DNA from: Bacteroidota bacterium
GTDB taxonomy: Bacteria; Bacteroidota; Ignavibacteria; Kryptoniales; JAKASW01
Reading direction: 5' to 3'
Length of the DNA stretch: 64,000 bases
Assembly: GCA_021812985.1 (NCBI GenBank)
Contig: JAKAMG010000004.1
Location: forward strand, 1-64,000
How positions within the stretch are numbered: the stretch's first letter is position 1; each line of letters begins with the position of its first letter. The position numbers and the translations under genes are program-made. The notes beneath the pieces were generated by a model. It was not told the DNA's origin. It was given only the letters and a program-made list of their open reading frames with translations, and did not search any database. Of this stretch, positions 1-64,000 are shown piece after piece.

Positions 1-91
1 CATGAGATGAATGATTGGGGCAAATCTTTTATCTTTCGTGCGGTAAATACACGTCATCGAGACGTTCTCTGCCAAACGCAATCAATCCGTC

Positions 92-100
92 AAAGGAGGA
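92..100 (+). promoter_or_regulatory. Shine-Dalgarno site fixing a TTG start
   Basis: AAAGGAGGA lies 8 nt before the TTG at 109. The reading frame is open further upstream to an ATG at 7, but that ATG has no such site, and the extra 34 residues precede the Rossmann glycine motif, which normally sits at the very N-terminus of this family. Confidence 0.8.
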
Positions 101-108
101 AGTCTATT

Positions 109-1080
109 TTGAAGGCACTTGTAACTGGATGCGCGGGGTTCATTGGGTCTCACCTTTGTGAGAGACTCCTGTCGGCCGGACTGAACGTTGTCGGCATTGA
201 CAGCCTGACAGATTACTACGATCTGGAGATCAAGAAAAGCAATCTGGATAATCTCACGGGCAGCCAGAAGTTCGCCTTCGTCCAGGACGACATCATGACT
301 TCCGATTTGGGTTCGGCGCTTAAAAATGTCGACTTCGTGTTCCACCTTGCCGCCCAGCCTGGTGTTCGCGGAAGCTGGGGCGACAAATTTTCCATATACG
401 TCAAGAACAACATCCTGTCGACGCAACGCCTGCTCGAAGCCGTGAAGGATTTGCAGGGTCTAAGGAAATTCGTGTATGCTTCATCGTCATCGATTTACGG
501 TCAGATCTCCGAAGAGTCGGTAAACGAAGAACATAAAACTGCACCATATTCACCGTATGGTGCAACAAAGCTGGCGGGCGAGAACCTCTGTTTCCTTTAC
601 AGCGGCAATTTCAAAGTCCCTGTCGTTTCGCTGAGGCTATTCACCGTGTATGGACCGAGGCAACGTCCAGACATGGCTTTCACTCGCCTAATATATGCGG
701 CAATTTCAGGAAAGAAGTTCTCCCTCTTCGGAGATGGAAATCAGGAACGAGACTTCACGTACGTGCTGGATGTCGTGGAGGGGATGTGGCTCGCGGCGAC
801 GAATCCCGATTCAGCTGGAATTTTCAACATCGGCGGTGGGCATGTCGTCTCGATGAACGAGGTCATCTCCATAGTCGAGAAGGCCACCGGTTCTCGCATC
901 AACATCGAAAGGAAACACACTGAGCGTGGAGATGTCCGCAGGACCGGCGCTGACGTGTCAAGAAGCAAATCGATTCTGGCTTTCTCGCCAAGATACGATA
1001 TAGAGGAAGGCATCTTGCGGCAGGTCCGCTTCGTGCAGGAACACATGGATATGTATCACAATTCGACTAGCATATCCTGA
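109..1080 (+). CDS. NAD-dependent sugar-nucleotide epimerase, UDP-glucuronate 4-epimerase-like
   Basis: A 323-residue extended short-chain dehydrogenase. It starts with the Rossmann motif TGCAGFIG (G7, G10, G13) and has the acidic residue D31 for the NAD ribose. The segment FHLAAQPGVRGSW near 79-90, the active-site serines around 125-128 and the Y150-x3-K154 pair follow in the usual order. 'TDYYD' at 34-38 and 'YGPRQRPDMAF' are typical of the UDP-glucuronate (galacturonate-forming) branch rather than GalE. It probably supplies a uronic-acid nucleotide for surface polysaccharide, in keeping with the glycosyltransferase ending 15 nt away on the opposite strand. Substrate is inferred; the epimerase/dehydratase fold is certain. 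Confidence 0.88.
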   Translation: MKALVTGCAGFIGSHLCERLLSAGLNVVGIDSLTDYYDLEIKKSNLDNLTGSQKFAFVQDDIMTSDLGSALKNVDFVFHLAAQPGVRGSWGDKFSIYVKNNILSTQRLLEAVKDLQGLRKFVYASSSSIYGQISEESVNEEHKTAPYSPYGATKLAGENLCFLYSGNFKVPVVSLRLFTVYGPRQRPDMAFTRLIYAAISGKKFSLFGDGNQERDFTYVLDVVEGMWLAATNPDSAGIFNIGGGHVVSMNEVISIVEKATGSRINIERKHTERGDVRRTGADVSRSKSILAFSPRYDIEEGILRQVRFVQEHMDMYHNSTSIS

Positions 1081-1095
1081 AGTAGGTAAATCGGA

Positions 1096-2253
1096 TCAGG
1101 GGTCCGGAAGGACCCATGGGAATTGGGCTCTCTCGTGTTGGGGCGCGCCGTTCCCAACTAGGATTTCCACCAGATATTTTGCGGCGTTCTCGGCACTGAG
1201 GTTAACGCCGGTTTCTTCGGCCTTAATCGAAAGAGACTCCGACACCTTTCGGCCAACCACAGATTGAAGTTTCGCTCGCAGATCAGCTACGTCTCCCGAA
1301 CGAAAAGTATATCCGTTCACACCGTTCGAGACCAAATCCGCGGCTCCGCACATGTCAGACACGATGACCGGCACACCGGCCATCAGCGCCTCGTTGACAA
1401 CCAATCCCCAGCCGTCCCAGCGCGACGGGAGGATGAGCACATCCGCTTTCGATATACGTTCCATCACGGCCGCCGAAGCCATAGCGCCTTCGAAACGAAC
1501 GCGATCAGAGAGCCCGTTGTCAGCGACCCACTTCTTGTACTCATTCTCTTTATCGCCGCTCCCCACAAGGTGAAGCCGAAACCCGCCATGAGCGGCGAAT
1601 AGAGGGCGCGCGGCCTCCAGTAGGACGTCGATCCCCTTCCTGTGCACAAGCTGCCCGACGTATATCGCGTCGACTCCACTGTCTTCTCCAGTCCGTCCGG
1701 ACTTCCTAAAGCCCGGGGGAAAAGATCTGAAGTATCCGAACGGCAGGACCTTCGACCTGTCGGCGCCAAGCGATATGAAGTAATCGCGCGCGAAGTGTGA
1801 AATTGCCAGCAACCCCGAAGCTTTCCTCACGAGAGGTTTCCCCAGCGATACGAGGAGACTCGATCTTAATCCGGGGACGACGCTTCCTGGCTCAGGCGCT
1901 TCCGAGTAAATGAAGTATTTCGAACCAGCTGCCGCGAGGGTTGCAAGGACGGCCTCCTGCATTCTACCGGCCCATAAGCCTCCGACAACGTGGACGCTGT
2001 TTGTCTGACTTAGCGCCTTCCATATCGCGTCCGTTACCTTCAGTTTTCCGTCGATGAACTCGCAATGGAATCCCGACAAATCGTCCTGCCATCCCAAGCT
2101 CAGCCGGTCTGCGGGAAGTCTGCCGGAGAAATACACATTCAGATCAATTCCCTCAACTCCTGACAGGGCCCTAAACAGATCTCCCTGGTAAAAAGAAGGG
2201 ATGTTCATCCAAAAGATAAGCCTAGTCAAAAAGTTCTCCGGTAATTTTATCAT
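1096..2253 (-). CDS. GT4-family glycosyltransferase
   Basis: A 385-residue retaining glycosyltransferase of GT-B fold. The C-terminal nucleotide-sugar domain begins at VGQLVHRKG (199-207) and holds the donor motif PSRWDGWGLVVNEALMAG at 276-293. There the first acidic residue of the EX7E motif is Asp (D280) and the second is E288. The N-terminal acceptor domain is divergent, so the acceptor cannot be named. A stop codon lies directly upstream of the ATG, so the protein cannot start earlier, although the nearest AGGAGG is about 16 nt away. It is convergent with the epimerase and likely acts in the cytoplasm on exopolysaccharide or a lipid-linked glycan. Confidence 0.85.
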   Translation of the reverse strand: MIKLPENFLTRLIFWMNIPSFYQGDLFRALSGVEGIDLNVYFSGRLPADRLSLGWQDDLSGFHCEFIDGKLKVTDAIWKALSQTNSVHVVGGLWAGRMQEAVLATLAAAGSKYFIYSEAPEPGSVVPGLRSSLLVSLGKPLVRKASGLLAISHFARDYFISLGADRSKVLPFGYFRSFPPGFRKSGRTGEDSGVDAIYVGQLVHRKGIDVLLEAARPLFAAHGGFRLHLVGSGDKENEYKKWVADNGLSDRVRFEGAMASAAVMERISKADVLILPSRWDGWGLVVNEALMAGVPVIVSDMCGAADLVSNGVNGYTFRSGDVADLRAKLQSVVGRKVSESLSIKAEETGVNLSAENAAKYLVEILVGNGAPQHERAQFPWVLPDP

Positions 2254-2468
2254 TCATGCCGTGACGGGTCCTCCTTGACCCACCAGCCGTTTAACTCAGC
2301 CGCACGATGCCATACGAGCCGACGACGGAATCAATTTAACAAATTGTCTTCTAAGAGCGACAACTCCGTACGGGGGCAACTGGTCTTACGATACCTGGCC
2401 TCCGCCGAAAGAACGCATGCCAGGTTCAGCTTTAGAAATTCACTCCAAATCGTTAGCTTACTCGACAG

Positions 2469-4502
2469 ATGGAAATGTCATCTCAAAAGGAACTGGCAAG
2501 GGCGGTCTACTCAAGAATCATCACCAGACACCTCTATCAGATCAGGGTGAGAATTCTTCGCAATATCATCTCTCCTGCGCGACTGGAAAAAAGATTCAAA
2601 GGCGGAGGCGGCAATCCATTCCCGGGTGTACTCAGACAATCTCTCCGCTCCCGCTTCTTCCTCAGCCCCAGTAACCGCAAAGAGTTTTACATCAACCTCA
2701 TGACGTCCCTCGGCGGGTTCGATACGATCATGGACGATGCTGACCTTGTCCACGAGAACAAATTCCAGACACTCGGCTCCGGCATACACGCGTTCGGGAA
2801 GAGCATCGACTGGCATTTCGATTTCAAGAGCGGCAAGAAATGGGACCCCGCGTATTATACCGAGATCGACCCGCTCGGACTCGGTGAGAAATCGGACATC
2901 AAGGTGCCATGGGAAGTCAGCAGGCTTCACCAGGCTATCTGGCTCGGCAAGGCTTACTGGGTAAGCCGCAGCGAAGCGCACACTGACAAATTCAAGGAGC
3001 TCGTCACAGACTGGATCGAGAAAAATCCAGTCGGCTACGGAGTAAACTGGAAGACCCCCATGGAAGCCGCGATCAGGGCGATCAACCTGATTGCGGGGCT
3101 GATGTACTTCGGCGGCTCGACAAGGATCGACGACAGGTTTCTTACCCTGCTTCTTTCCTCACTTTATGAGCATGGCGTCTTCATACGCTATAACCTTGAA
3201 AGAAGCCTGAGGAGCGGAAACCACTACATCTCTGACCTCGTCGGGCTGATATTTTTGGGGATCCTCTTCTACGACACGAAGACGGGGAGGCGTTGGGTTG
3301 ACTTCGCGAGGAAGGAGCTCGAACGCGAGATACCAAGACAGGTTTACGCAGATGGGACCGATTATGAAAAATCGACCAGTTACCAGAGACTCGTGGCAGA
3401 ATTGTTCACGGCGGCCTACGTCCTCCTGAAGTTGAACGGTTTTTCCGTCTCCGAAGAATACACGGTTCGACTCGAGAAGATGTTTACATTCCTCAGTGAC
3501 GCGACGATGCGGGATGGCAGGGTGCCCAGCATCGGCGACGCGGACGACGGGCGCGTGTTCCGAATGAGAGCGACCATTGACCACAACGATCACCGTGATA
3601 TACTTGCCGTCGGGGCGGCACTGTTCGGGAGAAGCGACATGAAGGCGGCGGCAGGTGGATTCAGTGAGCTAGCGCTCTTCCTCCTCGGCGGCGACGGATA
3701 CGAGAAGTTTACGTCGCTGGAAGCGGATAAAGCCGCCAGGTCGTCGATCTACAAAGAGGGCGGCTTCGCCTTCATGCGGACGGGAAGGGATCATTGCTCA
3801 TTCGATTTCGGCGACATCGGGATGAACGGACGCGGCGGTCACGGGCATAACGACGTTCTCGGTGTCACGGTTTCGGGGAAGAACCAGTTCATCGTCGACA
3901 GGGGAACCTTCTGCTACACTTCTGATACCGCAGTCCGCAACAGACTGCGGTCGACGTATTCACACAACACTATCGTCGTGGACGGGGCCGAGCAGGCCGA
4001 GTTCAACGGACTCTGGTCGATAAAGAGCGACACGACCAGACCGCTACTGGTGAACTGGAAATCGACAGACGATCAGGACGTCATAGAAGCGGAACACCAC
4101 GCGTTCGAACGGCTTCGGCAACCAGTAGTCCACCGAAGAGAAATCACTTTCAACAAGCGGCAGAGGACGTTCCGAATTCAGGACGATCTCCTCGGCGAGG
4201 GCTCGCACGTCGTCGAGCTGATGTTCCATTTCGCGCCAGGGCTGCGCGTGGCGGAACTCGACCGGAATTTCCTCGCGCTCGAGGGGGAGGAATTCGCGCT
4301 CATGAAGTTCCAGCATCCGTTTTCGCTCGAAGCCTGGGAGCATTCCCCTAGCTATGGGGTCATCCAAAACGCGCAGACCGCCAGGATAAAGCTGGAAACA
4401 GAATTCCCTTTTAGAATTGAGACATTCATATTCCTGACCGGGAGCGCGGACGATATGAACTACCTCCTCAACAGAATCCAGACAAAGGGTTCAGACTTGT
4501 GA
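2469..4502 (+). CDS. Heparinase II/III family polysaccharide lyase-like protein
   Basis: A 677-residue protein with the two-part layout of this family: an N-terminal (alpha/alpha) toroid, roughly residues 50-380, and a C-terminal beta-sandwich. Signature segments are SGNHYISDL and DGTDYEKSTSYQR in the toroid, then GRGGHGHNDVLGV (about 453-465) and RSTYSHNTIVVDG (about 495-507). These carry the conserved His/Asn/Tyr residues. I see no clear signal peptide. Such proteins in polysaccharide clusters usually sit beside glycosyltransferases and may trim or process uronic-acid glycans, so the actual substrate is open. The start is uncertain: ATG at 2469 or 2475, neither with a clear ribosome site. 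Confidence 0.85.
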   Translation: MEMSSQKELARAVYSRIITRHLYQIRVRILRNIISPARLEKRFKGGGGNPFPGVLRQSLRSRFFLSPSNRKEFYINLMTSLGGFDTIMDDADLVHENKFQTLGSGIHAFGKSIDWHFDFKSGKKWDPAYYTEIDPLGLGEKSDIKVPWEVSRLHQAIWLGKAYWVSRSEAHTDKFKELVTDWIEKNPVGYGVNWKTPMEAAIRAINLIAGLMYFGGSTRIDDRFLTLLLSSLYEHGVFIRYNLERSLRSGNHYISDLVGLIFLGILFYDTKTGRRWVDFARKELEREIPRQVYADGTDYEKSTSYQRLVAELFTAAYVLLKLNGFSVSEEYTVRLEKMFTFLSDATMRDGRVPSIGDADDGRVFRMRATIDHNDHRDILAVGAALFGRSDMKAAAGGFSELALFLLGGDGYEKFTSLEADKAARSSIYKEGGFAFMRTGRDHCSFDFGDIGMNGRGGHGHNDVLGVTVSGKNQFIVDRGTFCYTSDTAVRNRLRSTYSHNTIVVDGAEQAEFNGLWSIKSDTTRPLLVNWKSTDDQDVIEAEHHAFERLRQPVVHRREITFNKRQRTFRIQDDLLGEGSHVVELMFHFAPGLRVAELDRNFLALEGEEFALMKFQHPFSLEAWEHSPSYGVIQNAQTARIKLETEFPFRIETFIFLTGSADDMNYLLNRIQTKGSDL

Positions 4503-4539
4503 TTGTTAGATTCCGGGCGTAAGGACAAAGGGAGACGAT

Positions 4540-5514
4540 ATGAAACTTCTCGTGGCGCAAAAGATGAACAAAGAGATGGCCGACCTGGTGAGAAAAAGAG
4601 TCGGAGGCGTCTTTGAGCTGAGTTTCCTCTCCGAAGCGCCCGAGGCGGAGCGAAAGTCTCTCTTGGAGGAGGCTGACGTTATTTTGGCAATGAACTTCCG
4701 CCGCGACATCAGGGAAGAAGAAATAGCCTGCCTCAAAAACACGAAGCTGATCCAGATAACGCTTGCCGGCGCGGACATAATTCCATACGATAGGATCGAC
4801 CCGCGAATCACGATCTGCAGTAACGGTGGCGCATACAGCGAGCCGATAGCCGAACATGCGATCGGGATGATGCTGGCATTGGCCAGAAACTTTCTCCCGC
4901 TGCACCACGGACTCAGTGAGGGAGTATTTGACCAGAAGACCCCGCACAAGATGCTCAAAGGATCGACTCTCGGCATAGTCGGATACGGTGGTATAGGAAA
5001 GAAGACGGCGGAGATCGCACGGGCATTCGGCATGAGGATTCTCGCCATCAACTCGACCGGAAGGACCGACCATAATGTCGATTTTATCGGAACGCTGGAT
5101 GACCTTGGGAGGCTCCTGCGGGAATCGGACTTCCTCCTCCTGACAATCGGGCTCAACAAGAGAACGCGCGGCCTGATCTCAAGAAGGGAACTCGAGATCA
5201 TGAAGCCGGACGCTGTCTTGATAAACGTGGCACGCGGGGACCTTGTGGTTGAAAAGGATCTGTATGAGCATTTGAGGGCTCGGCCTAATTTCAAGGCAGG
5301 CATCGAGGCATGGTGGATAGAGCCGTTCAACCACCCCAGGTTCGAAATCCACTATCCCTTTTTCGAGCTCGACAACATCTTGGGTTCCCCCCACAATTCA
5401 TTTCTTACGGATGGGATCTACATGAGAGTACTTGACAGAGCGCTCGATAACATACTCAGGTTCTCGCGGGGGGAGCCGCTAAGAAGCGTCCAGAGGCGGG
5501 AAGACTACATCTAA
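4540..5514 (+). CDS. D-isomer-specific 2-hydroxyacid dehydrogenase
   Basis: A 324-residue NAD-dependent oxidoreductase. The nucleotide motif GIVGYGGIG lies near 146-154. The catalytic set is R232 (in NVARGDLV), E261 (in WIEPF) and H285 (in GSPHNSF), with the spacing usual for the phosphoglycerate/D-lactate/formate dehydrogenase superfamily. A GGGAG ribosome site precedes the ATG. It follows the heparinase-like gene by 37 nt on the same strand, so the two may be cotranscribed. A link to uronate or sugar-acid breakdown is an inference from that position only. The stop is just 3 nt from the stop of convergent arfB. Confidence 0.88.
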   Translation: MKLLVAQKMNKEMADLVRKRVGGVFELSFLSEAPEAERKSLLEEADVILAMNFRRDIREEEIACLKNTKLIQITLAGADIIPYDRIDPRITICSNGGAYSEPIAEHAIGMMLALARNFLPLHHGLSEGVFDQKTPHKMLKGSTLGIVGYGGIGKKTAEIARAFGMRILAINSTGRTDHNVDFIGTLDDLGRLLRESDFLLLTIGLNKRTRGLISRRELEIMKPDAVLINVARGDLVVEKDLYEHLRARPNFKAGIEAWWIEPFNHPRFEIHYPFFELDNILGSPHNSFLTDGIYMRVLDRALDNILRFSRGEPLRSVQRREDYI

Positions 5515-5517
5515 CCC

Positions 5518-5949
5518 TCAGTCGCCCCCGCGAAAGCTTCTATATTTCTTCTTCTCGGCGCGGATTTTCTTTCCCCTCAGCCTTTTTTCCTTCGACGCCC
5601 TCGTAGGATTGGTCTTCATTCTCTTCTTGCGAGGCCTGAACGCGAGCTTCACCAGGCGCTCGAACTCAGCAAGGACCGCCTCCTTGTTCTCCCGCTGACT
5701 CCTCGATACCTGCGATGAGAGATGAAAAATTCCGTCCGTGTCGATTCTCCTCCCAAGACTTGAGAACAATCGCGCGCGCTGGCCCTCCGTGAGGCTCATG
5801 CTCGCCGCAACGTCGAAGAGGAGTTCGACCTTCGATTCCACCTTGTTGACGTTCTGTCCTCCCGGTCCGCCGCTCCTCGATGTTCGAAACCGGACCTCGG
5901 AAAGAGGGATTGTGAGATCAGGTAGGATTAATAGGTCGTCGTCTTTCAT
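5518..5949 (-). CDS. arfB: Peptidyl-tRNA hydrolase ArfB, ribosome rescue factor
   Basis: A 143-residue class I release-factor-like protein. The catalytic loop SGGPGGQNVNK has GGQ at residues 30-32. The tail from about residue 100 is very rich in Lys and Arg (FRPRKKRMKTNP onwards). ArfB uses such a tail to occupy the empty mRNA channel of stalled ribosomes, while GGQ hydrolyses the peptidyl-tRNA. There is no stop-codon recognition domain, which separates it from RF1/RF2. Length matches the family (about 140). It acts on ribosomes in the cytoplasm, as a back-up to tmRNA. Confidence 0.93.
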   Translation of the reverse strand: MKDDDLLILPDLTIPLSEVRFRTSRSGGPGGQNVNKVESKVELLFDVAASMSLTEGQRARLFSSLGRRIDTDGIFHLSSQVSRSQRENKEAVLAEFERLVKLAFRPRKKRMKTNPTRASKEKRLRGKKIRAEKKKYRSFRGGD

Positions 5950-6142
5950 CTGTCTTCAACAAGAGTATCGCCGGCTAGTGTCAAAAAGGCAAGGAGGAGG
6001 TTGAAGAAACCCTGACATGGAGAGGAAGAACGTAAACGCTCCGCCGTCTTTACCGGCAGGCGGGTGATTAGCGGGTTTAATCGGTCTTAAGAGTCAGGAA
6101 AATCGGCATTGCTCTGGAGTTGCGTCGCGGCCGGGATGCAGC

Positions 6143-6319
6143 TCACTCGTCGTCGTCATCAGTGGAGAAACCGTACTGGGTCACAGGCACCCGGCCCGTA
6201 CCATGGCATTTCTCGCACTCGATGAATTCGTATCCCTTCTCTCTCTGCGTAACTCCAACGAAGCAGGTGCCGTTGCAGACATCGCATATGACTTCCCATT
6301 CGGATTCCTTGCGAAACAT
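6143..6319 (-). CDS. 58-residue four-cysteine (zinc-ribbon-like) protein
   Basis: A short gene with a strong GGAGGA site (complement of 6325-6330) 5 nt before its ATG. The product has two knuckles: C12-x2-C15 in 'CDVCNGT' and C35-x2-C38 in 'CEKCHGTGRVP', with an extra C19. The CxxCxG spacing resembles half of the DnaJ zinc-finger repeats. The protein ends in an acidic tail, TDDDDE. It probably binds one zinc ion and may bind a protein or nucleic acid partner. It lies alone between arfB and amt, all on the minus strand. I do not recognise a named family; the coding call rests on the ribosome site, the cysteine symmetry and the clean frame. Confidence 0.75.
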   Translation of the reverse strand: MFRKESEWEVICDVCNGTCFVGVTQREKGYEFIECEKCHGTGRVPVTQYGFSTDDDDE

Positions 6320-6493
6320 GGTGCTCCTCCATTCACATTCTCTCAGCGAATATATTCCGGGAAAAGGACTGTGTCAACAGCGCCGGAGTCTCCCCGTTTC
6401 ACCGCTTAACTAAGTTAATTCCGCCTGCCCGGCATCGGCCAATGTCGCATTTACGTTTTTCACCTTCCCTCCCTTCCTGCATCTGAAGACACA

Positions 6494-7855
6494 TCAGAGT
6501 TCCTCGAAGACGTAGCCGCTCTCTCCGTGCTCCGCGAGGTCAAGCCCGTCCATCTCGTCCTCCGGGGAAACGCGGAGTCCAAACGTCTTGTCCAGCAGCT
6601 TGAGAATAGCCCAGGACATACCGAACGCATAGAGTACCACAACAGCTAGAGCGAGGAGCTGAGCTCCGAGAAGTACTATGTTGCCGTGGAAGAGGCCGTT
6701 GCTTCCTGCGGGATTAATCGCTACTGATGCAAAGAGGCCGGTAGCGATGGCGCCCCATGCCCCTCCCAAACCATGGACACCGACGGTATCGAGGGAATCG
6801 TCGTAATGAAACTTCTCCTTTATCCTGATGCCGACGAAGCAGACTATTCCTCCGATGAGGCCGATTAAGAGCGCCGCCATCGGTCCGACAAAACCGGACG
6901 CGGGGGTGATGGCGACGAGTCCCGCCACCGCGCCGGAGGCGGCACCGAGCACGGTAGGCTTTCCGCGCGTGTACCATTCCGCCATGGTCCATGAAAGGGC
7001 CGCAGCTGCCGCGGCTATCTGAGTCGCGAGGAAAGCGGATGTCGCCAGCGCACCTGACGCCAGCGCGCTCCCCGCGTTGAATCCGAACCATCCGAACCAG
7101 AGAAGCGCCGCGCCTATCAGAGTCATCGTGAGGTTATGAGGCGGCATAGGCTCCTGACCGTATCCTCGTCGACGCCCGATCACGAGCGCGGCGACAAGTG
7201 CCGAAACACCCGAGCTGACGTGTACCACCAATCCTCCCGCGAAGTCTATCGCGCCGAGATTCCTCATCCACCCCCCCACTCCCCATACCCAGTGTGCGAG
7301 CGGGTCATATACGAGCGTGGACCAGAGGATGATGAAGACTATGTACGACTTGAACTTGAATCTCTCCGCGAACGCCCCCGTGATCAGCGCCGGCGTGATT
7401 ATCGCAAACATCATTTGAAACATCATAAATGCTTCGTGAGGTATCGTCGGGGAATAATCAGGGTTGGGGAGCATCCCCACACCGTTAAGCCCGATCCATT
7501 TCAGACTCCCTATGACGTGACCGATGTCCGGTCCGAACGCGAGAGAATAACCAAACAACACCCATTGAAGCGTGACCACGCCAAGCGCGATGAAGCTCTG
7601 CATAATGGTCCCGAGGACGTTCTTCCGTCTGACCATTCCGCCATAGAAAAGAGCGAGTCCGGGGGTCATAAGCATGACGAGGGCGGTGGATACGAGCATC
7701 CAGGTTGTGTCGCCAGTGTTTACACCGGAGGACTGCAAAGTGGGCGCCGCGGCAGTGACGTTGCCTGATAACGCAGCACCGGCCGACTGCGCCAGCGCCT
7801 TCCGCGAAACAAAGATTGAAAGTACTATTGCACCAATGATCCAGAATCTTTTCAT
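6494..7855 (-). CDS. amt: Ammonium transporter Amt
   Basis: A 453-residue inner-membrane ammonium channel. It starts with a cleavable-looking signal (MKRFWIIGAIVLS to KALAQ), as AmtB does, followed by about 11 membrane helices. Family landmarks are FYGGMVRRKNVLG, the first pore histidine in GLVVHVSSGVSALVA and the second in DTVGVHGLGGAWGA. The cytosolic tail DEMDGLDLAEHGESGY normally contacts the PII protein GlnK. No glnK (PII) gene is present in the window, although amt-glnK pairs are common. No strong Shine-Dalgarno site precedes the ATG. Confidence 0.95.
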   Translation of the reverse strand: MKRFWIIGAIVLSIFVSRKALAQSAGAALSGNVTAAAPTLQSSGVNTGDTTWMLVSTALVMLMTPGLALFYGGMVRRKNVLGTIMQSFIALGVVTLQWVLFGYSLAFGPDIGHVIGSLKWIGLNGVGMLPNPDYSPTIPHEAFMMFQMMFAIITPALITGAFAERFKFKSYIVFIILWSTLVYDPLAHWVWGVGGWMRNLGAIDFAGGLVVHVSSGVSALVAALVIGRRRGYGQEPMPPHNLTMTLIGAALLWFGWFGFNAGSALASGALATSAFLATQIAAAAAALSWTMAEWYTRGKPTVLGAASGAVAGLVAITPASGFVGPMAALLIGLIGGIVCFVGIRIKEKFHYDDSLDTVGVHGLGGAWGAIATGLFASVAINPAGSNGLFHGNIVLLGAQLLALAVVVLYAFGMSWAILKLLDKTFGLRVSPEDEMDGLDLAEHGESGYVFEEL

Positions 7856-8376
7856 TCGTTCAAACCTTGAGTATTTGAGTTGCTACAGCGTTCCGTCGGT
7901 CCCCTGCGAAAAACCGGGGGGAGGAGTCACCTCACAGAACATTTACGTTATTCGTCTTTAGAAAATAAACATTTGCATCTAAAAGACAAGCATTATTTTC
8001 ACTATATAGCGTGTCATGTTTATTATATTAATAATTATGGCACTTCCGTATAGAATAGTTAAGTAGGAATGAACCGCGATGTGCGTGCGAGGAGAAACCG
8101 CTTGGCACCTGACTTAAGGGTATGCACAGAATCGATAAGTGATTAAGGTCCGGGCACTTACGCCACCCGCCTGGCACACGGCACTTTTCTCTCTCGCCCG
8201 ATTGTGTTATCTTATGCCAGCGTAAATAGGTTCCATCGGAATATTCGCTGTCGCGTCCGTCAGCCAAGTCGGCGGGACGATCAGCTCCAGACCAGGATCC
8301 CGAATTTATCGGGACGAGCTCGCCATGGTACATTTACCCGAACGTTGTCACGATACAAACGAGAAGAGTTTTTTAA
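7856..8376. other. 521-nt divergent intergenic region, no gene seen
   Basis: This stretch separates divergent amt and typA and must carry both promoters. The part nearest amt (about 7960-8040) is very AT-rich. TGGCAC occurs three times on the plus strand (8038, 8103, 8172), but none is followed by a sigma-54 GC element at the right distance. A 101-codon minus-strand frame here has no ribosome site and no recognisable composition, so I do not call it. I find no RNA gene. Confidence 0.5.
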
Positions 8377-10197
8377 ATGAGAGACTATAAACTGAGAAAC
8401 ATCGCCATAATTGCGCACGTCGACCATGGCAAGACCACGCTTGTAGACCATATGCTCAAGCAAACCGGGACATTCAGGGAAAACCAGAACATGGGCACGC
8501 GCATTCTCGACTCGAACGATCTCGAGCGTGAGAAAGGGATCACCATACTCGCGAAGAACGCGTCCGTGAGGTACAAGGATGTAAAGATAAACATTGTCGA
8601 CACGCCGGGTCACTCTGACTTCGGCGGGGAGGTGGAACGGACACTCATGATGGTAGACGGCGTGCTCCTTCTGGTCGACGCGGCGGAGGGCCCGCTTCCG
8701 CAGACGAAGTTCGTCCTTCGGAAGGCGCTCGAACTTGATTTGAAACCGATAGTTGTCATCAACAAGATAGACAGGAAGGACGCCCGCCCCGCCGAGGTGC
8801 TCAACGAAGTATATGACCTTTTCATATCGCTCGGCGCCAACGATGAGCAGATAGATTTTCCCGTCGTCTACACAATAGCGAAACAGGGCATCGCCCAATA
8901 TTCGCTTACCGAAGAGAACCACGACCTTTCGCCTCTATTCGAGACAATCCTGAAACAGATCCCCGAACCTCCCGCCGATGCGGACCAACCGTTCCAGATG
9001 CTCGTCATGAACATCGAGTACAACGACTACATCGGCCGTCTTGGGATCGGAAGAATAATCAGAGGAACGATCAGAGATGGTGCGCCGATGCGCGTCGTCC
9101 ACAATGATGGAAAGGTCGAAGACGCCAAGATAACGAAGATATTCACCTTCGAAGGATTGAAGCGGAGCGAAACGCTTGAGGCAAGCGCCGGCGAAATAAT
9201 TGCGCTCGCGGGAATGGAAGACGTCGACATAGGCGAAACCATATGCGATCCTGCTGACGTCAACCCGCTCCCATTCGTGAACATAGAGGAACCGACACTC
9301 TCTATGAACTTTGTCGTCAACAACTCCCCGTTCGCCGGAAAGGAAGGCAAGTACGTCACGACGAGGAACCTCGCGGAGAGGCTGATGCGCGAGCTCCGCT
9401 CGAATGTCAGTCTGCGCGTCGAGCCCGGTGATACTCCGGACGTGTTCACGGTAAGCGGAAGAGGCGAACTTCATCTCGCAATACTCATCGAGACGATGCG
9501 CCGGGAGGGATACGAATTTCAGGTCGGCAAGCCACAGGTTATCTACAAGACAATAAACGGTGAACTCCACGAGCCGGTCGAGCACGTGATAATCGACGTC
9601 CCCGACGAGCACGTCGGAACAGTGATAGACAATCTAAGCCGCAGGAAGGGCGAGATGAAGAACCTGATGCCGAGCCACGGCAACACGAGACTGGAGTTCA
9701 TCGTCCCCGCCAGAGGGCTGATAGGTTTCAGGACCGAGTTCATGACGCAGACGAAGGGTACCGGCATACTTCACCACAATTACCACGGTTACGAACCCTT
9801 CAAGGGAGATATAGAGGGGCGCAACAAGGGCGCAGTCGTGGCGATGGAGACCGGCACAGCCGTCGCTTACGCGATGTGGAAGCTCGGTGAGAGAATGACA
9901 TTCTTCATCGAACCTGGTACGCCGGTTTACGCCGGGATGATCGTCGGCGAAAACGCGCGCGAAGACACGATCGTTGCAAACGTCTGCAAGACGAAGCACC
10001 TCACGAACATGCGCGCCTCAGGGGCTGACGAAGCAATCCGTCTTGAACCGCCCGTCATAATGTCAGTCGAGAAAGCCATCGAGTGGATCAACGAAGAGGA
10101 ATACGTAGAGTTCACCCCGAAATCAATAAGGCTTCGCGAACGGATATTAGACCATGACGAAAGATACAAGGCGAGGAAGAAGACGGCCGCCGTCTGA
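8377..10197 (+). CDS. typA: Translational GTPase TypA/BipA
   Basis: A 606-residue ribosome-associated GTPase. The G1 motif [12 protein letters not shown] spans residues 13-24, the G3 motif is DTPGHSDF and the G4 motif is NKID. Domain II, the EF-G-like domains III and V and the BipA-specific C-terminal part follow, and the length matches the family. Motifs such as [21 protein letters not shown] and [12 protein letters not shown] are characteristic of TypA. It aids 50S assembly and translation under stress or cold. It is monocistronic, with an intrinsic terminator 55 nt after the stop. Confidence 0.96.
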
Positions 10198-10251
10198 GCA
10201 TGTCCAGTAAGGTGGGCGTGAAAGCCCAGTAATTACAATGAAATCCCGAAG

Positions 10252-10277
10252 AGCCGCGGCAGAAACCGCGGCTTTTT
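10252..10277 (+). terminator. Intrinsic terminator after typA
   Basis: A perfect 8-bp stem, AGCCGCGG (10252-10259) with CCGCGGCT (10266-10273), has a CAGAAA loop and is followed by TTTTT. It lies 55 nt after the typA stop and before the next plus-strand gene. Confidence 0.88.
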
Positions 10278-10442
10278 CGTGCTCCCCCTAACACGCTTTT
10301 GCATATCCTGTCAGTTATTCTAATTTAACAGACAAACCCCCTCTTCCGGAGGCACAAGAGAGGAGGACTCCGCGCGCAGCCCTCCATATTCATGTAAACG
10401 ACTCACGGAATCGGTGGGCAAAAGAGAACGAGGAGGCACGAG

Positions 10443-11429
10443 ATGAAACATATGCTATCCGCTACTATCGCGTTGATGGTCGCGTCACTGTTCTTCGGTT
10501 GTCAATCCAAACCAGCGGCCGAAACATCTGACAACGTGTACAAGATTCACCAAGGATTCGTTGACGCCGGCGGCGTGATGATTTATTATGAAGAAATCGG
10601 AAGAGGAAAGCCGCTGATGATTGTCCACGGCGGGCCGGGAGCTTCGCACGACTATTTCCTCCCTTACCTCCTCCCTCTCGCACGAAACAACAGACTTATC
10701 TTCATAGACGAGCGCGGATCGGGGCGATCCGAGAGACTGCAGGACTCGACTCAATACACCGTGGGGAATATGGTGGAAGACGTCGAGGCGGTGCGCAAGG
10801 CGCTCGACTTAGGCAAAATGAGTCTCCTGGGACATTCTTACGGTGGTGTTCTCGCACAGGCCTATGCACTTAAGTATCAGGAGAACCTGACGCACCTGAT
10901 ACTCTGCAGCACGTTCCCGAGCACTTCTCAGATGAACCAGGTCCTCCTGAAGATCAAGGAGAATATGCCGGCAGAACTGAGGAACAGGATCGACAGGATG
11001 GAGAAGGAGGGACTGTATGGGCACGGGCTACCGTACGAACGGAACAGGTACACGAACGAATACATGACGGCCGCGTGGGGGGAAGGATACTTCCCCTATC
11101 TATACCAGAACAGGCCGGATCCCAATTATGACCCGATCGCGAGCGGCAACATGTCCTGGCGGCTCTACCGCGAAATGTGGGGATCCGACGGCGAGTACAT
11201 CATCGATGGAAACCTGAAGTCGGTGGAGTATGTGGACAGGCTCTCGACGATAAAGGTCCCCACCCTGATCACCTGCGGGGATCATGACGAGTGCGCGCCG
11301 TCTCTATCAGAAGAAATGCACGCCAGGATTTCGGGATCAAAGCTCGTGATATTTCCCCACAGCGGGCACATGACGTTTGTGGACCAGCCCGACATGTTCA
11401 TAAAGACGGTGGAGGATTTCCTGCATTGA
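10443..11429 (+). CDS. Proline iminopeptidase-like alpha/beta hydrolase lipoprotein
   Basis: A 328-residue serine hydrolase of the S33 family. HGGPGASHDYFLPYL forms the oxyanion-hole region and GHSYGG carries the nucleophile S132. The acid is probably the Asp in CGDHDE (280-282) and the base H309 (in HSGHMTF). The N-terminus ends in a lipobox, SLFFGC with C20, so it should be exported and lipid-anchored, unlike the usual cytoplasmic enzyme. It would remove N-terminal proline or related residues from peptides outside the inner membrane. GAGGAGG precedes the ATG. Its exact substrate is not shown by the sequence. Confidence 0.87.
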   Translation: MKHMLSATIALMVASLFFGCQSKPAAETSDNVYKIHQGFVDAGGVMIYYEEIGRGKPLMIVHGGPGASHDYFLPYLLPLARNNRLIFIDERGSGRSERLQDSTQYTVGNMVEDVEAVRKALDLGKMSLLGHSYGGVLAQAYALKYQENLTHLILCSTFPSTSQMNQVLLKIKENMPAELRNRIDRMEKEGLYGHGLPYERNRYTNEYMTAAWGEGYFPYLYQNRPDPNYDPIASGNMSWRLYREMWGSDGEYIIDGNLKSVEYVDRLSTIKVPTLITCGDHDECAPSLSEEMHARISGSKLVIFPHSGHMTFVDQPDMFIKTVEDFLH

Positions 11430-11470
11430 GGCGGGAACGCGGCTCACTTTCACGGTGGGCCGCGCCGGTA

Positions 11471-12160
11471 TTACCTTCCCTTTTGAAGTCTCTCAGCGAG
11501 AAAAGGAGGGAGTCCGGCGGCGATTATCTTGTTACCTGCCATCCGCATATCGTACTCGACCCTTACGTTCTGATAGGTCAAATCGGACGTGTCGATTATG
11601 CCGTAGCTGGCGCGGCAGTCGCCGTCTCTCGGCTGGCCGACGCTTCCGACGTTAATGAGCTTCCTCACAGACGATCCACCTACCTTGCTCTTGAACACGG
11701 CGGGCACGTGCGTGTGGCCGATGAGGCACGCCTTCTCCTGGAACGATGAAAGCTCGACAATCGCATCTTCTTCGGTGATCACATAATTCCACGAGTGCGG
11801 ATCGGTGGGGGATGAATGTACGAAAAGGAAATCACCAATCTTGTGAGTAAGCGGGAGTCCCTTCAGCCATTCGCTGTCTTCTATGGAGAGGACTTCCCTG
11901 GTATAATCAATGGCCGCTTTGGCATAGGGGTTTATCAGGGAATATGTTCCGGCATCGTGGACCGCATCGTCATGGTTCCCCTTAATCGTGAAGCTCACCT
12001 CGCCCCTGACTATTTCCGTCACCTCGTCCGGATTTGCGCCGTAGCCGACCACGTCACCGAGGCAGATGATTTCGTCGACATGCTTCGAGCGTATGTCTTC
12101 GAGAACCTTCATCAGCGCCTCAAGGTTCGAATGAATGTCTGAAATGACTGCGTATCTCAC
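11471..12160 (-). CDS. Calcineurin-like metallophosphoesterase (YfcE/MJ0936 type)
   Basis: A 229-residue phosphoesterase with the dimetal motifs in order: SDIHSN, GDVVGYG, KGNHDD and GHTHVP. I place the start at the GTG at 12160, which overlaps the TGA of the upstream methyltransferase as GTGA. This leaves the core motif at residue 7 as is normal, whereas the open frame also reaches back to 12184. It is the last gene of the leftward pfkA-TRAP-methyltransferase run and is translationally coupled to the gene before it. Substrate could be a phosphodiester or nucleotide; unknown. Confidence 0.87.
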   Translation of the reverse strand: MRYAVISDIHSNLEALMKVLEDIRSKHVDEIICLGDVVGYGANPDEVTEIVRGEVSFTIKGNHDDAVHDAGTYSLINPYAKAAIDYTREVLSIEDSEWLKGLPLTHKIGDFLFVHSSPTDPHSWNYVITEEDAIVELSSFQEKACLIGHTHVPAVFKSKVGGSSVRKLINVGSVGQPRDGDCRASYGIIDTSDLTYQNVRVEYDMRMAGNKIIAAGLPPFLAERLQKGR

Positions 12161-12771
12161 GATTGGAACCCCGGCTTTAAACAATTCCCCGACTTCGAGG
12201 CTTTTCCCGCTACGAAGAACGAATCGAGCCTGATTATCTCCGAGATTCTCAGTCCTCCGGCTTCAAAGTAAGAAACTATATCCCTGTCGAGGTGGCATCC
12301 GCCGGCGAGTTTCTTCCAGAGCGGGGTGACCACTCTTTCAGCGTTTGCAAGGAAAGGCTTGTCGGCTATCGGGTGTTCGGCGAAAAAGAAACAGCCGTCG
12401 TCCTTCAGGACTCTCTTGATTTCCTGCGCCGCCTTGAGCGGGTTGCCTATCGTGCAGAAGGTCAGCGTCGACACGACGGTGTCGAATGATTTGTCGGGAA
12501 AAGGGAGCTCCTCCGCCCTCGCCTGCGTAAGGGCGGCGCAGGTCTTGACCCTCGGCACCGCCCTCTTCAGCATGAAGGGGTCAGGCTCTATGGCGAGCAC
12601 GCAGTCGGCATTTTCGAAGTGTTTGAAGTTGAGGCCTGTACCTGCGCCAATCTCAAGCACCCTCCCTCGTGCGCTTCTGACTACCATCCTGCGCACCTGT
12701 TCGAAGCCGAGCCGGTCGGCCGGCAACATCAGCGCGTCGTATATTGAAGCGACGAACATGTGCGCGCCCAT
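12157..12771 (-). CDS. Class I SAM-dependent methyltransferase
   Basis: A 204-residue methyltransferase with SAM motif I VLEIGAGTGLNFKHF near residue 35, an acidic residue closing the next strand (IEPD), and the post-motif LPFPDKSFDTVVSTLTFC. It resembles the small UbiE/phospholipid-methyltransferase-like proteins, but the substrate cannot be deduced. It begins 2 nt after the dctM stop and ends in a 4-nt overlap with the phosphoesterase, so it is very likely cotranscribed with the TRAP genes. An alternative ATG lies 12 nt downstream. Confidence 0.85.
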   Translation of the reverse strand: MGAHMFVASIYDALMLPADRLGFEQVRRMVVRSARGRVLEIGAGTGLNFKHFENADCVLAIEPDPFMLKRAVPRVKTCAALTQARAEELPFPDKSFDTVVSTLTFCTIGNPLKAAQEIKRVLKDDGCFFFAEHPIADKPFLANAERVVTPLWKKLAGGCHLDRDIVSYFEAGGLRISEIIRLDSFFVAGKASKSGNCLKPGFQS

Positions 12772-12773
12772 CT

Positions 12774-14051
12774 TTACTGTACCTTAAGTATCCTCGTCAA
12801 ATACAGACTGAGGTCGGGTGAATAAGTCACGATCAAAAGCGCGAGGAGCGCAATTGCCAGGAATGGCAGCACCGCCCTGTAAATCTTCAGTATATCTTTC
12901 TCGAATCTCAGGCTCGAGATGAAGAGGTTGAGCCCGAGCGGAGGAAGCATATAACCTATTTCCAGGTTCAGAAGGAAAATCACCCCGAGATGGACCGGGT
13001 CTATTCCGTACTGCGTTGCGATCGGCACGATGAGTGGAACGACGATTATGATCGCTGAAAATATCTCGACCATGTTAATCACGAGAAGGAAGAGATTCAG
13101 AAGGATGAGAAACACGAGTTGGCTCGAGACGAACCTGTGAATAAGCTGGAACATCTGCATCGGGATCTGCTGATCGATGAGATAGTTCGTAAGCCCAAGA
13201 GCGGTGCCAAGGACCACGAATATGGCCCCGACAAGCATCATACTTTTTCTTGTTATGCGCGGAAGATCCTTGAAGAACTTGACGTCTCTCAGGAAGAAGA
13301 CCTCGACGACGAAGACGTAGAAAGCCATTATGGCGCTGGCTTCCGTTGCCGTGAAGAATCCTCCATATATTCCTCCGATGATGACAAACGGCAGAGGTAT
13401 CTCCCATGCCGCTTCCTTGATCGCTCCGAGGGCCTCCCTCACCGAAAACGCTTGCCGCTTGACTCCCGAGCGAATCCCCGTGTAAACGCTGTAAACCGAC
13501 AACATGACGATCAGGAGGACTCCTGGTATCACTCCCGCGGCAAACAGCTTATCCACGCTGATGCCGGCGACGATGCCGTAAAGAATTATCGGAAGGCTCG
13601 GCGGAAAGAGAAGCCCGAGACTTCCCGAAGTGGTCATGAGTCCCGTTGAGAAGTTCTCCGGATATGATTCCTTGACGAGCACCGGGTAAAGGAGTCCGCC
13701 GAGCGCAACGATCGTAACGCCGGATGCCCCGGTGAAAGCCGTGAATATGGCAGTGGAGATTATGGAGACTATCGCGAGTCCCCCCGGCATCCATCCGAAG
13801 AAAGCCTGCGCCAGCCTGACGAGCCTCTTCGGGGCCCCGCTCTCGGCCAGGACGTAGCCGGCGAAGGTAAAGAGCGGTATCGCAATCAATGCGGGAAGGC
13901 TGGCCAGCCGGTAGAGCTCCACGATCACGGCCGAAGTATCCACACCTATCGATTTGAAAAGAAGAAGTCCACCTGCTCCGATCAGAACGAAGACGGGCTC
14001 GCCGAGCAGGACGAGGAGGAGTATGGCGATCCCGATTATTATGTATGTCAT
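12774..14051 (-). CDS. dctM: TRAP transporter large permease DctM
   Basis: A 425-residue, almost wholly hydrophobic protein with about 12 membrane helices. It is the ion-coupled transport subunit of a tripartite ATP-independent periplasmic transporter. Family segments include FAGYVLAESGAPKRLVRL, FTGASGVTIVALGGLLYP and MTTSGSLGLLFPPSLPIILYG. It pairs with DctQ in the inner membrane and receives substrate from DctP. dctQ ends 68 nt upstream. Confidence 0.95.
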   Translation of the reverse strand: MTYIIIGIAILLLVLLGEPVFVLIGAGGLLLFKSIGVDTSAVIVELYRLASLPALIAIPLFTFAGYVLAESGAPKRLVRLAQAFFGWMPGGLAIVSIISTAIFTAFTGASGVTIVALGGLLYPVLVKESYPENFSTGLMTTSGSLGLLFPPSLPIILYGIVAGISVDKLFAAGVIPGVLLIVMLSVYSVYTGIRSGVKRQAFSVREALGAIKEAAWEIPLPFVIIGGIYGGFFTATEASAIMAFYVFVVEVFFLRDVKFFKDLPRITRKSMMLVGAIFVVLGTALGLTNYLIDQQIPMQMFQLIHRFVSSQLVFLILLNLFLLVINMVEIFSAIIIVVPLIVPIATQYGIDPVHLGVIFLLNLEIGYMLPPLGLNLFISSLRFEKDILKIYRAVLPFLAIALLALLIVTYSPDLSLYLTRILKVQ

Positions 14052-14119
14052 TTAGCGAGAAACCTCAGAGTGTAATGGTCGGATGAATTCGAGTCTGCCC
14101 ACCGGAATAATGAAGCGTG

Positions 14120-14632
14120 TCAAACCACTTCCGCCGATTGCGGACCGGTTACGGCCACCTCGACGGCCCTGAAGAGAAAATGAAGTCCGATCAACGCGAA
14201 ACCAACCGGTATCACTATCTCCATATAGTAAGGCATTATGCTCTTCCCGAACAGCGTGAAGAGTGGCTCGTTGTTGTATTTGATCTCGTCCGAGATGAAC
14301 GACATTCCGGCATCGTAAAGGAAATAGCAGACGACTGCCGCCGCGACGTGCAGGAAGACCTGCACGATTCTCTGGAGCATCGGCGGGAGCCTCTTCGTGA
14401 TGATGTTAATCGAGAAGTGACGCGACTCCTTGGCCGCCAGTGCCGCTCCGAGGAACCCGATCCAGAGGACGAGGTGCCTCAAAAACACGTCGGCCCATAT
14501 GATTCCTGTCGACCAGAACTCTCGAAGAATCACCTGGAGGAAGGCCATCGCGACGGTAATCGTCAGGAACACCACAAGGAGGACATTCTCGACGTACCCG
14601 AGGGCCGCCTCAATCTTCCTGATGATCTTCAC
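14120..14632 (-). CDS. dctQ: TRAP transporter small permease DctQ
   Basis: A 170-residue protein with four predicted membrane helices, the size and layout of DctQ. The segment LVLWIGFLGAALAAKESRHFSI is the family hallmark (WxGxxxAxKExxH). It scaffolds DctM in the inner membrane. Its start overlaps the dctP stop by 4 nt, so the two are translationally coupled. Confidence 0.93.
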   Translation of the reverse strand: MKIIRKIEAALGYVENVLLVVFLTITVAMAFLQVILREFWSTGIIWADVFLRHLVLWIGFLGAALAAKESRHFSINIITKRLPPMLQRIVQVFLHVAAAVVCYFLYDAGMSFISDEIKYNNEPLFTLFGKSIMPYYMEIVIPVGFALIGLHFLFRAVEVAVTGPQSAEVV

Positions 14633-15648
14633 TTGCCGTGATGCTCCTTCCTGTACTGATCCAGCGCGGACTCGATTTGGTGGAGAAGGTCGGCCGAATA
14701 TAACTTCCCGACCAGCATCTGTCTTGCTTGCTCCCCGGTCTGATAATAATACGCGAGCTCGCTCTGCGACCTCGGGTGAGTGATTGTTATTCCCTCCCGT
14801 TGCATGGTCTTTATGGCTTTCGCGTTATCCTTGCGACTCAGCTCAGTCAGCTTCTTCATGTAGATTTGCCCGTTCTTCAGCAGAATCTGTTGGAGGTCAG
14901 GGGGAAGAGTGTCGAAATACCTCTTCGAAATGAGTGCCGCGCCCGAAGAATTCGCGAGAGGCACATCCAGCATGTACTTCACCTTTGTGAACCACTGGAG
15001 CGCGATGACGGCTAGCGGCGGCGAGTAGACGCAGTTGACCATCCCCGTTTGAAGCGAAGAATTCACATCCATAACCGACAGCGGGATCGGCGCGAGGTGC
15101 AGAACCTTGAACGAGACCTCCGCAATCGGGTCTCCCTCCCACATCCACGCTTTCACGTCCTTCATGTCCTGGACCGAGTAAATCGGCTTCTGAGTGAAGA
15201 CATAGACGAAACCGACCTCCGCCCATCCGAGAAAGACGAATCCGCCCTTCTCGAATGCCTGGCTGAATTGCGGAGTGAATTTGTCGTAGATGTAGTTTAT
15301 CTCCGAGGTATCGTGGAACAGGAAGGGGGTGTCAAGGATTCTCTCCTCAGGTGCTATTTCACCCATGCCGACCCCGGTGAATCCGGCAGCCTGGTACTGT
15401 CCGATCCTTATCTTTCTAAGTACATCCTTCTCATCTCCGGCGATGCCGCCAGCATAGAACTTGAAGCCGAGCCTTCCGCCGCTCTCCTTCCTTATCGCCG
15501 CGTCATACTCCTTCATCACGTTCATCCAAGTGCTTCCCTCAGGCGCGACGGTCGCAAACTTTATGGTGTACTGCTGCGCCCGGGCAGACAAGCCCGTGGC
15601 AAGCAGGACAAACAACACGACAAATATTCTTCCAGTATTCTTAGACAT
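14629..15648 (-). CDS. dctP: TRAP transporter substrate-binding protein DctP
   Basis: A 339-residue periplasmic protein with a signal peptide (hydrophobic stretch FVVLFVLLATGLSA, cleavage near ARAQ). The mature part opens with YTIKFATVAPEGSTW and continues with the DctP/7 family pattern. Partly conserved family residues are visible in 'DVKAWMWEGD'. The ATG at 15648 follows an AAAGG site by 6 nt, so I prefer it to the in-frame TTG two codons earlier. Binding partner TatT is encoded 10 nt upstream. The ligand is not certain; TatT-associated systems are thought to bind hydrophobic ligands. Confidence 0.92.
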   Translation of the reverse strand: MSKNTGRIFVVLFVLLATGLSARAQQYTIKFATVAPEGSTWMNVMKEYDAAIRKESGGRLGFKFYAGGIAGDEKDVLRKIRIGQYQAAGFTGVGMGEIAPEERILDTPFLFHDTSEINYIYDKFTPQFSQAFEKGGFVFLGWAEVGFVYVFTQKPIYSVQDMKDVKAWMWEGDPIAEVSFKVLHLAPIPLSVMDVNSSLQTGMVNCVYSPPLAVIALQWFTKVKYMLDVPLANSSGAALISKRYFDTLPPDLQQILLKNGQIYMKKLTELSRKDNAKAIKTMQREGITITHPRSQSELAYYYQTGEQARQMLVGKLYSADLLHQIESALDQYRKEHHGK

Positions 15649-15658
15649 TTTCAACCTT

Positions 15659-16540
15659 TCAAAAGTAATCGCTTTCTTGTTTCAGGAGTGCTTCGGCCTT
15701 CTGTTTCGCAATCTCATTGGCCAGATTTTCGTCCGGGAGGAGATTCTCGGGCGCGTCGATGACCTTGTTCAGGAGCGATTCGAAGAGCTCTTTATTCTGA
15801 GTCATTACCGCGTACGATTTTGCATAGTAAAAGTAGGCCATCAGGAATTTTCCACCCGAGGCCTGGATAGCCTTCTCGAAGTTCTCCCTCGACGCGACGG
15901 TGTCCCCCCCGAACATGGCCGGGAGGCTTCCGAGGATTGTCCCGAAGAAGAGGTGTGCCCCTCCATAGAAATACGACGGATCGTATTTGAGGACGAACTT
16001 CATCATGGCTTCCACCTTTGGCAGCTGCGCAAGGGCATCCACGTTATCCCGGTTGAGATTCAGGTAGTTACCCCATGCGTTGGCGGTCCAGAACACTGCC
16101 GGAACATCGTCCGTGCCGAACTGGTCAAGCGCCTTCTGAAAATCCGTGAGGTCGCCGTCAAAATGCTTCTTGAACTCCTCGTTCTTGAAGAGAATTCTCA
16201 GACCGTAGTCCCGGGCTCGAAGGTAGAAAAGGCTGGCCCTTTCCTTTGATGAGTCTTCCACAAAACCGAGTGAATAGCTTGTATAACCCTGCGCGCCGAG
16301 AAGGAGGAGCTTCTCGTTTGTCGGCGCCTCAATTATCAAGCCGTCAAGGAGTTTGAGATCCGAAGGTATCGCCTGCGCGGCAATCTGCAGATCAGTCTCC
16401 CTGTTGAGGGCTTTGAACCCCCCGTCGATAATTCCGCTCGTCGCGCCGATGGTCAGCTGAGTGAAACTGCATCCCTGTGCTGTGAAGAGAAGGCCGGCGG
16501 ACAGCACGGCGGCGACAAGAGATTTTCTTGCGCTGTTCAT
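15659..16540 (-). CDS. tatT: TRAP-associated TPR lipoprotein TatT
   Basis: A 293-residue lipoprotein (lipobox TAQGC, C24) made largely of helical TPR-like hairpins. It resembles TatT, first described as Tp0956 of Treponema pallidum, a trimeric TPR protein that binds the TRAP solute receptor. The open frame extends 18 codons further upstream into pfkA. I use the ATG at 16540, which has a GGAGA site 8 nt upstream and gives a proper signal sequence (NSARKSLVAAVLSAGLLF). Position directly before dctP supports a joint role in delivering ligand to DctP. Confidence 0.88.
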   Translation of the reverse strand: MNSARKSLVAAVLSAGLLFTAQGCSFTQLTIGATSGIIDGGFKALNRETDLQIAAQAIPSDLKLLDGLIIEAPTNEKLLLLGAQGYTSYSLGFVEDSSKERASLFYLRARDYGLRILFKNEEFKKHFDGDLTDFQKALDQFGTDDVPAVFWTANAWGNYLNLNRDNVDALAQLPKVEAMMKFVLKYDPSYFYGGAHLFFGTILGSLPAMFGGDTVASRENFEKAIQASGGKFLMAYFYYAKSYAVMTQNKELFESLLNKVIDAPENLLPDENLANEIAKQKAEALLKQESDYF

Positions 16541-16563
16541 TAAATGATTCTCCGATCGTGTGA

Positions 16564-16582
16564 GGCCGGCTCTACGCCGGCC
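16564..16582. other. GC-rich hairpin between pfkA and tatT
   Basis: A perfect 7-bp inverted repeat, GGCCGGC-TCTAC-GCCGGCC, sits between the pfkA stop and the tatT start without a T-tract. It may partly terminate or stabilise the upstream mRNA, letting pfkA be expressed at a different level from the TRAP genes. Confidence 0.6.
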
Positions 16583-16590
16583 CGAATTCG

Positions 16591-17562
16591 TCAAATGGAG
16601 AGTATCTGCGACAGTTGGACGAGGCTGTTATCCACGCCCTTCTTCTTTTCCCAGGTGTCGCGCATTGGCGTCATGACGACCTTGCCGTTTATTTCGCCGG
16701 CCATCACATTGGTCTCTCCGTGTAAAAGGCCTTCGACGGCAGCTGAACCGAGTTTAGCGGCCAGGACCCTGTCTCGGGCTGAGGGGCTGCCACCGCGCTG
16801 GATGTGGCCGAGGACCGTGACCCTGTAATGAAGATGAACAAACTCGCTCATCCTCCTCGCAAGATCAACCGCCCCTCCATTGAAACTCCCTTCCGCAATG
16901 ACAACGATACTGCTTCTTTGCCTTCCACCCGTTGTGAGCTTCTGGCGAATCGCTTCAAAGTTCTCTTCGATCTCGGGTATGGCGATGTATTCAGCGCCGC
17001 CGGCAATGCCGACATCAAGCGCGATGAATCCCGAATCACGGCCCATCACCTCGACGTAAAAGACCCTGTCATGTGCATCGGCGGTGTCGCGGATCTTGTC
17101 AATCGACTCGACAGCCGTGTTGATCGCCGTGTCATAGCCCACCGTAAAGTCGGTCCCGTAGAGATCGTTGTCAATAGTACCTGGTACCCCGACGGTCGGA
17201 ATTGCGTGCTCGTCATGGAGGAGTGTGGCACCCTGGAAAGTACCATTGCCTCCTATCGCGACCAGCCCATCGATTCCCTGGGCTTTCAGGTTAGCCGCGG
17301 CTTTAGCCCGGCCTTCGCGCGTCATGAACTCCGACGAGCGAGCCGTCTTAAGTATTGTGCCGCCTCTTTGGATTATGTTTGAAACTGACCTGGGCCCCAT
17401 TGGAACAAAGTCGCCCTTTATCATTCCGTTGTAACCGTGCTGGATGCCGAGTACTTCAACGCTGTTATATGCTGCAGTTCTGACTATCGCTCTTAAAGCC
17501 GCATTCATTCCCGGCGCGTCACCGCCGCTTGTGTAAACACCAATCTTCTTAATCTTACTCAT
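16591..17562 (-). CDS. pfkA: ATP-type 6-phosphofructokinase with Asn in the nucleotide loop
   Basis: A 323-residue phosphofructokinase. It has the N-terminal loop YTSGGDAPGMNAALRA, PGTIDND (Gly before TIDND as in ATP-type enzymes), EVMGRDSG for fructose 6-phosphate, and GHIQRGGSPSARDR. The loop that is GGDGS in E. coli, where D103 coordinates magnesium, reads GGNGT here, with N106. An AAGGAG site 7 nt before the ATG at 17562 fixes the start, removing 27 residues of open upstream frame. It phosphorylates fructose 6-phosphate in glycolysis in the cytoplasm, if the loop change is tolerated. It heads a leftward run with the TRAP genes. Confidence 0.93.
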   Translation of the reverse strand: MSKIKKIGVYTSGGDAPGMNAALRAIVRTAAYNSVEVLGIQHGYNGMIKGDFVPMGPRSVSNIIQRGGTILKTARSSEFMTREGRAKAAANLKAQGIDGLVAIGGNGTFQGATLLHDEHAIPTVGVPGTIDNDLYGTDFTVGYDTAINTAVESIDKIRDTADAHDRVFYVEVMGRDSGFIALDVGIAGGAEYIAIPEIEENFEAIRQKLTTGGRQRSSIVVIAEGSFNGGAVDLARRMSEFVHLHYRVTVLGHIQRGGSPSARDRVLAAKLGSAAVEGLLHGETNVMAGEINGKVVMTPMRDTWEKKKGVDNSLVQLSQILSI

Positions 17563-17594
17563 AATCTCCTTTAAAAAACGCTTAAAATTTACCA

Positions 17595-17615
17595 TTTGCA
17601 CGAAGAAAATGCAAA
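17595..17615. promoter_or_regulatory. Inverted repeat upstream of pfkA, possible operator
   Basis: TTTGCA (17595-17600) and TGCAAA (17610-17615) form a 6-bp inverted repeat with a 9-nt spacer, 32 nt before the pfkA start in the divergent region with the HAD gene. It fits a dimeric repressor site by geometry only. Nothing identifies the regulator. Confidence 0.3.
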
Positions 17616-17832
17616 GTATCCGTTCGGACAACAAAGCCTCCATTCATGCGGATATGGGGGCTCAGCGCGCTTCCTTGTCCTTCATAATCGTGAAACCAGC
17701 TTCAGAGAACAATCTGGGCTGATTGCGTCTCTCGAAGCGTGAAAATTATAAAGCACCGAAGGTAGAAGATGAACGGCTGAAATCGTATTTTAATAATGAT
17801 TCTAAGTATTGAAGAAAGTGAAAAAGGCGGCA

Positions 17833-18702
17833 ATGCGCGCTCTTTCACGAAATCTCATTGAGAAACTCAGGCGACTCAAGCTTATCGCATCAGATCTGGA
17901 CGGTACTCTTCTGGATGATAAGGGTGAAATATCCGATACGACGCGGAGAAGCGTTGGAAGACTCAACGATGTCGGGATACTGGTAGCGATTATGACAGCG
18001 AGGCCGCACTATTCCGCGGAACGAATTGCCGACCAATTATCGATGCGCACCCCGATAGTCTCATTTGAGGGGGATCTTATCAGGCTCCCTCATTCAAGCG
18101 AGAACCTTCGCGCAAAGTTCATCAAGTCAGACGTCGTGAGAAGGGTAACTGCCGAAGCTGAGAAGAGCCTGTCCAGCGTCGCGCTCTTCGTGGACGACCG
18201 TATCGTCAGGCTTGAGTCGGATTGGATGTTGCCGCACTACATCGAAGCGCTCGGACCGGAAGTTACCGTGGTGGAGGACCTCCTCCCTTTCATCGCCAGA
18301 ACTATCCAGTTGGTCATCGGTTCGGATTCGAGAAGGAACATTCGCTCCATGGCCAGGCAAGCCTCCGTACCATTTTCAGGAGTCAGGACGGAGATTTACT
18401 CCTCTGCGAAGCAGGAGGAAAGGTGGTATCTTGAAATCAGTGGAAGGCATCGCTCCAAGGCGACAGGTCTCGAATGGCTGGAGAAATTCTACCGGGTCGG
18501 CAAAGGGGAGGTGGCTGTGCTTGGAGACTCAAGCAACGATATTGCGGCGTTCAGAAGAGCCGGCACAAGAGTAGCAATGAAGAACGCCGTGCACGAATTG
18601 AAGGAGCGGGCGGACATTATAACGGAATCTACGAACGACGACGACGGCGCGGCGGAGTTCTTCGACCTCGTTCACGAAATTAACAGCAATAATCGGAATT
18701 GA
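17833..18702 (+). CDS. Cof-type HAD-IIB phosphatase
   Basis: A 289-residue haloacid-dehalogenase phosphatase. Motif I is ASDLDGTLLD (nucleophile Asp near residue 22), motif II VAIMTARP, motif III the Lys in HRSKATGL, and motif IV GDSSNDIAAFR. The large cap between motifs II and III marks the Cof/YbjI sugar-phosphate phosphatase group. The start could also be the TTG at 17809; the ATG has a modest AAGGCGG site. The stop overlaps a possible TTG start of the next gene, so they are likely cotranscribed. Likely substrate: a sugar phosphate or flavin phosphate. Confidence 0.87.
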   Translation: MRALSRNLIEKLRRLKLIASDLDGTLLDDKGEISDTTRRSVGRLNDVGILVAIMTARPHYSAERIADQLSMRTPIVSFEGDLIRLPHSSENLRAKFIKSDVVRRVTAEAEKSLSSVALFVDDRIVRLESDWMLPHYIEALGPEVTVVEDLLPFIARTIQLVIGSDSRRNIRSMARQASVPFSGVRTEIYSSAKQEERWYLEISGRHRSKATGLEWLEKFYRVGKGEVAVLGDSSNDIAAFRRAGTRVAMKNAVHELKERADIITESTNDDDGAAEFFDLVHEINSNNRN

Positions 18703-18707
18703 CAGCA

Positions 18708-21122
18708 ATGACAGAGCTACTACTGAAGCTGAAACACATCTACCGAAAGATACAGGCCACAGACTTCGAGAAGAGCCCCTTCATCAAGGTCCTGATACTT
18801 GCCGCGCTTTTGATCGCAATGACATTCCTGGCTCCCACCCAGAATCAGCTCAACCTGCACTACGAAGTGGGAACGATTTGGACGCATGAAGACGTAATCG
18901 CGCCATTCTCCTTCCCGATATACAAGGACCCCGTTGAATACAACAAGGAGGTTAAGGCTGCAATATCAAACGTGAAGCCGGTCTTCGACAGGATTGAAAT
19001 AGAGAGATACCGTCTCGATTCCGCAACCGCTTTCATCTCACAGGTCCAGTCGGCACTCGAGCTTCAACTGGAGATGGCTCGGGAAAGGAACAGGAAAGCT
19101 TACTCTCGGGATTCAGTCAATCTGTACGGAATACTCCAGAACCTGTCCTACAAGTTTCCTGAATCGGACTGGCATCAGCTTCTGGTGAACACTTACAGGA
19201 ACCCGGCGACAATCAGAAGAATCGGCTCCCTCTCGGCAATCGTCACCCCAATACTCAGCACCGATTATCAGACAGGGATCATAGACAGGCCGCGCGACCA
19301 GGTAGGTTCGTCGGTAATTGTTGTGCGCCAGAAGAACGCGGAGACCCCGGTGGCCATACAGCAGGTCATGACCCTTCAGGATGTTTCAAACCAGCTTGAC
19401 CTCGGAGCTCTCAGCGTGCTGAAGGGAGACACGTCGACATCTCAGATCCTGTCTACCGCGCTCGTGTCACAGGTCCTGCCTAACCTCTCTTACAACCGGA
19501 CTCAGACTCAGCGCGAGATCAACGCAGCTATCGACCTCGTTCCGAAGACCATCGGCTTCGTGAAGGAAAACGAGCGTATAATCGGGCAGCACGACAGGAT
19601 TACAAACGATATAAAGCTCAAGCTGGACTCGTTGGAGAAGGCTCTGCGGGCGCGGACAGGCGCGGCCGACATTCTTCTCCAATACGGCGGCAATTTCCTG
19701 ATGATGGCAGTAATCATCGGCCTGTTGAGCATCTACCTGTTCCTTTTCAGGAAAAAGATCTTTCACAACAACAAGATGCTCCTACTCATCGCGGTCCTCC
19801 TGGTCTTCGAGGGGCTTCTCATGTATTTTGCCTTCACCGCTCAGACAACGCTCCCCGTGCAGTATCTGGTTCTTGTGCCTGTGGCCTCGATGATCCTGAC
19901 GATCGTTTTCGATTCGCGTGTCGCCTTCCAGGCCACGGTCGCAATCGCACTCCTGGTGGGGGCGACGAGAGGGAACGATTTCAGCACGGCGTTCACGGCC
20001 CTAAGTGCCGGAGCTCTCGCCGTTTACACTGTCCGGGACATCAAGAACAGGACACAGATTTTCAGAAGCCTCGTCTTCATTTTCCTCGGATACGCGGTCG
20101 CAACCCTCGCCGTCTCGTTCCAGCGGGCGGAGGATGCCTCAACCATACTCGCGGACTTCTCTCTCATCGCAGTGAATTCTGTTCTTTCACCCATAATCAC
20201 ATTCGGGCTCCTCATATTCTTCGAGAAGGTATTCAACATAGCGACTGACCTCACCCTTCTTGAGCTGTCGGATTTCAATCAGCCCCTGCTCCGCGAGCTG
20301 TCACAGAAGGCTCCCGGAACGTTTCACCATTCAATTATAGTCGGGACTTTGGCGGAGAAGGCGGCGGAGGCCGTAGGAGCAAACCCGATTCTCGCGCGAG
20401 TCGGCGCATACTATCACGACATAGGAAAGACGCTCAGGCCGGAGTATTTCATAGAGAACACGATGGACTCGACGAAGTCAAAACATGACTGGCTTCCCCC
20501 CGACATAAGCGTGCAAAGGGTGGTGTCACACGTTACGGAAGGAATCGAGCTCGGGAAGAAATATCATCTTCCGCAGCGGATACTCGATTTCATACCTATG
20601 CATCATGGTACGACGCTGGTCGCATACTTCTACGGCAAAGCATTGAAGAGGCCGTTCGCGACCGGAGACGTCAGCGAGGAAGATTACAGATATGAAGGTC
20701 CCAGGCCGCGCTCGAAGGAGACTGCGATAGTTATGCTTGCCGACTCGGTGGAAGCGGCGACGCGCTCTCTCGCGGAAAAATCCGTGGGGAGTATCGTGTC
20801 CATGATAGATACCATTGTGAAGAGCAGGTACGAGGAAGGCCAGCTCGACGAGACGAACCTGACCTTCGGCGACCTCACGAAGATAAAGGAGAGCTTTTAC
20901 GCGGTTCTCTCGGGAATTTACCACAAGCGAATAGTCTATCCGGGACAGGCGTCATCTCCGCAGGATGAGAAATCGGAGAAGGTCGATGATATCCCGGAGC
21001 CTACGGGCGAATTGAGCCAGCAGGAACTTGAAGAGCTCGCCCCCCCGAGCCCGGTGAAACCTAAAAGGAAACCGTCTCGTCCGTCTCCTGCATCCACCTC
21101 CAAGCGCGCGCGCAGGAGATAG
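18708..21122 (+). CDS. 7TM-HD family phosphodiesterase (PgpH/YqfF-like)
   Basis: An 804-residue membrane protein with the full family architecture. A first membrane helix (about 27-43) is followed by a long extracytoplasmic 7TM-HDED region to about 330, then seven membrane helices to about 510. The cytoplasmic HD domain comes next, with GTFHHSIIVGTLAEKAAE, H570-D571 in YYHDIGK and the later HHGT motif. PgpH of Listeria, the studied member, hydrolyses cyclic di-AMP to pApA. The tail is Pro/Lys/Arg-rich (KPKRKPSRPSPAS). The start may instead be the TTG at 18699 overlapping the HAD stop. Cyclic di-AMP as substrate is inferred from the family. Confidence 0.9.
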   Translation: MTELLLKLKHIYRKIQATDFEKSPFIKVLILAALLIAMTFLAPTQNQLNLHYEVGTIWTHEDVIAPFSFPIYKDPVEYNKEVKAAISNVKPVFDRIEIERYRLDSATAFISQVQSALELQLEMARERNRKAYSRDSVNLYGILQNLSYKFPESDWHQLLVNTYRNPATIRRIGSLSAIVTPILSTDYQTGIIDRPRDQVGSSVIVVRQKNAETPVAIQQVMTLQDVSNQLDLGALSVLKGDTSTSQILSTALVSQVLPNLSYNRTQTQREINAAIDLVPKTIGFVKENERIIGQHDRITNDIKLKLDSLEKALRARTGAADILLQYGGNFLMMAVIIGLLSIYLFLFRKKIFHNNKMLLLIAVLLVFEGLLMYFAFTAQTTLPVQYLVLVPVASMILTIVFDSRVAFQATVAIALLVGATRGNDFSTAFTALSAGALAVYTVRDIKNRTQIFRSLVFIFLGYAVATLAVSFQRAEDASTILADFSLIAVNSVLSPIITFGLLIFFEKVFNIATDLTLLELSDFNQPLLRELSQKAPGTFHHSIIVGTLAEKAAEAVGANPILARVGAYYHDIGKTLRPEYFIENTMDSTKSKHDWLPPDISVQRVVSHVTEGIELGKKYHLPQRILDFIPMHHGTTLVAYFYGKALKRPFATGDVSEEDYRYEGPRPRSKETAIVMLADSVEAATRSLAEKSVGSIVSMIDTIVKSRYEEGQLDETNLTFGDLTKIKESFYAVLSGIYHKRIVYPGQASSPQDEKSEKVDDIPEPTGELSQQELEELAPPSPVKPKRKPSRPSPASTSKRARRR

Positions 21123-21143
21123 CCCCCTTTCAGGGAACGAACG

Positions 21144-22124
21144 ATGGAAGACCCGGAACAAGGGAGCCAGCCGCTCTCCGGCCGCGAAGGAAGGCGGCCG
21201 CAAATGCAAAACCAGCTTGACCTCTTCTTCGAATTCATGAAATTCGAGAAGGGGCTCTCCGACAACAGCCTTTCCTCATACGCGAACGATCTCAACCGAT
21301 ACGCGGACTTCATGCAGGCGCGCGGCGTCAGAGGATTTAACGAGGTATCGAGGGCGGACGTGAGAGGATACTTCAAGATCCTCTTCGATGTTGGGCTAAG
21401 GCAAAGCAGCATCGCCCGTAATTTCTCTGCCGTGAAGAACCTCCACGGGTTCCTGGTCTTCAGGAAAATGGCCGAATTCGATCCGACCGCGAACCTTGAC
21501 CGCCCCAAACCCTCGAAGAAGCTCCCCGTGGTCCTCAGCCATGACGAAATGGAGAGGCTTCTAAACGCCCCCGACACGAACACGGAGCTGGGAACCCGCG
21601 ACAGGGCGATCATCGAAACGATGTACGCGACCGGAGTCCGCGTGAGCGAACTTGTTAATCTCAGGAAAAGAGATTTAATTAAAAGTGAGTCTGTTATAAG
21701 AGTTTTCGGCAAGGGATCCAAGGAAAGAATCGTTCCGATTGGGAGCATCGCGCTCGACTGGATCGACAGATATGAGAGCCTTGTCCGCGAAGGACAGGTA
21801 ACGAGTCGGACGAGGGGCCGGAGCGCCCCCGCGAGCGATCTTATCTTCCTGAATTTCAGGGGAGGAAAGATTTCCAGGGTCTCCATCTGGAGAATGTTGA
21901 GGAAATATTCGAGACAGGTAAACATTAAAAAAGAGATACATCCGCACACGCTGAGGCACACCTTCGCCACGCACCTTCTGGAAGGCGGGGCCGACATTCG
22001 AGCCGTGCAGGAAATGCTGGGGCATAGCGACATAGGTACGACGCAAATCTACCTCCATCTCGACAGGAGCTACCTCAGACAGGTACTCGACAAGTTTCAC
22101 CCAAGAGGAAAACATGCTGCGTGA
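21144..22124 (+). CDS. xerD: Tyrosine recombinase XerC/XerD
   Basis: A 326-residue site-specific recombinase with an N-terminal SAM-like core-binding domain (about 25-110) and a C-terminal catalytic domain. All catalytic residues are visible: R166 in TGVRVSEL, the hairpin lysine region GKGSKERIV, H268 and R271 in HTLRH, H294 in LGHS, and the nucleophile Y303 in TQIYLH. It should resolve chromosome dimers at dif. It sits among housekeeping genes with no integron or phage context, so a Xer role is favoured over an integrase. An in-frame ATG at 21204 would give a more usual length of 306. Confidence 0.92.
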   Translation: MEDPEQGSQPLSGREGRRPQMQNQLDLFFEFMKFEKGLSDNSLSSYANDLNRYADFMQARGVRGFNEVSRADVRGYFKILFDVGLRQSSIARNFSAVKNLHGFLVFRKMAEFDPTANLDRPKPSKKLPVVLSHDEMERLLNAPDTNTELGTRDRAIIETMYATGVRVSELVNLRKRDLIKSESVIRVFGKGSKERIVPIGSIALDWIDRYESLVREGQVTSRTRGRSAPASDLIFLNFRGGKISRVSIWRMLRKYSRQVNIKKEIHPHTLRHTFATHLLEGGADIRAVQEMLGHSDIGTTQIYLHLDRSYLRQVLDKFHPRGKHAA

Positions 22125-22776
22125 GTTATATATTCTGCCAATTCTGCTTTTTTCGGTCATCATTCATGAGATCTCCCATGGGTACGCCGCGTTAAAACTG
22201 GGAGACCCAACTGCGAGGGATTCAGGCCGACTCACGCTCAATCCCATCCCCCACATCGACATAGTGGGATCGATCATAGTACCGCTGTTCTCGCTTCTGA
22301 CGGTAGGACAAGTCATGATAGCCTGGGCCAAGCCTGTCCCCGTCAACCCGATGAATTTCTCCGACTACAACCGTGGAGAGATAATAGTCTCCGCGGCTGG
22401 GCCGCTTTCGAATCTCATCATGGCGCTAGCATGCGCGGTGATAACGATCGCCCTCCTGCAGGTGCAGCCGATAATAGGCGACGCGGCGGCTTCCTCTCCA
22501 TTCTTCGTTTTCCTGGTGAAGATGTTCTACGGCGGGATATATCTCAACGTCATGCTCGGCGTCTTCAACCTCGTCCCGATACCTCCGCTGGACGGCTCGC
22601 ACGTCCTCGAGTCATTCCTGCCTGAGACTGCCGCGGCCACATACAGCCGGCTTGGCTTCATGGGAATATTCGTCATCATCATACTCATGCAAATCCCGTC
22701 ATTCCTGGCGGTATTCAACAGCGTGATCAACTTCTTCTACGCCCCGCTCTACCAGCTCGTCGTCACCTTCGCGTGA
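22114..22776 (+). CDS. Site-2 protease family (M50) membrane metalloprotease
   Basis: A 220-residue protein with about five to six membrane helices. The zinc motif HEISH (H18, E19, H22) lies in the first helix and the third ligand D160 in NLVPIPPLDGSH, the standard group III site-2 protease layout without a PDZ domain. It begins 11 nt inside the end of xerD, so translation is coupled. The family cleaves transmembrane substrates within the bilayer; the substrate here is unknown. Confidence 0.9.
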   Translation: MLRELYILPILLFSVIIHEISHGYAALKLGDPTARDSGRLTLNPIPHIDIVGSIIVPLFSLLTVGQVMIAWAKPVPVNPMNFSDYNRGEIIVSAAGPLSNLIMALACAVITIALLQVQPIIGDAAASSPFFVFLVKMFYGGIYLNVMLGVFNLVPIPPLDGSHVLESFLPETAAATYSRLGFMGIFVIIILMQIPSFLAVFNSVINFFYAPLYQLVVTFA

Positions 22777-22866
22777 GATTCGCAATCGGACAGAGTCACG
22801 AGCGGCAGATTCGACACACGTTCATTTTCATTCACTGACAAAATCAAATTGAAGCAGACAACCCAA

Positions 22867-24258
22867 ATGATAGTAATGAAGTTCGGCGGAACCTCCGTCG
22901 AGGATTCCGACGCAATCCGCAAGGTAATTGAAATCGTAAGAACTGAGCTCCACAGAAATCCTATCGTCTTCGTCTCCGCCTGCGCCGGGGTGACGAACCA
23001 GCTTCTCAAGGTAGCCGATCTCTCGGCCGCGGGGAAGAAGGACGAGGCGAACGACTACATAACGGCAATTCGGACGAGACACGAGAAGCTCGTCGATGAA
23101 CTCATACACTCCGAACTCCCGAAGAATTATCTCAAAGGAAAAATCTCCGTCTACGCACACGAGCTGAAGAATCTCTCACAGGCAATTTCAGTCATCGGCG
23201 AGATCACCGGAAGGTCGAGAGACACAATCGCCTCGTATGGCGAGCGCCTCTCCTCCATGATAATCGCGCAGGCAATGGAGGAATCTTCACTTAAGTCGAT
23301 GCTCGTGGACGCACGCGAATTCATGATTACGAACGACAGTTTCACGAAGGCCGTTCCTATTTTCCCGGTAGTGGAAGAGCGGGCTAAGAAGCTCATCGAG
23401 CCGCTCGTCCTGAACGGATACGTCGTCGTCACGCAGGGATTCATAGGCGCCACGCAGAGCGGCATAACCACGACGATAGGAAGAGGCGGCTCCGACTACT
23501 CCGCTTCAATCATTGGCTCCTTGCTCGATGCGGCTGAAATTCAAATATGGACTGACGTGGACGGCGTGCTGACGGCAGATCCGTCCATAATCCCGGGAGC
23601 CCGCAGAATAAAGAGGATGTCTTTCAACGAAGCGTCAGAGCTCGCGTACTTCGGTGCCAGAGTGCTCCACCCGAAGACGATTCTCCCCGCCATCGAGAAG
23701 AACATACCCGTATACGTGAGGAACTCAAGAAATCCGTCATATCAAGGAACGCTGATACGGAGGAGCGACGGCAATGAGGAATGCATTGCCAAGTCAATTG
23801 CTTACAAGGAGAGGACCACGCTCCTTAACATAGAATCCAGCCGTATGTTCCTCGCCCCCGATTTTCTCGAGGCGATATTCTCGGTCTTCTCGAAGTACCA
23901 TACGATCGCCCACGCCGTCGCTACCAGCGAGGTGAGTGTTACAGTTGCCATCGAAGACACCTCGCGCCTCGACGATATCAAGAGAGAGATTTCAGAGTTT
24001 GCAGAAATCACATCCTCCGGAGGGAAGGCAATCGTATGCGTGGTCGGCGAGAACATCAGGAACAACCCTGGGGTGGTGGGAAGGATATTCTCTTCGCTCA
24101 GGGACATCCGCATAAACATGATTTCACAGGGGGCCTCAGAAATCAACATAGGCTTTGTCGTCGACGATGACGACATAGAAGAGGCCGTCCGCCGGCTTCA
24201 CAACGAACTCTTTTCCAACACCTCATCCCAGGAGTTGTCCAGCGAGATCTTCGACTGA
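22867..24258 (+). CDS. lysC: Aspartate kinase
   Basis: A 463-residue monofunctional aspartokinase. The kinase domain starts with MKFGGTSVED. It contains GRGGSDYSASI and WTDVDGVLTADP, followed by two ACT domains at the C-terminus (from about residue 310) for allosteric control by lysine or threonine. It phosphorylates aspartate, the first step to Lys, Thr and Met. The ATG at 22867 gives the canonical N-terminus; a TTG six codons earlier is possible. It stands first in a row with lysA and asd. No lysine riboswitch is visible in the 90-nt gap before it. Confidence 0.94.
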   Translation: MIVMKFGGTSVEDSDAIRKVIEIVRTELHRNPIVFVSACAGVTNQLLKVADLSAAGKKDEANDYITAIRTRHEKLVDELIHSELPKNYLKGKISVYAHELKNLSQAISVIGEITGRSRDTIASYGERLSSMIIAQAMEESSLKSMLVDAREFMITNDSFTKAVPIFPVVEERAKKLIEPLVLNGYVVVTQGFIGATQSGITTTIGRGGSDYSASIIGSLLDAAEIQIWTDVDGVLTADPSIIPGARRIKRMSFNEASELAYFGARVLHPKTILPAIEKNIPVYVRNSRNPSYQGTLIRRSDGNEECIAKSIAYKERTTLLNIESSRMFLAPDFLEAIFSVFSKYHTIAHAVATSEVSVTVAIEDTSRLDDIKREISEFAEITSSGGKAIVCVVGENIRNNPGVVGRIFSSLRDIRINMISQGASEINIGFVVDDDDIEEAVRRLHNELFSNTSSQELSSEIFD

Positions 24259-24291
24259 AGGGGCAATTCAGGAAAGATTTTTCCCAGCGAT

Positions 24292-25563
24292 ATGACTGAA
24301 AAGATAAAATACGACGGAAACCGGCTCTTTGTGGAAGAGATCCCCGCGGCGGAGCTGGCCGCAAAATACGGGACCCCTCTTTATGTTTACAGCTCCGAGC
24401 AGATAAAGGACAACTTCAGGCGGCTCCGGAAGGCGTTCGGCATCGTTCCCGGCGCGAGGATACTCTACGCATTGAAGGCAAACTCGAATCCTGAATTACT
24501 CGGACTGATCAGTTCGCTGGGCGCCGGGGCTGACACCGTTTCGGCTGGCGAGATTTTCCTCGCTCTCAAGGCCGGCTTCCCTCCATCGTCCATTTCGCTC
24601 GCGGGGGTCGGCAAGACCGACCGCGACATAGACTTTGCTTTGGCTAGGGACATTGGTGTGATCATCGTGGAATCCGATGAAGAGCTCGGAGTCATTTCCG
24701 AGAGGGCGGCTGCCCTCGGACGTACCGCCAGAATCCTCCTGAGAATCAACCCGGACGTCGATGCCAGGACACACCCGCACATTTCGACCGGCCTGAAGGA
24801 AAACAAGTTCGGGATAAACATTAACGAAGCCGGCGAGACCGTGAAGCGCGCCCTCAGGAGCAAGAGCATAGACCTGCTCGGTGTGCACTCGCACATAGGT
24901 TCACAGGTAACCGAGCACGCCCCGTTCGAGGAGGCCGCAGATTCCATAAGGGAATTCGTCATTCGCATTCAAAAGGAAGGCGCAAACATCAGACAGATTG
25001 ACCTCGGCGGCGGGATCGGCGTGAGATACAGGAACGCCTTGAAGCACAGCCTCCTCCCCGCCGAGCGGAAGGAGGAGCCGCTCATCGACCTGAATCTCCT
25101 GGCGAAGGCCATAAAGGACAGGCTCTCTTTTCCAGGATGCGAAATCGCCATCGAGCCCGGGAGGTATATCGTGGCGGAATCGGGCGTTCTCCTTACTAAA
25201 GTTCTCTACCGGAAGGAATCTGCCGGGAGGACATTCATTGTCGTTGACGCGGGAATGAACGACATGATGAGGCACGCGCTCTATTCGGCGTACCATCAGA
25301 TTATACCAGTCGAGTTGAACGACTCGGCCTACTCTCCCGCCGACGTCGTTGGCCCGGTATGCGAAACCACCGACGCCTTCGCGCTCCAGAGAGAGCTTCC
25401 GGTTTTAAGGAGGGGAGACACACTCGCCATCATGACGGTTGGCGCTTACGGATATTCAATCTCATCGAACTACAATTCCCGCCCGAAGCCAGCCGAAATA
25501 CTCGTCGAGAAGGATTATGCGCGCGTCGTGAGGGACCGCGAGACTTTCGAAGATTTGATTTGA
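24292..25563 (+). CDS. lysA: Diaminopimelate decarboxylase
   Basis: A 423-residue PLP enzyme of fold type III that decarboxylates meso-diaminopimelate to L-lysine. The PLP lysine is K62 in YALKANSNP. HSHIGSQ, DLGGGIG and EPGRYIVAESG bind the cofactor phosphate, and GPVCETTDAFA supplies the second-subunit cysteine. It lies 33 nt after lysC on the same strand and 103 nt before asd. Confidence 0.95.
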   Translation: MTEKIKYDGNRLFVEEIPAAELAAKYGTPLYVYSSEQIKDNFRRLRKAFGIVPGARILYALKANSNPELLGLISSLGAGADTVSAGEIFLALKAGFPPSSISLAGVGKTDRDIDFALARDIGVIIVESDEELGVISERAAALGRTARILLRINPDVDARTHPHISTGLKENKFGININEAGETVKRALRSKSIDLLGVHSHIGSQVTEHAPFEEAADSIREFVIRIQKEGANIRQIDLGGGIGVRYRNALKHSLLPAERKEEPLIDLNLLAKAIKDRLSFPGCEIAIEPGRYIVAESGVLLTKVLYRKESAGRTFIVVDAGMNDMMRHALYSAYHQIIPVELNDSAYSPADVVGPVCETTDAFALQRELPVLRRGDTLAIMTVGAYGYSISSNYNSRPKPAEILVEKDYARVVRDRETFEDLI

Positions 25564-25666
25564 AATCCGTTTTTTTGCTTATTTAAATGATGAATGAGGT
25601 GCCGGCGGGCTTAAACTGTCGGCAAAACAATTTTTATTGAGATAACTCAGAAGGATAATTCCAGAA

Positions 25667-26659
25667 ATGAAATCGTATGACGTGGCAGTTGTTGGTGCAA
25701 CTGGATTAGTTGGAAGGAAGATGACTCAGGTTTTGGAAGAACATAAATTCCCGGTGAAGACGCTTACTCCGTTGGCGTCAAAGCGGTCCGCCGGAAAAGA
25801 AATCACGTACAGAGGTGAGAAGATAAGGGTAAGGGAATTGACCCCGGAGAGTTTCAAGGGTATTGAGATAGCGCTCTTTTCGGCAGGCGCCACTGTCAGT
25901 AAAGAATACGCCCCGATAGCGGCGAAGGCCGGGGCGGTGGTCATAGACAACAGCAGCGCGTGGCGGATGGATCCCGAAATCCCGCTCGTCGTTCCGGAAG
26001 TCAACAGGACCGATATCTTCAAGCACCACGGGATAATAGCGAATCCAAACTGCTCGACCATTCAGATGGTGGTTGTCCTGAAACCGCTCCATGACAAGTA
26101 CAGGATCAAGAGAGTGGTGGTGTCGACATATCAGTCTGTGACCGGAGCGGGACAGAAGGGAGTCGACCAGCTCGATGAGGAGCTCGGCAAGAAGCAGGGC
26201 GAAACACACAAGTTCCCCCACAGGATCGCCTTCAATTGTCTCCCCCACATCGACGTGTTCCGGGAGGACGGCTACACGAAGGAAGAGTTTAAAATGATTT
26301 TCGAAACGACGAAGATCATGGGCGATGACTCCATCAAAGTGAGCCCGACATGCGTCAGGGTACCTGTCTTCGGCGGCCACAGCGAGAGCGTCAATATCGA
26401 GTTTGAAAGGCCGTACGAGCTGAGGGATGTCGTTGAGGTGTTGCGGAGATCGCCCGGCATCATTGTCGAGGACGATCCTTCGAAGAACCTGTACCCGATG
26501 CCGATCAATGCTTACGACAAAGACGAGACATTCGTCGGTCGTATAAGGCGTGATACTTCGGCTCCGAATTCGCTCAACCTCTGGATTGTTTCCGACAACA
26601 TCCGGAAGGGTGCCGCAACCAACGCGGTTCAAATTGCTGAAGAGCTGATAAAGGGATAG
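25667..26659 (+). CDS. asd: Aspartate-semialdehyde dehydrogenase
   Basis: A 330-residue NADPH-dependent enzyme that reduces aspartyl phosphate to the semialdehyde. The Rossmann motif GATGLVG is at residues 10-16, the acylated cysteine is C129 in NPNCSTIQM, and the general base is H238 in GGHSES. GAGQKGVDQLDEEL is also conserved. It completes a lysC-lysA-asd group; dapA and dapB are not in the window. Confidence 0.95.
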   Translation: MKSYDVAVVGATGLVGRKMTQVLEEHKFPVKTLTPLASKRSAGKEITYRGEKIRVRELTPESFKGIEIALFSAGATVSKEYAPIAAKAGAVVIDNSSAWRMDPEIPLVVPEVNRTDIFKHHGIIANPNCSTIQMVVVLKPLHDKYRIKRVVVSTYQSVTGAGQKGVDQLDEELGKKQGETHKFPHRIAFNCLPHIDVFREDGYTKEEFKMIFETTKIMGDDSIKVSPTCVRVPVFGGHSESVNIEFERPYELRDVVEVLRRSPGIIVEDDPSKNLYPMPINAYDKDETFVGRIRRDTSAPNSLNLWIVSDNIRKGAATNAVQIAEELIKG

Positions 26660-26679
26660 GTCTCTTACCTGTACAGCGG

Positions 26680-26697
26680 GCCCGGCAAGTGCCGGGC
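26680..26697. terminator. GC-rich hairpin between convergent asd and MFS genes
   Basis: GCCCGGC-AAGT-GCCGGGC is a perfect 7-bp stem in the 48-nt gap between two convergent stops. There is no T-tract on either strand, so it may act as a weak or Rho-assisted bidirectional terminator or as a 3'-end stabiliser. Confidence 0.5.
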
Positions 26698-26707
26698 TCG
26701 CCCCATT

Positions 26708-27949
26708 TCAAAGCTGGAGCGCCCTGAGCTTCGGCGCGTATTTCCTCACACCCCCTACAACAAGCAGAGCCATCGTCCCACCAAACACGACAGACGGGAC
26801 GAGGCCGATGAGTCTCGCCGCGAGCCCCGACTCAAATGCCCCGAGCTCGTTTGAGGATCCGATGAAGATCCCGTTTACCGCGGCGACGCGTCCCCTCATA
26901 TCGTCAGGAGTATGAAGTTGTATGATCGTATTCCTAATTACCACGCTCACGTTGTCGAACATGCCGCTGACCATTAGTATGATGAGGGAGAGATAGAAAT
27001 TCGTCGACAGCGCGAAGGCTATTATCGCGATGCCAAATCCGAAGACGCAAATAAGGAGGTTTCTCCCCGCCCTTTTGAAAAACGGATAGTGCGCCTGAAA
27101 AAGAGACATCGCCACGGAACCGACCGCCGGAGCCGCCCTTAGCAAACCGAGCCCCTTAGCCCCAGTGCGAAGGACCTGATCGGCAAAGACGGGGAGCACG
27201 GCGACGGCACCTCCGAACAAAACCGCGAACATGTCCAGGGTTATCGCCCCGAGTATCACCTGGTCACGAAAGACGAACCTCAAGCCGCCGGAAAGACTCC
27301 TGAAAATCGGCCCTCTTTCTCTCCGCTCGGGGACAGGTTTCTTTCGGACCACGGCATAGCAGCTTACACCGATGAGAGTGGACGCGACAACTACGCTGTA
27401 TGCCGAACCCACGCCAGAGAAGCCGTAAATGAGCCCGCCAGTCGCCGGTCCAATCACATCCGCAAGCTGCCAGGCCACACTGCTCCACGTGGAGGCATTG
27501 CCGTACAGCTCTCGCGGAACCAGCTGAGCCATGAATGCTCCCTGCGACGGCGAAAGAAAACCGCGGGCGAGTCCGGTCACGAATATGATGGCGTAAATCG
27601 GCATGACGCCGTTCATGCTGAGAAGCCAGTCGAGTTTCGTGGACACAAGGAGGAGTGCCATGGCACAGACGAAATAAACCGAACTCGCAGAGAGAATGAT
27701 CTTCTTCCTGCTGACTATGTCCGCGACGTGTCCGCCGAAGAGAGATATCGAGAAGAACGGGAGGGCTTCAGCCAATCCCACCAGGCCGAGAGACAGGGGG
27801 TCATGCGTAAGCTCATAAACCTGCCATCCCACGATGACGGATTGCATCCTGATGCCGAATGTAAGCGCGAACCTCGCCGCTACGAACCATCTGAAGTCTC
27901 TGACGCGAAGGACCGCGTACGCGTCCCTGTCTTCGAGTTGCTTACTCAA
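26708..27949 (-). CDS. MFS transporter, MFS_3 (EntS-like) group
   Basis: A 413-residue major-facilitator exporter with about 12 membrane helices. The loop 2-3 signature reads FGGHVADIVSRKKI and a second RxxG-type loop is GFLSPSQGAFMAQLV. The group includes the enterobactin exporter EntS and macrolide exporters; the cargo here is not known. It starts with TTG (GGAG 6 nt upstream), and no other in-frame start fits the first helix. It is the distal gene of the minus-strand accessory stretch. Confidence 0.85.
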   Translation of the reverse strand: MSKQLEDRDAYAVLRVRDFRWFVAARFALTFGIRMQSVIVGWQVYELTHDPLSLGLVGLAEALPFFSISLFGGHVADIVSRKKIILSASSVYFVCAMALLLVSTKLDWLLSMNGVMPIYAIIFVTGLARGFLSPSQGAFMAQLVPRELYGNASTWSSVAWQLADVIGPATGGLIYGFSGVGSAYSVVVASTLIGVSCYAVVRKKPVPERRERGPIFRSLSGGLRFVFRDQVILGAITLDMFAVLFGGAVAVLPVFADQVLRTGAKGLGLLRAAPAVGSVAMSLFQAHYPFFKRAGRNLLICVFGFGIAIIAFALSTNFYLSLIILMVSGMFDNVSVVIRNTIIQLHTPDDMRGRVAAVNGIFIGSSNELGAFESGLAARLIGLVPSVVFGGTMALLVVGGVRKYAPKLRALQL

Positions 27950-28356
27950 ATCGCTCCGCCGTTCGTTTTCGAAATTCCCACGGTTGGCAGGTAGCGGTTC
28001 TCGTGATCACAGACTGCAACAAAAGACGGGGTCCCGCCCAACATCCCCCCCGATCCAGCGCAGAAGGACGTTCCGTCAAATAAACCAAGAAAGTGCGCCA
28101 TGAGAGATTCACGGAAGCGTTTCCGTAGGAGCGAGGCGACCGGGTGAGTCGTTTTAGAAGGTGGTTCCATCAAATGTTAATAGTGAAGATAACTATACAA
28201 CATAAAGAAGAAAAATCCAGACGGACTGTGTCTGACTGAGAACTTCACTCGGGCAAGTATCCCCCATGGTGATGCATGGAGGTATGTGATGCTCACTTTC
28301 TCTTACACAGTTCGGTAACGCGCGGCGCCATAATTGAACGGGCGCGTATCTACACG
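27950..28356. other. 407-nt intergenic region, palindrome only
   Basis: The region lies between two minus-strand genes and should carry the MFS promoter. The only structure I see is the palindrome ACGGAA-GCGT-TTCCGT at 28111-28126. A 75-codon minus-strand frame ending inside the MFS start has no ribosome site and I reject it. Confidence 0.45.
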
Positions 28357-28917
28357 TCAGTCTCCGCGCTCATATGAAAGGAGGACGTTACCCGATTTGA
28401 AAACTCTCGCGCCCGCCAGTTTGAGGTTCACCATCTTCTCAATTCCCTTGAAGAGTTCCCCTCCCCTGCCAAGGATCACGGGATTCACCATGATTCGGAA
28501 CTCATCAATCAGATTTTCCCTGATGAAGCCGGACACAAGGTTCGCGCTCCCGAATATCCCGACATCCTTTCCCGTCTGTGCTTTCAGCTTCGACAGCTCC
28601 TCGAAGGCGCTCCCGGTGACAAGCCTCGTGTTGTTCCACGATGCCTGGTTCATAGTTCTTGAAAACACGATTTTGCGGATGGCGTTCATCTTGCTTGCCA
28701 CAACAGGGTCATCCTTCTCCGCGTCGGGCGAAGTCCAGTAATTTGCCATCCCCTCGTAGGTGATACGACCGAAGATGAGTGTATCCGTCGCATTGAGTTG
28801 ATCTATCGCGAATTGCTGGAACTCCTTATCGACTTTGTGCCATTCGAGATCCCATTTCCGCGCTCCTTCGAAATAGCCGTCTAAGGTCACGAAATTGAAC
28901 ATGTAGATCTTTCCCAT
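28357..28917 (-). CDS. RibD_C/DHFR-like reductase family protein (copy 1)
   Basis: A 186-residue member of the RibD C-terminal/dihydrofolate-reductase-like family. Visible landmarks are the N-terminal strand NFVTLDGYFEG, TLIFGRITYEGMA, KIVFSRTM, the nucleotide-binding GIFGSANLVSGFI and NPVILGRGGELF. The fold binds NADPH; substrates of these stand-alone proteins are mostly unknown. A GAGGAGC site overlaps the end of the MATE gene, 9 nt upstream, so it is probably cotranscribed with that exporter. It is related to, but clearly diverged from, the copies at 32.2 and 32.9 kb. Confidence 0.85.
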   Translation of the reverse strand: MGKIYMFNFVTLDGYFEGARKWDLEWHKVDKEFQQFAIDQLNATDTLIFGRITYEGMANYWTSPDAEKDDPVVASKMNAIRKIVFSRTMNQASWNNTRLVTGSAFEELSKLKAQTGKDVGIFGSANLVSGFIRENLIDEFRIMVNPVILGRGGELFKGIEKMVNLKLAGARVFKSGNVLLSYERGD

Positions 28918-28926
28918 TTCCGCTCC

Positions 28927-30306
28927 TCATATTTTTGTTTCTTTCCAATTTCCCTTGTTGAAATAGTACCACATCGCGAGTGCAATCGCGGTTTCAGCAA
29001 CAGGTACCGCGACCATCGCTCCGGTGGCGTTCAGGTGAAGGCCAATCGCCAACAAATACGCCACAGGTATTTGAAACATCCAAAATCCGAAAAAGTTTAC
29101 GAGCGTGGGTGTTCTGGTGTCTCCAGCGCCGTTCATCGCCTGGACCATGACCATCTCAATGCCGTAGAATATAAAGCCCGAACCGAAGATGCGCAGTGCA
29201 AGGGCCCCGTGATTTACCACCGACTCATCCTGTGTAAAGAAGCTCACGATCGGCCTTGAAAAAAGGAGGAAGAGGAGCATAACGCACCCCATGAAAATTG
29301 TGTTGTACTTTGCTATGAGCATGACGCTCTCCTTCGCCCTTTGGATCTGCTTAGCTCCGAGGTTCTGGCCGACGAGTGTCGCGGCGGCATTGCTGAGTCC
29401 CCACGCGGGAAGAATGAAGAAGATGAAATTTCGAAGCGCGATCTGGCAGCCAGCGGATGCTGTCGTGCCGCCAGTCTCTGCCACCAGGCGGACAAGCACT
29501 ATCCAGCTCCCGCTCGAAATAATGAACTGAGAGGCGGCAGGCCATGAAATTCTCATGATGGATCTTACCAGCCCAGCGTCGTACCTGAAATGGAACGCAT
29601 GGAATTTCAGTAGTCCGCTTCCCCTGAACAAATGGTAAGACTGAAAGAGCACACCCGAGCTCCTCCCTGCTACCGTCGCCATGGCGGCCCCTTTCAGTCC
29701 GAAGAAGTGAATCAGGACAGGACATAGGAGTATGTTTACCCCGCTTGCAATCCAGAGGCTCTTCATTGCCATCGCAGGATCTCCCGCTCCTCGGAAGATC
29801 CCGTTTATGAGGAAGAGGAACACGATTGCCGCGCTCCCGCCGAACATTATACGGGTGAATATCGCCCCGTCGCGCACAACGTCGGAGGTGGCTCCCATAA
29901 GCAAGAGAATATCCCCCCCAAAAATGATTCCGGCAATGCTCAAACCGACGGCCACAGTTGATCCAATGATGAGTGACTGCGCCCCGGCGTGCGCTGCGCT
30001 TTCGTGGTTCCTCTCGCCGATTCGCCTCGCAACGATTGCAGTGGCCGCGGAACTCAATCCGAATGAAATCGAATACACGAGGGTCATGACCGATTCCGTC
30101 AATCCGACGGTGGCAATGGCATTCCGACCGAGCTTCCCGACAAAAAACATGTCGACCAGCGCGAAGACGCTCTCGAGGCTCAGCTCGAGGATCATTGGAA
30201 TCGCAAGAAGCACCACTGCTCTCGGAACGCTCATCTGAGTATAGTCCTGCTCCTCGCTCCTTAGCGATTGCCGAATTGTCGATACGACTTCCCTTACGCT
30301 GTCCAT
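28927..30306 (-). CDS. MATE family efflux transporter
   Basis: A 459-residue multidrug and toxin extrusion protein with about 12 membrane helices in two homologous MatE halves (about 25-185 and 245-410). The start ESVFALVDMFFVGKLG is the typical first-helix motif, and GLTESVMTLVYSISFGLSSAATAIVARRIGE follows in pieces. It exports cationic compounds by sodium or proton exchange. AGGAGC immediately precedes the ATG. The reductase copy 1 follows directly. Confidence 0.92.
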   Translation of the reverse strand: MDSVREVVSTIRQSLRSEEQDYTQMSVPRAVVLLAIPMILELSLESVFALVDMFFVGKLGRNAIATVGLTESVMTLVYSISFGLSSAATAIVARRIGERNHESAAHAGAQSLIIGSTVAVGLSIAGIIFGGDILLLMGATSDVVRDGAIFTRIMFGGSAAIVFLFLINGIFRGAGDPAMAMKSLWIASGVNILLCPVLIHFFGLKGAAMATVAGRSSGVLFQSYHLFRGSGLLKFHAFHFRYDAGLVRSIMRISWPAASQFIISSGSWIVLVRLVAETGGTTASAGCQIALRNFIFFILPAWGLSNAAATLVGQNLGAKQIQRAKESVMLIAKYNTIFMGCVMLLFLLFSRPIVSFFTQDESVVNHGALALRIFGSGFIFYGIEMVMVQAMNGAGDTRTPTLVNFFGFWMFQIPVAYLLAIGLHLNATGAMVAVPVAETAIALAMWYYFNKGNWKETKI

Positions 30307-30610
30307 GCTCCTGAACTACCTGTTTCCTAAATGTGGATGGTACGCAAAGAATACTCGGCGGATAAAAGAGTCCGGCCAGACCTCTTCTCCGCGAGTCCGG
30401 TTACATCTATTGGGCGGGTGTGTGCGGCTTACTTCATTTACTGATTTTATGAGTTTTCACCTGCAAACGCAATCGCCTCTCCCCAAAGTGCCAGCGTAGC
30501 TTCTCGAGTGCGGTTCTCTTCTCAGCGTCGAGACGGGAGAGCTAGTCGTCGATGCTGATTTGTTTGTTTCGCATGACGTCAGGTATTTGTTAGGCATGAC
30601 AGCATGATGG
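30307..30610. other. 304-nt intergenic region, no gene seen
   Basis: It separates the VOC gene at 30.6 kb from the MATE start, both on the minus strand. GTTAGGC at 30594-30600 directly follows the VOC stop and looks like one end of an integron attC site, but the matching partner is absent (see rejected items). No open frame here looks coding. Confidence 0.45.
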
Positions 30611-31042
30611 TCACTTTCCTTTCGGATATGTATAGTTCACCATCCACCGTATCCCGAATTTGTCGGTAAACATTCCGAAATAAGCTCCCCAGAATTCGTC
30701 GTGGATCGGTGTCTCGATCTTTCCACCCGCAGAGAGCTTCTCGAAAATGCTCCTGGCTTCTTCCTTGCTGTCGGCTTCAACTGAAATGTTGAAGTTGTTC
30801 CCGAAAGTCAGCCTGTGCCCCATTGAGTCGAGGGCATCTGTGCCCATCAGGACATTGCCCTTTCCGATTGGGAGTGCTATGTGCATAAGCTTGTTCCTAT
30901 CATTCGTAGACAATTTGTCCGCTACGGGCGTTTCTCCGAATCGCTGAATCGCGGTAAACTCCCCGCCGAAAACAGATTTGTAGAAGTTGAATGCCTCCTC
31001 GGTCGTCCCGGGAAGATTTATATATGGATTCATTTTTGCCAT
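30611..31042 (-). CDS. VOC family PhnB-like protein
   Basis: A 143-residue vicinal-oxygen-chelate protein of the PhnB/3-demethylubiquinone methyltransferase-like group, with paired beta-alpha-beta-beta-beta units. Segments NPYINLPGTTEEAFNFYKSVF and GKIETPIHDEFWGAYFGMFTDKFG are typical. GGGAG lies about 6 nt before the ATG. Members are metal-binding or metal-free and mostly lack a known reaction. A second, two-domain relative lies directly upstream. Confidence 0.87.
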   Translation of the reverse strand: MAKMNPYINLPGTTEEAFNFYKSVFGGEFTAIQRFGETPVADKLSTNDRNKLMHIALPIGKGNVLMGTDALDSMGHRLTFGNNFNISVEADSKEEARSIFEKLSAGGKIETPIHDEFWGAYFGMFTDKFGIRWMVNYTYPKGK

Positions 31043-31082
31043 GAGTATCTCCCTTTTGGAATTCTAAATTTTGAATTTTAAA

Positions 31083-31176
31083 TGTTGAATTGCCGATCCT
31101 TAATCCAAAATTGAGAATTTGGAATGTTGAATTCTATATGTTGAATTGACGATCCTTAATTCAAAATTGAGAATTT
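31083..31176. repeat. Two 38-bp direct repeats in an AT-rich spacer
   Basis: Copies at 31083-31120 and 31139-31176 (56-bp period) differ at only two positions. Both start TGTTGAATTG and end TTGAGAATTT. The flanks hold further TTGAATT and AATTCTAA pieces from 31058 to 31192. The run fills the spacer between the two VOC genes and is much more AT-rich than its surroundings. Confidence 0.85.
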
Positions 31177-31189
31177 AAAATTGTGAATT

Positions 31190-32086
31190 CTAACCTTCGT
31201 AAGCCTTCTTCAAGGCATTGATATCGAACTTCTTCATCTTGAGAAACGCCTCCGTCACCCGTACCACCCTCTTCGGGTCTTTGTCATTCATCATCTTCGC
31301 CAGCGCCGTCGGGACGATCTGCCAGGAAAGTCCGTACTTATCCTTGAGCCAGCCGCATTGTTGAGCTTTCTCGTCGCCTCCGGCCGACAGCCTGTCCCAG
31401 TAATAGTCAATCTCGTCCTGATCCTCGCAGTTCACGACAAACGAGACCGCTTCATTGAAGGTGAAGTCATGGCTGAGGTTGCTGTCCATCGCCATAAATT
31501 CCTTTCCTGATAGCGAAAAAACCATATGTTTGACAGTCCCCTCCATCCCGGGTTCTCCCCTCTTAAATCTTTCGATGGTCCGGATTGCCGAGTCATGGAA
31601 TATGGAAGTATAAAATCCAGCGGCTTCCTCGGCCCGCCCGTGCTCTTTTCCGACGAAGAGGAGAAATGGGGCGATCTTCTGGCTGCGCGGCCCGAAGTTC
31701 AGCTGCCACGAGAGACCGTATTTGTCCTGAATCCATCCGAACTTTCTGCTGAACGGGTATTCCCCAAGTTCCATCAGAACGCGCGAGCCCGCGGACAGCC
31801 CGCGCCAAATTCTGTCAACCTCGTCCTCCGTCGCGCAGTTGACGAAGAAAGATAATGCAGGTGTAAACCTGAAAATCGGTCCGCCGTTGAGCGCGACAAA
31901 TTCCTCCCCCTCCAAACGGAACGCCACCGTCATCACCGAGCCTTCAAACCTTCCGGACGCCTTCGCCGCATCCCCTCTGTATCTGACGACGCGTCCGACG
32001 CCTGAGTTGCCGAAGAGTGAAGCATATTGAGAAGCTGCTTCCTCCGCCTGATCGCTGAACCATAAGAAAGCGTTTATCTTATCCAC
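31190..32086 (-). CDS. Two-domain VOC (PhnB-like) protein
   Basis: A 298-residue fusion of two PhnB-like VOC domains, about 1-145 and 150-298. Each contains a YxSxF segment after the first helix, a central EFxAxx strand and the ending 'GWxxDKYGLSWQ' (WIQDKYGLSWQ and WLKDKYGLSWQ). The GTG at 32086 is preceded by AAGGGAGG and matches the normal N-terminus (VDKINAFLWFSD). Frame upstream of it has no domain content. Probably one polypeptide forming the pseudo-dimer that single-domain relatives build as homodimers. Confidence 0.87.
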   Translation of the reverse strand: MDKINAFLWFSDQAEEAASQYASLFGNSGVGRVVRYRGDAAKASGRFEGSVMTVAFRLEGEEFVALNGGPIFRFTPALSFFVNCATEDEVDRIWRGLSAGSRVLMELGEYPFSRKFGWIQDKYGLSWQLNFGPRSQKIAPFLLFVGKEHGRAEEAAGFYTSIFHDSAIRTIERFKRGEPGMEGTVKHMVFSLSGKEFMAMDSNLSHDFTFNEAVSFVVNCEDQDEIDYYWDRLSAGGDEKAQQCGWLKDKYGLSWQIVPTALAKMMNDKDPKRVVRVTEAFLKMKKFDINALKKAYEG

Positions 32087-32090
32087 TGAA

Positions 32091-32098
32091 CCTCCCTT
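32091..32098 (-). promoter_or_regulatory. Shine-Dalgarno site for the GTG-started VOC gene
   Basis: On the minus strand AAGGGAGG lies 4 nt before the GTG at 32086. It decides between this start and an ATG 32 codons upstream that lacks any such site. Confidence 0.7.
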
Positions 32099-32188
32099 GC
32101 AATTGTAGGAGAATCGAACTCTCTCGTCTCCTCGTTCATCGCCGTTGCGCCGCGCGAGATCGTAGGAGCTGACTCGCGGCATTTATTG

Positions 32189-32770
32189 TCACGCAGGCTG
32201 GTACTTCTGAAAGACGACACCGGTCGGTAGCGGCTGGCACTCGACCAGCTTCAGACTGACGCGCTTGCCTTCATGGAACAGCCGCTTCCCGCTTCCGAGG
32301 ACGAGCGGATAAACGTGCAAAGCGTATTCATCAACGAGATCGTTCGCCGTCAACTCATGTACCAGTACGCTGCTGCCGTCGACGAGTATATTTTTGCCCG
32401 GCTGCTCTTTTAACATTCGCACGGCCTCAATGACATTGCCCCTGATGAGCGTGGAATTCCGCCATGCCGAGGTCGATTCCAGCGTGCTGGAGACGACATA
32501 CTTCCTCATTGCGTTCATGGCAGCGCCAAAAGGGTTTGTATCCGGCATCGGCTCGAAGGCACGGCCGTGAATTTCCCACGTCAATCGCCCAAAGAGCATC
32601 GCATCTGCCTCACCCATTGACTGGAAAAAACGTTTCCCGATATCATCGTGCCAGTAGGGCCAGGTCCACCCTCCATGTATGAAGCCGCCGTCTGCGTCTT
32701 CAGTCGGACTCCCCGGCGCCTGTATCACGCCGTCCAGGGTTATGAATTCAGCAACTACGAGCTTGCGCAC
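32189..32770 (-). CDS. RibD_C/DHFR-like reductase family protein (copy 2)
   Basis: A 193-residue RibD_C-family protein. It opens KLVVAEFITLDGVIQAPG and has AMLFGRLTWEIHG, YVVSSTLE, the nucleotide loop ILVDGSSVLVHELTA and HVYPLVLGSGKRLF. It starts at GTG 32770 with GGAGG 6 nt upstream. The overall order of motifs equals that of copies 1 and 3, but the sequence is strongly diverged and has its own insert (SPTEDADGGFIHGGWTWPYW). No substrate can be assigned. Confidence 0.86.
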   Translation of the reverse strand: MRKLVVAEFITLDGVIQAPGSPTEDADGGFIHGGWTWPYWHDDIGKRFFQSMGEADAMLFGRLTWEIHGRAFEPMPDTNPFGAAMNAMRKYVVSSTLESTSAWRNSTLIRGNVIEAVRMLKEQPGKNILVDGSSVLVHELTANDLVDEYALHVYPLVLGSGKRLFHEGKRVSLKLVECQPLPTGVVFQKYQPA

Positions 32771-32876
32771 TTCCGTCCTCCTCTCTTCAAATCCGGCGAC
32801 TCGCCTTATTCAGCATTTGCTCGGCCGACTTCGCAAGAGGCTGAATTTCGGGTCAGACGATGTCAGTGAAGTAAAA

Positions 32877-33449
32877 TCAACCTCGAATCGGTTCGTAGCA
32901 GAGAAACACATTCCCGTTCCTGAATGCTCGCGACCTGGTTAATCGCATGTTCAGCCCGCCTCTTATCCCCTCGAACATGGTCCTTCCGCTGCCGAGGACG
33001 GTTGGGATGACAAGGAACTGGTACTCGTCTATCAACCTTTCCTGAGTCAGTTGAGCGACCACCTCCCCGCTACCGATGATTGCCAGGCCCGGGCCGGCCG
33101 CATCCTTCATTCTCCTCACTTCGGCAACCATCCCATCCTTCACCAGCCTCGTGTTGCTCCATGTTGCCCGCTCCATGGTTCTCGAAAACACAACCTTGGA
33201 CCTGCTGTTCATCCCTTCAGCGACGACCGGATCATTCTGCCGCGCAGCTGTAGTGGGCCAGTGGGCTGCCATGAGTTCATAGGTCTTCCTCCCGAAGAAA
33301 AGTTCGCCTCCTCCTTGCGCGTTCTCCTGCACAAATGAATTGAATTCCGGATCGTCATCGCGTGAGAATCTGGCCCAGTTCAGACTCCCGGCGGCATCAA
33401 CGAAATATCCATCGAGCGACACCATGTTGAACACAATCAGCTTTCTCAT
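32877..33449 (-). CDS. RibD_C/DHFR-like reductase family protein (copy 3)
   Basis: A 190-residue RibD_C-family protein. It starts KLIVFNMVSLDGYFVDAAG, followed by LFFGRKTYELMAAHWPT, KVVFSRTMERATWSNTRLV, AIIGSGEVVAQL and IPTVLGSGRTMFEGI. It is clearly closer to copy 1 than to copy 2; 'SRTM..A.W.NTRLV' is shared with copy 1. GGAAGAGG precedes the ATG. It lies about 100 nt upstream of copy 2 and may be cotranscribed with it. Confidence 0.86.
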   Translation of the reverse strand: MRKLIVFNMVSLDGYFVDAAGSLNWARFSRDDDPEFNSFVQENAQGGGELFFGRKTYELMAAHWPTTAARQNDPVVAEGMNSRSKVVFSRTMERATWSNTRLVKDGMVAEVRRMKDAAGPGLAIIGSGEVVAQLTQERLIDEYQFLVIPTVLGSGRTMFEGIRGGLNMRLTRSRAFRNGNVFLCYEPIRG

Positions 33450-33513
33450 TCCTCTTCCTTTTGATCAATTACAAAGCACGCGCCCTGATCCATCACTTTG
33501 CCTTGCGAGCGCA

Positions 33514-34815
33514 TCAGTCGGCGAGTCCTTCGCTCGTTCTGTCATCGCTCCGACGCAGCAGAGAGCCGTATATGTAACCGATGGTCGCTACGACGGCCGC
33601 GGGAATGACAAGCATACCGACGAATGGAAGTGCGGCCAGAGATATCGCGAGGGCTCCCCATGGGAGTGTCCGCCGCCAGGAGTTATCGCGCAAGAGCCTG
33701 ATGCCTGCCAGGGAACCTATGATGTACACGATTATTGCAGCACCACTCGGTATTAGAAGGGCGGTTTCCAAATCTGCGTTGAAGAAGTAGTAGGCCAGCA
33801 GCATCAGCATCGATAGAGTCGTGAGCATTATAAGGCTTCTGTCAGGGACACCTGTTTTCGGATTGAGACGCGCGAGGGCTTTCGGAAAGCCCGAGTCGCA
33901 CGCCGCCGCGTAAACGACCCTCGCAATCCCGGTTGTGTACGCGTTGGCGGTGCCAAACACGATGAACAGCGCGAGCGCAGCCGTCCCAGCTGCCCCGAAA
34001 CCTCCGAGCAGCCGCGAGAATATCGCCGCGAACGGGGCGACGCTTCCCCCGGCCTCGTACGCGTTGGTCCCAACCGTAACGAAGGCTACTGAGACGTACA
34101 GCACGCCGATCACCAACACGCTTATCACTACGCTTCTTCTGAAGTCCCTGTCCGGGTCCGCAAATTCTTCCGCGACATTTGAGACGTTTTCGTATCCAAG
34201 AAAGGACCAGAAGATCAACGCTGCCGCAGTGCCCATCGGCAATACGCCTCTTGGGAAGAGCGGAAAGAAATTTTCGAGATGCACCGATGGAGCTGATACA
34301 CCTACCGCGGCGACAAGCATCAGAGCTATTGAAACCACTACTCCAAGCTGTATCCTGTTGCTGAATCTTATCCCACGAAGGTTCACCAAGAAGGCTAGAG
34401 CTATTATCCCCGCCGCAATCGAGTATACACCCACCCGGCTCATCGGGAATACGTACGCTATGTAGGAAGCGACGATGAGCGTTGCCGCAGGTGAACCCGC
34501 GATGAACCAGAGCGCAAAAAGCCAGGCAGACACAGTGGCAATACGCAGGCCGAATCCTTCCCTCGCGAATGAGTAGACCCCCCCTGAGCGCGGCGACCGG
34601 GCGGAAAGGGACGCAAACGTGTAGGCAAAAGGATAGCTGGCCAGGGAGAGGAGCAGCCACGCGATCAAGGAAGAAGGACCCGCTATCTTCGCGGCCAGGC
34701 CCGGGAGTATCAGTATCCCTGAGCCGAGCACAGAACTCACATAGAGCGCGACCGCATGCCGCAGCGTTATAGCCTTTCTGAGACCGTGATTCGGAATTTT
34801 TTCCGCCTGCGCCAT
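33514..34815 (-). CDS. APC superfamily amino-acid permease
   Basis: A 433-residue inner-membrane transporter with 12 predicted helices. The first helix carries SSVLGSGILILPGLAA, the conserved unwound substrate-binding motif of the amino acid-polyamine-organocation family. PRSGGVYSFAREGFG and FWSFLGYENVSNVAEE follow. Substrate, probably an amino acid, is not determined. No clear ribosome site precedes the ATG. Confidence 0.9.
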   Translation of the reverse strand: MAQAEKIPNHGLRKAITLRHAVALYVSSVLGSGILILPGLAAKIAGPSSLIAWLLLSLASYPFAYTFASLSARSPRSGGVYSFAREGFGLRIATVSAWLFALWFIAGSPAATLIVASYIAYVFPMSRVGVYSIAAGIIALAFLVNLRGIRFSNRIQLGVVVSIALMLVAAVGVSAPSVHLENFFPLFPRGVLPMGTAAALIFWSFLGYENVSNVAEEFADPDRDFRRSVVISVLVIGVLYVSVAFVTVGTNAYEAGGSVAPFAAIFSRLLGGFGAAGTAALALFIVFGTANAYTTGIARVVYAAACDSGFPKALARLNPKTGVPDRSLIMLTTLSMLMLLAYYFFNADLETALLIPSGAAIIVYIIGSLAGIRLLRDNSWRRTLPWGALAISLAALPFVGMLVIPAAVVATIGYIYGSLLRRSDDRTSEGLAD

Positions 34816-35083
34816 GCTGCACTTTCTCGTTTAATTGAACTACTGGTGTTGAGGCATAGTATCAACGCCTCGGTTGTTCCATTCGTTCCATTTGGCGAGA
34901 AAACGGAGTCGAGTCACAGCACTTGATTCCGCGAGAAAAATGACCGAATACGAGGAATGACAGCCCCCCCATCTTAGGGTCCCTCAACCTGTCTCCAGTG
35001 AGCACCGCTTCTCCTTCCGGGACAAAATTTATCGCCGTGGTCATCCGTCCCGGGTGAGAAAGGGTAGTAGTACGCGAGAGGAG

Positions 35084-35500
35084 CTACGCCGCGTTCTTCT
35101 GCCGGCTTTCGATTCGCTCCCTGATTGCGTCCAGGCTCCACGGTCCCGCTCCCTCCGCTGAGAGGTAAAGCCAAATGAATGAATAAAGCATAGCCAATTC
35201 TCCGCCGCTCAGGACAGGCCAGAAGCCGCGTGGGTAGTGGACCTGGAAGAATGCGACTGCCATCTCGCCCGCAAGTATGAAGGCAACCGGCCTGGTGAAT
35301 AGGCCGAAGAGAAGGAGCAGCCCTCCAAAAGTTTCCAGCACGCCGGCGAGGCCAAGCTGTGAGATAAGAGGCACATGCGCTCCCGCAGGAAACGCGAAGA
35401 GCTTCATCGTCCCATGAACTGTGAAATTGAATGCCGCGGCGATCCGCAACAGGCTCCGCAGCTGCGGAGAAACACTCTGCCACTTCTTAACTAGATTCAT
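35084..35500 (-). CDS. DoxX family membrane protein
   Basis: A 138-residue protein with four predicted membrane helices and the DoxX pattern. It has an early helix ending in HGTMKLF, GLLLLFGLFTRPVAFILAGEMAVAFF and HYPRGFWPV in the last third. Members are quinone- or redox-linked membrane proteins with loosely defined roles in oxidative stress. It lies furthest upstream in the minus-strand accessory stretch, 268 nt from the permease. Confidence 0.88.
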   Translation of the reverse strand: MNLVKKWQSVSPQLRSLLRIAAAFNFTVHGTMKLFAFPAGAHVPLISQLGLAGVLETFGGLLLLFGLFTRPVAFILAGEMAVAFFQVHYPRGFWPVLSGGELAMLYSFIWLYLSAEGAGPWSLDAIRERIESRQKNAA

Positions 35501-35903
35501 GTCAGTCTTTCACTTATTGTCGTTAATAATTAAGTCCTGCCGTCATTCATGCGAGTCATCGGGCAGATAAAGCCAATTATGTGCTGAGCTCGTTCACCTG
35601 CCACAAACGCATTCGACGCTCCATCATGGCAATATCAACGGGAGCAGACCGAACTGAGCAAAACGTTCAAGATACCGCTCAGCAAAATTCCGGAGCTTAC
35701 TCAATTTCGATGGCATGACAACTAAAATGTTAACACAACTCGATGAAGAAATATTCCCAATCCAACGGTACGATGAACATTTAATAAACTTCCTGATCCT
35801 CCGATTGTGAACATGGCACTCTCGGGGGAAAGGCTGATGCCTGCTTGTCTTTCAGTCCGCTGCCAAACGGCGCGTCCCGTTCACAGGCACCCAGGGGCCT
35901 GAA
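35501..35903. other. 403-nt intergenic region with a start-less coding-like fragment
   Basis: Between doxX and the pectate lyase, both on the minus strand. On the plus strand 35588-35725 is a 45-codon open stretch without a start (…LSKTFKIPLSKIPELTQFRW…). Its composition looks protein-like but it matches nothing I recognise. It could be a gene remnant. Nothing else stands out. Confidence 0.35.
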
Positions 35904-37094
35904 TCACCGGTCGCCGGAGGCCTCTCCCTCGGTGCACCACATCGCCCTCCACGCCGGATAAGCGCGAAGGGCTTCGTCAGGATGACTACCGTACCACCTA
36001 TACCCGGTCCTTCGCTCCCTGTCAACTTCAGCCAGCGAGTAAACGATCCCCCCACGCCTGTTGCAGAAGAGTGGCCTGTTCGAGCCGAGCTCGTAATACC
36101 TCGCCCATGTCGGAGGGGCATCGTCATCCCGGACAACCACCACGTCAAAGTCCGTAGTGTGGTAACGATAAGAGGCGTGTGCGGCAGGGACTGAATCGAC
36201 GCGGATTCCAAATAGCTTCGACCGGTCAATCCACTCGACTGCCCCCTCGATGGCCTTTATCAAGCGTGGCTCAGGATGATCGATGCTCATCAGGAGCATA
36301 ACGATGTCTGCGCTCTCGAAACTAGATACCGACGGCGGCTCGAAAGTTCGCGCCCAACTGGGCTTCAGCGTCTGATCGTCGTGCTGCTGGCACCAGGCAG
36401 TCGGCTTCCCCTGTTCCATGATCTGACATTTGATAATGCAATCGACTCCCTTGTCAAATGCGCACTTCGCCCTCGCGCCCAGAGAAGTATCCACGAAAGA
36501 ATACCACGGTTTGTTGTCGACTATTCCCTTCAACACCCTCATGGCCCCGACCATCGCATCGTCATTGAAGGTTATGTAACTGCTGTACCCCTTCCTCAAG
36601 GGGTAGAACTGAGGCCACCCGCCGTTCGGGTACTGCGCTCTGAGAATGAACTCCATCCCTTTCAACGACGCATCGCGGAATCGTGTCTCCCCAGTCACGG
36701 CATAGGCCCTCGCAAGGTATTCGATCTGAGAATAAGTGGCGCCGTTATCGAAGGTCGTGTTAGTCAAGTTTCTCGAGGCGATCAGCGCCCTCTTCTGACC
36801 CGACGTGAGTACGGCGAGCATGTCGTAGTTCTTGGGCCAGCCGCCATTATCCTTTTGGTAAAGGAGTATGTTTTCCGCTATCTTCCTGACTTCAACGGGG
36901 GAATAACGCTTCCTGCTCCGGAGAGGGTCTATTACATGATCCTCATCTTGTATATCGTACCAGTGATGGGCACTGTCATAAAAACCGGTCACGTCTATGG
37001 AATCTGAAGACGTGGTTCCGGGCTGGCAGCGGGCACGAGAATTCGCGAAGAGGAAAAGCCCAATTACAATTGAACAAACCGCCAGGCATCTCAT
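35904..37094 (-). CDS. pelA: Secreted pectate lyase, PL10 family
   Basis: A 396-residue exported lyase with a signal peptide (MRCLAVCSIVIGLFLF, cleavage near residue 23). PL10 landmarks appear in order: NGGWPKNYDM (83-92), NGGWPQFYPLR (157-167), ITFNDDAM (174-181), WCQQHDDQTLKP (234-245), and GIVYSLAEVDRERRTGYRWYG (349-369, read in parts). The family cleaves polygalacturonate by beta-elimination with calcium. It starts 2 nt after the stop of the cupin gene, so the two form an operon. It points to use of plant pectin. Confidence 0.92.
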   Translation of the reverse strand: MRCLAVCSIVIGLFLFANSRARCQPGTTSSDSIDVTGFYDSAHHWYDIQDEDHVIDPLRSRKRYSPVEVRKIAENILLYQKDNGGWPKNYDMLAVLTSGQKRALIASRNLTNTTFDNGATYSQIEYLARAYAVTGETRFRDASLKGMEFILRAQYPNGGWPQFYPLRKGYSSYITFNDDAMVGAMRVLKGIVDNKPWYSFVDTSLGARAKCAFDKGVDCIIKCQIMEQGKPTAWCQQHDDQTLKPSWARTFEPPSVSSFESADIVMLLMSIDHPEPRLIKAIEGAVEWIDRSKLFGIRVDSVPAAHASYRYHTTDFDVVVVRDDDAPPTWARYYELGSNRPLFCNRRGGIVYSLAEVDRERRTGYRWYGSHPDEALRAYPAWRAMWCTEGEASGDR

Positions 37095-37095
37095 C

Positions 37096-37554
37096 TTATT
37101 CTCCCCTGCTCGGCTGGTACTTCTTGATTACAAGATACCTAAGTTCTGTATCTCCGACGTTCGATAATCCATGTTCCACGTTAGAGGGACAATAGAGACA
37201 TGTATTGGGTCCGACGATCTGCGATTCACTGCCAAGAAAGAACCTCGCCTCGCCCTGGAGGACGAAGAAGAATTCGTCCTCAGCGTGGGAGTGCTCAGGA
37301 TGCGTCATCAAGTGAGGGCGAACAACACTGAGCTTGACCGTCTTTCCGCCGGCGAGTTTCCTGTCCACAAACCAATACTGATACCCGGCGCTTGTCGACT
37401 CGATCAGCGCCGGATCGAAAGTATTCACGCACTCACGGATTAAGTACTGGTTGCTGGTCTGGGCGCAGTTGTCCGCCCCATTAAACGGTAAAGTTGCTGG
37501 AAATAAAAAAAGCCACATTACTGCGGCTAATGAAAGTAGAATGGCCCTTTTCAT
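37096..37554 (-). CDS. Secreted cupin-domain protein
   Basis: A 152-residue single-domain cupin behind a signal peptide (KRAILLSLAAVMWLFLF). Cupin motif 1 is HPEHSHAEDEFFFVLQGEA, giving two His and one Glu as metal ligands; motif 2 is YCPSNVEHGLSN, supplying the last His. The domain is closed by TELRYLVIKKY. The gene precedes pelA by 2 nt. In pectin degradation, small cupins such as KdgF process unsaturated uronates, so a role on the lyase products is possible, but export and sequence do not prove it. Confidence 0.82.
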   Translation of the reverse strand: MKRAILLSLAAVMWLFLFPATLPFNGADNCAQTSNQYLIRECVNTFDPALIESTSAGYQYWFVDRKLAGGKTVKLSVVRPHLMTHPEHSHAEDEFFFVLQGEARFFLGSESQIVGPNTCLYCPSNVEHGLSNVGDTELRYLVIKKYQPSRGE

Positions 37555-37607
37555 CGCATGCCCTCCGATAAATGACCTGATCCTCCCGCTCCCTTCCGCG
37601 GAAGTAT

Positions 37608-37985
37608 TTAACTGCCAACCTCCATTTCGACCACAGGCACGTCCCAGTGGCCGTCCAGGATTTCGAAGCGGCGCTGCTCTTCCTTCTTATAGCTTTCCTG
37701 GTCCGGATAAATCTCCTTCGCCAGTTTCCCCTCGTCAAAGCCGTCGTCGGTCACCTGAATGTTTTTCCAGACGATGGTAACCCTGAAATCCCATCTCCCG
37801 TCTTCGGTGCCGTGAAGTCTTGGCCGCGCCAAGGTCAGCTTCAAAATCCTTCCCATCTCCATCTGTCTCTTCAGGAGAGGGTGGTGATTCTTCTTGTAGA
37901 GCCTCACAAATTCCTCGGCGTGCCCCCAGCGCGTCTTGTAGTAGTACTCTACCGTATAAGGCTTATCTTTTGTACTCTCTGCCAT
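37608..37985 (-). CDS. Conserved protein of unknown function
   Basis: A 125-residue protein rich in aromatic and charged residues. It contains YTVEYYYKTRWGHAEEFVRL, KNHHPLLKRQMEMG and YPDQESYKKEEQRRFEIL. I recall similar proteins without known function, often with a signal peptide. The frame is open to 38090, but that lies inside the degP terminator, so a start there is unlikely. I use the ATG at 37985. A TTG at 38024 would add a short hydrophobic stretch (FVSIFATFSTGMA) that could be a poor signal. It is followed by the cupin-pelA pair on the same strand. Confidence 0.68.
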   Translation of the reverse strand: MAESTKDKPYTVEYYYKTRWGHAEEFVRLYKKNHHPLLKRQMEMGRILKLTLARPRLHGTEDGRWDFRVTIVWKNIQVTDDGFDEGKLAKEIYPDQESYKKEEQRRFEILDGHWDVPVVEMEVGS

Positions 37986-38088
37986 GCCTGTACTAAATGT
38001 GGCAAAGATCGAAACAAAATCCAATTTCTCAGGAAGCGGGGGTGAACGGCTCTCTGCCGGCGATCCCGGCGTTGCCTCCTTTTCCGGC

Positions 38089-38117
38089 AAAAAAAAGCCC
38101 CGCCAGGGCGCGGGGCT
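38089..38117 (-). terminator. Intrinsic terminator after degP
   Basis: On the minus strand an 8-bp stem AGCCCCGC with GCGGGGCT and a 6-nt loop is followed by eight T. It lies 30 nt after the degP stop and separates degP from the next minus-strand gene. Confidence 0.9.
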
Positions 38118-38146
38118 TCTGAGAATTCTTATTTCGTCTTATCTTT

Positions 38147-39667
38147 TCACTCGCCTATTTCAACGGCGACAAATCTCGATATGTAAGACTTCCCCTGCTT
38201 TGAAAGTACGCGGAGCATTATGGCATCGCCCTCCTTCTTGCTCTTCAGAACGTTCAACAGAGCCTTTGGCGAATCGATTTTCTGGTGATCCACCTCCGTG
38301 ATTATGTCGTTCTTGAGAAGTGTCCGCTCATCGGCGGGGCCGCCGGGCGTAACGTCCGCAACTACTACACCGTGATCAGTCCCGGCGTCCGTCATCGTCT
38401 TTTCGTCGAGCGGCTGTACCGCCATGCCAAGCCTTGGTACATCCACCCTTCCCGATTCGTCCGGCTTTGCGCTCTCCTGCTGTCCCCCCTGGTCGCCGCT
38501 GGCAAGATCCTGCTGCGAGATCTCAGTCAGGGTGACTTTCTTCGATATCGTCTTGCCTCCTCGAAAGATGGTCAGCGTGACTTCATCTCCAGGTTTCTTC
38601 TCCGCAATAAACATCTGTATTGAATTGGCAGCATTCACTTCTTTTCCGTCGACGGCGAGTATTACGTCGCCGGCCTTCACTCCGGCAGCTTCCGCGGGAC
38701 TGTTCGGAAGAACGTTCTGTACCAGGACACCTTCCGGTTTCGGCATGCCCAACGCGCGCGCGTCGGTCTCATCAAGACCCGGCTTCAACTGCACACCGAG
38801 CATGGGCCGACGCACCCTCCCGTACGCGATAAGATCCTCGGCGGTCTTCTTCACGAGGTTGATCGGGATGGCAAACCCGTATCCCTCGTTGTACCCCGTC
38901 CGTGTGGCAATAGCGGAGTTGATGCCGATAACCTGCCCGCGGATATTCACGAGCGCGCCGCCGCTGTTACCCGGATTAATCGCCGCGTCCGTCTGGATGA
39001 AATTCCTTATACCCCACCTGTCAGCCGAAATGTCGATGTCGCGTCCGAGCGCGCTGACGATCCCAGCGGTAACGGTGGACGTGAGACCGAGCGGGTTCCC
39101 TATCGCCAGAACCCACTGTCCAACTTCCACGCTGTCCGAGTTCCCCAATGAGGCTATCGGAAGATTGCCCGCTTCGATCTTTATGACAGCGACATCAGTG
39201 GTGGGATCTGTCCCGATGAGCTTTGCGGGAAATTCCCTCTTGTCGAAAAGCTTAACCTTTATCCCGTTCTTGTCGGCGTCCTCCACCACATGGTTATTCG
39301 TGATGATGAAGCCGTCGTGCGTAACTATGACTCCAGAGCCCATTCCCTTCTCCGGCTGAGGATTCGGGAGGTTGAACTGGAAGTTGTGGAAAAAAGGTAT
39401 GTCGGGCATCTTGGACTTCGGCGTTGACATGACGGTCACGCTGACAACCGTCGGCGTGACTGCCTTGGAAATTTCAATGAATGCATTTTGAGTGGCGAGC
39501 AGGTTTATGTCACCAACGGAGATCGGAGCAGGACCGCCGAGCTTGACCTTTTCGCCCGTGAAGCCGAATGTGTTGCCGACGCCATTGAAACTCATTACGA
39601 GGAGCGCCCCGAAGACGATTCCCACAGCAACCAGAAGCGCCGCGCCGACCAAAGTTCTCTTGCGCAT
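38147..39667 (-). CDS. degP: Periplasmic serine protease DegP/HtrA (Do family)
   Basis: A 506-residue trypsin-like protease with two PDZ domains. The N-terminus is an uncleaved anchor or signal (RTLVGAALLVAVGIVFGALL). The catalytic triad is H126 (TNNHVVED), D158 (TTDVAVIKIE) and S235 (GNSGGALVN). PDZ1 starts about residue 300 (RPMLGVQLKPG) and PDZ2 about 410 (PRLGMAVQPLDE). It degrades or refolds damaged envelope proteins. GGAGG lies about 8 nt before the ATG at 39667, so that start is preferred to the TTG at 39682. Confidence 0.95.
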   Translation of the reverse strand: MRKRTLVGAALLVAVGIVFGALLVMSFNGVGNTFGFTGEKVKLGGPAPISVGDINLLATQNAFIEISKAVTPTVVSVTVMSTPKSKMPDIPFFHNFQFNLPNPQPEKGMGSGVIVTHDGFIITNNHVVEDADKNGIKVKLFDKREFPAKLIGTDPTTDVAVIKIEAGNLPIASLGNSDSVEVGQWVLAIGNPLGLTSTVTAGIVSALGRDIDISADRWGIRNFIQTDAAINPGNSGGALVNIRGQVIGINSAIATRTGYNEGYGFAIPINLVKKTAEDLIAYGRVRRPMLGVQLKPGLDETDARALGMPKPEGVLVQNVLPNSPAEAAGVKAGDVILAVDGKEVNAANSIQMFIAEKKPGDEVTLTIFRGGKTISKKVTLTEISQQDLASGDQGGQQESAKPDESGRVDVPRLGMAVQPLDEKTMTDAGTDHGVVVADVTPGGPADERTLLKNDIITEVDHQKIDSPKALLNVLKSKKEGDAIMLRVLSKQGKSYISRFVAVEIGE

Positions 39668-39690
39668 GTGTATTTCCTCCAAACTATCTT

Positions 39691-40497
39691 TTATTCTTTG
39701 CCGGGCCAGTCGTATTGCGACGTAGCCAGAAACTTCAGCGCCTTTATTTCCTTGAGGGTGCCCGAATGCTTCTTAAGGTAGATAAACACGAAGTTCGAGA
39801 TTTCGTTCCGTAAAGCCTGTTCCATCTGTGCCCTCGCCGCGGCGGCCGGGGTCAAACGGGTAAAACTCCTCAGGATAAGAAGGGCGGGCGCCGAAATTTC
39901 AAACGCGCCTGCGGAATGGAGTCCTTCGCTTAAAACGGAAGTACACTTCTCGCACACAGGGCCGCCCTTTTCGACAACATAGTAAACTTTCCGCTCCTTC
40001 TCAAGGTCGATCGGCTCGCTGCAGTGGAGACACTCGGCAAAATTCGGCGTGAAGCCGAGCGCTATCGCAAGATTCAGCCCGAAATGCGCGAACGTATTCC
40101 GCGGAAACGTGTCCGGTCCGTCCAATGCCCCCAGTGAATCCGCGAGAAGGGTGAAGACGGCTTCGTTTTCCTCCTCATCATGCATCACCCGATTGATTAT
40201 CTCGATGAGAGACATGGCTATGGAAAACCTGTCGACATCCGATGTGAGAGACTTGAAGTACCTCACGAAATCGCTCGACGACACGTACTGGAGTTCCCTG
40301 CTCTCACGACGGTAGAAGACGATCTGAAGGTAATTGAGCGGCTGGAAAAGTGATCCGAACTTGCTCTTGGGATTCCTCGCGCCCTTGGCTATGGCGCTCA
40401 TCTTCCCGTAACGTTTCGTATAGAACGTGACGATCTTGCTGGAGTCGCGGTAGTTTACTGCCCTAAGTACGATAGCCTCAGTTTTCTCGATGCTCAC
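39691..40497 (-). CDS. recO: DNA repair protein RecO
   Basis: A 268-residue recombination mediator. The N-terminal OB fold (EAIVLRAVNYRDSSKIVTFYT, GKMSAIAKGARNPKSKFG) binds single-stranded DNA. The middle helical domain carries a zinc site from C156-x2-C159 and C182-x2-C185. RecO loads RecA with RecR and RecF in gap repair. It starts with GTG and lies 23 nt upstream of the degP start on the same strand. Confidence 0.94.
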   Translation of the reverse strand: MSIEKTEAIVLRAVNYRDSSKIVTFYTKRYGKMSAIAKGARNPKSKFGSLFQPLNYLQIVFYRRESRELQYVSSSDFVRYFKSLTSDVDRFSIAMSLIEIINRVMHDEEENEAVFTLLADSLGALDGPDTFPRNTFAHFGLNLAIALGFTPNFAECLHCSEPIDLEKERKVYYVVEKGGPVCEKCTSVLSEGLHSAGAFEISAPALLILRSFTRLTPAAAARAQMEQALRNEISNFVFIYLKKHSGTLKEIKALKFLATSQYDWPGKE

Positions 40498-40591
40498 TGT
40501 TCAATTTAACACCGAAAGGGAGGAGACGAAAGAAAACCAAGACGACCCTGGACGGCAACGGCGGAACGCGGGCTTACCTGCAAGTGTTGCT

Positions 40592-41446
40592 ATGACTATG
40601 AAGATTGAGTTCGTACCACGACGGGGAGAGCTGAAACCGTTCGTTCATCTGATATGGACATTCGAAAGTCCTGTGGGAATGCCCGCATCCGACGCAAACC
40701 TCGCCGCGCCCAACGGCTGCCCGAAGCTGATACTCAACTGCGAAAACTCTATCGTGTCCGTTGTCGACGGACGAGTCCAGTTGAGCCGCGAACACGCGCT
40801 CTACTTCATAGGGACCAGAGAAGGCCCGGCACTTCTCCGAACAAATTCCGGTCAAACATCCTTCATCGGCATCGAATTCTTTCCTTTCGGTGCTCACCCG
40901 TTCTTCGGCGTTCCGATGGCTGAAACGGCAAACGGACTCTGGCGTGCCGACGACATCATGAACAAGTGGGGGCGATCGATCTGCGAAAGGATCCGCTCCC
41001 TCCCTACAATGATCGCGAAAACCGACTTCCTGCAGGATGAGCTTATCCACCTTCTCAATCGGAAGCCGATCAGGAATAAGCTTGTCGAGTATTGCGTCTC
41101 GACGCTGAAGGATACAAACGGCCTAATTCCGATCTCGGAACTGGAACGACAAGCGGGTTACACGCGTCGCTACCTAGAAATACTCTTCAAGGAACATGTC
41201 GGCCTTTCGCCGAAGGTGCTTTCCGGCATCTTCCGCTTTCAGAAGTTTTACAGAAGATGGGCACAGAATCTACCTTACGATCGTCTCAAAGACGAACTCT
41301 ATGATTATTATTACGACCAGGCACACTTTGACAAGGAATTCAAGAGGATGACCGGATTTCCTCCGGGCAAATTCCGGGATGAAATCTCCAACGAGTTCGG
41401 CAGACAGTTGGCTCTCCGCCAGACGCGTGATTCGCACGACGATTGA
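40592..41446 (+). CDS. AraC-type transcriptional regulator with DUF6597-like sensor
   Basis: A 284-residue regulator. The N-terminal part (FVPRRGELKPFVHLIWTFES, APNGCPKLILNCENS) is the cupin-like DUF6597 sensor. The C-terminal HTH_18 domain has two helix-turn-helix units: LIPISELERQAGYTRRYLEILFKEHVGLSPK and DQAHFDKEFKRMTGFPPGKFR, each read in parts. Start is uncertain: the frame opens at 40490, overlapping recO; I use the ATG pair at 40592/40598. A strong GGGAGGAG at 40517-40524 has no start codon at a proper distance. It may control the SRPBCC and VOC genes that follow on the same strand. Confidence 0.83.
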   Translation: MTMKIEFVPRRGELKPFVHLIWTFESPVGMPASDANLAAPNGCPKLILNCENSIVSVVDGRVQLSREHALYFIGTREGPALLRTNSGQTSFIGIEFFPFGAHPFFGVPMAETANGLWRADDIMNKWGRSICERIRSLPTMIAKTDFLQDELIHLLNRKPIRNKLVEYCVSTLKDTNGLIPISELERQAGYTRRYLEILFKEHVGLSPKVLSGIFRFQKFYRRWAQNLPYDRLKDELYDYYYDQAHFDKEFKRMTGFPPGKFRDEISNEFGRQLALRQTRDSHDD

Positions 41447-41640
41447 TGAGGTGTAACAGGATTTCGCCGGCCGATGAATCGATCGCCTCTTTAAGTATCC
41501 GCATTGTCTCGCTTACCCGGCGAAAAATCCCGGTGGGTTCTCGCAGAGCCAGTGACTTCGCATTTTTACAATCTCGCCAGGCATCCAAGACTTATTCTTA
41601 CCCTGAAGATGAGTCTCGAATAAAACCTTAGGAGGAGATT

Positions 41641-42072
41641 ATGCCAGATATAGTACATCGTGTCGGAATAAAAGCGCCGGCGGAGAAGGTATTTCAGAAT
41701 TTGTCCACGGTCGCGGGTTACCGCAGCTGGTGGGATCCGGATGTCACCGGAAACCCTGCGAAGGGAGGAGTGATCACGTTCTTCGGCCGCGTCGACATGA
41801 AAGTTGAAGAATGCAGACCGAACGAGCTGGTGAAATGGAAATGCATCCGTGGGCCGGACGAGTGGATGAACACGGAAGTCGTTTTCAAATTGAGGCAGGA
41901 AGGCGACGAGACCTTCGTGCTGTTCACTCACGCTAACTGGAAAGAAGCCGTGGAGTTCATGCATCATTGCAGCACGAAGTGGGCTGTGTTCATGCTGAGC
42001 CTGAAAGACCTAGTGGAGCTCGGAAAGGGACATCCACAACCCAACGATATCAGGATCTGGTCGAAAGGCTGA
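41641..42072 (+). CDS. SRPBCC (AHSA1/START-like) domain protein
   Basis: A 143-residue helix-grip protein. It opens IVHRVGIKAPAEKVFQNLS with the first strand and helix, continues GYRSWWDPDVTG, and ends with the long C-terminal helix WAVFMLSLKDLVELGKGHP. AGGAGG lies 6 nt before the ATG. The fold binds hydrophobic ligands in a deep cavity; the ligand is unknown. Confidence 0.86.
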   Translation: MPDIVHRVGIKAPAEKVFQNLSTVAGYRSWWDPDVTGNPAKGGVITFFGRVDMKVEECRPNELVKWKCIRGPDEWMNTEVVFKLRQEGDETFVLFTHANWKEAVEFMHHCSTKWAVFMLSLKDLVELGKGHPQPNDIRIWSKG

Positions 42073-42148
42073 GGAAGGGGGTCCAGCTGGGTTGCTAAGG
42101 TCATAGCCATCATACGTTCGCAAGCTGGCCCAAAGCAGGAGGAAGAAC

Positions 42149-42526
42149 ATGACGAACATAATGTTGGGTGAAAATTCAAAATCTGCCGCGCGAGTGTCGC
42201 AGCGCAAGCGAATCCAGGAATTTTACCGCGACGTGCTGGGATGCAAGGTGGTCGTGAAGGAGGGTGTGGACATCGTCTGGCTCGGAGACAATTTTCATAT
42301 CGGTTACAGGTACGAGGAGTCCGCGCTGACGGACGAAGAAATGCTGAAGTCGATCTGGCTTGAGCTGCGCGTGGGCGATCCGGAGGGATTAAAGAAGAAG
42401 ATCCTAGATTTCGGAATCGTGGAGATCGACTTCTGGGACAAGGAGCACTTCTATTTTCAGGCGCCCGGAGGGCAGGTTTTCCGGCTGGTCGGATTGACGG
42501 AAGACGTGTCGGGATGGAAGAGCTGA
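42149..42526 (+). CDS. VOC family (glyoxalase-like) protein
   Basis: A 125-residue VOC-superfamily protein: IQEFYRDVLGCKVV after the first helix, FHIGYRYEES and DPEGLKKKILDFGI in the middle, and FYFQAPGGQVFRLVGL as the closing strand. AGGAGGAA lies 5-6 nt before the ATG. Its N-terminal 20 residues are poorly conserved in type. Probably cotranscribed with the SRPBCC gene 76 nt upstream. No reaction can be assigned. Confidence 0.83.
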   Translation: MTNIMLGENSKSAARVSQRKRIQEFYRDVLGCKVVVKEGVDIVWLGDNFHIGYRYEESALTDEEMLKSIWLELRVGDPEGLKKKILDFGIVEIDFWDKEHFYFQAPGGQVFRLVGLTEDVSGWKS

Positions 42527-42664
42527 GTCCACTTGAAAGGTCCGACTCTTCGCGATGACTGTTTAGGCTGATATGGCCCCTATGGCAGAAAACACGTCAG
42601 AATGGAGTCCAGTTACCATGCAAAGGTACTGAGGGCAACAATCCGCCACCCCCGGACCCCTCTC

Positions 42665-43744
42665 TTAACCGATCACCTTCTTTATGTTCTCGACGAACGG
42701 CTTCCTGATGATCCCCTTCTCCGTTATGAACGCCGCCACGTTATCAGCGGGCGAGACGTCGAAGGCTGGCGCGTAAACCGAAATGCCCTCGGGCGCCGAG
42801 CGGCAGTCGCGAAAACTTGTTATCTCGTCCGAGTTCCTTTCTTCGATGGGTATGTCTTCGCCGGACGCGGCCGATAGATCGAAGCTCGACGCCGGAGCCG
42901 CAACATAGAAAGGTATGCTGTGAGCCTTGCAAAGGACGGAAAGGTTGTACGTCCCGACCTTGTTCGCGGTGTCGCCGTTAGCCGCGATTCTGTCGGCACC
43001 CACCACGACCATGTTCACCTTGAACTTCTTCATCGTGATCCCAGACGCGCCGTCAACTATCAGTTTGAATTCTATGCCAAGTTTCTTGAGCTCCCACGCT
43101 GTCAGCCTGGCCCCCTGCAGGAGAGGACGGGTTTCGTCCGCGAAGACCGAAACTTTCTTCCCCGCTTCGTGCGCAGCGCGTATCATCCCGAGTGCTGTCC
43201 CGTAGCCGCCAGTCGCGAGCCCGCCCGTATGACAGTGAGTCAGTATGACCGCGTCATCGGGGACAAGCTCAAGGCCGAATTGACCAATCTTCCTGCATGA
43301 CTCTATTTCTTCCGCGAGGATCTTGTGAGCCTCATTGAGGAAGGTGTCGCCGACGCTTCTACCCGAAACATCGAGCCTGCCAAGCCTGGCAAGTATGTTT
43401 CTGATATTGACGGCTGTGGGCCTGGTATCGTTTATCTCACGGAGGGCGCTCTCAAGCCTCGCGTCGACCTTACCATGCGAACCGATCTCGAATGCGGCGA
43501 GCGCCGAGGCGTATGCAGCCGCTATACCTATCGCCGGGGCCCCCCTGATGCGCAGCGATTTTATCCACTCGCAAACGTCGCGGTAGTTCTTTGAACGGAG
43601 GAATTTCTCTTCAAGAGGGAGACGCGTCTGGTCGATTATCACGACCTCCCCATTAACCCATTTTATCGGGTCGGGTAGCCCCGCCGGATCAAGGTTAACC
43701 TTCTGGGAATTATTCCTCGAACCTTGATAAGTCGATGAAGTCAC
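42665..43744 (-). CDS. mtnA: S-methyl-5-thioribose-1-phosphate isomerase
   Basis: A 359-residue isomerase of the eIF2B-like fold that turns methylthioribose 1-phosphate into the ribulose form in methionine salvage. RIRGAPAIGIAAAYASALA, the catalytic cysteine C171 in ILTHCHTGGLATGGYGTA and the catalytic D251 in VGADRIAANGDTANKVGTY are present. Its first 35 nt overlap the end of the PfkB-kinase gene. mtnB, mtnC, mtnD and mtnK are not in the window. A related isomerase role in 5-deoxyadenosine salvage (5-deoxyribose 1-phosphate) is an alternative. Confidence 0.92.
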   Translation of the reverse strand: MTSSTYQGSRNNSQKVNLDPAGLPDPIKWVNGEVVIIDQTRLPLEEKFLRSKNYRDVCEWIKSLRIRGAPAIGIAAAYASALAAFEIGSHGKVDARLESALREINDTRPTAVNIRNILARLGRLDVSGRSVGDTFLNEAHKILAEEIESCRKIGQFGLELVPDDAVILTHCHTGGLATGGYGTALGMIRAAHEAGKKVSVFADETRPLLQGARLTAWELKKLGIEFKLIVDGASGITMKKFKVNMVVVGADRIAANGDTANKVGTYNLSVLCKAHSIPFYVAAPASSFDLSAASGEDIPIEERNSDEITSFRDCRSAPEGISVYAPAFDVSPADNVAAFITEKGIIRKPFVENIKKVIG

Positions 43745-44624
43745 GGTAACGCCCCATAATTTCTATGTCGGAAAGCTCTTTAAGTGCTTCGATGCCGAAC
43801 CTGGCAACAGAGAATGAAGCGAGCACGCTTCCATAGATGACCGCACGCTTCAGGTTCTCGTCGGAGACATCTTCAGTTCGAACGATGTGCCCAATGAAGC
43901 CGCCGGCGAAAGTATCCCCCGCGCCGGTCGGATCATATATGAACTCGAGCGGGAAGGCCGGCGCAGAAAAGACCGTGTCGGATGTGAAGAGGAGGGCGCC
44001 ATGTTCGCCCTTCTTTATGATGACCACGCGCGGCCCCATCATCATTATCTTCTTGGCAGCCTTCACGAGATTCGGCTCAGATGAGAGAAGCCGGGCCTCC
44101 GAATCGTTCACGATTATCACGTCCACGACCTTCAGAGTCTTCAGCAGCTCATCGCGCTTTCCTTCTATCCAGAAGTTCATCGTGTCGCAAATCACGAGAT
44201 CGGGCTTCGCGTCGAGAGATTCTATCACCCTCCTCTGAAGGACGGGATCAATGTTCCCGAGAAGGACATAACGGCTCTTCCTGTATGACGCCGGGATGAC
44301 AGGGTCGAACTTCTCGAAGACGTTCAGCTGGGTGTCAAGCGTGTCCCTCTGGTTAAGGTCGTAATGATATCTCCCGCTCCAGTGGAAGGTCTTCCCCCCT
44401 TTTACGACTTGCAGTCCCTCGAGGTCGACCCCGCGTGATTTCAGATACTCCAGTTCCGATTTAGGGAAATCGTCGCCCACGACTCCGACGAGTCGAATGG
44501 GTGCAGTGAAGTAAGAAGCGGCGGCTGAAATATAGACCGCGCTTCCGCCGGCGACCATGTCCGCGCGCCCGAAGGGCGTCTCGATCGTATCAAGGGCGAT
44601 CGACCCGACAACGAGTAAGCTCAT
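43710..44624 (-). CDS. PfkB-family carbohydrate/nucleoside kinase
   Basis: A 304-residue ribokinase-like kinase: VGSIALDTIETPFG at the start, GGSAVYISAAASYF, and the signature DPTGAGDTFAGGFIGH with the catalytic Asp in the C-terminal third. I start at ATG 44624, which puts the first strand at residue 2. The open frame extends 34 codons further without domain content. It overlaps mtnA by 35 nt on the same strand, which suggests a joint role. A methylthioribose or 5-deoxyribose kinase activity is conceivable, although the known MtnK has another fold. Substrate unproven. Confidence 0.84.
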   Translation of the reverse strand: MSLLVVGSIALDTIETPFGRADMVAGGSAVYISAAASYFTAPIRLVGVVGDDFPKSELEYLKSRGVDLEGLQVVKGGKTFHWSGRYHYDLNQRDTLDTQLNVFEKFDPVIPASYRKSRYVLLGNIDPVLQRRVIESLDAKPDLVICDTMNFWIEGKRDELLKTLKVVDVIIVNDSEARLLSSEPNLVKAAKKIMMMGPRVVIIKKGEHGALLFTSDTVFSAPAFPLEFIYDPTGAGDTFAGGFIGHIVRTEDVSDENLKRAVIYGSVLASFSVARFGIEALKELSDIEIMGRYRDFIDLSRFEE

Positions 44625-44800
44625 CCTATTGCTTTCAGTTGAGTGATTGGCGGAGGCTAATTTAACAACGGCGGCTGGCAACTTCAACCACAGTTTCCCT
44701 GAATATCGCCGACAGCCGCAAGCCAAATCCGCGCACGGGTCCGCTTGAACTAAAAACTAAGAGTAGGTAACCTAATGAGACTCAAATGAAGGAGGGTATG

Positions 44801-47800
44801 ATGCGCAAAATGCTGTTTGCCGTTCTTGTTTCCATCACTGCCGTGCTCACGCTGGGAGGGACTCCAGATCAGGGACCGACGGTCAGGTTTTCTCACCCCG
44901 ACATCATCAGCTACGACCATCAAGGATTCATGGTGCATGGGAAGAGGATATTCATCTATTCGGGAAGCTTCCACTATTTCCGATGCGACACGTCCGAATG
45001 GATGGACAGGCTGGAAAAGATCAAGGCTGCGGGATTCAATGCCGTGGAGACTTACATTCCCTGGAATTGGCACGAACGGGAGGAAGGGAAACCCGACTTC
45101 AGAGAGCTTGACAAGTTCCTCAATGACTGCAGTGATATGGGTCTTTACGTCATCGCGAGACCCGGCCCGTATATATGCGCCGAGTGGAACATCGGCGGAT
45201 TTCCCGACTGGCTGGAGGGAAAGCATGTGGGTTTCAGGACAGCTTCCCCTCAGGATATACAGTGGTCCAAATACTGGTACGACGAAGTGCTCCCCGTCAT
45301 ACGCCGCCACCTTATCACCAACGGCGGAAGCGTAATCCTCATGCAGATAGAAAACGAGTATGATTACTTCAGCCTCCCCGACAGCGACAAAAAAGCCTAT
45401 CTGATTTCGCTCTACGAAACCGCGATGAAAAACGGGATAGATGTACCGATCATAACATGCTGGACGAGCCAGTCGCGCGACAACACCGACTCGGTTTTCT
45501 CTCAGGTAATGGACGCCTGCAATTTCTATCCGAGCTGGAATATCGAGAGCACTCTCCCCTCCATCGAAAGACTGAAGAGTGAGGAGCCCGCTTCCCCACC
45601 GATGGTCACGGAGCTCCAGGGAGGTTGGTTCTCGAGCGTCGGCGAAAAGAGCGTGCGAAGAGTCAATGACTTCGGCCCGGACCAGGTCAGCGCGCTTACG
45701 GATTTTGTGATCGCTCATGGCATCAAGGCCCTCAACTATTACATGCTCTACGGAGGAACGAACTTCGGTTACTGGGGTTCGCAGGACAAGACGACAAGCT
45801 ACGATTACACGGCGCCTATCTCAGAGCCGGGGGGGCTCTGGGATAAATACAGGGCAGTGAAGCTCCTCGGAGATTTCATCCGCCTGGAGGGGAAACATCT
45901 CGTCGATTCACGAGAGGTGAAGAATGGGGCGTACAGCGACACGCCCGGCATCGAGACTCTCCTGCGGACAGACGGCACGGCCGGATTTCTCCTCGTCGGC
46001 AACAAGACCGCCAAGACTGTCGTGGCAAACGTCCGCTTCAAGCCTCCGCAAGGTTCGGAGGTGACACTGAAAGTCAAAATGCGTCCGAAGGGGTCGTACC
46101 TCCTCCCCGTCGATCTTCCACTACCCGGCGGAGGTATGCTCCACTATACAAACGTGCCTGTCTCCGCGATATCCGAGCATAACGGCAAGCCGCTCATCAT
46201 CGCGTATGGGAATCCCGGAGATGAAGCTACGATCTACGCGGGCTCGAGCCTCTGCACCGAAGAGATCGGCAGCACAGATAAAATGTACAACTGGGACGGG
46301 CTTTACGTCCTCCTTACAACTTTTGAACGGGCCGCAAGATCGAGGGTGTTTGACACCCCAGCTGGAAAAATCTCGATTGTCTTCGATTCCTATCTCGCGA
46401 CCGAAGGGACAACGGACGGAGGCAACTTGACGGTGAACCTTCAGACGCGGCCAGGCGAGGACCACTTCTCGCTGTTCTCTCATGGAAAGGTTCGTTCGGT
46501 TTCCATCGACGGCAAAAGCGTGGGCGCGCGCGTCGATCCGAGGACACAAATGACTAACTTCTCCCTTAATACACCACCGGCCCGAATACAGAACGTTCAC
46601 ATAGAGGACATCCGCGCTTCAGGAGATGGTGAGGCTCCAGCCGTATCTGACTGGACCAATCTCAAATATGGGGGCGATACACTGGCCCCTCTTGAAAGCG
46701 AAGGCGACGTCACCGCGGGTTATACGGTCTATGAGGGAGAGTTCTCCACGGACACAAGCGGCCTGATCAAAGCTAATTACTATGACAACGACTGGCACTC
46801 CATTCTGGTAGATGGCGAAACCGTCCCCGGTCTGACCGGAAGCGGTGATGAGGATATCTCAAAGACTAGACTCCCCGCGGGGAAACACACTATCGAGATC
46901 ATTTATGAGAACAGAGGCTGGCCAAACGGAGGCAACATGGAGGGGAACAAGGGGCTCAAGTCCATTTCACTTGCGCCGGATGGCGAGATCATGAACGTGG
47001 ACAGTTGGAAACATGCGCCGGCTCCATCCCCTTACCCGGCTGGAAACGTAGATGAGGCGTCTCCAACCTTCAACGACTCAAAATGGGAGTCCGTAAATGT
47101 CGGCCACGGCAACCAGCCCTTCATAATGCAGAACGAAGGATGGTGGTTCAAGACGCGTATCAGGCTGAGCGACGAGTCGATAAGGGAAAATGCCACGCTG
47201 ACGTTCAAAGCCGTCGACGACAATGCACTCGTCTACGTCAACGGAAAACTCGCCGAAGAGCACAAAGGATACGATACGCCATTTACGATTCCGCTCTCAG
47301 AATACGGGATACCGGGAGACAACGTTGTCGCCGTTTACGTGCAGAACCAGGGAGGCGGAGGGGGAATATGGATGCCAGTCGTCTTAAAATGGGGCAGGAG
47401 CCTCAAGATAGATGCGAACCTCAAATTCCACCACTCGCTCCCGGGTCATCTCGCCGGATGGGAGGCAAAGAACCTTGACTCCTCCCGTTGGAAGAGCGCC
47501 CCACACTGGGAGGGCATCAGTTCGGCTGACGGTATAACATGGTACAGAGGCGAGTTCAAAATCCCTTCGAAACCGGGATGGGTAGTTCCGTGGCACCTTC
47601 ACATCGAGTCGACAGGAAGCGGACAGATCTGGATCAACGGGAGACTACTCGGACGGTTCTTCCAGGAAGGGCCGCAGAAAGACTTCTATCTGCCAAACGG
47701 TTGGCTTCAAAACGGAGTGATGAACAGCATCGTATTAGTGCTTAGGGCTGGAGAGAGCGGCGGCAGGCTCCCCGAGATAAGAGATGCCTATATCGCCCCC

Positions 47801-47851
47801 TACGAAGAATACGTGGTGCAAAAGCACACTCTGAAAGTAATTTTAAAATAG
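44801..47851 (+). CDS. Secreted GH35 beta-galactosidase
   Basis: A 1016-residue glycoside hydrolase behind a signal peptide (RKMLFAVLVSITAVLTLGG). The TIM barrel (about 25-350) has the GH35 series GSFHYFRCDTSEWMDRLEK, ETYIPWNWHE and RPGPYICAEWNIGGFP. The acid/base is E186 in QIENEY and the nucleophile E271 in TELQGGW. C-terminal jelly-roll modules follow, one near 735-830 with VYVNGKLAEEHKGYDTPF. It releases beta-galactosyl residues from plant or other glycans. Of three clustered ATGs, the one at 44801 best fits the GGAGGG at 44791. Confidence 0.93.
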   Translation: MRKMLFAVLVSITAVLTLGGTPDQGPTVRFSHPDIISYDHQGFMVHGKRIFIYSGSFHYFRCDTSEWMDRLEKIKAAGFNAVETYIPWNWHEREEGKPDFRELDKFLNDCSDMGLYVIARPGPYICAEWNIGGFPDWLEGKHVGFRTASPQDIQWSKYWYDEVLPVIRRHLITNGGSVILMQIENEYDYFSLPDSDKKAYLISLYETAMKNGIDVPIITCWTSQSRDNTDSVFSQVMDACNFYPSWNIESTLPSIERLKSEEPASPPMVTELQGGWFSSVGEKSVRRVNDFGPDQVSALTDFVIAHGIKALNYYMLYGGTNFGYWGSQDKTTSYDYTAPISEPGGLWDKYRAVKLLGDFIRLEGKHLVDSREVKNGAYSDTPGIETLLRTDGTAGFLLVGNKTAKTVVANVRFKPPQGSEVTLKVKMRPKGSYLLPVDLPLPGGGMLHYTNVPVSAISEHNGKPLIIAYGNPGDEATIYAGSSLCTEEIGSTDKMYNWDGLYVLLTTFERAARSRVFDTPAGKISIVFDSYLATEGTTDGGNLTVNLQTRPGEDHFSLFSHGKVRSVSIDGKSVGARVDPRTQMTNFSLNTPPARIQNVHIEDIRASGDGEAPAVSDWTNLKYGGDTLAPLESEGDVTAGYTVYEGEFSTDTSGLIKANYYDNDWHSILVDGETVPGLTGSGDEDISKTRLPAGKHTIEIIYENRGWPNGGNMEGNKGLKSISLAPDGEIMNVDSWKHAPAPSPYPAGNVDEASPTFNDSKWESVNVGHGNQPFIMQNEGWWFKTRIRLSDESIRENATLTFKAVDDNALVYVNGKLAEEHKGYDTPFTIPLSEYGIPGDNVVAVYVQNQGGGGGIWMPVVLKWGRSLKIDANLKFHHSLPGHLAGWEAKNLDSSRWKSAPHWEGISSADGITWYRGEFKIPSKPGWVVPWHLHIESTGSGQIWINGRLLGRFFQEGPQKDFYLPNGWLQNGVMNSIVLVLRAGESGGRLPEIRDAYIAPYEEYVVQKHTLKVILK

Positions 47852-47861
47852 CAGGTCGGGC

Positions 47862-47887
47862 GCCCGCGGGACTATTCTCCCGCGGGC
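47862..47887. terminator. GC-rich hairpin between convergent GH35 and YwiC genes
   Basis: GCCCGCGGGA-CTATTC-TCCCGCGGGC is a perfect 10-bp stem in the 46-nt gap between convergent stops. No T-tract follows on either strand. Its place suggests a shared bidirectional 3' end. Confidence 0.6.
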
Positions 47888-47897
47888 GGCTAACCCG

Positions 47898-48680
47898 TCA
47901 CCTTAGAAACACGCCAATCACCGCCAGGAATAGGAGCGATTGAAACACCAGCACTACACCGAGCCGCGTGAAACTGACTTTCTGTTCATGTGAAAGAGCG
48001 CCCAAAATAACCTGAAGTACCACCGGCACGAAGGCCGCGAGTAGCCAGGGGTTGATCACCCCGTAAAGAGCGGCCGCGGCGAGGACTGCAACCAGAACCG
48101 AGTGATAGACTATCATCATCGCCAGCGCCTTTCCCGCCTCACCGCTCCATCCGCCTTTGCTCCGGATGGATTCTATTTTTAGCTTCACGTAGAACACGCT
48201 GCTGCCAAAGAAGAGGATGTTGAGGCTGTAGAGAAGCAGGGCTTTCTCATCGAGACTCCCCGTTATTGTGTAATATCCGGCGGGTGCCGTTAGCGTCAGA
48301 GCCGCGACGGTGACAAGTTCGCTGACGAACGAGCGCTGGTCCCTGGCAAGAAACGACCTGATGCTGAATGCGAAAAGGATTCCTTCAATCGCGGCGAAGA
48401 CGAGGAGCCATGGAAGGTTGGCTAAGAAAACAATTCCCGCCCCTGCGAGAAGTCCAGGAACCGCTAAGGCCAGAAGGAGTAAAACGTCTCTCCTCCGCGG
48501 CACGCTTCTCCTCTTCAACATCGTGACCACCGGATGGTGTACAACGTAGAGGAGCGTAAAGCTTATGAAGAGGACCGCGAAAGCGGCTGAGAAGCGGGTG
48601 ACCAGAGCCGAAGACAGCATCGGTACGATCCACATCGCCCACGCACCATGCTCTCTTGGTATAAGCTCGTGTGCCTTCAT
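47898..48680 (-). CDS. YwiC-like integral membrane protein
   Basis: A 260-residue protein with about eight membrane helices and the family start ELIPREHGAWAMWIVP, typical of YwiC-like proteins. In Bacillus, ywiC lies near the anaerobic narK-fnr region, but its function is unknown. The start overlaps the hemerythrin stop as ATGA. It is the last gene of the rrf2-FeS-hemerythrin-ywiC operon. Confidence 0.85.
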   Translation of the reverse strand: MKAHELIPREHGAWAMWIVPMLSSALVTRFSAAFAVLFISFTLLYVVHHPVVTMLKRRSVPRRRDVLLLLALAVPGLLAGAGIVFLANLPWLLVFAAIEGILFAFSIRSFLARDQRSFVSELVTVAALTLTAPAGYYTITGSLDEKALLLYSLNILFFGSSVFYVKLKIESIRSKGGWSGEAGKALAMMIVYHSVLVAVLAAAALYGVINPWLLAAFVPVVLQVILGALSHEQKVSFTRLGVVLVFQSLLFLAVIGVFLR

Positions 48681-49165
48681 AGCACGAACGGCTTCCTGGA
48701 AGCGAACTTGACCTTCAGGATGTCCAACTGGGCTGCGGACAGGACCTCGCTCGCCTTCGGGAATATGTCCGCCTCTTCTCTCGAGAAGTGAGCATTCAGC
48801 TCCGTACTGAGTTCGGTGAGAAGCTCCAGCGCATCCGACTCCTTCCTTCCCTTCGTATGGTCGGTGAGCCCGTCATACGATCCGAGGAAGCGGCTATGTT
48901 CATGCCTCAGCTCGTCGAACCTTTCGTCGGCCGGTTCGGACAGGAGTGGAAAGAGGAACCGCTCTTCGGCCTCCTGGTGATACTCCAGGAAGCGGAGGAG
49001 TTTTGCGACCCTCGCGTCGAAATCCCGTCCATCATGCCTGAGGAGATCGGCCAACGAGAGCAGACTGCTGGTTTCCTTTTTGATAATTGCGTGCTCCAAT
49101 GTCAGGACATCCATGGGTTGCGATCGCGACCCGAGAGGAATACCGTACGGCCTTTCAAAATCCAT
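48677..49165 (-). CDS. Hemerythrin-domain protein
   Basis: A 162-residue four-helix protein with the diiron ligand pattern: H25 (TLEHAII), H63 and E67 (EYHQEAEERF), H88/H90 (LRHEHSRF), H126 and E130 (NAHFSREEADIFP). The family binds oxygen or NO, or repairs damaged iron-sulfur clusters (RIC/YtfE-like) in nitrosative stress. It overlaps the 4Fe-4S gene by 11 nt and ywiC by 4 nt. The ATG at 49165 may be too early; a Met at residue 18 just precedes the domain. Confidence 0.88.
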   Translation of the reverse strand: MDFERPYGIPLGSRSQPMDVLTLEHAIIKKETSSLLSLADLLRHDGRDFDARVAKLLRFLEYHQEAEERFLFPLLSEPADERFDELRHEHSRFLGSYDGLTDHTKGRKESDALELLTELSTELNAHFSREEADIFPKASEVLSAAQLDILKVKFASRKPFVL

Positions 49166-50246
49166 GGTTTATCGCTCCGATGTTCCTGAAGAGTGCGAGA
49201 TACTCTGCAGGTGAAATAGAATTCTGCCACAACCCTGCCAGGACAGCCACGCCGACAATGCCGAAGTAAACGCCGATGAGAAGGAGGGCGTAGTTGCGCT
49301 GAGATATCCCCTCCCGTCCCGAGGTCACAGACATGTTGAGCGTGTTCCTGACGGGACATGCTTCCACGCAAGAATAGCATGCCGTACACTCCACAGAGTT
49401 CACCGCCTCCAGCCTGTCGACCGGAAGAGCGGATGGGCAGGCCGTCGCGCATTTCCCGCAATCGATGCAGTTCGATTCGACGCGGCGTATCTTCATCGGG
49501 CTCACGAGGCTCGTTATACCGAGGAGGGCTCCGTAGGGGCACGCGTAACGACACCAAAAATTCTTGTAGAACAGCGAAAGAAAAATCAGCGCGCCAATGA
49601 CGATTAATGAGAAGGTCGATATATGCGCGAAGAAGAGATACATTTTTATGTCGGCAGCCTTGTTATAATCGGAACGGATGAATGAACCGAGCTCGTCCGC
49701 GGACATCATGGATACGGCCAGAAGGAAGAACGCCAGAAGGAAATACTTCAGCGAGCGCAGCGGTATGTCTATCCACCTGGGCAAATTGAAATTTCTCCCA
49801 ACCACCTTCGCTCCGAACTGGTAGAGGGATTCCGAGATGTAACCAACGGGGCATATCCAGCTGCAAAATCCCTTCTTCATGAAAGTGGAAATCAGGAGGA
49901 CGGCGACAAAGATGAAAAAGCCGGATGGATGAACATGATTAACAATTCCGGTAAGGATGAAATACCTGAAGCTCATGAGCGCGCTTATCGGAAGGAAGCC
50001 CTCTACGCCGGGAGGCCTCTGCATCGCTACTCCATTCTCCAGTCCCGACACAAACCTGTAAAAGTCGATCCCGATCCATACAACGAGGAGAAGGAAGAAG
50101 GGCTGGACATAACTTCGCGCGTTCGATCTTTCTCTCCTTACGAGACTGCGGTCCGTGAGTTTCTTTACACGCCTCCCGTCCGGGAGGGTGACGATCTGCA
50201 CTGGCGCATCCATTGTTTCGGATGAATTTGTCCTGTTTATATCCAT
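49155..50246 (-). CDS. Membrane 4Fe-4S protein, NapH/NosR-like
   Basis: A 363-residue polytopic iron-sulfur protein. Membrane helices lie near 48-66, 92-122, 166-184 and 206-226, with one more near 320-340. Two CxxxCP motifs (C128/C132 and C232/C236) are the hallmark of NapH/NosR/CcoG-type quinol dehydrogenases. Two ferredoxin clusters follow: C260, C263, C266, C270 and C287, C290, C293, C297. Family members pass electrons from quinol to periplasmic acceptors. The start lies 5 nt after the rrf2 stop. No nap or nos structural gene is in the window. Confidence 0.88.
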   Translation of the reverse strand: MDINRTNSSETMDAPVQIVTLPDGRRVKKLTDRSLVRRERSNARSYVQPFFLLLVVWIGIDFYRFVSGLENGVAMQRPPGVEGFLPISALMSFRYFILTGIVNHVHPSGFFIFVAVLLISTFMKKGFCSWICPVGYISESLYQFGAKVVGRNFNLPRWIDIPLRSLKYFLLAFFLLAVSMMSADELGSFIRSDYNKAADIKMYLFFAHISTFSLIVIGALIFLSLFYKNFWCRYACPYGALLGITSLVSPMKIRRVESNCIDCGKCATACPSALPVDRLEAVNSVECTACYSCVEACPVRNTLNMSVTSGREGISQRNYALLLIGVYFGIVGVAVLAGLWQNSISPAEYLALFRNIGAINHGF

Positions 50247-50251
50247 GGAAA

Positions 50252-50701
50252 TTATCTTATGCCAAGTTTTGTTCTGAGCTGCCTGCTGTCCTTGATCTCC
50301 CTGGCAACATCAGCGATAGTCTTCTTCGCAATCATCTGATATACCCGGTCGCGGAGCGGACCCCACTCGTTGTGCATCGGGCACGGATTCCTCCCGGAGC
50401 ACTCGGGGAAACCGAGGACACAGGACGTCAGGAAATCAGTCCCGTCGATCGCATCCACCACATGGAATAGCGCCACCTCGTCAGGCGCCTTCGCAAGCCT
50501 GAATCCGCCTTTCGGTCCTTTCTGCGACTGGAGAATCTTCGCCTGAACCAGAAGCTGGAACGTCTTGCCGAGAAAGGGCATCGGAATGCCGAGCCGATCA
50601 CTTATCTCTATAATATTCGTGTAGCTCTCGTGCGGCTGAGCTGCCATATATAGGATTCCCTGGAGAGCGTACTCGCACTGCCGGCTAAATATTAGAGACA
50701 T
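50252..50701 (-). CDS. Rrf2-family iron-sulfur transcriptional regulator
   Basis: A 149-residue winged-helix regulator. The HTH is near 28-50 and the wing is GPKGGFRLAK (62-71). Three cysteines C94, C101 and C107 (spacing C-x6-C-x5-C) could hold an Fe-S cluster as in IscR or NsrR. It probably represses its own operon (FeS-hemerythrin-ywiC) and responds to NO, oxygen or redox state. That output is consistent with NsrR-like regulation but not proven, since IscR-type and NsrR-type members cannot be separated by eye. Confidence 0.87.
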   Translation of the reverse strand: MSLIFSRQCEYALQGILYMAAQPHESYTNIIEISDRLGIPMPFLGKTFQLLVQAKILQSQKGPKGGFRLAKAPDEVALFHVVDAIDGTDFLTSCVLGFPECSGRNPCPMHNEWGPLRDRVYQMIAKKTIADVAREIKDSRQLRTKLGIR

Positions 50702-50921
50702 ATATCAGACCTTTCTATCTGAAATATAGCCCGGGGTGCAACCGAAGTCAAGCGATGATTCCTCCCCATGGCGGGCCTAAACGCGGCGCCCCACTCCGGG
50801 AAGGACAGGAACGCTTTGATCGGAAAGTCCCTCTGTTCCACCTCCGAACTCCCCTTTTTGTTGTAACTCAGGGGAAGAAGCGTTAAAGTACCACCAATAG
50901 GAAAAACAAGAAAATCGGGAA

Positions 50922-51539
50922 ATGCTGGCGGAAGAGATATCCGTTCCAAAACCTCTGGGTGTCGGGGAGGCTGCGCAGATTTGTCGGGTGACCACCCGCA
51001 CGATCAACTACTGGATCAAAGCCGGGAAGTTGAAGGCATACACAACCCCGGGGGGGCATTTCAGGATTTGGCCAAACGACCTGAGAGACTTTCTGAAGGC
51101 TTACAACATGAATATGAGTTCTGAATTGGGGAAAGAGCGTCGCAGGAAGGTTTTAATAATCGAGAGCGACGAGGCGTACTCGGATATGATGCGAAACATC
51201 CTTCTTGATAAATTTGACGACTGCGAGTTCCATAATAGTCACGACGGCTACGAGGCCCTGATTATCCTCGGAGACCTGAAGCCGGATCTCGTCGTGCTCG
51301 ACCTGACGATGCCCGGCGTCGATGGGTTCAGGATGCTTGAACTCATATCCGATCGCAGCGCGGTTCACCCCCTGAAGATCCTGGTCCTCTCAGGAAGTTC
51401 ATCCAGTGCCACAGTCGAAAGACTCAGAAGGTCCCGGGTCAATCGATGGCTTACCAAACCGGTTTCCACCGCGGAGCTCATCCATTCCGTTCAGAACCTC
51501 CTCACGAAGGAAGACAGAAACGGAGGGACACCTACTTGA
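50922..51539 (+). CDS. Excisionase/MerR-type HTH fused to a response-regulator receiver
   Basis: A 205-residue protein with the domains in unusual order. An N-terminal HTH_17-like domain (10-60: PLGVGEAAQICRVTTRTINY, AYTTPGGHFRIWPNDLRDFL) resembles BldC and excisionases. The receiver domain (about 75-197) has phospho-acceptor D127 in VVLDLTMPG, the conserved Thr/Ser step LVLSGSS and Lys in WLTKPVS. The acidic pocket reads ESDE, so one of the usual paired Asp is Ser. The hybrid kinase starts inside its stop codon (TTGA), so the pair is almost surely one signalling unit. It is divergent from the rrf2 operon. Confidence 0.87.
   Translation: MLAEEISVPKPLGVGEAAQICRVTTRTINYWIKAGKLKAYTTPGGHFRIWPNDLRDFLKAYNMNMSSELGKERRRKVLIIESDEAYSDMMRNILLDKFDDCEFHNSHDGYEALIILGDLKPDLVVLDLTMPGVDGFRMLELISDRSAVHPLKILVLSGSSSSATVERLRRSRVNRWLTKPVSTAELIHSVQNLLTKEDRNGGTPT
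51522..51527 (+). promoter_or_regulatory. Shine-Dalgarno site for the TTG-started hybrid kinase
   Basis: GGAGGG lies 8 nt before the TTG at 51536, whose TTGA overlaps the stop of the response-regulator gene. It argues against the ATG at 51446, which would overlap the upstream gene by 94 nt and has no such site. Confidence 0.75.
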
Positions 51540-54367
51540 TACAGGTCGGTCTCCTCATTTCGGCCTTCGTTTTCTTCACACAGTCTCTTCCAAACCTGAT
51601 CCAGATCCGGAACGCGGTCAAGGCAGTCCCGCGCGCGAAGACGGTCTTCGTCACGGATACCACCGTAAGGGTTACGGGCATCGTGACGCTGTCATCAGCG
51701 AGAACCGATTCATCGCTCCAGACATTTATTCAGGACGGTAGCGGCGGAATAAGACTGTATCAGTACAACTACGGCGGCCCTTCCCTATTTGCCGGTGACA
51801 GCATCACAGCGGTGGGGAAGCTGGCGATCTATTACGGCCAGGAAGAAATTGAAAATCCCGCTATCACGCTTCTCCGTCACGGCGTAAACGTCTCTCCCCT
51901 TACGGCGACCGCGAAAGACATATCCAGCGGCAGACTCCACGGCCTCCTCATCACCTGCGAGGGGAAAATCATAAAGAGGATTCGTCACGGGAGCGGTGTA
52001 ACCTACTCCTTCGTGGACCAGCACAACGACACGGCGACGGCGTTCGCCGACTTCAGCCTTGACCCGCAATTTGAATCGACGCTCGCGAAGGTCGGCGAAT
52101 CATACAGCATGACAGGGGTCTCTACTAGGTATTCATATCGCAGGCCCTACACCGATCACGACGACCTCCTCCTGAGATCTTCTGCAGACATGAGGCCGCT
52201 TGAAGGTGGCTTCCTCAGCAGACACATCGGACTGATGGAACTGATCGCCTCCACCGTCCTCGCAGCGATACTTGCCCTGATATTGATGACGTTCGCGCTC
52301 AGGGGAAAGGTGAGGCAGAAAACAAGTTGGCTCGAAAAGCAGTCTCAGGTATTGAAGATATTCTTCGACGCCGTCGCTGAGCTGACAGGCCTGCTCGACA
52401 AGGAAGCGATACTGACGCTGGCACTTAAGAAGGCACTGGAACTCATCGGCACCAGGTGCGTCATATTCGGCGACTCGGTCTCTTCAGAGTTTGGCTTTCT
52501 TCTGATGTCTTTTGAGCTCAAGGATGGACAACTCTCTACTGATACGCGGCAATTTAATAGGGATGCATCGTCTCCGCTGCTTGGCATGCTTTCGGGGCGG
52601 GACGTTATCTGGGAGACCACGGTAGATAAGGTAATCAAAGACGCGAACGCCTCCAGCGAAGACGCGCTGGCACAATTTCTCGAGACACACATAAAAGATC
52701 GAAGCATTACAATCCTTGGGCCTTCTTTGCCAAAGAGAGACTTCCTGGTGGCATTCGATCATGCAGGCCCGATTCCAAGATACCTCCCGCGCACAATTAT
52801 CATGTCTTACGTGCTGCACGCCTACTCGGCGTACAAGTCTGCCGAGCTCTTCGACGTCGTCAGGGAACAGAGCTCTGCGCTCGAAAGGCTTTACAACAAC
52901 TCCGTGTTCGGCCTGATGACCCTCTCCGTCGACGGTACGATCCAGACTGCCAACAGAATAGCCATGCACATGTTTGACGACGAGGACCTCATGGGGAAGA
53001 AGCTGCAGGGCTTCATGGTTCCCCACGACTCCGGCAGGCTCAACGACCTTCTCTCGAGCCTCTCAGCGGTATATAAGGAAAAATTCGTCAGATTCACCGC
53101 GGGTGTGGAAAACGGACAAGGACAGAGGAGGTTCGAATTTGCTATCCAGTCCGATCCCGCCCTTCAGACATATTACACAACAGTGCAGGATACTGGAGAG
53201 CTCGAGTATTACGAAGACTACGCGACCAATGAAAAGAAGATAGAGACTCTAGGAAGACTAGCCTCATCTCTGACGCACGATTTAAACAACATGGTAGGGA
53301 GCATAACCGGGTACGCCTCGCTTCTCAAGAGGAAGCTTCAAAGGGACACGAAGGAGTACCACTATGCAGACATAATAGAGAGTTCATCCCGCCGTACGAT
53401 AGAGCTTATCAGGGAGGTGCTTGGGTTCGCGCAGCTCGACTCAAAGAGCCTCGACGTCGTCGACTTGAATGAATTCGTGTCTGAGGTGACCGCGGATTTC
53501 AGGAAGACGCTCGGCGACAAGTATTCAATCCTCTTCAAGCCATTCGACAGGCCTCTGCATGTCCGCGTCAGCACCACACAGATAAGACAGGTGCTCTTCT
53601 CCGTACTGACGAACGCAGCCGACGCGATGGAAAATGGCGGCACCATTGTATGCACTACCGGTTCCGCGGGGATGCCAGACTCGGCCCCCGCTCACGTGAT
53701 GCCGGGTGAGTTCAACTTTGTTGAAGTGGAGGACCACGGGGTCGGGATGGACGAGACTATCAGGAGGAGGATATTCGAGCCCTTCTTCACCACGAAGAAA
53801 ATCAAGAAGTACACCGGTCTCAGCCTCAGCATGGCATACAACATCCTCAAGCATCATAAGGGCTTCATTAGTGTTGAGTCGGCAGCGGGAGTCGGCACGA
53901 GGATCAAGATGAACTTTCCGAACTTCGTACAAAGAGCGGAACGTCAATACGATTCCGCCGGTGGAAACCGCGTCAACGCCAGAGGAGCAAAAATCCTCGT
54001 TGCCGACGATGAGGAAGGCGTAAGACAGCTTGCATGCGACATACTCACCGATCATGGCTACGTCGTGGTCACGGCCAACGACGGTCTGCAGGCCATCGAA
54101 CGGCTGGACCAGAACCCAGACGTCAAGCTTGTGGTGCTGGACATGCTCATGCCTGGTATGGGGGGAAGAGACGCATGCGTGGAGATCAAGAAAAGACCTG
54201 GCGCTCCGAAGGTACTCATCTGTACCGGCTACAGCGACCTGGCAGACCTCGAATCTATACTTGGAAAGTATGCCGAGGGTCTGATTCAAAAACCCTACGC
54301 CGCGGGTGACATGGTGAGGGCAGTCGACAACCTGATCAGTTCTTCTCTTAATTCCGCCAACCAATAA
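51536..54367 (+). CDS. Membrane hybrid histidine kinase with exported OB-fold-like sensor
   Basis: A 943-residue protein. An N-terminal membrane segment (about 2-18) leads to an exported region. Its first part (about 37-110: VRVTGIVTLSS, TFIQDGSGGIRLYQ, GDSITAVGKLAIYYG, EIENPAITLL) has the strand order of a bacterial OB fold, followed by a second similar beta unit to about 220. A second membrane helix lies at about 232-252. Inside come a GAF-like region (about 265-440), a PAS domain (about 445-555), the HisKA with H581 in SLTHDLNN, the ATPase domain (GVGMDETIRRRIFEPFFTTKK) and a receiver with D869. It is coupled to the preceding regulator by TTGA. Confidence 0.87.
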   Translation: MIQVGLLISAFVFFTQSLPNLIQIRNAVKAVPRAKTVFVTDTTVRVTGIVTLSSARTDSSLQTFIQDGSGGIRLYQYNYGGPSLFAGDSITAVGKLAIYYGQEEIENPAITLLRHGVNVSPLTATAKDISSGRLHGLLITCEGKIIKRIRHGSGVTYSFVDQHNDTATAFADFSLDPQFESTLAKVGESYSMTGVSTRYSYRRPYTDHDDLLLRSSADMRPLEGGFLSRHIGLMELIASTVLAAILALILMTFALRGKVRQKTSWLEKQSQVLKIFFDAVAELTGLLDKEAILTLALKKALELIGTRCVIFGDSVSSEFGFLLMSFELKDGQLSTDTRQFNRDASSPLLGMLSGRDVIWETTVDKVIKDANASSEDALAQFLETHIKDRSITILGPSLPKRDFLVAFDHAGPIPRYLPRTIIMSYVLHAYSAYKSAELFDVVREQSSALERLYNNSVFGLMTLSVDGTIQTANRIAMHMFDDEDLMGKKLQGFMVPHDSGRLNDLLSSLSAVYKEKFVRFTAGVENGQGQRRFEFAIQSDPALQTYYTTVQDTGELEYYEDYATNEKKIETLGRLASSLTHDLNNMVGSITGYASLLKRKLQRDTKEYHYADIIESSSRRTIELIREVLGFAQLDSKSLDVVDLNEFVSEVTADFRKTLGDKYSILFKPFDRPLHVRVSTTQIRQVLFSVLTNAADAMENGGTIVCTTGSAGMPDSAPAHVMPGEFNFVEVEDHGVGMDETIRRRIFEPFFTTKKIKKYTGLSLSMAYNILKHHKGFISVESAAGVGTRIKMNFPNFVQRAERQYDSAGGNRVNARGAKILVADDEEGVRQLACDILTDHGYVVVTANDGLQAIERLDQNPDVKLVVLDMLMPGMGGRDACVEIKKRPGAPKVLICTGYSDLADLESILGKYAEGLIQKPYAAGDMVRAVDNLISSSLNSANQ

Positions 54368-54424
54368 ATTCCATGCTTACAGGTCACAAGGCCAATCAAA
54401 CTATCGGCACAACCGCCAAAAAAC

Positions 54425-54447
54425 CGCTTAAAGCAAATTATTAAGCG
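54425..54447. terminator. Possible hairpin after the hybrid kinase
   Basis: CGCTTAA-AGCAAATTA-TTAAGCG is a perfect 7-bp inverted repeat 58 nt after the kinase stop. The following AAATTTTAG is only a poor T-tract, so termination is uncertain and an operator role is possible. Confidence 0.4.
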
Positions 54448-54500
54448 CCAAATTTTAGCTTATTTTGAGTGTCGCAAAACACCAAACAAACTTTGTGTTG

Positions 54501-54531
54501 AAGTCAATTCTTAAGCTTAATTTCTTGACTT
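54501..54531. promoter_or_regulatory. Extended palindrome overlapping a putative nrdJ -35 element
   Basis: AAGTCAA (54501-54507) and TTGACTT (54525-54531) flank the perfect palindrome TTAAGCTTAA (54511-54520). The halves match apart from one extra base on the right. The right arm contains TTGACT, the presumed -35 box. This is the geometry of a repressor site. The sequence does not fit the NrdR box consensus. Confidence 0.5.
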
Positions 54532-54716
54532 TCCCTGAGGTTGAGGATAATTTGCAAACCGACTCTTCGCCGGGTGGAGGGCGAGAGGGAGAACATCATA
54601 GTTGAAGCAGATCGAGCAACCGAGCCGACGTCTTTGCCGCCGCAGCGCGAGCAGGTTCCCACAACCGGCCCCCGGCAGGGACTTAAGGTTCTTCAAGATA
54701 CAAGGGAGGAGTCCTG

Positions 54717-57446
54717 ATGGGTTATACTGATACGTTCGTCTCAGAAGACACCAAGGCACAGTCCAAATGGGGCGGCCTGACAGTGCGCAGGCTATACACG
54801 AGGAAGGGGATCCACCCCTTCGACGAGATCACGTGGGAGAAGCGGGCCGCGACGATCTCCAACGAAAAAGGGGAAATAATATTCCAGCAGAAGGACGTCG
54901 AAGTCCCAGACTTCTGGAGCATGACCGCGACGAACGTCGTTGTGTCGAAATACTTTCACGGTCAGCTTGGCACCCCCGACAGAGAGTCGAGCGTAAAACA
55001 ACTTGTCGACCGGGTTGCCCGCACTTTCACTAAGTGGGGCATCAAGGGAGGATATTTCGCCTCCAGCGAGGACGCGTCGGCATTTTATGACGAATTGGTG
55101 TTCCTCCTTGCAAACCAGTACGTTGCCTTCAACAGCCCCGTTTGGTTCAACGTCGGCATCGAGGACAAGCCACAGTGCTCCGCCTGCTTCATCAACTCCG
55201 TCAAGGACACGATGGAATCGATCCTCGACCTGGCGAAGACCGAGGGAATGCTGTTCAAGTGGGGAAGCGGTACAGGGACTAACTTCTCTAGCCTCCGCTC
55301 CTCGAAGGAGAAATTATCAGGTGGTGGTACAGCTTCTGGTCCCGTGTCATTCCTCCGCGGTTTCGATTCGTTCGCCGGAGTGATCAAATCCGGTGGCAAG
55401 ACGCGCCGCGCCGCGAAGATGGTTATACTGAACGCCGACCATCCCGACATCAGGGAGTTTATCAGAAGCAAGTCAGACGAAGAAAAGAAGGCTTGGGCAT
55501 TGATCGACGCTGGCTACGACCCCGGTTTCAATGTTCCGGGCGGAGCTTACGACTCGGTCCAGTTCCAGAACGCGAACCACAGCGTCAGGGCGACCGACGA
55601 CTTCATGCGCGCCGTGCTGGAAGACAAGGATTGGGCCACGAAGAACGTGAGAGACGGGAAGTCGGCCGAGACCTACCGGGCACGAGAAATCATGCACGAT
55701 ATAGCGGAGTCAGCCTGGATAAGCGGTGACCCCGGAATGCAGTTCCACACGACCATCAACAGCTGGCACACGTCTCCGAACACCGCTCAGATAAACGCCT
55801 CCAACCCGTGCAGCGAGTACATGTTCCTCGACGACAGCGCATGCAACCTCGCTTCCCTGAACCTCATGAAGTATAGGAAGGAGGACGGATCGTTCGACGT
55901 CGAAGGCTTCCGTCATACGGTGGAAGTCACGATAACGGCGCAGGAGATAATCGTCGGAAATGCGAGCTATCCGACCAAATCGATAGAGAAGAACAGTTTC
56001 GCCTTCAGACCGCTCGGCATCGGATACGCCAACCTCGGCGCTCTCCTGATGTCGCTCGGCCATCCCTATGACAGCGAAACCGGAAGAGCGTACGCCGGCG
56101 CAATAACCGCCCTCATGACCGGTGAAGGCTACAGGCAGAGCGCGCTCGTCGCAAAGACCATCGGCCCGTTCGACGGATACGAGATCAACAGGGAGCCGAT
56201 GCTCGGCGTCATCAGGAAGCACAGGGCGCATGTCGACAAGATAGCCACGGAGGCTGTTCCCGAGGATCTCGTCGAATCGGCAAAGACCGTTTGGGACGAC
56301 GCGCTCACAATCGGCAAGGAGTACGGCTACCGCAATTCACAGATTTCAGTCCTCGCGCCCACCGGAACGATCGGGTTCATGATGGACTGCGATACCACCG
56401 GCGTGGAGCCGGACATCGCCCTCGTCAAGTATAAGAAGCTCGTCGGCGGCGGCTACATGAAGATCGTGAATAACACAGTCCCCCTCGCTCTGACAACCCT
56501 CGGCTATTCCAACGAACAGGCGGACGAAATCATAAAGTACATCGATCAGACCGGGACCATCGAAGGCGCTCCCCATCTCAAGGAGAAACACCTCGGAGTG
56601 TTCGACTGCGCGTTCAAGCCGGTCGAGGGATCGCGTTCTATCCATTACATGGGACACATCAAGATGATGGCGGCCGTCCAGCCCTTCCTCTCCGGCGCCA
56701 TTTCCAAGACTGTCAACCTCCCGACCGAAGCGACAATCGAGGACATCGAGCAGGCTTACATCGAGGCCTGGAAGCTCGGCCTTAAAGCCATCGCCGTTTA
56801 CCGCGACGGCTCCAAGAGGACACAACCTCTGAGCACCAAGAAGGACGAAGGGACCAAGAGCGAAAAGACCGCCTCTGCGACACGCGTGAGCCGGCGAAGG
56901 CTACCTGACGAGCGGAACGCCGTGACGCACAAGTTCAGCATCAGCGGCCACGAGGGATACATCACCGTCGGCCTCTACGAGGATGGCACACCAGGCGAAA
57001 TCTTCATAACCATGTCAAAGGAAGGATCGACGATAAGCGGGTTGATGGACGGCTTCGCGACGGGAATCTCCCTCGCCCTGCAGTACGGAGTGCCGCTGAA
57101 GGTTCTCGTCGACAAATTCAGCCATATGCGGTTCGAGCCCTCCGGCTTCACCAACAGCAAGGAAGTGCCGATAGCGAAGTCGGTTCTCGACTATATCTTC
57201 AGGTGGATGGGATTGAAGTTCCTCCCCCGCGGCGAGCAGCCGGCGTCGGTCGTGGTAGACTCGATCGTGGCGGAATCCAAGCCTGAAGTGAAGAGCGAAT
57301 TCAACATAAGCCTGGAACAAACCGAGAAGAAGGTGTTCCAAGAGCAGGCGGACGCACCCCCCTGCCACGAGTGCGGGTCCATCATGATAAGAAGCGGCTC
57401 GTGCTACAAGTGCCTGAACTGCGGATCGACGAGCGGATGCTCCTGA
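54717..57446 (+). CDS. nrdJ: Adenosylcobalamin-dependent (class II) ribonucleotide reductase
   Basis: A 909-residue vitamin B12-dependent reductase making dNTPs without oxygen need. Family segments are FNSPVWFNVG near 137-146, KWGSGTGTNFSSLRSS near 182-195, NPCSEYMFLDDSACNLASLNL near 363-383 (read in parts) and APTGTIGFMMDCDTTG near 545-560. It closes with a TSCPD domain (about 735-850) and the C-terminal zinc-ribbon cysteines CHECG, CYKCLNCG, GCS. There is no N-terminal ATP-cone, so dATP inhibition of that type should be missing. GGGAGGAG lies 6-7 nt before the ATG. Confidence 0.95.
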   Translation: MGYTDTFVSEDTKAQSKWGGLTVRRLYTRKGIHPFDEITWEKRAATISNEKGEIIFQQKDVEVPDFWSMTATNVVVSKYFHGQLGTPDRESSVKQLVDRVARTFTKWGIKGGYFASSEDASAFYDELVFLLANQYVAFNSPVWFNVGIEDKPQCSACFINSVKDTMESILDLAKTEGMLFKWGSGTGTNFSSLRSSKEKLSGGGTASGPVSFLRGFDSFAGVIKSGGKTRRAAKMVILNADHPDIREFIRSKSDEEKKAWALIDAGYDPGFNVPGGAYDSVQFQNANHSVRATDDFMRAVLEDKDWATKNVRDGKSAETYRAREIMHDIAESAWISGDPGMQFHTTINSWHTSPNTAQINASNPCSEYMFLDDSACNLASLNLMKYRKEDGSFDVEGFRHTVEVTITAQEIIVGNASYPTKSIEKNSFAFRPLGIGYANLGALLMSLGHPYDSETGRAYAGAITALMTGEGYRQSALVAKTIGPFDGYEINREPMLGVIRKHRAHVDKIATEAVPEDLVESAKTVWDDALTIGKEYGYRNSQISVLAPTGTIGFMMDCDTTGVEPDIALVKYKKLVGGGYMKIVNNTVPLALTTLGYSNEQADEIIKYIDQTGTIEGAPHLKEKHLGVFDCAFKPVEGSRSIHYMGHIKMMAAVQPFLSGAISKTVNLPTEATIEDIEQAYIEAWKLGLKAIAVYRDGSKRTQPLSTKKDEGTKSEKTASATRVSRRRLPDERNAVTHKFSISGHEGYITVGLYEDGTPGEIFITMSKEGSTISGLMDGFATGISLALQYGVPLKVLVDKFSHMRFEPSGFTNSKEVPIAKSVLDYIFRWMGLKFLPRGEQPASVVVDSIVAESKPEVKSEFNISLEQTEKKVFQEQADAPPCHECGSIMIRSGSCYKCLNCGSTSGCS

Positions 57447-57467
57447 TTCGAGGGCTTTTCTAACACA

Positions 57468-57501
57468 AAGCCGTTCGGGTTCTGCCCGGACGGCTTTTTT
57501 T
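57468..57501 (+). terminator. Intrinsic terminator after nrdJ
   Basis: AAGCCGTTCGGG pairs with CCCGGACGGCTT (one G-T pair) around the loop TTCTG, followed by a run of T. It lies 22 nt after the nrdJ stop. Confidence 0.92.
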
Positions 57502-57533
57502 ATTATCTGAGCAGAAGTAAACTTGGAGCGAAA

Positions 57534-58094
57534 ATGTATTTCGCATATCTCATCGCATTTCTTATGCTATTCGGTAATACGCAGAATCACGCGGGCAAGT
57601 CGCCGTGCACGCAAGTGAAGATTGTGAATCGCCTGGTGACGTGGGGGTACAAGAAGGTCAGCCGGCCGCGAAAGATCGAAGCGATTATAATTCATTCTTC
57701 GTACAACGCGCTGACGCCCGACTCGTTCAGCGTTGCCGAAATTCTTCGCGAGTACCGAGGGATCGATGTAAGTCCGCATTACATAATCGACAGGAGCGGA
57801 ACGATATTCAGGCTCGTTCCCGAAAGGGACATCGCCTATCACGCCGGTAAAAGCAGACTCCCCGACGGGACGACAAACGTCAACGCTGTTTCAATCGGAA
57901 TAGAAATCGTAAACACGATCCGTGATACTCCGACCGATGCACAGTACGAATCCCTCGTCTCACTTGTGAAATGCTTGAAGGAAAGGTATGCTATAAAATA
58001 CGTGCTGGGCCACAGCGACATCGCCCCCGGAAGAAAAACGGATCCGTGGAATTTCGACTGGAAAAGGTTCCAAGCGATGATCGAAGAGAAGTGA
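57534..58094 (+). CDS. N-acetylmuramoyl-L-alanine amidase (Amidase_2)
   Basis: A 186-residue exported amidase of the PGRP/T7-lysozyme type. A hydrophobic N-terminus (YFAYLIAFLMLFG) is a likely signal. Zinc ligands are H54 (IIIHSSYNA), H160 (LGHSDIAPGRKTDP) and D170, with HYIIDRSGTIFRLV and YHAGKS between them. It cuts the amide between MurNAc and the stem peptide, in recycling or cell separation. It follows the nrdJ terminator and so is transcribed separately. Confidence 0.9.
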   Translation: MYFAYLIAFLMLFGNTQNHAGKSPCTQVKIVNRLVTWGYKKVSRPRKIEAIIIHSSYNALTPDSFSVAEILREYRGIDVSPHYIIDRSGTIFRLVPERDIAYHAGKSRLPDGTTNVNAVSIGIEIVNTIRDTPTDAQYESLVSLVKCLKERYAIKYVLGHSDIAPGRKTDPWNFDWKRFQAMIEEK

Positions 58095-58234
58095 CGGATT
58101 ATTTGGGATTGGACGGTTGAATTGATCGGGAAAAGCGCGCCATCATCTGTTACCGAATTATCACCTTCAGACAGCGAGAAGTCCTGAAGACTCACCGTCC
58201 TCAGGACTTCCAAATCAATGAGCTTGACAATCGG

Positions 58235-58771
58235 CTATTTAACTACAATCATTCGCCTGACCTGCACGAAGTCTCCCGCACTCAAACGTTAAATATAAAC
58301 GCCGCTCGAGACGTTGCCCGCGTCCCACGACACAGAATGGTATCCTGCATCCATATCTTCATCAGCAAGCCTTGAGATTTCTCTGCCGAGCATATCATAC
58401 ACCACGAGTCTTACATGCGCCGGCTTCGACAAACCGAACCAGATCTGTGTCGAAGGATTGAATGGATTGGGATAATTCTGATAGAGCGAGTTACTCACTG
58501 GAGCCATTGTTACGACGGCAGCGCTGCCGGGATCAGTTGAAACGTCGGGTTCAATGGATCCATAATGAACCGTCTTTCTTGCAGAAACATTTTCACCCGT
58601 GCCATTGTCATGTACGTCGCAACGCAAAGATGTCTTCAGTCTCAGTTTCTTAAATCTTATTTCACAAAGACAATAAGCCCTCGCTGGAACAATTGTCCTT
58701 AGTAATGATTCTCCTTGCCGGTGGAATATAAAAGGGGATTGCCCGCGAGGGCGCTTTTATCTAAAAATCAT
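58235..58771 (-). pseudogene. Decayed gene for a secreted protein with C-terminal sorting domain
   Basis: The 3' part encodes a sorting domain typical of type IX-secreted FCB proteins (LYQNYPNPFNPSTQIWFGLS, then VYDMLGREISRL). It is cut by an in-frame TAA after NVSSGVYI (58289); beyond it the frame continues with the expected ending RLSAGDFVQVRRMIVVK to a TAG at 58235. At the 5' side a perfect Shine-Dalgarno (AAAGGAGGTGA, complement of 58778-58788) and ATG (58771) lead only into four codons and a stop. I read this as a gene that lost its middle and then its end. The body is missing, so the original function is unknown. Confidence 0.7.
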
Positions 58772-58807
58772 GATGTCTCACCTCCTTTCATTCAATTGTC
58801 AATCGTT

Positions 58808-60106
58808 TCAATCATTAAACGTGAATTGTGTTTCCGTTTTAGAATCGACATCGATCATCCACAAGACGCCATTTGCCAGCGTCCAATCTTTGGCGGAATA
58901 ACGTGTATAAATAATTTCCTTTCCGTCGGGTGACCAGCTGAAGTCAACATCTGCGTAATGAGTCGTCAATTGTCTCTGGTTGCTACCGCTCGAATCCATT
59001 AACCACAAGTTACCATCTGACCAAAAGGCGATCTTTTTTCCATCCGGCGAATAAATTAAATTGCGGTTATCGCTTCCTACTCCCAATAGCGTATCCACAA
59101 TTTCACCCCGCGCGATGTCGTAGAGTATAAACCGAGTTCCTGCGGTTATCGAGCTAATGCCGATGATCCCGACGAGAATATTTCCATTGGGAGACCAGCT
59201 TGGAAAGCTGCCTCCAAATAGTGCTCGCTTTGAGCTGCCATCAATCTTCATACGCCATATTCCGGCAGGGCCACTTGCGTCAGGGAGAGACCGATCATAT
59301 GCTATCCACTTTCCATCTGGACTCCATGCAGGGAAGAATCCTCCAGATGTTGTCAGCTGAACCAGCGTTCCAGTATCGAATCCGTTGCCTGTAAATCTCA
59401 TTTTGCATATCTGACCTGTCGATACGAAAGCGATCCACTGTCCATCAGGCGACCATGCAGGATACTCTAACGTGCTCGGGAAGATTCTCCTCATGTTTGT
59501 CCCGTCAGAATTGATCAGCCAAAAGCCTGTTTCGTTATCTTTGAACTCTTGCTCCGGATAACATGGACTTATGTAATTAATCTGCGTCAATGGAGCATGA
59601 TTGATCCCTATAATTTTTTCACTTGGATGCCATATCGGGCTGTTGTATGGGGATCCGGGTACAACACCCAAGTCGAATCCGTCGCAGTTGCCGTAGTCAG
59701 TCCAATAGTCGTAAATCCTGAATGAGAGTCGACTTACGCTTCGATCAAAGTTGATTCCTACCACCATAGTATCCTGTACGTTCAACGTAGTATCTATCCG
59801 AACTGCGAGGCTTGGGATCGATACGTCGATTCGATGACTCCCGGCTGACAATGCCGGAATGATTCGAAATGCGAGTCCAATCGAAGTGCCTGCCGTTACC
59901 GATCTTTCGTCGAGGATTTGATTATCTACCTCGACAACAACGCTATCACCCTGAAAACCGTTTTGCAGATCGATTGCGAACGCAGCGTATTCCGGCTTGG
60001 AATTGTCTATCGACTGGGTGGGATGCTGGCAGCCGCAGATTGAGAATATCTGCGAAGAGATGGCAGCAACAGTTGCTATGAAGAAGAGGAATAATCTCTT
60101 GCGCAT
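58808..60106 (-). CDS. TolB-like beta-propeller lipoprotein (paralog A)
   Basis: A 432-residue lipoprotein with lipobox ICGC (C26). After a PEGA-like beta domain (about 35-130: AFAIDLQNGFQGDSVVVEVDN) come WD40-like/PD40 repeats of the type 'PAWSPDGKWIAY' (WSPDGQWIAF, WSPDGKWIAY, YSPDGKKIAF, WSPDGKEIIY). Such propellers bind proteins in the periplasm or at the outer membrane. ATG 60106 gives the signal sequence. It sits 16 nt after paralog B on the same strand. No enzyme motif is present. Confidence 0.85.
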   Translation of the reverse strand: MRKRLFLFFIATVAAISSQIFSICGCQHPTQSIDNSKPEYAAFAIDLQNGFQGDSVVVEVDNQILDERSVTAGTSIGLAFRIIPALSAGSHRIDVSIPSLAVRIDTTLNVQDTMVVGINFDRSVSRLSFRIYDYWTDYGNCDGFDLGVVPGSPYNSPIWHPSEKIIGINHAPLTQINYISPCYPEQEFKDNETGFWLINSDGTNMRRIFPSTLEYPAWSPDGQWIAFVSTGQICKMRFTGNGFDTGTLVQLTTSGGFFPAWSPDGKWIAYDRSLPDASGPAGIWRMKIDGSSKRALFGGSFPSWSPNGNILVGIIGISSITAGTRFILYDIARGEIVDTLLGVGSDNRNLIYSPDGKKIAFWSDGNLWLMDSSGSNQRQLTTHYADVDFSWSPDGKEIIYTRYSAKDWTLANGVLWMIDVDSKTETQFTFND

Positions 60107-60122
60107 GTAGAATCGCTTCCTT

Positions 60123-61334
60123 TCAATACGATAGTGGATGATTTTGGCTCCCATCGTTTCGGATGAGCCATAATCCTCCAAACGATGTATCAGAATTAGT
60201 ATACACTATCCAATCTCCCGTAGGAGACCAATCGCAGGAGTACCCTTGTATTCTCGTAAGCTGCTTAAGATTTGCTCCGTCTGGCGAATAGCGAGGCAGG
60301 CGGTTATCCCGTGCATAGGGGTTAACTTGATTGAAGGAGGTTAACCGAGTCACTTGGGAAGTGTCGAATAGGTTTATAAGATATATTTCAGACCGAAGTC
60401 CTATATATACAAGAAAGTCACCGTCCGTTGTCCAATCAGGCATTCTTCCTCTTGCAATGAATCTTCTATCTGTCCCTTCATTTCGAACGATCAGGATACC
60501 GCACGAATTTGGCGGAGAAGGCTCAAGTGCACTTCCACAATCCGTATTGTCATACGCGATCCATATGCCATCTGGGCTCCAAGCAGGGAAGAAATTGCGT
60601 CCTTCAGATGTCAATTGAGTCAACCCTGTGCCGTCGACTCTTATCTTGTAAATTTGGGCGTTGCAGGAAAACGCTATCCACTTGTTGTCAGGAGACCATG
60701 CTGGGCTGTAGGCACCTGGGTTGGAATAAAGGATACGTTTGTTCTTCCCATTAGCATCAACAAGCCAAATCCCTGTTTGTCCATTGATTGTATCGCCGTG
60801 CACGTATGCAATCGTATTTCCGTCCGGGGACCAGGCTGGTTCAAAATCCGTCAAGCGGAAATTCCATGGACAATCGATACATGGAGTTTCACCGGCGCCG
60901 TACGTCAGCCATGTTGTATCGACGCTCAAAGAAAGCTGGCTCTTGCTTCGATCAAAGCTAATCCCGACCACCAAAACATCCGGCACAATCAATAATGTGG
61001 TATCTGTCTGAACCGCAAGACTGGGAATCGATACATCAATCTGATGCGTGCCGGCAGAAATCGCAGGAACCAATCGGAAAGCAAAACCATTCGAAAGGTT
61101 TGTCGTTGTAGCCCTTTCATAGAGGATTTGATTATCCACTTTGACAACGACTGTATCCCCTTGAAATCCCTTCTGGAGATCTACTGCGAATGCGGCGTAT
61201 TCGGGCTTCGGGTAATCAATTGGTTCGGTGGGGTGGATACATCCGGAGATGCAAAGCACGAACAATGACGTCGATGTCATCGAGGATAAAAGAAACACTG
61301 AATTCCTCTTCTTCGCTCCCCTGTTCGCCTCCAT
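60123..61334 (-). CDS. TolB-like beta-propeller lipoprotein (paralog B)
   Basis: A 403-residue lipoprotein, lipobox CISGC (C32), with the same plan as paralog A. The first 110 mature residues are nearly the same (PEYAAFAVDLQKGFQGDTVVVKVDNQIL), while the propeller blades have diverged (WSPDGNTIAYV, WSPDNKWIAFS, WSPDGIWIAYD, WSPTGDWIVYT). The pair arose by tandem duplication. Some blades are lost or degenerate in comparison with A. It is likely cotranscribed with A and displayed on the same membrane face. Confidence 0.85.
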   Translation of the reverse strand: MEANRGAKKRNSVFLLSSMTSTSLFVLCISGCIHPTEPIDYPKPEYAAFAVDLQKGFQGDTVVVKVDNQILYERATTTNLSNGFAFRLVPAISAGTHQIDVSIPSLAVQTDTTLLIVPDVLVVGISFDRSKSQLSLSVDTTWLTYGAGETPCIDCPWNFRLTDFEPAWSPDGNTIAYVHGDTINGQTGIWLVDANGKNKRILYSNPGAYSPAWSPDNKWIAFSCNAQIYKIRVDGTGLTQLTSEGRNFFPAWSPDGIWIAYDNTDCGSALEPSPPNSCGILIVRNEGTDRRFIARGRMPDWTTDGDFLVYIGLRSEIYLINLFDTSQVTRLTSFNQVNPYARDNRLPRYSPDGANLKQLTRIQGYSCDWSPTGDWIVYTNSDTSFGGLWLIRNDGSQNHPLSY

Positions 61335-61582
61335 GACTCCCCAATCTAGTCCGTACCCTGCAAGTTGTCAAGCGTTAAGACCCAGACTGAAATGACAGAC
61401 TAGTTTTCGTCGCGCAATTTCCTGATTCTTCTTTCCGCTCTGAAACGATCCGGATCACGCGCCATCCTCTAAAAGGTAAGCCCCGTCAAACCTTAATCAG
61501 GAAGAGTCCTAGTGCACACGCGAATGAGGTATATGATGGAACGAAGTAACGATCAGATACCGGACCGACTCCAGCCGCGTGA

Positions 61583-62215
61583 TCAACCCACTTTTCCGTC
61601 ATTCCATTTTATTCCCCTCTTTTCAAATTCCGCAAACAACTCCTCGTTGCCGACAAACTGCACGGCGTCCCATCCCATCTTCTTCCCTCCCTCGACGTAC
61701 TCAGGTATGTCGTCGATATAAAGATGCTCACCCGGCGACGCGTGTGTAAAGTCCTCCACTGCCCGGTAGATTCTCTCCTCCGGCTTCACCGCTCCCACAA
61801 CGTGCGAGAGTACCAGCTTGTCGAAGTATTTGAGAAACTCCTTGTCATGCCAGCCGTGCTTCTGATGAATCTCGTTAGTGTTCGATAGAAGCACGAGCCT
61901 GTAATTCACCTTCAGGATTGGAAGGGCGCGGGCAAGTTCATCATTGACTGTGAATATTCGCGAGTACATCTCGATGAACTCCGCGGCCGTGACTTTGTTG
62001 TCAAGCGCGCCCACCACGATGCCGGCAAATTCATCCGCGGTGAGCTCTCCCCTCTCAAACCTTCTGTGTATCTCGTAGTTGTTTTTGTAATACTCTGCGA
62101 ACCTTTCGCCCAACCCTGTTTCGACGAGATCGAGCTTATGAAGAACCACCTTGTAATCAAAGGGGAGAAGGACGTTACCCAAATCGAAGACGATTACGGA
62201 ATATTTGTTTGACAT
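61583..62215 (-). CDS. HAD-superfamily hydrolase, YihX-like
   Basis: A 210-residue HAD subfamily IA phosphatase. Motif I is VFDLGNVLLPFD (nucleophile near residue 11), where the second Asp of DxD is Gly, as in YihX-like proteins. Motif II is LLSNTNE, motif III the Lys in GAVKPEERIY, and motif IV YIDDIPEYV. The helical cap lies between I and II. YihX dephosphorylates glucose 1-phosphate; the substrate here is not known. Confidence 0.87.
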   Translation of the reverse strand: MSNKYSVIVFDLGNVLLPFDYKVVLHKLDLVETGLGERFAEYYKNNYEIHRRFERGELTADEFAGIVVGALDNKVTAAEFIEMYSRIFTVNDELARALPILKVNYRLVLLSNTNEIHQKHGWHDKEFLKYFDKLVLSHVVGAVKPEERIYRAVEDFTHASPGEHLYIDDIPEYVEGGKKMGWDAVQFVGNEELFAEFEKRGIKWNDGKVG

Positions 62216-62294
62216 TTGACCAGATCTTTCCGGATAACCATTAATTACTTTTCGTTGAATCGATTGAACTCATTGTTTAGCTTAGCGGCAGAAC

Positions 62295-62990
62295 ATGCCG
62301 ACTCACAATAATAAATACCGAGCGCTGAATAATAAAACCGCGGCGCTCTTTTTCTCGATTTTGCTTTGCGCTTCGGCAAGCGCTCAGGTGCGACCAACAA
62401 TCGCGCACTTCGATACGAGTTTGGTCTGGACTCCCCCATCAGACTTCCGGTCCACATTTGACAGCCGCTGCCGATCGCTGTCTGGCCGCGCATTTCTGGA
62501 TTGCTTTCTAAATCTCATGAGGGAGGATGGAGCTTCGTCCGAGGCAATCCGCTTCACGGAAATGACGGACACAACAGGCTATGTCCGTCAATTCGCATGT
62601 GCGGGAAACGTCGGCATCGCGTACGTCGACTATCCCTTCAGAGCGAACGAAAATCTCGGGATAATTCTGGTAAACGGCGATCCGCCGATGATAGACGTGG
62701 ACGACTTTCGCTATGTTGACCTGGAGAAATTGAAAAGGGATTCAACTTACTTGAAACTGGTCTCCAGATATCCTGACGCTTCTTTGTGGCCCGGCGACAG
62801 GTTCAATACGAGTGAGCCGCACGCCGTGTCGCTCAAAAACGGACATGAAGGCTTTATCGTAACCTATACCATCAGGAACGGCTGCCACGCATGTGAAGAA
62901 ATCGGAACTGTCCGGTTCGAATTTGTATTCGGAAAGGAAGGCCGATTCATGGGGACGACTCTGCTCCGGGTCATTCCATCCGTACGTTGA
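62295..62990 (+). CDS. Secreted protein of unknown function
   Basis: A 231-residue protein with a signal peptide (KTAALFFSILLCASASAQ, cleavage near residue 31). The mature part has four cysteines in two pairs: C59/C70, which flank a helix (RCRSLSGRAFLDCF), and C202/C205 in RNGCHACEEIG. It also has FACAGNVGIAYVDYPF and a mixed alpha-beta look. I recognise no family. The downstream barrel-like gene converges on it. No clear ribosome site precedes the ATG, so the start is approximate. Confidence 0.7.
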   Translation: MPTHNNKYRALNNKTAALFFSILLCASASAQVRPTIAHFDTSLVWTPPSDFRSTFDSRCRSLSGRAFLDCFLNLMREDGASSEAIRFTEMTDTTGYVRQFACAGNVGIAYVDYPFRANENLGIILVNGDPPMIDVDDFRYVDLEKLKRDSTYLKLVSRYPDASLWPGDRFNTSEPHAVSLKNGHEGFIVTYTIRNGCHACEEIGTVRFEFVFGKEGRFMGTTLLRVIPSVR

Positions 62991-63004
62991 AACCGAACTA
63001 CACA

Positions 63005-64000
63005 TTACTCGTTCAGACTAATAGCATAGTTTATCTCCATGCTCAGCTCGGACAAACCGGCGACATATTTCGTATATGCACCGGCTGCGATCTGTCGCGT
63101 GTCGTGGTAGATATCTCTCGACGCCTTGAGTCCGGCGGTCAGTGAACCGCTCAGCTTCCACGTGGTAAGGATTGAGATTCGCGCACCATCGCCGTAAAAG
63201 AGATTGAACTTTGCCACGTGCGGAAGCTCCTTGTCGACCGTGTACATGGCAGAACGATAGGAGTCAGTTCGGTAAAAGGAGAACCGCACGTCGACTGCTC
63301 CGGCCTTTGTACGCCAGCCCGCGTCTACGAGGACCATCTCACCCCTTTCGCCGGACGAAACGAAATTTCTCTCGAACCTTGCGCGCGTCGAGAATGCCGG
63401 GCTGAACCCGTGCTTTACTTCGACCCTGAAATCCTGTTTCGAGCCCGCTATGACAGACAACGCTGCTGGAAAATCAGCGGAGGGGACATATGAATCCTCT
63501 TTAGTCTTGTACCTGTAACGCAGGTAAAGGACGGTGGCCGATCCGTCCAGGTCCGCCGGTCTGGATAGAGAGACGTACGAATCCACAAAGATCTCTTCGC
63601 CGTTTCTGTCCGGCTCTCCCGACACTGCGCCTATGTTGAACCGGTCGTAATAGACTCCGATCTTTACGAAAGAGGCCGGGCGAAAAAAGGATCCGAAATA
63701 TATGCCCTGCTCCTGAGAAGTTGGAAAGTTCTCGGAGAGTGGTCCGCTGTAGTTCTGGACTAACCTCGAACGAAGAGCACGTACGCCCACGGCGAACCGC
63801 GCCTCTCCATAGTCGACACAAGCGTTTCCGGTAAATGACACTCTCTTGTCCAAAAGGATTTCAGCGGCGATTGCCGTGTTCTCCAGACGAACGCGGGTGA
63901 AGGCCTCGAAGGCTAACGCTTCCTTTGAGTAATACCCCACAAACGGCCTGTCGTATGAAAAATACGCGGCGGAGACTCCGCCTGCGGCGCCCGGCACTTC
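63005..64000 (-). CDS. C-terminal part of a probable outer-membrane barrel protein (runs off the window)
   Basis: At least 330 residues; the 5' end lies beyond the right edge. The sequence alternates short turns with strands of alternating hydrophobic and polar residues, e.g. VFLRY-type stretches (ATVLYLRYRYKT, VDVRFSFYRT, GLKASRDIYHDTRQ). It ends near LSMEINYAISLNE, as outer-membrane beta-barrels do. In Ignavibacteria, barrels of this sort are sometimes fused to N-terminal helix-hairpin-helix motifs; that part would be outside the window. Function unknown. Confidence 0.6.
   Translation of the reverse strand, partial: EVPGAAGGVSAAYFSYDRPFVGYYSKEALAFEAFTRVRLENTAIAAEILLDKRVSFTGNACVDYGEARFAVGVRALRSRLVQNYSGPLSENFPTSQEQGIYFGSFFRPASFVKIGVYYDRFNIGAVSGEPDRNGEEIFVDSYVSLSRPADLDGSATVLYLRYRYKTKEDSYVPSADFPAALSVIAGSKQDFRVEVKHGFSPAFSTRARFERNFVSSGERGEMVLVDAGWRTKAGAVDVRFSFYRTDSYRSAMYTVDKELPHVAKFNLFYGDGARISILTTWKLSGSLTAGLKASRDIYHDTRQIAAGAYTKYVAGLSELSMEINYAISLNE

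Follow-up and report, generated by a model that had tools for sequence, protein, structure and literature searches.

The extracytoplasmic sensors of histidine kinases are mostly classed as Cache, PAS, four-helix or periplasmic-binding types. An envelope OB fold that acts on a histidine kinase is found in the NlpE-CpxA system, in which the Cpx kinase pathway is activated by NlpE, a separate lipoprotein whose C-terminal part is an OB fold (according to the part of PMC2954213 available to us) and the sensor of CpxA is a PAS domain (accessible part of PMC11078701). Exported regions with two OB-like units occur in the DUF5689 proteins (PF18942), where the region is about 200 residues long and is followed by a PLD-type domain and a secretion tail, and in the ExeM/NucH nucleases (NF033681), which have a YhcR-like region of two putative OB units (excerpts of PMC6085458). 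OB units followed by a transmembrane helix are present in the diguanylate cyclase WP_114211360.1 of Acidisarcina polymorpha, and the CckA-like hybrid kinases combine a core with an HDxNN box, an HATPase domain and a C-terminal receiver.

The window analysed here, a stretch of 64,000 nucleotides from a Bacteroidota bacterium (contig JAKAMG010000004.1), contains a gene that shares something with each of these systems (Table 1). Judging from the predicted models, its product is quite likely an inner-membrane hybrid kinase whose periplasmic input consists of two OB barrels, homologous as a pair to the DUF5689-like tandem OB regions of secreted proteins, several of which are nuclease-like, and we infer that its signalling is ligand-driven. 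The sensor differs from the DUF5689 proteins in that it scores below the Pfam model and continues into a transmembrane helix and a kinase. Unlike ExeM/NucH, the protein has no nuclease domain, and its sensor is unmatched by the NF033681 profile. The best NCBIfam equivalogs for the kinase are CckA models, far below cut-off (205.6 vs 1000 bits), and it is set apart from the CckA-like kinases by the exported OB pair, which a hydrophobic segment flanks on either side, and by an adjoining HTH response-regulator gene. The Acidisarcina protein, in contrast, has a GGDEF output and, by eye, an extra OB-like stretch upstream.

Table 1. Features of the kinase gene and of the adjacent regulator gene, in window coordinates.
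Feature	Position	Strand	Basis
Partner response regulator, 205 aa	50922..51539	+	MerR-type HTH (HTH_17, Pfam E 6.7e-10) then receiver (Response_reg, E 2.4e-17)
Hybrid histidine kinase with predicted tandem OB input	51536..54367	+	943 aa and a stop codon; starts at a TTG that overlaps the response-regulator stop
N-terminal hydrophobic segment, residues 4-22 (signal peptide or anchor)	51545..51601	+	Kyte-Doolittle 19-residue mean 1.66
OB barrel 1 (predicted), residues 19-122	51590..51901	+	Model residues 1-104; VIA matches LysRS 6kcn_C and RPA domain 3e0e
OB barrel 2 (predicted), residues 123-221; domain end partly of low confidence	51902..52198	+	Model residues 104-210
Transmembrane helix 2, residues 237-255	52244..52300	+	Kyte-Doolittle mean 2.54
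GAF-like region, residues 289-435, no profile confirmation	52400..52840	+	Helix/strand order in model m929d3451a74f
PAS domain, residues 456-553	52901..53194	+	VIA Z 15.3, 96 residues, 1.7 A to ARNT PAS-B 4pky_D
HisKA dimerisation/phospho-acceptor domain, residues 572-636	53249..53443	+	Pfam E 4.3e-9; H581 in HDLNN
HATPase_c catalytic domain, residues 681-795	53576..53920	+	Pfam E 3.8e-15
C-terminal receiver domain (REC), residues 820-930	53993..54325	+	Pfam E 6.8e-21; D869, placed by VVLDM

The boundaries of the kinase gene agree with those of the preliminary description. The TTG start codon is preceded at 8 nt by GGAGGG, overlaps the TGA of the response-regulator gene and is the first possible start in four of seven orthologs; a longer frame, from an ATG at 51446, is also possible. 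HisKA, HATPase_c and REC all exceed the Pfam cut-offs, which confirms the proposed hybrid kinase with HisKA, ATPase and receiver parts, and the phospho-acceptor histidine H581 is invariant in all eight rows of the family alignment. Pfam detected no HPt domain in the protein. If both hydrophobic segments cross or enter the membrane, the approximately 210 residues between them would be exported.

Two further domains had been suggested, and both were looked for between the second transmembrane helix and HisKA. The PAS domain was recovered both by fold comparison (Table 1) and by the family profile: PAS_4 was matched in all eight family members at E<=1 (best 7.4e-6), and the window protein by itself stays below the Pfam cut-off for PAS. 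As for the GAF domain, a GAF-like order of strands and helices is seen in a modest model (pLDDT 67), but none of the eight members matched a GAF family at E<=1.

The fold of the exported part was predicted with AlphaFold2 (model m7599b74cb615, residues 19-228) from an alignment of eight sequences, i.e. the window protein and seven orthologs from named MAGs, one titled Candidatus Kryptoniota and six Bacteroidetes. The model (pLDDT 81, pTM 0.80) has two sets of strands in succession; confidence was good in just two of the five models (mean pLDDT 81.0 and 75.2), the remaining three having values of 53.5, 47.3 and 44.5. In the VIA comparisons, barrel 1 superposed on LysRS 6kcn_C with a Z of 12.4 (101 residues, 2.3 A) and on the RPA domain 3e0e with a Z of 11.7 (85 residues, 2.0 A), and barrel 2 on residues 1-99 of TtNRS 5zg8 with a Z of 12.8 (95 residues, 2.6 A); we take the matched LysRS, RPA and TtNRS regions to be OB domains. 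Each predicted half can thus be superposed on solved OB domains, the end of barrel 2 being of low confidence (pLDDT below 50 at model residues 183-189 and 207-210). In other words, structure prediction and fold comparison gave the OB fold and the second similar unit that had been read by eye between the two membrane helices, and as far as the models go, we regard the OB call as right and the finding as real.

Foldseek placed HIN-200 domains at the top for the barrel pair (E 2.3e-6, TM-scores about 0.34-0.42), together with Teb1 and Pot1. The HIN-200 DNA sensors, Teb1 and Pot1 are all tandem-OB nucleic-acid binders; since the TM-scores are this low, we do not claim that the barrels are arranged towards each other as in these proteins. 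At the level of sequence, the window sensor does not reach the Pfam cut-off for any OB family, e.g. its N-terminus scores 14.1 bits with tRNA_anti-codon (PF01336) against a gathering cut-off of 27. With the window sensor out of reach of every Pfam model, domain libraries would miss tandem OB sensors of this class. A search of PDB sequences with the sensor profile found no solved structure, the best E being 0.017, a chance-level value, with mostly T-cell receptors among the matches.

The distribution of the sensor was investigated at three levels. Within the genus, 7 of 12 other genomes have an ortholog (E 1.3e-44 or better) and the other five show weaker matches only; six of the seven orthologs are complete in their loci, and one (L035) runs off its contig. 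Among 149 related genomes (the window's own included), 57 matched the sensor at E<=0.01. In a sample of 395 genomes, all drawn from this one phylum, the sensor profile matched 121 at E<=1e-5, and the OB pair together with the transmembrane helix, counted when the match runs beyond model position 240, was present at no fewer than 40 places in at least 30 genomes, window included, among the matches listed. Of these 40 places, 21 were examined and 20 of them proved to be histidine kinases with HATPase_c, 12 with HisKA_2 and 8 with HisKA; in the remaining one (L081), which is truncated where its locus ends, PAS and GAF are seen. As nearly all of the examined places are kinases of two types, the OB pair is the constant part and the kinase type the variable one. 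Plasmid records held no match to the window sensor or to that of a relative (L068).

These counts bear on the suggestion that the architecture is unusual. It is not rare, but no description of an OB-fold kinase sensor was found in the open-licence literature, as judged from the titles and abstract beginnings of the best matches. Given how many kinases of the phylum carry it, the OB-input kinase seems undescribed rather than rare.

The OB pair is also found outside kinases. Five proteins combine it with PLDc_2 (L041, L045, L047, the L040 protein at 2083-5436, and L051). A T9SS tail is above cut-off in four of them and below it in L045 (20.2 vs 27 bits); LTD exceeds its cut-off in L045 and L040, falls short of it in L041 and is unlisted for L047 and L051. 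The OB pair carries the DUF5689 label above the Pfam cut-off in four of the five, the L040 protein being the one left out, and DUF5689 occurs without PLDc_2 in L043, which has three units, and in a second L040 protein. The secreted PLDc_2 protein L041 comes from the window's own genus: its OB pair, DUF5689 by Pfam, aligned with the window-genus sensor profile at an hhalign E of 1.2e-9. The ExeM/NucH profile matched the OB part of two kinase relatives (L055, 2e-5; L042, 7.1e-6) and of the secreted L082 (4.5e-6), in all three far below the whole-protein cut-off of 300 bits, and the window sensor was matched by no family at E<=0.1.

More distantly, the OB-TM unit was recognised in the acidobacterial GGDEF protein from Acidisarcina, which is plasmid-borne and was found with an approximate consensus as query; it aligned with the family profile at an hhalign E of 3.5e-13, transmembrane helix included. 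A Sinorhizobium EEP-family protein gave a weaker alignment (hhalign probability 65, E 6e-5). The OB pair thus looks like an extracellular module that is common to nuclease-like exoproteins and is used here as a sensor. An assignment of the window sensor to DUF5689 itself was considered and rejected: since it misses the gathering cut-off of 28.6 bits (the kinase is unmatched at E<=1), we do not file it under that family. In a DUF5689 search of the window genome the kinase was unmatched and one weak match lay elsewhere, three of 14 control genomes had matches (two of them above cut-off), and the relative L042 reached 15.8 bits (E 0.013).

The computations, by observation or prediction, give the order of the domains, both barrels, the conserved histidine, the overlapping regulator gene and the homology of the OB pair to those of kinases, a diguanylate cyclase and secreted proteins. 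From the domain order alone, signalling may be ligand-induced in the following way. An exported ligand or partner would bind the OB pair, which would then move the second transmembrane helix and the helical linker. The OB input would be combined in the cytoplasm with that of the PAS (and GAF-like) part and set the phosphorylation of H581; the phosphate may then pass to D869 and/or to D127 of the HTH response regulator encoded next to the kinase, with changes in transcription as the outcome.

What the OB pair would bind can be read in several ways. It is possible, though we would not assume it, that the pair docks another envelope protein and that the real signal is borne by this protein or enters via the cytoplasmic PAS/GAF-like part, perhaps as redox state or nitrogen oxides. 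The action of the NlpE OB fold on the Cpx kinase pathway would be a precedent (PMC2954213, the part available), the kinase has a PAS domain, and the divergent genes upstream encode an Rrf2 regulator, a NapH-like ferredoxin, a hemerythrin protein and YwiC, the NapH-like gene being seen, by eye, in six of seven ortholog loci. However, no partner protein was found, and 11 of 12 HisKA_2 relatives combine the OB pair with a kinase in which no PAS is matched (at E<=1 or 0.001), so that the pair probably carries input by itself.

The boldest reading, and a doubtful one, is that the ligands of the OB pair are extracellular nucleic acids or their degradation products, the kinase sensing environmental DNA or nucleotides and controlling their use. 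It would agree with the homologous OB pair of the secreted PLDc_2 proteins, with the weak ExeM/NucH matches in L055, L042 and L082 and with the nucleic-acid binders at the top of the Foldseek comparison. The ExeM nuclease was inactive after removal of its two-OB region, an effect that its authors ascribe to 'function and/or stability' (PMC6085458, as excerpted), and in Riemerella anatipestifer a DUF5689 protein, also with DUF5017, was essential for natural transformation (PMC8459023, in the portion available). The gene nrdJ, encoding a B12-dependent ribonucleotide reductase, lies downstream of the kinase in the window and is next in the six of seven ortholog loci that reach that far, with one extra gene between in L037; this would fit a nucleotide theme, but nrdJ may be a chance neighbour.

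OB folds, on the other hand, bind many things, PLDc_2 also covers proteins that are not nucleases, and the window sensor itself is unmatched by the ExeM profile. The sensors are neutral to acidic: net charge runs from -3 to +4 in the eight window-genus sensors and from 0 to -15 in 16 other membrane-anchored ones, so that the excess of basic residues sought by net charge was not found. Charge does not decide the matter, since three PLDc_2-associated OB pairs are acidic as well (-6, -11 and -12). A phrase on sensing extracellular DNA had no occurrence among the best matches in the open-licence literature.

That the pair is calcium-gated, a D-rich loop ahead of barrel 1 binding Ca2+ in relatives, is improbable for this protein. 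The loop, D/N-x-D/N-x-D/N-x-x-x-D before strand 1 of barrel 1 and EF-hand/TSP3-like, is present in 18 of 20 examined membrane-anchored relatives outside the genus (L063, L071, L058, L061, L064 and L078 among them; L055 and L060 lack it) and in the secreted L082, and the motif occurs nowhere in the other 4550 residues of the aligned rows. It is, however, missing from all eight rows of the window genus, the window protein included, and cannot explain the latter; it is also absent in the secreted L002, and L041, L045 and L047 have, by eye, just a shorter ND..G stretch at its place. Finally, the notion that a classical sensor fold (Cache, CHASE or PAS) was mistaken for OB, for which one could cite the alignment of only eight sequences and the two confident models of five, is very unlikely: the best 50 rows in each of the Foldseek and VIA comparisons of the sensor model are, judging from their titles, OB-containing proteins, with no Cache, CHASE or PAS among them, and PF01336 is above its cut-off in the relative L058 (29.2 vs 27 bits, summed over stretches).

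The core of the kinase is ordinary; the novelty is the input module, which is common to secreted nuclease-like proteins and is described in none of the best-matching papers of the open-licence literature. A tandem OB input, placed before kinases of two types and before a diguanylate cyclase, would be an additional class of sensor, and would offer a concrete and cheap test of whether bacteria sense extracellular DNA by a receptor. It is unlikely, though conceivable, that there is an undescribed and widespread class of bacterial receptors, histidine kinases and diguanylate cyclases, in which the tandem OB known from secreted nucleases serves in the periplasm to sense nucleic acid outside the cell or fragments of it. 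If this nucleic-acid reading were true, bacteria would sense environmental DNA directly, by a receptor.

The response-regulator gene is directly upstream of the kinase in all seven ortholog loci, by eye; its phospho-acceptor D127 was assigned by position. Judging by the neighbouring genes, the regulated process could be nucleotides or nitrogen-oxide respiration. Rfam reported nothing at gathering scores between 44000 and 64000. The idea that the response regulator acts on a conserved element 5' of nrdJ was discarded, this element being absent from the regulator's own gene. Its first repeat has a single occurrence in the genome when up to 3 mismatches are allowed, and its second a single one in the window.

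The motif in the ATP lid of the window kinase is YTGLSLS (catalytic domain, window 53576-53920), and the alignment gave the same motif in the 6 orthologs that cover the lid. The usual form is GTGLGLS.

About 95 nt of DNA 5' of nrdJ (window 54478-54572), the gene downstream of the kinase that encodes a B12-dependent ribonucleotide reductase, are strongly conserved in an alignment of 6 genomes and contain two inverted repeats, the first of which was found once in a search of the window's own genome. By eye, a TTGACT-17-TAATTT pair follows both repeats; this pair was not among the listed results of the promoter scan. We also note an operator-like stretch, conserved in 5 aligned genomes, where the divergent Rrf2 gene begins.

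Three relatives without a kinase (L041, L045, L047) are secreted-type proteins, each with an OB pair and two stretches of PLDc_2; they appear to be extracellular nucleases whose type parallels that of ExeM. A D-rich, calcium-loop-like motif lies immediately N-terminal to barrel 1 in loci L042, L056-L059, L061-L065, L068, L071, L073, L074 and L078-L082; in the sequences compared it is absent from the window genus, L055 and L060. OB-like units also make up the exported part of a diguanylate cyclase on an Acidisarcina plasmid (L090).

Coordinates of the features discussed
Feature	Position	Remark
Inverted repeat 1, ACACCAAAC...GTTTGTGTT	within window 54478-54572	conserved stretch before nrdJ
Inverted repeat 2, AAGTCAA...TTGACTT	within window 54478-54572	conserved stretch before nrdJ
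Operator-like stretch, GACATATATCAGAC-TTTCTATCTGAAAT	window 50690-50735	
OB pair + PLDc_2	L041 874-4149	
OB pair + PLDc_2	L045 1046-4336	LTD above cut-off
OB pair + PLDc_2	L047 1681-4944	
Diguanylate cyclase	L090 3384-5390	
Three DUF5689 units + T9SS tail	L043 275-2659
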